Source of the DNA: a virus
Virus record (IMG/VR): IMGVR_UViG_3300037185_000024
Location: 1 to 21,565 of that record
DNA: 21,565 nucleotides
Strand: one strand, 5' to 3'
The notes under the pieces were generated by a model, which worked only from the letters and a program-made list of their open reading frames with translations, did no database searches and was not told the origin of the DNA. The translations under genes were made by a program, and so were the position numbers. Shown piece by piece: positions 1-21,565 of the stretch. How positions within the stretch are numbered: position 1 is the stretch's first letter; each line of letters starts with the position of its first letter.

Positions 1-670
1 GTGGCGTTTGTAGAAACGACCCATGAATAGGGCATACTATTTTTATTTTTGAAAAAACGTTTATGTATTTTGATTGGGAATAATCATAATTATTTTCGTG
101 AATTTTTGACGATATATCTATAAATTCATTTATTGTATATCGCTGATTTTCTATTCCACATAACGGACATCCTCTTCCTTTTAAATGATTGTATGGAAGT
201 TGCCAGAACGGCCCGTGTATTTTACAAATTATTTCTATTTTTGTTTTTGAATTTTTATATTTTATTTTAGAATAGTCGTATTCATTTTCGTGTATTAGCG
301 AAGATTTTTCAATAAATTCGTCGGTTGTAGGGATAGATACCTTTTTACATTTTGGACATCCAGAACCTTTTAGATGGTCATAAATATATTGCCAGAACGG
401 CCCGTGTATTTTACAAATTATTTCTATCTTTTCGGTGGAATTTTTGTAAATTGAATGGGAATAATCATATTCATCACCACGGACGAATTTTAGTTTTTCA
501 ATCATTTTACAGGTTGAAAATCTTTTTGGGAGTAATTCTTTTTTACTCCAATATCTTTTCATACTTTTTAGATTACATTTTTCCTTGTTGTTGTGATAAT
601 ATCGTTTTGCTCTACAACGTTGTTGTTTGAGTAATTCTTCTCTCGTTCTGTTAAGTTTTTTTCTTCCCAT
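1..670 (-). CDS. Homing-endonuclease-like protein with DUF723-type zinc-ribbon repeats (3' end outside window)
   Basis: The frame is open from an ATG at 670 to the left edge, giving 223 residues with no stop, so the C-terminus is missing. The N-terminus is a short basic module beginning MGRKK, with RYY at about residue 24 and YW.KK at about 40. Three repeats of about 63 residues follow. Each carries an EYDYS or NYDYS motif, a run ending ICKIHGPFW (or VCPIHGSF) and, in the first two, a HLKG.GCPxC zinc-ribbon end. This repeat type is known from phage homing endonucleases, where it probably binds DNA ahead of a C-terminal nuclease domain; that domain would lie beyond the window. No Shine-Dalgarno sequence is visible. 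Positions 671-710 hold an element shared with other endonuclease genes here. The plus-strand frame across 352-630 is a shadow. Confidence 0.75.
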   Translation of the reverse strand, partial: MGRKKLNRTREELLKQQRCRAKRYYHNNKEKCNLKSMKRYWSKKELLPKRFSTCKMIEKLKFVRGDEYDYSHSIYKNSTEKIEIICKIHGPFWQYIYDHLKGSGCPKCKKVSIPTTDEFIEKSSLIHENEYDYSKIKYKNSKTKIEIICKIHGPFWQLPYNHLKGRGCPLCGIENQRYTINEFIDISSKIHENNYDYSQSKYINVFSKIKIVCPIHGSFLQTP

Positions 671-710
671 ATGATATAAGTATAGTGTCATAGAATAAAA
701 CGTCATAAAA
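671..710 (-). promoter_or_regulatory. Conserved upstream element of endonuclease genes (copy A)
   Basis: Read on the minus strand, this holds GTTTTATTC beginning 31 bases before the start codon, followed by a TATACTTATAT stretch and CATATG at the start. The same arrangement precedes the endonuclease-type genes starting at 10500, 15621 and, more weakly, 8212. It is probably a promoter with a -35-like and a -10-like part; that role is inference. Confidence 0.45.
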
Positions 711-766
711 TAATAATAATATTTTGAAATTGAATATTTGGTTGAAATGTTTATATTTATGGTAAT

Positions 767-1606
767 ATGAATGAACTAAATAAATTTCGGTCGGTTGTTA
801 AAGAATGTATCTCTGAAATCAAAAAAGAAAAAGACCCAAGAACACGTCTTAAGGAGTCGTTGCGTGGTATAGTTAAGAATGTTTTGTCAGAAATGGCTAC
901 CAATACAGGTCTTCCAAAACCCGACGCAGAAGAAAAGACAAAGATTCAAAAGGGATATAACAAACTAGGAAATGAACGATTGCCCAAAGACAATGAAAAA
1001 ATGTTACAAGAACTTGAAACGATTGTTCATGGCATCGACCCGAAATGGGAAGTATATTGGGATGATAAAGGTCAACTAATTGTTCGTGCTCAAAATCTTC
1101 TCTACGTTAGAATTTGTCCTAAATTTGAAAATAACTATGACATTGATGCTATGGTTAAGTTGTCTGACAGAGTTCGTGCCATTGCACAAACTTGGGAACA
1201 AGTTAAAGCATTTGTTAAAGTAAATTTCAACGACATTAAGACTACCAAGGCTGATGATGCGAAACAGAAGGCTATGGACAATTTGAAGGATAGAGAAGTC
1301 ATCAGGAAAGATGCTGGTCCAGAAAGCCAGAAAGTTGCAGTAAGATACCAAGATCCGGAAAACCCTTCCGTTAAAGATACGAAGAAAGATGACAAGAATT
1401 ACAACGAACCTCAAACCAAGAAACCTGATGATATGCCTGACCAACCAATGAAACAGGTGACAGAGCCGGGTAAAGACCCAGAAAGCAAAAACAAGAATAT
1501 CAAGACGACTGACAAACCAAAAGCTCCTAAATTCAAGAATGATAAAAAACTTAAAGCGTCTGACAAGAAAACACCTAAATTCGTTAAGAAACAGGTTCAG
1601 CCGTAA
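767..1606 (+). CDS. Hypothetical protein with lysine-rich, low-complexity C-terminal half
   Basis: I do not recognise this 279-residue protein. Residues 1-155 look folded, with an amphipathic N-terminus (KECISEIKKE) and a small globular part around VYWDDKGQLIVRAQNLLYVR. From about residue 165 to the end the protein is very rich in K, D, P and Q and should be disordered; the last 80 residues are strongly basic. There is no signal peptide or membrane segment. The start at 767 lies directly after a TTATATTTATGG stretch (750-761) and has no Shine-Dalgarno sequence, so it may be translated from a short or absent leader. The gene stands alone between a minus-strand gene and a strong terminator. A structural or DNA-associated role is possible but not shown. 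Confidence 0.7.
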   Translation: MNELNKFRSVVKECISEIKKEKDPRTRLKESLRGIVKNVLSEMATNTGLPKPDAEEKTKIQKGYNKLGNERLPKDNEKMLQELETIVHGIDPKWEVYWDDKGQLIVRAQNLLYVRICPKFENNYDIDAMVKLSDRVRAIAQTWEQVKAFVKVNFNDIKTTKADDAKQKAMDNLKDREVIRKDAGPESQKVAVRYQDPENPSVKDTKKDDKNYNEPQTKKPDDMPDQPMKQVTEPGKDPESKNKNIKTTDKPKAPKFKNDKKLKASDKKTPKFVKKQVQP

Positions 1607-1635
1607 TTTCTCCCTCCCAACCCCCAACCGGACAG

Positions 1636-1665
1636 AAGCCGTGCTTAACTGCACGGCTTTTGTTT
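1636..1665 (+). terminator. Rho-independent terminator
   Basis: A perfect 9-bp stem, AAGCCGTGC (1636-1644) paired with GCACGGCTT (1651-1659), encloses a 6-base loop and is followed by TTGTTT. It lies 30 bases after the stop of the gene at 767-1606 and just before the next promoter, so it insulates two plus-strand units. Confidence 0.9.
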
Positions 1666-1669
1666 GCGG

Positions 1670-1698
1670 TTGACATTCCTACAATGGTGTGGTAACAT
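1670..1698 (+). promoter_or_regulatory. Sigma-70-type promoter for the AAA+/VWA module
   Basis: A perfect TTGACA -35 box (1670-1675), a 17-base spacer and TAACAT as -10 box (1693-1698, 4 of 6 matches including both conserved ends). Transcription would begin near 1705, just ahead of the AAA+ gene. The promoter starts five bases after the terminator. Confidence 0.75.
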
Positions 1699-1726
1699 CC
1701 AACCTCAAATGGGGAACATATTTTCA

Positions 1727-2680
1727 ATGACTAACGAAGAAGTAACCAAGCAATTGTCAGAAGCTTCCAAATTGAAGCCCAATGATCTAATCATGGACAA
1801 CCTTCAATGGAAGTATCTTGTTTGGGCTGTTATACGTGGTAAAAACATTTTGTTCATAGGGCCAACAAGGTCTGGCAAAACGAAAGCGGCTAAATCTGTT
1901 GCCAAGGTTTATGAAGGCAATAGACCATTTTTCTACTTCAATCTTGGTTCTACACAAGATGCTAGAGCAACGCTTGTGGGAAACACGACATTCAAGAAAG
2001 AAGAAGGAACAGTGTTTCATCCTTCTGAGTTCGTAAGGGCAATCAGCACGCCTAACGCAATCATTCTTTTGGATGAACTTTCAAGAGGACATCACGATGC
2101 GTGGAACATTTTGATGCCGGTATTAGACTCTACACAGAAATATATCCGGTTGGATGAAGCAGAAGATTCGGCAATCGTGACGGTGGCAGAGGGTGTATCA
2201 TTTATTGCTACAGCAAATATTGGTAATGAATATACGGCTACAAGAGTAATGGATAAAGCTTTAACTTCACGGTTTCCTGTAATCGTTGAGATGAAAATCC
2301 TCTCCGCCAAACAAGAAAATACACTTTTACATATACTTTTCCCGACTGCCAATACAGAGCAAAAGGACAAATTCAATTTAATCACCAAGATTTCAGAAGA
2401 GACTAAACTAGCATGTAGAGCAGAAAACCCAAAGGTTAACACATTTATTACAACCGATGCTGTTCTTGAAATGGCTAATCTTGTAATGGATGGTTTTGAA
2501 TTACACGAGATAGCTGAAATGACGATTTATCCTCTTTATAGTGAGGATGGTGGGCAAGATTGTGAACGATTATTTATAAAGCAACTTACGCAAAAGTATA
2601 TTGATGTTACCGCCTCTGCGACAGTGACTCCAATAAACGACCCTGTTAAAAGGGGTAAAGTAAGAATTCCATTCAAATGA
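1727..2680 (+). CDS. MoxR/CobS-like AAA+ ATPase
   Basis: A 317-residue AAA+ ATPase. From the chosen start, Walker A is GPTRSGKT (45-52), Walker B is AIILLDEL (111-118), sensor 1 is FIATAN (159-164) and the arginine finger lies in ALTSRF (R182). The arrangement fits the MoxR/CobS branch, whose hexamers remodel protein partners and are usually encoded beside a VWA protein, as here. CobS-like proteins are known in T4-like cyanophages and other large phages, where a role in cobalamin chelation is unproven. ATG 1727 is chosen because GGGGA lies at 1711-1715. An ATG at 1709 is in frame but would make the mRNA almost leaderless, and any start further upstream would lie in the promoter. The gene overlaps the next by ATGA, indicating coupling. 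Confidence 0.88.
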   Translation: MTNEEVTKQLSEASKLKPNDLIMDNLQWKYLVWAVIRGKNILFIGPTRSGKTKAAKSVAKVYEGNRPFFYFNLGSTQDARATLVGNTTFKKEEGTVFHPSEFVRAISTPNAIILLDELSRGHHDAWNILMPVLDSTQKYIRLDEAEDSAIVTVAEGVSFIATANIGNEYTATRVMDKALTSRFPVIVEMKILSAKQENTLLHILFPTANTEQKDKFNLITKISEETKLACRAENPKVNTFITTDAVLEMANLVMDGFELHEIAEMTIYPLYSEDGGQDCERLFIKQLTQKYIDVTASATVTPINDPVKRGKVRIPFK

Positions 2681-4833
2681 GTGAAATGATAGAAAAGAAA
2701 GCGTATTCCGATTTTTGGTTAAATAAGGAATCGCTTTATCAATATATTCCGGAAGGCCATGATAATTATGGTGAAGAATTTTCAATGGACTTGATACAGC
2801 TTGCGGCGTATCGCCGAGTTGTATCTAATTTTGTTTATATTCTTACGCATCTTGATATTCCTGTCCAGTTCTGTTCACACGAAAAATCCACGTTGAATTT
2901 TACTGACGGAAACGTGGTTTATCTATCATCATCCATCCGAAGAAAGTCGGATTTTGATTGGTCCGTTGGTGTAGCGTTGCACGAAGCATCACACATTTTA
3001 CTTACAGATTTTGATGTAGCCAAATCTACTTTTTCCAGAATTCCTATTCCCATTCCTCTTACTTTGAAGAAGAAGGCAAAAGACAAGAATCTGTCAGAAG
3101 AAAATATAGCATACGTTGTAAAGTGGGTTTGGAACTATGTAGAAGATAGATACATAGACAGTTATGTTTTCAAGGAAGCACCGGGCTATCGTGGTTATTA
3201 CAAAGCCATGTATGAGAAATTTTGGAATAGTGAGGTAAATTCTAAAGGTCTAAAGTCAAAAGGTTTCAGGATTCCAAATCTGATTTCTTACGAATATCGT
3301 GTCATCAACCTTACTAATCCAGATACAGATTTAGATGCTTTGCCGGGATTAAGAGAAATTGCTGAACTCATTGACATTGAGAATATTTTTCGTCTCACAG
3401 AAACAGGGTCAAGACTTGATTTGTCATATAAAGTTGTAGAAATCATCATAGACAATATTAAGAAGCAAAAGACCAATCGTTCCAAGAATCCAGCAGATGA
3501 TACTGTCAAAAAAGTTCATGACAAGCTTTCACCCAATACTGGGTCTAGCTGTGGTAGGCCATCCGAAGGTGGTAGTAACGTCGAACCAAAGAAAGATGGA
3601 AAACCAGAGCCGGGCGACGAAGGAGAGTGTGACCCTGATAGTGCTGGTGACACAAGAGAATTCACTCAAGAAGAACTAAAGAAACTTGGAGAATTTTTCA
3701 ATAAACTGCGTGATATTCTTGACCACAAATATCAAAATGTCAAAGAGAGTGTAACACAGAAACAACAGGCTATTTTGGATGCCATTGAAAAAGCTGGTAT
3801 CGTTCTGATAGGAGCCGGATATGGATTGAGTGGTGATTATGCACAAGCATCGGTTGATTGTATTGTTGTAAAGAAATTGACAAGACAACTAATTGATGCT
3901 GGCCAATCTGTGTTTCCTCTTGCTGCAAAAGACTATTATGCTCCCGGCAAAACAAGTGGTCCTCCAAAACGTTATGAAGATGCCGTAGGTAAAGGATTTA
4001 CATTAGGAAAACTTCTTGGAAAGAAACTTCAAATTAGAGGCGAAGAAAACATTACCAAGTATATCCGAAAACCATCCGGCAAAATAGAACGCAGACTGCT
4101 TTCTGATATTGGTGCTGGTATTGAAAGTATTTTCAATAAGATAAACATTGAAAGATACAATAAGGCCAGACTTCACATATCAGTTGATTCCAGTGGTTCT
4201 ATGCAGTCTGATGACAAATGGTGTCCAACGATTACCTGTGTGGTCGCCATTTGCATTGCCGCGTCTATGGTTGAGAATCTGAATGTGTCTGTGTCGTTTA
4301 GAAGCACGATAGTTGTGAATGGTGCCGACCTTCCATATATCGTTTTAGCCTATGATTCTAAAACCGATAACATTTCCAAGGTTAAGCAATTATTCCCCTA
4401 TCTTAGAGCTACTGGAGCTACTCCCGAGGGATTGGCTTTTGAGGCCATTGCGGAAGAATTTATCATTGGTAGGAGAACCAATGAACAAGACCACTACTTC
4501 TTGAATATCTCAGATGGAGAACCCTGTTACATGGTTAGCGCAGATAGGAATAAATACGGTGTAAGCTTTAACTACAGTGGTGAAACTGGTGCTCTTCATA
4601 CCAAAGTTCAAGTTGACAAGATTCGTTCACAAGGCGTGAAGATATTGAGTTATTTCATTGACGGCAATTATTCGCCTTCAATTTATACATTATCGCCTCA
4701 ATCTAATAGCAGGCATCTATCTCTTAATGACCTTTTCAAGACGATGTATGGCAATGATGCTCAAATGATTGACGTTGAGAACGTTACCGATATTGCTCGA
4801 ACCATAAATAAACTTTTTCTATCTAAAGTATAA
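2677..4833 (+). CDS. CobT-like protein: HExxH metallopeptidase-like region plus VWA (MIDAS) domain
   Basis: A 718-residue partner of the preceding ATPase. Residues 97-115 contain ALHEASHILLTDF, an HExxH zinc-binding motif typical of metallopeptidase-like folds. Residues about 268-340 are a polar low-complexity linker. A VWA domain begins near 500 with the MIDAS motif DSSGS (504-508). A later TGATPEG threonine loop and an ISDGEP aspartate (D613) complete the metal site. In MoxR/VWA pairs the VWA protein is the adaptor that recruits the target for the AAA+ ring; CobT of cobaltochelatase is one example. The peptidase-like motif suggests the target may be cleaved or bound, which is inference. The ATG overlaps the upstream stop by ATGA, and no separate promoter is visible. 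Confidence 0.85.
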   Translation: MSEMIEKKAYSDFWLNKESLYQYIPEGHDNYGEEFSMDLIQLAAYRRVVSNFVYILTHLDIPVQFCSHEKSTLNFTDGNVVYLSSSIRRKSDFDWSVGVALHEASHILLTDFDVAKSTFSRIPIPIPLTLKKKAKDKNLSEENIAYVVKWVWNYVEDRYIDSYVFKEAPGYRGYYKAMYEKFWNSEVNSKGLKSKGFRIPNLISYEYRVINLTNPDTDLDALPGLREIAELIDIENIFRLTETGSRLDLSYKVVEIIIDNIKKQKTNRSKNPADDTVKKVHDKLSPNTGSSCGRPSEGGSNVEPKKDGKPEPGDEGECDPDSAGDTREFTQEELKKLGEFFNKLRDILDHKYQNVKESVTQKQQAILDAIEKAGIVLIGAGYGLSGDYAQASVDCIVVKKLTRQLIDAGQSVFPLAAKDYYAPGKTSGPPKRYEDAVGKGFTLGKLLGKKLQIRGEENITKYIRKPSGKIERRLLSDIGAGIESIFNKINIERYNKARLHISVDSSGSMQSDDKWCPTITCVVAICIAASMVENLNVSVSFRSTIVVNGADLPYIVLAYDSKTDNISKVKQLFPYLRATGATPEGLAFEAIAEEFIIGRRTNEQDHYFLNISDGEPCYMVSADRNKYGVSFNYSGETGALHTKVQVDKIRSQGVKILSYFIDGNYSPSIYTLSPQSNSRHLSLNDLFKTMYGNDAQMIDVENVTDIARTINKLFLSKV

Positions 4834-4841
4834 AATGGATG

Positions 4842-4870
4842 TTGACAACCCTCAGATTTTATGATACAGT
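4842..4870 (+). promoter_or_regulatory. Sigma-70-type promoter for 4930-5553
   Basis: A perfect TTGACA (4842-4847), a 17-base spacer and TACAGT (4865-4870, 4 of 6 matches with T, A and T at the key positions). It lies immediately after the VWA gene stop and gives a leader of about 50 bases to the gene at 4930. Confidence 0.7.
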
Positions 4871-4929
4871 GATCGACTGTAAACTCTAGATCAAACTGGA
4901 GTACAAAAGAAGGTATTAAAAGTAAAAGT

Positions 4930-5334
4930 ATGAGTATAAGAAAAACACAACGCAAGAATAAGACCAAACAGGTAATATCATGGCCAACACATGATGAATA
5001 TTTTACCATTGACAGTTTGGTAGTGGGCAATCCCCATATGCTGACATCATCAGGTTCAGATATTACTCTTAGAGTTCGTCTGAAAAAGGCTATTGACCCA
5101 AAATCAGAAGGTGGAGAAGAAATCGTAGCTGTTATTGGGCAAAAGAACTGTGGTAAAGGAAGACCGCAATTAGTTTTTGCCATGAGGCCAATCAAGCAAT
5201 CTGTAGTTACAAAGGCAAAGGCTGATGGTATCAACATTGATACACCTAAGATTATGCCTATAATGGAAATCTCTCCACAAACAATCGTAACTCCTGTTAC
5301 GAACATCGCTACTCCAAATAGAGTAACCGCATAA
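4930..5334 (+). CDS. Hypothetical protein, 134 residues
   Basis: No family recognised. The N-terminus is basic (SIRKTQRKNKTKQ). The middle has alternating beta-type patterns (SLVVGNP, ITLRVRLKKAI, EIVAVIG) and the motif KNCGKGRPQLVFAM. The last 25 residues are rich in proline, threonine and isoleucine. The whole looks like a small beta-rich domain with flexible ends. Its own promoter lies at 4842-4870. An AAGAAGG stretch near 4907 is too far from the ATG for an ordinary ribosome-binding site. The long minus-strand frame covering most of this gene (4761-5306) is hydrophobic and featureless and is taken as a shadow. Confidence 0.65.
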   Translation: MSIRKTQRKNKTKQVISWPTHDEYFTIDSLVVGNPHMLTSSGSDITLRVRLKKAIDPKSEGGEEIVAVIGQKNCGKGRPQLVFAMRPIKQSVVTKAKADGINIDTPKIMPIMEISPQTIVTPVTNIATPNRVTA

Positions 5335-5358
5335 TCGTCAATTCAAGATGCCATACAT

Positions 5359-5553
5359 ATGAAAAAGAAGAAATCAATCGGCAGAAACCGGACGATTATC
5401 AATCTCCATATGTATGGTATTTTTGATGTTAGAAAGAAAACAATAATTAAGGTAAGTCTTGATCCAACGGAATTACAAATGGATTTTGCTTTAATGGGTG
5501 GTCCAAGCGAATTGTTAGCAGAGTGTGAATTTGATGTAAAAGTTGCTCTGTGA
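5359..5553 (+). CDS. Small hypothetical protein, 64 residues
   Basis: No family recognised. It has a short basic start (KKKKSIGRNR), then two likely beta strands (IINLHMYGIF, KTIIKVSL) and an acidic segment. It follows the gene at 4930-5334 after 24 bases and probably shares its promoter. The stop codon abuts the stop of the convergent gene at 5554 with no base between them, and no terminator hairpin is visible there. Confidence 0.5.
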   Translation: MKKKKSIGRNRTIINLHMYGIFDVRKKTIIKVSLDPTELQMDFALMGGPSELLAECEFDVKVAL

Positions 5554-6090
5554 TTACTTTCCGTTTATGTATTTGACCTTTTTGTTTGCATACCTATACC
5601 ACACTCTGAATGAATTTTTATTCGTTACATCTTCGTGGTAATAAAACACTATAGCGTCGGGATTGATTTTGTTCAATACTGCTTGAATTCTACTGTAACT
5701 TCCATAAGCAATTGGCATGTCGAATTCGAGGCCAAACAGTGACCATGTGGTAGAAGTTAGTTTAAATAAATGATAAAAAAGGCCAAGTGGATCTATGTTG
5801 TGGTATCTTAACGGGGGCTTTTGGTGTTTTCCATTTGCATCCTTATTCATTTCCACATACAATCTTGATTGCTTCTCAAAAAATAAACGAGAGTTGAATC
5901 TATAATCAAATACAAGTGGGGTTGCAGCAAGTTTAGCCGATTGTATGATGGATACAGAACCTATGACTATAGGCATATCCATTTTAGCATCAAATAAAGC
6001 ATACGAGCTATCACTAAGTTTAAAACTGTGATAATAAGTCGGTTTCGGTGTTTTTACATTTTGATTGTTGTTGACAATGATAGCAGGCAT
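5554..6090 (-). CDS. Hypothetical protein with an internal two-fold repeat
   Basis: No family recognised. The 178 residues contain two copies of one domain: residues 19-66 and 105-152 align along their length. Shared features are YH.FKL, then S.(Y/W).LF, then an invariant DMPI, then GS.S.IQ, and a hydrophobic strand before an aromatic pair. The pattern suggests a small beta-rich fold duplicated in tandem. There is no signal peptide or membrane segment. The start codon lies 14 bases from the start of the divergent gene at 6105; a TTATATTGTAATATG stretch precedes it. The -35 and spacer of that neighbour's promoter lie inside this gene's first codons, so the two divergent genes may influence each other. 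Confidence 0.7.
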   Translation of the reverse strand: MPAIIVNNNQNVKTPKPTYYHSFKLSDSSYALFDAKMDMPIVIGSVSIIQSAKLAATPLVFDYRFNSRLFFEKQSRLYVEMNKDANGKHQKPPLRYHNIDPLGLFYHLFKLTSTTWSLFGLEFDMPIAYGSYSRIQAVLNKINPDAIVFYYHEDVTNKNSFRVWYRYANKKVKYINGK

Positions 6091-6098
6091 ATTACAAT
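6071..6098 (+). promoter_or_regulatory. Sigma-70-type promoter for the DUF4338 gene at 6105
   Basis: A perfect TTGACA (6071-6076), a 16-base spacer and TACAAT (6093-6098, 5 of 6 matches). The expected transcription start is close to 6105, which is the A of the start codon, so the message may be leaderless. The -35 box and most of the spacer lie inside the divergent gene at 5554-6090. Confidence 0.65.
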
Positions 6099-6104
6099 AT
6101 AAGT

Positions 6105-7418
6105 ATGGATAAATATGATTTTATGGAAGGTAACGTTCATTCAGAGGAAGTTAAAAAGAAAGCTGATGAAGAACGAAAGAAGATGAATGAGACGAGTGGA
6201 AAGTATGCTAAGAATGATGCTTTCAAAGGCGTTTGGGGTATAGATAAATTTGATGTTGAAGTAAACAAAAAGAAATTGATTGATGACCTAAACTGGCTTG
6301 TTAAACTAGATGTTGAAGAATTCACGTTTCGCAAAAAATGGGAAGAAATGCAACTACTAAATGAGTATGTTACCGGATGGGATACTCAAGTTAAACCTAT
6401 GCTTTGGTCGCCTACGGACCTCAATGATGAAAGAGTGACTATCAAGGAGATTGAAAATCTTAAACCAAAAATGGTTCTTGCTGATGGTGATTTTCTTGAG
6501 AGGTTGTGGACTACTTTACGTTACTATTGCAGCAGTGCTGAATATAACCAAGCACCGGGTAGATTTTTCAAGTTCCTATTGATGGATGATGTTTCCGGCA
6601 AGATACTGGGAATATCTTCTGTGGCAAGTGATGTTATTTCAATTTCTGATAGAGACAAGTATATCGGATGGACTCCAGATGATAAACTCAAAAATAGAAT
6701 GTTAAAACATTCAGCTATAGGAACTACAATTGTTCCTACACAACCATTTGGAACTAATTTCCTTGGCGGAAAATTGATGGCTGCAATGGTCACTTCTGGC
6801 GTAGTTAGAAATTCATGGGAAACCACAAGCGGTGAAGGTATAGCTTGTAGATTGGTAGGCATGACCACCACAAGTCTTTACGGTAATTCCAAAGGAAACT
6901 TCTCCATGTATAATGGTATGAAGTGGTGGAAACCTGTAGGATTGTCTAAGGGTAAGGTACCTATAAAACCTTATGAAGAAAGCTATCAAGATTGGCACCA
7001 ATGGTTGAAAGAGAATAAGAAAGAAGATTATGACAAGGCCATGACTCAAAAAGAAGGCGTCAAAGGACCTGTTACAGGTGCTAAAATGAGGGTATTGAAC
7101 ATGATATTCAATGCCTGCAATATTAAGCAATCTGATTTTTGTCACGGGTACGCACGAGGAATATATTACGCAGAATTTTATGAAAATACCAAAGATTTTC
7201 TTTGTAGGAAAATAACCGAAGATAAATTGATTATGAAACCATTGTTTAAGGGAGACGTATATGAAATATTGAAATGGTGGAAACCAAAAGCCATTTCTCG
7301 TTATTTGAGACTTAAGAGTGAAAATAGATTAAATCCAAAAAAATTGTTTTATAGTGAAATGACAGGAATGCCTTATGAGGAAGCTAAAAATAAATTTTTT
7401 GGTGATGTTGGCAGATGA
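6105..7418 (+). CDS. DUF4338 (DruA-like) protein, 437 residues
   Basis: The central part (about 150-300) has the features of DUF4338, the family of the DruA protein of Druantia anti-phage systems: KFLLMDD..GKILGI, RDKYIGW (183-189), a run ending in LVGMTTTSLYG (250-260) and SMYNGMKWW (267-275). The second DUF4338 gene in this window (11267-12010) has the matching RDTFIGW, LETFVEP and CVYKASNW. The first 100 residues are charged and helical; the C-terminal 130 residues are unassigned. A biochemical function for phage-encoded DUF4338 proteins is not known to me. The start has no Shine-Dalgarno sequence and sits at the predicted transcription start; M7 (6123) is an alternative. The last 46 bases overlap the convergent endonuclease gene. 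Confidence 0.65.
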   Translation: MDKYDFMEGNVHSEEVKKKADEERKKMNETSGKYAKNDAFKGVWGIDKFDVEVNKKKLIDDLNWLVKLDVEEFTFRKKWEEMQLLNEYVTGWDTQVKPMLWSPTDLNDERVTIKEIENLKPKMVLADGDFLERLWTTLRYYCSSAEYNQAPGRFFKFLLMDDVSGKILGISSVASDVISISDRDKYIGWTPDDKLKNRMLKHSAIGTTIVPTQPFGTNFLGGKLMAAMVTSGVVRNSWETTSGEGIACRLVGMTTTSLYGNSKGNFSMYNGMKWWKPVGLSKGKVPIKPYEESYQDWHQWLKENKKEDYDKAMTQKEGVKGPVTGAKMRVLNMIFNACNIKQSDFCHGYARGIYYAEFYENTKDFLCRKITEDKLIMKPLFKGDVYEILKWWKPKAISRYLRLKSENRLNPKKLFYSEMTGMPYEEAKNKFFGDVGR

Positions 7419-8212
7419 TATTCATTTAATGTTTGTGTTATTGAGTTAAACCTATAAAATTTACATTGTAGATGGTTCATAATTCTATTCATTCTTTTTA
7501 CATCATTTTGTTTTAGATTTCCAAATTTATCATAATGTCTCGATTCATCATATTCCACTACAACATTTTTTTCTTTATCATAACCATCTAACCAATATCC
7601 TATTACATCAATTTCTCCGCCGTTCATAGCATGTTGAAGATTCCAATTGTTTTGCTTATTTAGTTGGTCAAAATATTTACATGCTTTGGTACTAAAATTT
7701 CCTTTGTAATATAATCCTAAACTTTTTAATCTTTTAACATGAGACATTCTAATTTTGAGTTTATGGTCCTCTGTAAATTTTTTTCCATAATTTCCACCAT
7801 TGATGCTGCCATTTTTTTCTTTAAGTATTAGTTTCGTTTGTATAGTATGTTTTTTTCCATAAAATGGATTTAATGCTCCTGTTTTTCCATACATAGGATT
7901 CTTTTTACCACTAAATGCTTCACTCATCTTTTCTTTCCATCCCGGTTTTGTTATTGAATAATGATTTTCTCCTGACATATAGCTGTAATCTCTTGATTTT
8001 TTCCATATATTTTTCGTTTTTTCTGTATGATGCTTTCCAAAAAATGGATTGTTTTTTCCAGATACATCTGCGTGGTTTAATTTTATTCCACAACTCAAGC
8101 ATAATTTTTTTATTTTTTCAGCACGATTTCTGTTTTTGATGTTGGTATGAAATATATTCTTGCCACAAGAGGGGCAAACCCGCTTATATGGTTTCGTATT
8201 ATTGTCAGTCAT
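7373..8212 (-). CDS. Homing endonuclease: zinc ribbon, NUMOD3 repeats, EDxHD-type nuclease
   Basis: About 279 residues, numbered here from the ATG at 8218. A zinc ribbon has two Cys pairs (CPSC 15-18, CLSC 40-43). NUMOD3-type DNA-binding motifs follow (GKNNPFFGKHH, GKKNPMYGK, NPFYGKKH). The C-terminal nuclease domain (178-260) includes AMNGGEI, GYWLDGYD, VVVEYDESRHY and the QNDVKR helix, matching the EDxHD homing nucleases related to Vsr-type folds. The start 8212 (MTDNN) is preferred over 8218 because the sequence at 8218 belongs to a TTATATTTATGG element that is not a start elsewhere, and because this puts the upstream element 30 bases away as in its relatives. The gene lies alone between DUF4338 and a broken gene, as expected of a selfish insertion, and overlaps the DUF4338 3' end by 46 bases. 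Confidence 0.85.
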   Translation of the reverse strand: MTDNNTKPYKRVCPSCGKNIFHTNIKNRNRAEKIKKLCLSCGIKLNHADVSGKNNPFFGKHHTEKTKNIWKKSRDYSYMSGENHYSITKPGWKEKMSEAFSGKKNPMYGKTGALNPFYGKKHTIQTKLILKEKNGSINGGNYGKKFTEDHKLKIRMSHVKRLKSLGLYYKGNFSTKACKYFDQLNKQNNWNLQHAMNGGEIDVIGYWLDGYDKEKNVVVEYDESRHYDKFGNLKQNDVKRMNRIMNHLQCKFYRFNSITQTLNEYHLPTSPKNLFLASS

Positions 8213-8250
8213 ATCCATAAATATAAACCAACCATCAAAAACAATTAAAA
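8213..8250 (-). promoter_or_regulatory. Conserved upstream element of endonuclease genes (copy D, weaker)
   Basis: Minus strand: GTTTTTGAT begins 30 bases before the start at 8212, followed by TTATATTTATGG next to the start. The spacing matches copies at 671-710, 10461-10499 and 15622-15665, but only the GTTTT core and the AT-rich part are shared. Confidence 0.3.
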
Positions 8251-8254
8251 TAAA

Positions 8255-8283
8255 TTGATTTATTTTTAATGGCGGTGTAGTAT
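8255..8283 (+). promoter_or_regulatory. Candidate sigma-70-type promoter
   Basis: TTGATT (8255-8260), a 17-base spacer and TAGTAT (8278-8283). Each box matches 4 of 6 consensus positions. It would start transcription near 8290, a few bases before the ATG at 8298, and may serve the run of small genes up to the dNMP kinase. Confidence 0.4.
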
Positions 8284-8297
8284 ATATTAAAAGTAGT

Positions 8298-8536
8298 ATG
8301 ATTGACCAGATAAATAAAAACGATATGTATGCGGTGGTTGTTAAAAGACCTTGGATAATACGCCTGCTGTTTTATCGCCTTATGGAAGAAACATAAAAGA
8401 AGCATTGATGGTATCTTCTGATAAAATCAATGAAACATTTCCGGCTATAGGGATAGTAAAACTTCAAGCATCTGAGTGGATGAATATTGATGATGTTATG
8501 AATAGTTTGCGTAGTGGGTGTGGAATTTTAATATAA
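8298..8536 (+). pseudogene. Small gene broken by a frameshift
   Basis: An ATG at 8298 opens a frame reading MIDQINKNDMYAVVVKRP and then drifts to a stop after about 33 codons. The frame one base back continues with DNTPAVLSPYGRNIKEALM and ends with a plausible protein tail at 8536. Adding one A to the AAAA at 8343-8346 would join the two into a single protein of about 80 residues (VVVKKTLDNTPAV...). No slippery heptamer suited to programmed -1 shifting is visible. It is either a decayed gene or a base-calling error. No family was recognised for the joined product. Confidence 0.5.
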
Positions 8537-8543
8537 GTTAAAT

Positions 8544-8723
8544 ATGGGTAGAACGTATAGAAAAAACGAAAAATGGAAGAGAGATCGTAGAGATCAAAAC
8601 TTCAAAAAGAGTAAGAAATTCAAAGAGTTCAAGCATGGTGGTTTTCAACCGCCTAAACCAAATCTGCCAACTACAGATTCAGAACCTACCGAAATAGATG
8701 ATAACACTCCTACTAATTCTTAA
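8544..8723 (+). CDS. Small basic hypothetical protein, 59 residues
   Basis: It begins MGRTYRKNEKWKRDRRDQ and is strongly basic for the first 33 residues. It then becomes proline-rich and acidic (PPKPNLPTTDSEPTEIDD). The MGR start resembles the N-terminal module of the endonuclease genes at 670, 10500 and 15621, but the RYY and YW.KK positions are absent, so relatedness is doubtful. It overlaps the start of the next gene by 26 bases, which supports it as part of a coupled run of small genes. No ribosome-binding site is clear. Confidence 0.5.
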   Translation: MGRTYRKNEKWKRDRRDQNFKKSKKFKEFKHGGFQPPKPNLPTTDSEPTEIDDNTPTNS

Positions 8724-8946
8724 ATGGGTTTGTTTTTTCTTGTTAATTGTCATCATCAACTGGGAACTACGCCGGGTTGATAGATTAGAAAAACAAATAA
8801 AGAAACAGTTCGCTGATATAAATTCTTTACATCGTAATCAAAATACATTAGTCTTAACCATCAAAGAATTGTATAGGGAGTTAAGAAAACGTGACAAGAG
8901 CCTTAAAAGACAAATCAGCGTCCCCGGAAGTAAAAAAGAGGGGTAA
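8698..8946 (+). CDS. Small membrane protein with coiled-coil tail
   Basis: 82 residues. Residues 2-20 (ITLLLILKWVCFFLLIVII) form one transmembrane segment. They are followed by a charged helical region (RRVDRLEKQIKKQFADINSLHR...) with heptad spacing and a basic end. The layout of one N-terminal membrane anchor with a coiled coil is seen in phage spanin- or holin-like accessory proteins, but no lysis gene is adjacent and no function is claimed. The ATG lies within the preceding small gene and the 3' end overlaps the clamp-loader gene by 56 bases, so the three genes are likely translated in series. Confidence 0.6.
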   Translation: MITLLLILKWVCFFLLIVIINWELRRVDRLEKQIKKQFADINSLHRNQNTLVLTIKELYRELRKRDKSLKRQISVPGSKKEG

Positions 8947-9445
8947 GAAGAAGTCTGAGGAAAAAGCGGTCAAGGGCATAGGTCTGTTTGACCACATCAA
9001 ACACATTCGTTGTGTTCAAGACCCAGACTATTTCAAGAAACTAACCGATTTAGACAAGAAATCGTTTAATCATTTCATGATACTCAAATCGCTGAGTATG
9101 AACCCAGCGTTACTTGACGATATCTCTAATTTGTTTAAGTATTTTGATAAAATACCATCGCCACAGTTCTATACACTCCTGATAGGTCTAATTCCACCTG
9201 ACCATCCCAAGAAATTCTATCCTTGGGTTAAAGCACCTAAAAAACCTTATAGCACACGACTCATTGAGTTGGTGTCAACGTATTACGAAACTTCCAGTAA
9301 GGAATCAGAAGAATATGTTCGTCTGTTGTTTTCAACAGAGAATGGTAAGAAGGAATTAGAAGATTTATGCTCTTCTTTTGGACTAACAAGTAGGGAAATC
9401 GAAGATGTTATGAAAAGTAATGATAACAATGATAGTGATAAATAA
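8891..9445 (+). CDS. Small clamp-loader subunit (T4 gp62-like)
   Basis: 184 residues, close to the 187 of T4 gp62. The pattern fits the family: LFDHIKHI at 32-39, DKKSFNHFMILKSLSMNP (55-72), then TLLIGLIPP....KFYPWVKA, ELVSTYYETSSKESEEYVRLL and a C-terminal helix. T4 gp62 has the matching MAAVPRGKRYGKWAK and KLLAKRYQVNTNDA segments. This subunit assembles with four copies of the gp44-type ATPase to load the sliding clamp for the phage polymerase; neither partner is in the window. The N-terminal 30 residues are a basic tail absent from T4. The start is GTG with AGGGAG at 8875-8880. The match is from recalled family features, not an alignment search. Confidence 0.65.
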   Translation: MTRALKDKSASPEVKKRGKKKSEEKAVKGIGLFDHIKHIRCVQDPDYFKKLTDLDKKSFNHFMILKSLSMNPALLDDISNLFKYFDKIPSPQFYTLLIGLIPPDHPKKFYPWVKAPKKPYSTRLIELVSTYYETSSKESEEYVRLLFSTENGKKELEDLCSSFGLTSREIEDVMKSNDNNDSDK

Positions 9446-9474
9446 AATTAAATAAGGGGATAAAATGTGAGTGT

Positions 9475-9777
9475 GTGGAACATAAAGTTATAATAAAATA
9501 CAAAGACGAATTTGGTAAAGATAGAACGTATAGACCTGATTTTTTAGTTAATGATAAAATATTAGTTGAAATAAAACCAAAATATTTGTGGAATACAAAA
9601 TTGGTAGTCTTAAAGAAAAAAGCGGCTGAGGATTTTTGTAAAAAAATAGGTTATGAGTATAGTCTGATAGATGTTGTTCCAGATGCGTCTTTATTAAAAG
9701 AAAAATATCTCAATGGCGAAATTAAGTTTGTTGAGAAATATAAAGAAAGGTTTGAAAAATATGCGGGAATCAAATAA
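9475..9777 (+). CDS. PD-(D/E)xK nuclease fragment (TnsA/phage-endonuclease-like)
   Basis: 100 residues. The core YRPDFLVNDKILVEIKPK carries the D and E-x-K of a PD-(D/E)xK active site, followed by a helix (KKKAAEDFCKKIG) and a strand (YSLIDV), as in TnsA-like phage endonucleases. The usual N-terminal helix with a conserved glutamate is missing: the frame is open only back to 9442 and the only start is GTG 9475. A good Shine-Dalgarno (AAGGGG, 9454-9459) instead points to GTG 9467, whose frame stops after eight codons. It is probably an N-terminally truncated nuclease. It lies between two T4-like replication/nucleotide genes and overlaps the kinase start by 17 bases. Confidence 0.55.
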   Translation: MEHKVIIKYKDEFGKDRTYRPDFLVNDKILVEIKPKYLWNTKLVVLKKKAAEDFCKKIGYEYSLIDVVPDASLLKEKYLNGEIKFVEKYKERFEKYAGIK

Positions 9778-10456
9778 GCCAGTGCTCATAGGAATAGGCG
9801 GGTTTGCGCAGTCGGGAAAAGATACCTTCGTAAAAATTGCCAAGAAACAACTCAAAGAACACGGTTATAGTTCGATTAGATTAGCGTTCGCTGACGCTCT
9901 TAAAGAGGAATTGGACCCTTTTACCACAAAACAATATGGTATCAGTTCTTGGACTAATGATATAGAAGAAAAAAAGTTGATACGAAGGGCTATGGTGTCT
10001 CATGGATGTATTATGAGGGATATTAATCCCGGTTATTGGATTAATAAAATAGACCGGTTGATAGAGAATGTTCATTTTAACGAAGATGTAATTTTTATAA
10101 GTGATTGTAGATTTCCAAACGAAGTTGATTGGGTTCATGAGAAATGGGGTGGGTGGTTTGTCCATCTTAGCAAATACTCCGTTAAAAGTGGGATGCAATA
10201 CGACTCTTTTACTGGTGAACAGACCGAAAACAGAGAATGGAAACAATACGACGATGCTCCAAACGAAGAAGAAGCCAAAAATGACCCGATGTGTGCTCAG
10301 AAAGCCGATTACCGATTGGAAATGGAAAACGCTATTGAAAGAGAACTTCGATTAACAGGGAATAAAATTACAGTAGAGTCTTTGATAGACAATACTTATC
10401 TGAACAAAGAGATAAGTGTATGTCTGTCCAAGTGTCCTTTTTTGATGCTGAAGTAA
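9761..10456 (+). CDS. Deoxynucleoside monophosphate kinase (T4 gp1-like)
   Basis: 231 residues. The P-loop GFAQSGKDT is at residues 14-22, followed by RLAFADALKEEL. The conserved INPGYWINKI segment and a strand VIFISDCRFPNEVDWV match the nucleotide-binding and lid regions of T4 gene 1 kinase (241 residues). The enzyme phosphorylates dNMPs, including modified ones in some phages, to supply the phage replisome. The start at 9761 (MRESNK) is chosen because the P-loop then lies at the normal distance from the N-terminus, and AAAGG lies 9 bases upstream. The in-frame ATG at 9713 would add 16 residues read from the nuclease gene. The start overlaps the preceding nuclease gene. Confidence 0.85.
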   Translation: MRESNKPVLIGIGGFAQSGKDTFVKIAKKQLKEHGYSSIRLAFADALKEELDPFTTKQYGISSWTNDIEEKKLIRRAMVSHGCIMRDINPGYWINKIDRLIENVHFNEDVIFISDCRFPNEVDWVHEKWGGWFVHLSKYSVKSGMQYDSFTGEQTENREWKQYDDAPNEEEAKNDPMCAQKADYRLEMENAIERELRLTGNKITVESLIDNTYLNKEISVCLSKCPFLMLK

Positions 10457-10460
10457 TTAT

Positions 10461-10499
10461 TTTCAGTGTTTTATTCCGTAGTTTACTATTTATTAGCAT
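10461..10499 (+). promoter_or_regulatory. Conserved upstream element of endonuclease genes (copy B)
   Basis: GTTTTATTC at 10468-10476 begins 32 bases before the ATG at 10500, followed by TACTATTTATTAG and CATATG at the start. It shares nine identical core bases and spacing with the minus-strand element at 671-710. Confidence 0.45.
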
Positions 10500-10661
10500 A
10501 TGGGAAGATATAGAAAATATCTAACTGATGAAGAAAAGAAAAACGCCAAAAAAAGGTGGGACCATGAATACTATATGCGAAATAAAAAACGAATTGACAG
10601 ACAGGCCAAAAAAAGATACAAAAGTAAACAGAGTAATTTACAAAATAACAAATCTAGTTAA
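10500..10661 (+). CDS. MGR-type basic N-terminal module, out of frame with the GIY-YIG nuclease
   Basis: A 53-residue frame beginning MGRYRKYLTDEEKK, with EYY at 23-25 and KKRYK at 37-41. It aligns with the first 45 residues of the endonuclease gene at 670 and with the fragment at 15621 (MGR, then a YY near 22-25, then R/KYK or YW.KK). It therefore looks like the true N-terminus of the following nuclease. The frame stops at 10659-10661. The GIY-YIG frame lies one base ahead, and removing one A from the A7 run at 10608-10614 would fuse the two. It could be a separate peptide, the first part of a frameshifted protein, or a sequence error. Confidence 0.5.
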   Translation: MGRYRKYLTDEEKKNAKKRWDHEYYMRNKKRIDRQAKKRYKSKQSNLQNNKSS

Positions 10662-11331
10662 TGGAAAGATTTACGTAGGAAAAGATAAATATAATAATAT
10701 TGAATATTTGGGGTCTGGAAAATTAATAAGGTCTGCTATAAAGAAATATGGTAGGCCTTTTTTCTTTAGAGAAATATTGGAATACTGTACCGATGATAAT
10801 TCTATGAATAATAGAGAAAGATATTGGATTGATATTTTTAAATCTAGAGATAAATCCATAGGGTATAATATATCTCAAGGTGGTGATTGGGGAGATATTT
10901 TAACAAACAATCCAAATAGAGAGTTAATTATAGAAAAAATAAAAAAGACGTGTATAGAAAATTGTGCTGACCCAGAAATTAGAAAAATAATGTCTCAACG
11001 ATTGAAAGGAAAACCAAGCCCCCATAAAAATAAGAAACGACCTGAATTATTAGGTAAAAATATTAGGCTTATAGATAAAAATTATCAAAATAAAATTATA
11101 GAAATGTATAAAACTATGGGTGTTTGTAAAATTACTAAAACATTAAAGTTAGATGGATTTCCATATGGAAAGTGTTCTATAATTAATTTCTTGGAAAGAA
11201 AAGGACTATATACCAGAAAAGGAAAACGCGGCCCTTTTGGTGAAAATATTCTAAGAAAAGGAAAAGGTGGAAAATTCGTCTCAAAATCAATTCTTTGTAA
11301 TGGAGAATTTCAAATATCCAGTTACTCTTGA
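10528..11331 (+). CDS. GIY-YIG homing endonuclease
   Basis: 267 residues. The GIY-YIG core is VIYKITNLVNGKIYVGKD (about 41-58); the catalytic-region helix includes NNRERYWID (about 94-102), and GYNISQGGDW follows. A NUMOD3-like patch (QRLKGKPSPHKNKK) and a helical C-terminal DNA-binding region come next. The class cuts DNA at a homing site and spreads by repair. Codons before about residue 35 probably do not encode the natural N-terminus, because the MGR module lies in the other frame; an internal ATG at 10564 is possible. The DNA is very AT-rich. The gene lies between the dNMP kinase and a DUF4338 gene and overlaps the latter by 65 bases. Confidence 0.82.
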   Translation: MKKRKTPKKGGTMNTICEIKNELTDRPKKDTKVNRVIYKITNLVNGKIYVGKDKYNNIEYLGSGKLIRSAIKKYGRPFFFREILEYCTDDNSMNNRERYWIDIFKSRDKSIGYNISQGGDWGDILTNNPNRELIIEKIKKTCIENCADPEIRKIMSQRLKGKPSPHKNKKRPELLGKNIRLIDKNYQNKIIEMYKTMGVCKITKTLKLDGFPYGKCSIINFLERKGLYTRKGKRGPFGENILRKGKGGKFVSKSILCNGEFQISSYS

Positions 11332-12010
11332 AGAATGTAAATCACCACTAAAAAATAAAATATTTCGTGATATTATAGATAAATATCATAGTTATAAAAA
11401 ATATAAAGATTCACCAACAAGAAATATAAGGTTTTTGATTTACGAATCAATATCTGGAAATAATGTTGGTGCTATAGGATTATCTAGCGCTACTATAGCT
11501 GTGAAAGTTAGAGATACTTTTATTGGTTGGAATAATGAGGACAAAATGAAAAATCTTGGTATGTTGGCTAATAATTCTCGTTTTTGTCTAATTCAGGATA
11601 GAATGACTATAAAAAATATAGGTAGTATGACTTTAAAACGTCTTGAAATTGATGGTGGTAAACGATGGAAGGAAAAATATAACCAAGATTTAATTATGCT
11701 TGAAACGTTTGTGGAACCATCAGAAAATCGTATTGGATGTGTATATAAAGCATCAAATTGGACATACGTTGGTGAGACTATGGGCAATCACATTAGGAAG
11801 ACGCCCTTGGGTCTTTGGGCCAGGGAGAAGGGTGAGAGGGGTAGATTGGCTAGAGAAGACCCTACAGAGTGCCTAAAGAGGTATGCCGGTTATTTAGGAG
11901 AACACTCAGACTCAGGTTACAAAGTAACGAAAGTAGCCAAGAAAATCATGTTTGTCAAACCATTGGTCAAAGACTGGAAAGAGCGATTATCTGCTGGATT
12001 GGCCAATTAG
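11267..12010 (+). CDS. DUF4338 (DruA-like) protein, short form
   Basis: 247 residues, almost entirely a DUF4338 domain: RFLIYE..SGNNVGAIGL, RDTFIGW (82-88), NLGMLANNSRFCLI, then WKEKYNQDLIMLETFVEP, CVYKASNW (158-165) and YVGETMG. DruA of Druantia has the same blocks. It lacks the N-terminal 100 residues of the relative at 6105-7418. GTG 11267 has AAAAGGA four bases upstream; ATG 11300 is also in frame but has no such site, and both retain the whole domain. The 5' end overlaps the GIY-YIG gene. Base composition shifts sharply inside the gene: the row 11341-11400 has 10 G+C in 60 bases, the row 11821-11880 has 32. The 3' end overlaps the convergent small gene by 24 bases. Confidence 0.75.
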   Translation: MENSSQNQFFVMENFKYPVTLEECKSPLKNKIFRDIIDKYHSYKKYKDSPTRNIRFLIYESISGNNVGAIGLSSATIAVKVRDTFIGWNNEDKMKNLGMLANNSRFCLIQDRMTIKNIGSMTLKRLEIDGGKRWKEKYNQDLIMLETFVEPSENRIGCVYKASNWTYVGETMGNHIRKTPLGLWAREKGERGRLAREDPTECLKRYAGYLGEHSDSGYKVTKVAKKIMFVKPLVKDWKERLSAGLAN

Positions 12011-12274
12011 TTGACCATTCAAAAAGAATTGAATTCTGTTGTCTTTTACCTTTTGAAACAACATGCCTGATAGACTCTGTGACCTGTGGACAAAATTCAC
12101 GTAAAGAGCTATACAATGATTGTATTTAGCAGTTTTGAATTCTGATGGATCGCACGGGCACATTCTTGATAATGAATCTATACAGAGTATCAGATTTTGA
12201 GATTCTGGACAGATACCTACCAAAGCGTTACCAATAAGAAACCCGTATAATTCTTGGGGACTATTTATGTTCAT
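11987..12274 (-). CDS. Small hypothetical protein, 95 residues
   Basis: No family recognised. The start is ATG 12274, which overlaps the stop of the upstream membrane-protein gene by ATGA, as elsewhere in this cassette. The longer frame back to 12427 would run through that gene and is rejected. Features are NSPQELYGFLIGNALVGICP, a CPCDP motif (38-42) and a polar C-terminus. It is the last gene of the minus-strand cassette, convergent with the DUF4338 gene. No terminator hairpin was found after it. Confidence 0.55.
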   Translation of the reverse strand: MNINSPQELYGFLIGNALVGICPESQNLILCIDSLSRMCPCDPSEFKTAKYNHCIALYVNFVHRSQSLSGMLFQKVKDNRIQFFLNGQLIGQSSR

Positions 12275-12642
12275 GATATGTTCACAAGTTTTGTTATCAC
12301 ACCATAAATAAATAATGACAGGATACACAAAGGCGGAACTAATAACATCGTCAACGGTTGAAAAGTCAATATAGATAGTGTTGTCAAGAACGCAACAGAA
12401 AGCCAAAAAGACACACAAAGAGGACACCCTACCAGTTTTGTAAGGAAACTTGGATATTTCATTTTCAGGAACGTAGGATAATTCAACATCGCGGGTAGGA
12501 AGTTTACCCTTTCATTAAGATACTCTCCTTCCTTAATCAGTTTGTGTAACCCAAACGTGCTGCCCCAATCTACTACGAAGTCTGTTTTAAACCAGACTAA
12601 CATCATAAGGACGATAACTGTTGCTAGATATAATAGAATCAT
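12271..12642 (-). CDS. DUF1360-like small membrane protein
   Basis: 123 residues with hydrophobic segments at about 2-17, 78-95 and 98-117. The motif GCPLCVSFW (72-80) opens the second segment, as in DUF1360-type integral membrane proteins, which occur in phages and bacteria without a known function. The loop between (20-70) is polar and contains DFVVDWG and YPSFLTKL. The ATG overlaps the stop of the glycosyltransferase gene by ATGA and its own stop overlaps the next start, so it is translationally coupled on both sides. Confidence 0.6.
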   Translation of the reverse strand: MILLYLATVIVLMMLVWFKTDFVVDWGSTFGLHKLIKEGEYLNERVNFLPAMLNYPTFLKMKYPSFLTKLVGCPLCVSFWLSVAFLTTLSILTFQPLTMLLVPPLCILSLFIYGVITKLVNIS

Positions 12643-13907
12643 ATTTTGTCTTTTGTTCTCTCATAAATAGTAAACAATTCGTTTGTGCAGTAAGGATCTG
12701 TGGGTGAAAATGGACGTAGTTGATTAGTATAATACGGATCATCATTCTTGACAAGTTTTTCAGAATAATCAGTCATTGCCTGAATCTGTATTTTGAAAAT
12801 GTCAAATTCCATTGGTCCAATTTCTCCACTATCAGAAATGATTTTTGGAAGTTTTGATAGAAATTGCCATCCTTCGTTTGTTAGGTTGGAAACATCGAAT
12901 GTGACAATGATATCATTGGTTGGAAAATAAGTATCAGACCTTTTGACTCTCTTTTTAAGGTCAAATGGGGTGCTTACCTGAACTTGTTGAATGTATCCAT
13001 CTGTGTTACAATCACAATAAATTGTTGAACACCAAGGTTCAAGATTGCCTATTTGTTCTGGTTGACAATTCTTTGCTACAAATCCAATGTCGTATTTTTT
13101 CTGAATAATAGGATAGCAGTTTTCGTCGTTTTCCACCCACGAACCCCACTTACGAATAAAGTGTGAGACATTCTTTGCACAACACAGTTTGTAGAAAAAA
13201 TCATCCTGCTGGACTTTTTTCGTCCAACGATGTCCTCTACAGGTAAAGTGGTAAACGAAGGCGTCTCTACTTTGGTTGATTTCATAATGAGCTAGTATCA
13301 TTCTCTGAAAGATATCACTATCTTCATATGGAAATGGACTAAAGAGTTTATCGTGACCGCCTATGGCCAGAAAATCCTTCTTATAGATAAGCCACGGTGC
13401 GAAAATCCCCCGTGTTATTATATTTTGGTTTTTTATATCTTTTTGTAATTTTTCACAATAATTTCTAAAATCTATTTCTTTAAAATCTGTATTATAGATA
13501 CCAAAATCTTTTATTATTTTTTCTTTTCCTTCTGGATGTAAAGGTGGTTCTATTCTTGTTGCCGCTACTATTCCGCCGGGATGAAGCCATTTTAATAAGT
13601 TTTCTACAAAATTTGGTCCACATACCATATCCGCGTGAAATATACAAAAAATTTCATTTGATGACATTTCTACTCCTTTATCGTATAAAACGGTGTGTCC
13701 TAACTGACAACCATCATTTTTATAATAAATTGTATTTGAATCGTTATCCATTGATAGAGTGTTTGCCCATTCTAATGTTCCGTCAGTAGAGTTATCATCT
13801 AAAATTATAATTTCATGTTTTTTATAATAATCTCTTATACTTTTATATGCTAATTTTAAATAGGATAGGTTATTTCGTGTAGGAATAATAAATGTAATAG
13901 GTGTCAT
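12639..13907 (-). CDS. Family 2 glycosyltransferase with C-terminal extension
   Basis: 422 residues. The GT-A fold starts with TFIIPTRNNLSYLKLAYKSI, then LDDNSTDGT (36-44), the DxD-like HADM (91-94) that would bind metal and the nucleotide sugar, and YEDSDIF (194-200) with the likely catalytic acidic residue. The C-terminal part (about 225-422) is unassigned and has several cysteines. It resembles the enzyme at 19335-20231 in the first 200 residues. The ATG overlaps the stop of an endonuclease remnant (ATGA). Base composition changes abruptly near 13405: the row 13441-13500 has 9 G+C in 60 and the row 13201-13260 has 27. The 5' third may therefore have another history. Probable role: sugar transfer during glycan decoration. 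Confidence 0.85.
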   Translation of the reverse strand: MTPITFIIPTRNNLSYLKLAYKSIRDYYKKHEIIILDDNSTDGTLEWANTLSMDNDSNTIYYKNDGCQLGHTVLYDKGVEMSSNEIFCIFHADMVCGPNFVENLLKWLHPGGIVAATRIEPPLHPEGKEKIIKDFGIYNTDFKEIDFRNYCEKLQKDIKNQNIITRGIFAPWLIYKKDFLAIGGHDKLFSPFPYEDSDIFQRMILAHYEINQSRDAFVYHFTCRGHRWTKKVQQDDFFYKLCCAKNVSHFIRKWGSWVENDENCYPIIQKKYDIGFVAKNCQPEQIGNLEPWCSTIYCDCNTDGYIQQVQVSTPFDLKKRVKRSDTYFPTNDIIVTFDVSNLTNEGWQFLSKLPKIISDSGEIGPMEFDIFKIQIQAMTDYSEKLVKNDDPYYTNQLRPFSPTDPYCTNELFTIYERTKDKI

Positions 13908-14077
13908 AATGTTTCTATTTTTTTGTTAAGAGAATTATAAACAAAAAATTTACATTGTAAATGACTTTTTATTTCATTAACTCTGTTTTTATCTTTTTTG
14001 TTTAGTTGTCCATCTAATTTATAGTGATGTGGCTCATTGTATTCTATTACAACATTTTTCTTTTCATATTTTCTATC
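13904..14077 (-). pseudogene. C-terminal remnant of an EDxHD homing endonuclease, cut off by a tnpB element
   Basis: The minus-strand frame from the tnpB element's left end to TGA 13904-13906 encodes 57 residues. NVVIEYNEPHHY, LNKKDKNRVNEI and HLQCKF match the end of the endonuclease at 7373-8212 (NVVVEYDESRHY, LKQNDVKRMNRI, HLQCKF). There is no start codon with a credible context. It is the 3' part of the gene whose 5' part lies at 15344-15621. The segment with the catalytic glutamate is absent from both pieces, so a deletion accompanied or followed the insertion. The stop overlaps the glycosyltransferase start. Confidence 0.75.
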
Positions 14078-14120
14078 GTTGCGGAAACCCCTATCCCTTT
14101 AGGGTAGGGGAGGAGCAACG
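14077..14120 (+). repeat. Left-end hairpin of the tnpB element
   Basis: Outer stem CGTTGC (14077-14082) with GCAACG (14115-14120); inner stem CCCCTA + CCC (14088-14097, one bulged T) with GGG + TAGGGG (14102-14110); loop TTTA. The apex CCCTTTAGGG is repeated exactly in the right-end hairpin. Subterminal imperfect hairpins without terminal inverted repeats are the mark of IS200/IS605 elements. Confidence 0.75.
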
Positions 14121-14192
14121 ACATCCTTTCTGTAAAATATATTGACTTTCTTTGATTGTTTTGATACTCTCACTATATGTATTACTGAAACA

Positions 14193-15326
14193 ATGAAAAC
14201 ATACAATATCAAGTTGATTTTTGAGAAAGATGAGGACAAACAATCTCTCATCAACTCACTCGCCTTGAAGCGTGATGCTTTCAACGTCATATCCATTATC
14301 CGCTTTGGAATGAAGACCTGTAATGGCATTATGCCTCTTCACCAACGCTCCTACGACTTGGTTCGTAAGCAGTTCCCCGCCCTTCCCAGCCAGTTCGTAA
14401 TCAAGGCAGAGCAAGACGTAATCTCCAAGTATAAGACCATCCGTGCCAATCACCACAAGATTGAGGAACCAGTCAAAACTAATCGTCTCAATATCCAACT
14501 TGATAAACGTATCTATACTTGGATTGGACAAGACGCCATCAAACTCACCACGATGGATGGACGTATCACTGCCAAACTCTCCAAGTATGATAAGGTCAAT
14601 GAACTCTTTGAGAAGTTCCCGCTCCAAGACCCATCGCTCTTTGTGAGAGATACTGATGTCTTTCTGTCAGTTGTGTTTGACGATACAACCAAACCACTCA
14701 ACGGAACCAAGACCATCGGTATAGATTTAGGTCTCAAGCGTCTCATTGCTACGAGTGAAGGAAACATCGTCAAAGGAAACGACTTCAATAAGCATAAGCG
14801 AAAGATACGTTGGAACAAACGCAAACTTCAAGGCAAACTTTCTCACTCTGCCCGAACCAAACTCAAAACGTTGAGACGCAGAGAATACCATTTCTCAAAG
14901 AACTACACACACCACATTGTCAATGACCTATTGACAACTTCCGCAAACATACTGGTCTTGGAAGACCTTTCCAAAATCAAGTCCAAATCCAAAGGAAAGC
15001 GGTTCAACAACCGATTATCCCAAGTCCCATTTTTCACGCTCAAAACCATATTGACCTACAAGGCACTCGCTCTCGGTAAGAGAGTGGAAGTCGTTTGTCC
15101 TCACTACACCAGCCAACTTGACTATCGGGGTCTTGACAATGGCAGTCGTAAAGGATGTAGGTATTATGCCATTGACGGAAAAGTATTAGACGCAGACCTA
15201 AACGCATCTAATAACATTGGACTTCGGTATAACAAACACTCCATTACGTGCTCCGCACTTGATGGACAGGTGAAAGTCAAATCACCAATCGTCTCTGTCA
15301 GTCAGAGGCAAGCACCGACCCTTTAG
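14193..15326 (+). CDS. tnpB: TnpB RNA-guided nuclease (IS200/IS605 family)
   Basis: 377 residues, a normal length. RuvC residues are present: D178 in IGIDLG, E257 in LVLEDL and D335 in DADLNASNNIG. The zinc-ribbon cysteines between TSQ and the last motif are replaced (TSQLDYRG ... GCRYYAIDG), as in a known subgroup of these proteins. TnpB proteins are ancestors of Cas12 and cut DNA next to a target motif, guided by an RNA made from the element's right end; this helps keep the element in place. Start ATG 14193 (MKTYNIKL) is preferred to the upstream TTG at 14142, which adds 17 unlike residues. The stop lies inside the right-end hairpin. The gene appears intact. Confidence 0.93.
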   Translation: MKTYNIKLIFEKDEDKQSLINSLALKRDAFNVISIIRFGMKTCNGIMPLHQRSYDLVRKQFPALPSQFVIKAEQDVISKYKTIRANHHKIEEPVKTNRLNIQLDKRIYTWIGQDAIKLTTMDGRITAKLSKYDKVNELFEKFPLQDPSLFVRDTDVFLSVVFDDTTKPLNGTKTIGIDLGLKRLIATSEGNIVKGNDFNKHKRKIRWNKRKLQGKLSHSARTKLKTLRRREYHFSKNYTHHIVNDLLTTSANILVLEDLSKIKSKSKGKRFNNRLSQVPFFTLKTILTYKALALGKRVEVVCPHYTSQLDYRGLDNGSRKGCRYYAIDGKVLDADLNASNNIGLRYNKHSITCSALDGQVKVKSPIVSVSQRQAPTL

Positions 15327-15331
15327 GGTCG
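15316..15331 (+). repeat. Right-end hairpin of the tnpB element
   Basis: Stem CGACCC with GGGTCG around loop TTTA; it contains the tnpB stop codon and shares CCCTTTAGGG with the left hairpin. In characterised relatives the guide RNA ends at this end and its guide matches the next genomic bases, here starting near 15344. Confidence 0.7.
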
Positions 15332-15343
15332 TGTGTATTTGAC

Positions 15344-15621
15344 TACAGTTCAAACAACTCCTATATTCTCCTTTTAATTGAGAATCGTCTTTACATTTAC
15401 GACATATGATATTTTTATTTTGGGATTGGTTCCTATTCTTTTTATTTTTATGATAAACTAATCCATTACATTTCGGACATATTCTCACCCATTTCTTTTT
15501 TTCTCCAATAATAGTCCATGTTTCGCTTATTGATGCGTTTTTTATGTTTTTGATAATACCTGTTTTGTCTAATTCTTCGTTTTTCATCTTTTTCTTTTTT
15601 TGATTTAGATTTTCTTCCCAT
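15344..15621 (-). pseudogene. N-terminal remnant of a homing endonuclease, cut by the tnpB element and frameshifted
   Basis: From ATG 15621 a 51-residue frame encodes an MGR module (MGRKSKSKKEK, RYY at 21-23, YYWRKK at 37-42) and stops at 15466-15468. A frame one base ahead then encodes a zinc ribbon, WVRICPKC.....HKNKKNRNQ...ICRKC, resembling that of the endonuclease at 7373-8212 (RVCPSC...HTNIKNRN...LCLSC), and a YRSCLNC segment that runs into the tnpB element. Removing one A from the A7 run (T run 15496-15502 on the plus strand) would join the frames. The zinc-ribbon frame has an ATG of its own (MKNEEL), so it could be read separately. The remainder of the gene is at 13904-14077. Confidence 0.7.
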
Positions 15622-15665
15622 AACAATAAATATAACGTAGAATGATAAAACGTAGAAAAATATTA
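15622..15665 (-). promoter_or_regulatory. Conserved upstream element of endonuclease genes (copy C)
   Basis: Minus strand: ACGTTTTAT with its GTTTTAT beginning 30 bases before the ATG at 15621, then TTCTACG and TTATATTTATTG next to the start. It matches the elements at 671-710 and 10461-10499, here with a three-base insertion (GTTTTATCATTC against GTTTTATTC). Confidence 0.45.
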
Positions 15666-15694
15666 ACTATTTCTTGTTGGTATTATAAACGATA

Positions 15695-16393
15695 TCATAG
15701 TTGTTTTTTTATGAACCAATGAACGCCATTTGGATGTATTTTGAATTGTTCTTCTAGTTTGTTTTCTTCTACAAAAGTAAGAACAGCACTCCTGACACCT
15801 GCCCAAGTCCAATCGTCACCAAACATTACACCACCTGTCTTGACCAAAGGCCAATATTCTTTGCAATCATAATATACATCAATATCTTCGTGTGAGGCAT
15901 CAATGTATATAAGGTCAGCTTCTACTTTGACCTTATTTTTTATCTTATTTCTTAAAATTAAAGAACCTAATTTAGATGTTTTTACTAACGGTATAATATT
16001 TTTTTCCAGTTTGTTTTCTATTACATTTTTAACAAATTGATGATAAATGGTTGGATAACCATTAACTTGCCAAGAACATTCTTCTGGTGGTTCTGTATCT
16101 CTTTCAACCCACCCATAATCATCACCTGATAACCACATATCAACACAAATAATTCTAAAATCTTTTCCTAATGATTGAGCAGCCTTTCCCATTATAACTG
16201 CTGAATAACCAAGGAATGACCCAATTTCTATTATGAGACTGGGATTGATTTGGTTTACTAAATTGGTGAGAATGTCTGGTACAGGCATACTGCCGGGCCT
16301 AAGATAGTATTTGTATTTCTCAACAGGAAAGTTTTCGTAATAAGGCTTTCGGTTGAGTATGCTATCCAGTATTTTTAGGTCTTTTTCTTCCAT
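15695..16393 (-). CDS. Class I SAM-dependent methyltransferase (Methyltransf_24-like)
   Basis: 232 residues. Motif I is IIEIGSFLGYSAV (54-66); an acidic residue ends the second strand (CVDMW, D85); YIDASHE (163-169) and MFGDDW (190-195) form the metal- and substrate-site pattern of small-molecule O-methyltransferases. The likely role is methylation of a sugar in the glycan made by its neighbours. Start ATG 16393 is chosen because AAGGAAAG lies 8 bases upstream and it sits one base after the previous stop; the longer frame to 16483 would run inside the previous gene. It is the last cassette gene before the endonuclease/tnpB insertion. Part of the gene (around 15900-16020) is more AT-rich than the rest. 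Confidence 0.85.
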   Translation of the reverse strand: MEEKDLKILDSILNRKPYYENFPVEKYKYYLRPGSMPVPDILTNLVNQINPSLIIEIGSFLGYSAVIMGKAAQSLGKDFRIICVDMWLSGDDYGWVERDTEPPEECSWQVNGYPTIYHQFVKNVIENKLEKNIIPLVKTSKLGSLILRNKIKNKVKVEADLIYIDASHEDIDVYYDCKEYWPLVKTGGVMFGDDWTWAGVRSAVLTFVEENKLEEQFKIHPNGVHWFIKKQL

Positions 16394-16394
16394 A

Positions 16395-17303
16395 TTAAAT
16401 CTTTCCTTGTATTCTATCAGCTTTACACTGTTCGGCAAATTTTTGTATTTCTTGGTTGTAGAACGCAGCAGCATTGTCTGCAAACTGTTTCTTTCTTCCT
16501 ACACAGAACGGGATGTAATCTTTGTAAGCATTATGAAGTTCAAATTTGTAACTCTGTGTAACAACCAAATTCTTTACCAAATACTGTTGAACATCAACAC
16601 CCATCTGGTTCATTATTCTACAAGCATCCATTAGAAATGTGTCATCAAATCCGTAAGGGCCGAAAGCGTCTGGAACGCCTACATATGCTAGTAAGTCAGA
16701 AGAAATTAGATTGAACCATCCACCACCCATCTTGAAGACGGGCATCACCGCAACTGAAATTTCACCGTAGTCTTTTGTGAATACTTCAAATTGGTCGTAT
16801 GACAAATCATTGCTAAATTGTTTGTAGTGATCATTGACCAATACATCCCAAGAATTATCCCACAACCAAGTGCATTGTGGTGAAATGATGTAGTATTTCT
16901 TCTTAATCATTTTAGCCGCTTCCATGATGTATTTCAACGTGGTGTTAGGATAAAACATATCGTTATCAAGATAGAGAAAGTTATCACACGCAGAAGAATA
17001 CTTTTTGATAGAGTTTCTTCGTTTATCATCTATACCCAAGCACTTGTTATCACTATCAACATCAAAGATTGGATTAGCCCATTCTGCTACTTGTTTTACT
17101 TTTTCAAACCTATCAATGAAATAGTTTTTATGAATTTCAGCTATACCCCAATCTGTAAGTTCACCGTTAACATTAAGAGTAGCATCTATTACTATTTCAT
17201 CGGTTTTGTCTAGGTATGCACTATTTTTTCGTAGTTCAAACATTTGGTGTTCAAATCTATCAATTTCATATGGTAATACGTGGATTATTATATGTGTCTT
17301 CAT
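16395..17303 (-). CDS. Putative GT-A type glycosyltransferase
   Basis: 302 residues. A strand THIIIHVLPYEIDRFE opens the protein, and FLYLDNDMFYP (109-119) gives a DxD motif at the end of a strand, as in GT-A enzymes. GGGWFNLIS and FGPYGFDDTFLMDA supply the later acidic motif expected near the acceptor site. The exact family is unknown to me. It starts 6 bases after the upstream methyltransferase stop (17310) and ends one base before the next methyltransferase start, so it is an internal operon gene. Function by analogy: transfer of a sugar in glycan assembly. Confidence 0.65.
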   Translation of the reverse strand: MKTHIIIHVLPYEIDRFEHQMFELRKNSAYLDKTDEIVIDATLNVNGELTDWGIAEIHKNYFIDRFEKVKQVAEWANPIFDVDSDNKCLGIDDKRRNSIKKYSSACDNFLYLDNDMFYPNTTLKYIMEAAKMIKKKYYIISPQCTWLWDNSWDVLVNDHYKQFSNDLSYDQFEVFTKDYGEISVAVMPVFKMGGGWFNLISSDLLAYVGVPDAFGPYGFDDTFLMDACRIMNQMGVDVQQYLVKNLVVTQSYKFELHNAYKDYIPFCVGRKKQFADNAAAFYNQEIQKFAEQCKADRIQGKI

Positions 17304-17309
17304 AATTAT

Positions 17310-17942
17310 TTAGTTTAATGATTTATTCCATTTCTTGATTACAACAAGGCTACGATAAAATGTTATACTCTCAATCCACTTTTCAGTATATGATAGTGGC
17401 ATATTAACAACGCCAGCAAAGCCATCAAAAGTTTTTCCATGTAACATTACTTCATCAATTAAAATTTTTGTAAAATCTATACCTGTCTGATTGCCTACGT
17501 TCCAAGTATGCGTTGTATAGCTGGTGTGCATATCTTCAATGAAGTAAAGTCCACCGGGTGCCAATAACTGAAAGGCTACAAGGAAAGTATCTATTTGATG
17601 CTTCCATACATGACTGCCATCGTCAATAATAACAGTCAATGGATTGTTTTCGTCAGCAATTTTCTCAAGTAAATCTTGGTCTGTCTGAGAACCGATATAA
17701 ACTTTCTTCCTACCGCCTTCATATTTGGCACATTTAGGGTTTATATCAAGACCGATAATATTTGCTTTTGGAAAGTATTCTTCCCAAAGACGCAGAGAGA
17801 TACCTAGTTGAACGCCAATCTCAAGTAAGTTTATTGATTTGTCTCTAAGAGGCGAAAGGTATCTATCGTAAATCGGAATGTAGTCCTGCCCAAGCTTTTC
17901 ACAATTACCAATATCAATTGCTAATTCTACTAGTGTTTTCAT
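17310..17942 (-). CDS. SAM-dependent methyltransferase, macrocin O-methyltransferase (MycE)-like
   Basis: 210 residues. NLLEIGVQLGISLRLWEEYFP (39-58 region) is motif I plus the following helix, GLDINP (64-69) the second strand, VIIDDGSHVWKHQI (104-117) the DDGSH metal/catalytic block, and GGLYFIEDMHTSY (130-142) the later acidic strand. This set is characteristic of the MycE/CmcI-type sugar O-methyltransferases. In context it would methylate a hydroxyl of a glycan sugar. The ATG overlaps the stop of the fucosyltransferase gene by ATGA, so the two are translationally coupled. Confidence 0.85.
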   Translation of the reverse strand: MKTLVELAIDIGNCEKLGQDYIPIYDRYLSPLRDKSINLLEIGVQLGISLRLWEEYFPKANIIGLDINPKCAKYEGGRKKVYIGSQTDQDLLEKIADENNPLTVIIDDGSHVWKHQIDTFLVAFQLLAPGGLYFIEDMHTSYTTHTWNVGNQTGIDFTKILIDEVMLHGKTFDGFAGVVNMPLSYTEKWIESITFYRSLVVIKKWNKSLN

Positions 17943-18712
17943 ACTATTTCTACTTTATGTTTGTGTATCGTCCATTCTGGTAGATACAATCCGCTTACAT
18001 CATGGTCTTGTTTTGCTGGGCCAAACCAAGGGTCAGGAATTATTACAGTTCCTTGATTATTGTTCATATATGCACCCCACCAAGAAAATGTTGAATTAGC
18101 CAATACTAAATGTTTCATTTTGGTCATTAGATAGAGTTGAACGAACTTATCTTCGTCAACAAAAATTGCTTGTCCTTCAAACATACTTTTACAAGAAAAG
18201 TCGTCGGAGAAAATAAAAATTTGTTCTATATCTGGTATATGTTCCCAAGCAGTATAGTAATATTCATGAGATAATACACAATGATTGTTTTGTAACATTA
18301 GATAATCGCCTCTTCTAACACATATACCAACACTGTTGGGTGATATTACATATTTAAATGCTTTCGATACAATTTCATCGGTAAATTTGAAATATGTGTT
18401 GATCAACTCACTTCTTATATTATGGAAGTATTTGTAGTTCTGAAAGAATCCGTGTAGTTCTTGATTATCCACCAATGGTATAGGTGAATAAGTTCCAAAT
18501 TTCTTTTCGTTATATTTGTTTGGTAAACTTACGTCTTTTTTCTTGAAAGGATAGGAGAACCCTTCTAACTCCATAGGTATATTACCACGATGCCCCGCAT
18601 ACGCATAGGTAGGGACAACAAACTCCGTACCAACAGCCCTAGCAACATTAATCGCGGTGGCTATTTGATACAAATGATTTCCAAGTCTTCCGTTGCATGT
18701 GCAAGCTATCAT
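17939..18712 (-). CDS. Alpha-1,2-fucosyltransferase-like glycosyltransferase (GT11)
   Basis: 257 residues, slightly short for the family (about 280-300). All main GT11 blocks are visible: NGRLGNHLYQ (7-16), LHGFFQNYKYF (86-96), ICVRRGDYL (130-138), FIFSDD (166-171) and LANSTFSWWGAYM (204-216). The HxRRGD-like block binds GDP-fucose; here the histidine position is C131. The enzyme adds L-fucose, usually alpha-1,2, to a terminal sugar. No GDP-fucose synthesis gene is in the window, so the donor must come from the host or genes elsewhere. It overlaps both neighbours by ATGA and is part of the coupled cassette. Confidence 0.9.
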   Translation of the reverse strand: MIACTCNGRLGNHLYQIATAINVARAVGTEFVVPTYAYAGHRGNIPMELEGFSYPFKKKDVSLPNKYNEKKFGTYSPIPLVDNQELHGFFQNYKYFHNIRSELINTYFKFTDEIVSKAFKYVISPNSVGICVRRGDYLMLQNNHCVLSHEYYYTAWEHIPDIEQIFIFSDDFSCKSMFEGQAIFVDEDKFVQLYLMTKMKHLVLANSTFSWWGAYMNNNQGTVIIPDPWFGPAKQDHDVSGLYLPEWTIHKHKVEIV

Positions 18713-19356
18713 AACTGATATAACAAAATGTCTATAAATTGGTCGGTAGAAACTAGGTTCAATACTTCTGATATCCTAAGAGCAAACTCTGGGTATTTTA
18801 TGTCTAATGGAGCTTTCAGAGTCTCTTGTTGGCCCTTCATTACTATACCTACTCCCCAATCTGTATCTACTGTAAACATAGATAAGTCTGACCTAGTAAT
18901 TCGAAAATGTGCAAAGGCTCTCCATACATCACCATTCCAAGCCCGTTGAAATCCAAAATTTTTCTTCTTGGGTCCATTAGGCCAGTGTTCAGGGTCGGTT
19001 ATGTCATAATCTTCAACGTCCTGATGTAATTCTGTTGGTGGATTACAGTCGTGCATAATAACTACGCCACCATCATTAACGTGGTCTAATGAATTGTTAA
19101 CGTCTTTGATTACTTGTTGACTTAGATGCAATCCATCAATAAAAATTATGTCATATTTTTGGTCTTTTGATATTGTCTTGAAAAAGTCATCGGAAGTTAA
19201 TTTATAAGTAGCATTCCAATTTGGTGCTGGGTCAATAGACACTCTATTTGGAATTTGAATTCTTGCAAAATTAGTTCCACCCTCTAATCCTATTTCTGCA
19301 TAGGATTGGGCATTCATTTTCAACGCTAGTAAATTTATGATTTCTGTTCTGAGCAT
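18709..19356 (-). CDS. Class I SAM-dependent methyltransferase
   Basis: 215 residues. Motif I YAEIGLEGGTNF (19-30), the second strand ending VSIDPAP (39-45), DIIFIDGLHLSQQV (69-82) and VVIMHDCNP (98-106) give the Methyltransf_24-like order with a D/H-rich site. The C-terminal half contains WNGDVWRAFAHF and a short domain without assigned role. It is different in sequence from the other two methyltransferases here. The start lies 22 bases inside the upstream glycosyltransferase gene and the stop overlaps the fucosyltransferase start by ATGA. Confidence 0.82.
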   Translation of the reverse strand: MLRTEIINLLALKMNAQSYAEIGLEGGTNFARIQIPNRVSIDPAPNWNATYKLTSDDFFKTISKDQKYDIIFIDGLHLSQQVIKDVNNSLDHVNDGGVVIMHDCNPPTELHQDVEDYDITDPEHWPNGPKKKNFGFQRAWNGDVWRAFAHFRITRSDLSMFTVDTDWGVGIVMKGQQETLKAPLDIKYPEFALRISEVLNLVSTDQFIDILLYQL

Positions 19357-20231
19357 AACCTTATTAAGTGTTTGTATTTTTCTTTGTCAATGTTTGGCGG
19401 ATATGTTACAAACTGATATTGGTTGTGAGTAGGCATGAACCCCCATTTTTTGAAAAATCTTTCCGCTCCTCTTTGTTCATACATCTTTGACCTTTCGGAC
19501 CTTACGATTTCATCTGTAGGGAAGTTACTCTTGTCTGAACGACTGCCAAAGTGGAATACAACGGAATTAGAAGTCATGACAAACTTGAAACCTGCTAATT
19601 GCATACGAATGAACAAGTCACTATCTTCCCAGTATGCTGGTGCGAATATGGGGTCGTTGCCGCCAATATAATCCCAATCAGATTTACGAATAAGACCTGA
19701 TACGCCTTCTCCCTTTTCAACTTCTACATTTGGATTTAGTTTGGAGAATGCCTCAGCATATTCAATGAAATATGGTTCATTGAAATCTTTGTATGTATGG
19801 CCGAATTCTTCATAGGGGAATACTATCGTGCCGGGCCTTGACTCTTCTTTGAATAGGTTGGGTTGAAATCTTTGTGAACTAACCCACATAGCTTGACTCT
19901 TTCCATCAAAAACTTTCAATGCTTCCCAATCCCAATTTTTAGAAACGAACATGTCGGCGTGAAGGAACATGATAAATTCTGTTTCTACTCTCTTAGCACA
20001 GAAATTCATGCCTCCACCAATACCATTTGTATGTTCTTCATCGTTTTCTTGTGTATAAACCTTGAATTTGTATTTTAGATAGTTTTCTTTCAACCATTCA
20101 TCTGTTCCATCGGTACAATTTTCTGAATAAACAATAAAGGGTGCATCTTTATAGTATGAATAATCTCTAACAGAACGAATTGCTAACTTGAGATAATTCA
20201 AGTTGTTACACGTTCCTATACAAAATGTCAT
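19335..20231 (-). CDS. Family 2 glycosyltransferase
   Basis: About 298 residues. TFCIGTCNNLNYLKLAIRSV opens the GT-A fold, ENCTDGTDEW is the sugar-nucleotide loop, FLHADMF holds the DxD-like metal site and YWEDSDLF the catalytic-region acid. The segment GEGVSGLIRKSDW precedes the acceptor side. It shares this order with the enzyme at 12639-13907 but lacks the long C-terminal extension. Start 20231 is chosen because GGAAAG lies four bases upstream. ATG 20243 is also in frame, four codons earlier, three bases after the previous stop, but without a ribosome-binding site. Confidence 0.85.
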   Translation of the reverse strand: MTFCIGTCNNLNYLKLAIRSVRDYSYYKDAPFIVYSENCTDGTDEWLKENYLKYKFKVYTQENDEEHTNGIGGGMNFCAKRVETEFIMFLHADMFVSKNWDWEALKVFDGKSQAMWVSSQRFQPNLFKEESRPGTIVFPYEEFGHTYKDFNEPYFIEYAEAFSKLNPNVEVEKGEGVSGLIRKSDWDYIGGNDPIFAPAYWEDSDLFIRMQLAGFKFVMTSNSVVFHFGSRSDKSNFPTDEIVRSERSKMYEQRGAERFFKKWGFMPTHNQYQFVTYPPNIDKEKYKHLIRLCSEQKS

Positions 20232-20245
20232 TGGGCTTTCCATAT

Positions 20246-21055
20246 TTAGTATTTATGTGGTAAATGTGAGGATGATTGCATCACTACACCAAGGTAATTC
20301 TTGGACCAGTGTTCCAGTGTATATCCCCTTGATTTGAAATCATTATATTCTTGTAAATAGTGAAAGAACTTGAACAATGGTTCTATAGGCATAAGTGGTA
20401 TAGTTTTGTCTGTTAACAACCATTCACCATACCAAGTAAATTCACTATGCACCTGATTCACAAGGTCTGCAAATTTTAGTCCATTAGGTTTGAGATATTT
20501 TTCATCTAACGAAGACCAGACAGCATTAGACCATACAATGGGGCCGGGGCCAAAATCATACAAACGACCAGACCTATCGAAAAGAGTTTGAATAGGCAAT
20601 CTACATTCAGCAAATGACACTTGTGGGTCAAATCCCAGAACATCTATGTTCCTTGCTGTCCAAGAAAACAAATCTTTTTGTTCGTGCATTACAGTATATG
20701 GAATGTGATTATTTTCATCAAATATAAAATCTTTCAAATAAAATGGTCGGATAAAGTATGAATCAGAATCAATCATGACGTAGTTGTGACATAATCCTAA
20801 TTTCCAGAAACTTGATTTGATTGTTTGTTGTGTTACCCATGATTGTGCAAGTTTTTCTCCAAGAACGTCTTCATCAAGAACTAATGTGTAGTTGTTGGTT
20901 CCCAATACGTCTTTGAACAATTGAATATCCTCTTTTGGGACAGAGATATAAAAAGGAATATTGTCCTTATTGAACGAAACTACTGATTGCAGTAGAATTT
21001 TCGCCCTATCAACATCTTTGTTGTAGGATTTACAATATAGAATTAGTTCGTTCAT
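20246..21055 (-). CDS. DUF6492-like putative glycosyltransferase
   Basis: 269 residues. The beginning (LILYCKSYNKDVDRAKILLQ, then FNKDNIPFYISVP) and MIDSDSYFIRPF (94-105), with its DSDSY metal-type motif, fit the DUF6492 group of GT-A-like proteins from glycan clusters. The later GPGPIVWSNAVW and WYGEWLL blocks are typical acceptor-side segments. The activity has not been established in families I can name. The ATG overlaps the stop of the partial gene at 21052 by ATGA, and the next gene follows after a few bases, so it is coupled within the cassette. Confidence 0.65.
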   Translation of the reverse strand: MNELILYCKSYNKDVDRAKILLQSVVSFNKDNIPFYISVPKEDIQLFKDVLGTNNYTLVLDEDVLGEKLAQSWVTQQTIKSSFWKLGLCHNYVMIDSDSYFIRPFYLKDFIFDENNHIPYTVMHEQKDLFSWTARNIDVLGFDPQVSFAECRLPIQTLFDRSGRLYDFGPGPIVWSNAVWSSLDEKYLKPNGLKFADLVNQVHSEFTWYGEWLLTDKTIPLMPIEPLFKFFHYLQEYNDFKSRGYTLEHWSKNYLGVVMQSSSHLPHKY

Positions 21056-21565
21056 GATATAATTTCCTTAGCAACTGATTCTGTGGTCAATTTGTCTCTC
21101 GTCCAGTCTAAAAGCAGATTAACACATTCTTCATAGAAAGACAAGTCCTCTCCTTTTTTTATTTTCTCACATGCTTCCATGACCAATTTTTTAGGAAATC
21201 TGGTCATTGTATATTCTGGGCATTGAGGTAAATCTGGAAAGAATGGAATGCATCCATTCATTAGAATTTCATAATGTCTAAGACAATCCCATCCACCTTT
21301 TTTACAAGTTACTCCAAAATAGGAGTTTTTATAGTCTTCGTAGTAGGAATTTTCTTCTGTATAGATGTAGGTGGACTTATCGCCGGGTATGATTGTGGCC
21401 CAATCTTTGGTCTTGGTAGGCACTTTATCAACTATGAGTTCTTTCGGTATGCAGAAATTCAGTGGTTTTACGAAATTCCTTGTAGGAAATACCAACTCAC
21501 GTTTGTAATAAGGATAGGCGCCTATCTCTTCTATTTTCTGGTCATCTTCACCGTTGATTAGGATT
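21052..21565 (-). CDS. Glycosyltransferase-like protein, C-terminal part (5' end outside window)
   Basis: The frame is open from the right edge to the stop at 21052, giving 170 residues without their N-terminus; no start is assigned. The block YFGVTCKKGGWDCLRHYEIL followed by NGCIPFFPDL is the pattern of the C-terminal nucleotide-sugar domain in exostosin-like and group-1-like glycosyltransferases, in which a glutamate contacts the donor. The last 40 residues are helical (EACEKIKKGEDLSFYEECVNLLLDW). It is the first visible gene of the minus-strand cassette, whose promoter must lie further right. Confidence 0.6.
   Translation of the reverse strand, partial: ILINGEDDQKIEEIGAYPYYKRELVFPTRNFVKPLNFCIPKELIVDKVPTKTKDWATIIPGDKSTYIYTEENSYYEDYKNSYFGVTCKKGGWDCLRHYEILMNGCIPFFPDLPQCPEYTMTRFPKKLVMEACEKIKKGEDLSFYEECVNLLLDWTRDKLTTESVAKEIIS

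What the first reader, a model, noticed from the sequence alone, without database searches (positions are those of the whole stretch)
13904..15621. TnpB element nested in a homing endonuclease inside a phage glycosylation operon
Two minus-strand fragments of one homing endonuclease (zinc-ribbon N-part at 15344-15621, EDxHD C-part at 13904-14077) flank an intact tnpB with hairpin ends in the opposite orientation. One selfish nuclease has displaced another inside a coupled glycan operon. The middle of the endonuclease, with its catalytic glutamate region, is missing, so insertion came with a deletion or replacement. This may be competition between an RNA-guided and a protein-guided selfish element at one site.
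Basis: partly seen in the sequence, partly recalled or inferred. Interest (0 to 1): 0.65.

Follow-up and report, generated by a model that had tools for sequence, protein, structure and literature searches.

The report
Transposon wrecked a phage homing endonuclease
In this phage a small jumping gene that carries an RNA-guided DNA cutter (TnpB) sits inside, and has deleted the core of, another selfish DNA-cutting gene (a homing endonuclease), with both breaks lying exactly at the jumping gene's own ends, which shows how such elements destroy one another in large phage genomes.

Summary
A 1,276-bp IS200/IS605-family element (14068-15343, + strand) carries an intact-looking tnpB and no tnpA. It splits a minus-strand homing endonuclease gene (HEG): N-part 15344-15587, C-part 13904-14067. 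Sixteen related copies in other phage contigs fix the ends. Every left hairpin lies 3' of TTCAT (21/21; background 6.6%), every right end found is TTGAC, and TTCAT is depleted inside the elements (8 seen, 48 expected). Intact relatives encode both HEG fragments in one ORF. About 121-161 residues are missing, including the invariant GYxxDxY, and both breaks coincide with the IS ends. An invariant Asp has also become Asn, so the nuclease is dead. IS605 insertion deletes nothing, so insertion alone cannot explain this. Both breaks fit TTCAT sites, and intact relatives carry TTCAT at matching positions. I favour an adjacent deletion by transposase TnpA; recombination between two IS copies is the main rival. 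A sister element shows a deletion exactly between a TTCAT and an internal TTGAC. 'Competition' is a possible consequence, not a demonstrated cause: only 2 of 17 paired copies touch a HEG. No empty site or intact allele was found. In passing: two huge-phage IS605s carry an HNH endonuclease, and many HEGs here overlap a ~50-aa ORF in the +1 frame.

The parts
13904..14067 (-). C-terminal remnant of the homing endonuclease (EKKNVVIEYNEPHHY...ETL*); stop TGA 13904-13906 overlaps the glycosyltransferase ATG at 13907 (ATGA overlap)
   Evidence: sequence read; invariant EYDE is EYNE here
14063..14067 (+). TTCAT, inferred target / left cleavage site / TAM
   Evidence: 21 of 21 LE hairpins of the family have TTCAT upstream, background 6.6%
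14068..14122 (+). IS left end with hairpin 14088-14110 (outer GTTGC/GCAAC pairing 14078-14119)
   Evidence: compensatory changes at 4 pairs, covariation score reached by 0/500 shuffles
14193..15326 (+). tnpB, 377 aa, RuvC triad present; lacks the canonical zinc-ribbon cysteine pairs
   Evidence: ATG position from homologues
15283..15343 (+). IS right end, hairpin 15316-15331, ends TTGAC 15339-15343; overlaps the 3' end of tnpB (predicted end of the omega-RNA scaffold)
15344..15363 (+). predicted omega-RNA guide = HEG zinc-ribbon sequence TACAGTTCAAACAACTCCTA
   Evidence: inference from IS605 biology (PMC8612924); only the same insertion found in IMG/VR
15344..15587 (-). N-terminal remnant of the homing endonuclease: zinc ribbon 1 and first CxxC of ribbon 2 (...GEYRSCLNC)
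   Evidence: E=2.4e-11 to an intact HEG in G013
15466..15621 (-). small basic ORF (MGRKSKSKK...MSEM*, 51 aa) overlapping the HEG start; HEG frame is +1 to it
7373..8218 (-). intact paralogous homing endonuclease (281 aa, NUMOD3)
   Evidence: (72% DNA identity over 13945-14068)
12639..13907 (-). glycosyltransferase family 2 gene next to the HEG 3' end
15695..16393 (-). methyltransferase gene upstream of the HEG

Best explanation
It is a tnpA-less copy of a phage-borne IS200/IS605 element that inserted 3' of a TTCAT site in a free-standing homing endonuclease gene, probably moved by TnpA in trans (a full tnpA+tnpB copy exists in a related contig). The HEG core was then lost in an element-mediated step that left both IS ends intact: most likely an adjacent deletion in which TnpA joined the right end (TTGAC|) to a second TTCAT| site upstream in the HEG, releasing the segment between. 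The result is a dead endonuclease and a TnpB whose predicted guide is the HEG zinc-ribbon sequence, so a working TnpB would cut HEG-intact alleles at that site and be copied into them, replacing the HEG by homing of its own. Shown: element ends, one-ORF origin of the fragments, deletion coincident with the ends, no transposase gene in this copy. Inferred: TnpA in trans, the deletion chemistry, TnpB activity, homing.
For: Family ends TTCAT|...TTGAC| across copies in 15 contigs; in G002 the joined flanks restore an open frame...EEWEETV|NEINNAPIG..., as expected for precise insertion; TTCAT depleted inside elements, 8 vs 48 expected. Full tnpA+tnpB copy in G001/L005. Fragments match single ORFs in G013, G004 and G002; 121, 161 and 156 residues missing. 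Both inferred target positions carry ATGAA (=TTCAT on the other strand) in intact relatives: L086 YDE (GAT GAA) and L078 CNE (AAT GAA, in ribbon 1). A sister copy (L070, G003) has a deletion from TTCAT| exactly to an internal TTGAC|, the joint TnpA would make with a false right end.
Against: No empty site or intact allele was found. One precedent is not many: three other truncated copies (L017, L060b, L067) break elsewhere. The lost segment is unseen, so the second TTCAT is inferred only from what relatives carry. TnpB activity, TAM and omega-RNA are untested.
Confidence: 0.72

Rival explanations
1. Two IS copies sat in direct orientation at two TTCAT sites of the same HEG (or of two neighbouring HEGs), and homologous recombination between them deleted the DNA in between, leaving one IS with a left flank from one site and a right flank from the other.
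For: Gives the same exact breaks. The huge phages of this group hold 6 to 11 TnpB matches each, and HEGs are plentiful in them.
Against: Needs two insertions in one gene (or in two genes); no tandem IS pair in one HEG was seen in the loci read.
Confidence: 0.3
2. The HEG had already lost its middle, and the IS later inserted precisely at that deletion junction.
For: The joined flanks are open and in frame: CLNC|NEKKNVV.
Against: The old junction would have to fall by chance at the base after a TTCAT; and since ATGAA read in the third frame gives a stop, the in-frame joint is roughly an even chance.
Confidence: 0.05
3. The fragments come from two unrelated genes and never formed one endonuclease.
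For: The best match of the N-part (G013) is not the best match of the C-part (G004, paralogue).
Against: Intact relatives encode both parts in one ORF in the same order, and both fragments lie on the same strand.
Confidence: 0.04
4. Adaptive competition: the IS preferentially targets HEGs, and TnpB drives HEG alleles out of the phage population.
For: The predicted guide lies in the HEG; TnpB can act as a gene drive in plasmids (PMC11870625); other IS/HEG contacts exist (L029 HEG 3' end; L017 NUMOD-like ORF; HNH cargo in L064/L069).
Against: Only 2 of 17 paired copies touch a HEG, HEGs are common in these genomes, and any insertion makes TnpB target its own empty site.
Confidence: 0.15

Closest known systems
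IS200/IS605 family, ISDra2 and IS608 (PMC8612924)
   Same: Divergent tnpA/tnpB in the full copy (G001), Y1 transposase (Pfam Y1_Tnp, NCBIfam transpos_IS200 for the L069 tnpA), hairpin ends, insertion 3' of a short target without duplication, tnpB 3' end running into the right end.
   Different: Inferred target TTCAT instead of TTGAT or TTAC; found here only in viral contigs (no RE match in 84,980 prokaryote species genomes); the TnpB lacks the usual zinc-ribbon cysteine pairs.
tnpB-only phage IS elements of Campylobacter phages CP220/CPt10 (ISCaje1-3, PMC2853527)
   Same: tnpB-only IS200/IS605 elements in virulent phages that also carry putative homing endonucleases.
   Different: No nesting in a homing endonuclease is described in the passages read.
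Free-standing phage homing endonucleases with NUMOD/zinc-ribbon DNA binding, such as EDxHD I-Bth0305I (PMC3943268)
   Same: Modular DNA-binding part plus a nuclease domain; the predicted fold of the paralogue's catalytic domain finds RAP-type mitoribosomal proteins, AbaSI and Vsr weakly.
   Different: I-Bth0305I was not among the 50 listed fold hits nor among the sequence hits; family membership open.
ShiLan-type out-of-frame HNH endonucleases (PMC11855218)
   Same: Phage homing nuclease read in another frame than an overlapping ORF.
   Different: There the other frame is the interrupted methylase gene; here it is a small conserved ORF that precedes several kinds of HEG.

Membership tests
IS200/IS605 insertion sequence | Y1 (HUH) transposase tnpA, or a tnpA-less derivative of such an element | tested here: met
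   Window copy has no tnpA; G001 copy (L005/L072) with 97% identical TnpB has one; the TnpA of the L069 copy matches Y1_Tnp and transpos_IS200
IS200/IS605 insertion sequence | Subterminal hairpins at both ends | tested here: met
   left hairpin supported by covariation
IS200/IS605 insertion sequence | Insertion 3' of a fixed short target, no target duplication | tested here: met
   21/21 TTCAT; G002 joined flanks restore an ORF with no duplication
RNA-guided TnpB | Sequence family and RuvC D/E/D | tested here: met
   NF040570 above cut-off; motifs GIDLG, LEDL, DADLNA; partial alignment to an IS605 OrfB-type structure
RNA-guided TnpB | omega-RNA-guided cleavage next to a TAM | not testable with these tools
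   No Rfam match in the window; the RE sequence is conserved
Homing endonuclease (free-standing) | Nuclease domain plus modular DNA-binding domains, scattered distribution in phages | tested here: met
   Paralogue has NUMOD3 and a weak PHROG homing-endonuclease match; relatives in many contigs
Homing endonuclease (free-standing) | Intact active site in this copy | tested here: not met
   Invariant GYxxDxY missing and EYDE changed to EYNE: pseudogene
EDxHD family | EDxHD catalytic fold of I-Bth0305I | tested here: inconclusive
   Paralogue domain model pLDDT 81; weak RAP/Vsr/AbaSI fold hits and weak PvuRts1I sequence hit; I-Bth0305I not listed

The most novel reading that the evidence does not exclude
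In these huge phages RNA-guided (IS605/TnpB) and protein-guided (HEG) selfish nucleases invade, disable and carry one another. TnpB re-guided by a HEG target actively converts HEG-carrying alleles, and composite IS605s carry an HNH endonuclease as mobile cargo whose stop overlaps the tnpB start.
Probability: 0.2. Interest if true: 0.65.

Novelty: new member of a known kind. Interest (0 to 1): 0.42.

Why it matters
The comparison gives a phage-borne IS605 family with a defined target (TTCAT) and right cleavage site (TTGAC), and two deletions whose ends lie at those sites. That makes it testable whether TnpA makes adjacent deletions and whether TnpB homes in phage crosses. It also shows one kind of selfish nuclease being destroyed by another, and the converse composite (HNH cargo within IS605), in phage genomes rich in both.

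Tried and rejected
Empty-site search: GT and MT proteins, N-part protein and right-flank DNA in IMG/VR gave only the identical contig, plus one distant GT (45%) in an unrelated neighbourhood; phage collection no match. Guide sequence sought behind TTCAT in all fetched loci: only two chance-level hits. TnpB in 84,980 genomes: none confirmed; RE pattern none. IS in a HEG-linked copy L017: the break there is not at TTCAT/TTGAC, so it is not used as a second case of the mechanism. 'EDxHD' could not be confirmed.

Full report
What is there. The window is an IMG/VR virus record. Between a glycosyltransferase gene (12639-13907, minus) and a methyltransferase gene (15695-16393, minus) lies a tnpB on the plus strand, flanked by two minus-strand pieces of a homing endonuclease gene (HEG). 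TnpB matches OrfB_IS605 and the Cas12f1-like TNB domain and passes the NCBIfam guided_TnpB cut-off; the three RuvC motifs are present. A second contig, 3300037108_000022, is 100% identical across the region and carries the same insertion.

Element ends. Protein and DNA-pattern searches of IMG/VR found related copies in other phage contigs. They include a full IS605 with divergent tnpA and tnpB (L005/L072, TnpB 97% identical), a tnpB-only copy (L006/L073, 95%), more distant copies in contigs of 300-370 kb, a 113-bp ORF-less copy (L020) and a 397-bp relic (L024). All 21 left-end hairpins have TTCAT within 34 bases upstream, against a background of 6.6%. All right ends found end in TTGAC (TTGAC was part of the search pattern, but the raw sequences show the same). 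TTCAT is depleted within the elements on the transposed strand (8 seen, 48 expected; other strand 33 vs 59). The left hairpin is supported by compensatory changes. In G002 the joined flanks restore an open frame with no duplication, a control for precise insertion. So the window element is 14068-15343.

The broken gene. Searching the same contigs for the N-part and for the intact paralogue (7373-8218) found a family of HEGs with one to three zinc ribbons, NUMOD3-like linkers and a shared C-terminal nuclease domain. The N-part aligns with ribbon 1 and the first CxxC of ribbon 2 of an intact ORF in G013 (E=2.4e-11). The C-part starts at the DExKN position and aligns with many intact ORFs (best 2.4e-14). 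121 residues are missing against G013, 156-161 against G002 and G004. The missing part holds the invariant GYxxDxY and the partly conserved GGE; in the C-part the invariant D of EYDE is N. The HEG is dead. The predicted structure of the paralogue's nuclease domain (pLDDT 81) and a profile search give weak RAP, Vsr, AbaSI and PvuRts1I resemblances, so a Vsr/PD-(D/E)XK-like fold is likely; the label EDxHD is unproven.

How it came about. IS605 insertion is without loss or duplication (PMC8612924), so insertion alone cannot explain a deletion bounded exactly by the element. The left break follows (G)AT GAA, the right break requires (A)AT GAA; both are TTCAT on the element's strand. Intact relatives carry this sequence at a corresponding position: GAT GAA in L086 (YDENKN) and AAT GAA after a ribbon CxxC in L078 (ribbon 1; its ribbon 2 has GGG AAA). 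Two routes fit: TnpA joins the right end to a second TTCAT| site in cis (adjacent deletion), or two IS copies recombine. A sister element (L070, G003) lacks its left end and most of tnpB, with TTCAT| joined directly to CTACAAGG, which in the window follows an internal TTGAC at 15051-15055. That is the joint TnpA would make with a false right end, and it favours the first route. Three other truncated copies do not show this. An old deletion that happened to be hit at its junction is unlikely.

What it would do. The predicted TnpB guide is the zinc-ribbon sequence right of the element; a HEG-intact allele would have TTCAT next to it. A working TnpB would therefore cut such alleles and be copied into them, as shown for TnpB-driven spread in plasmids (PMC11870625). 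This is inference. It is also what any IS605 insertion does at its own site, so it does not show that the IS seeks HEGs. Of 17 paired copies, 2 touch a HEG (the window, and L029, where the IS sits in the last codons of another HEG); several others sit directly at gene starts (ATGAA).

Novelty. tnpB-only IS200/IS605 elements in virulent phages with HEGs are known (PMC2853527); I found no description of one nested in a HEG among the papers searched, a limited library. I rate the finding a new member of a known kind.

In passing. Two copies in huge phages (L064, L069) carry, between tnpA and tnpB, an unknown gene and an HNH endonuclease gene (PHROG endonuclease VII / HNH) whose stop overlaps the tnpB start. 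They have different flanks, so the composite seems to move as a unit. Separately, a ~50-aa basic ORF ('MGR') precedes HEGs of several kinds in these contigs. Among 21 copies (1.29 Mb searched), 13 are overlapped by an ORF extending 150 or more codons beyond the MGR stop in the +1 frame, and the window's broken HEG is a 14th with a shorter extension; one has a long +2 ORF overlapping only its last codons, and one is fused in frame. The +1 frame is open across the whole module in 11 of 21, against 0.8 expected from codon permutation (copies are related, so this is not a clean probability). Overlapping genes or +1 frameshifting are both possible.

Noticed in passing
window 15466-15621 (-), 10500-10661 (+); L161, L071, L126, L172, L127, L129, L122, L123, L119, L116, L134, L154, L120: A ~50-aa basic ORF (MGRKRKYFTDEE...RRYYxRNKxRINxxRMxKYW) precedes different homing endonuclease types, whose ORF overlaps it in the +1 frame; 21 copies found, +1 frame open over the whole module in 11 (0.8 expected by codon permutation). 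In L119 and L122 the +1 ORF has no ATG before the GIY motif. Overlapping genes or +1 frameshifting.
   Followed up: partly
L069:4145-6828 (-), L064:4345-6934 (+): IS605 elements of 2.6-2.7 kb in two huge phages carry an HNH endonuclease gene and an unknown gene between tnpA and tnpB; the HNH stop overlaps the tnpB start; flanks differ, so the composite appears mobile.
   Followed up: partly
L070:10180-10540 (+), near 10230: Truncated IS605 copy with TTCAT joined directly to an internal tnpB position that follows TTGAC in intact copies; consistent with aberrant TnpA excision.
   Followed up: yes
L020:167-279 (+); L024:1483-1879 (+): ORF-less short relatives of the element (113 bp and 397 bp) that keep both ends; L025 holds the same site as L024 in another contig.
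   Followed up: partly
L022:6062-7334 (+): Copy flanked by sequence that also flanks the truncated copy of L070 (CTAAATT.TGTCAATTCAT left, CCCACCCGCTAAAGCAAGTGGGATTTCTTGCCAC right); it seems nested in another IS605-like element.
   Followed up: no
L029:518-1798 (+): IS copy inserted in the last codons of a homing endonuclease whose stop overlaps the start of a structural gene.
   Followed up: partly
L017:2585-10430: Terminase and portal ORFs with intein-like insertions; between them a solo IS right end beside a NUMOD-like ORF (5810-6139).
   Followed up: no
L060, L063, L064 (11226), L068, L072, L024: Several copies sit directly at gene starts, since TTCAT is the reverse complement of ATGAA.
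   Followed up: partly
window 12639-21565 (-): Cluster of glycosyltransferases (GT2, GT11, DUF6492) and methyltransferases; a sigma-70-like site (11 of 12) at 13961-13934 (-) precedes the last glycosyltransferase.
   Followed up: no
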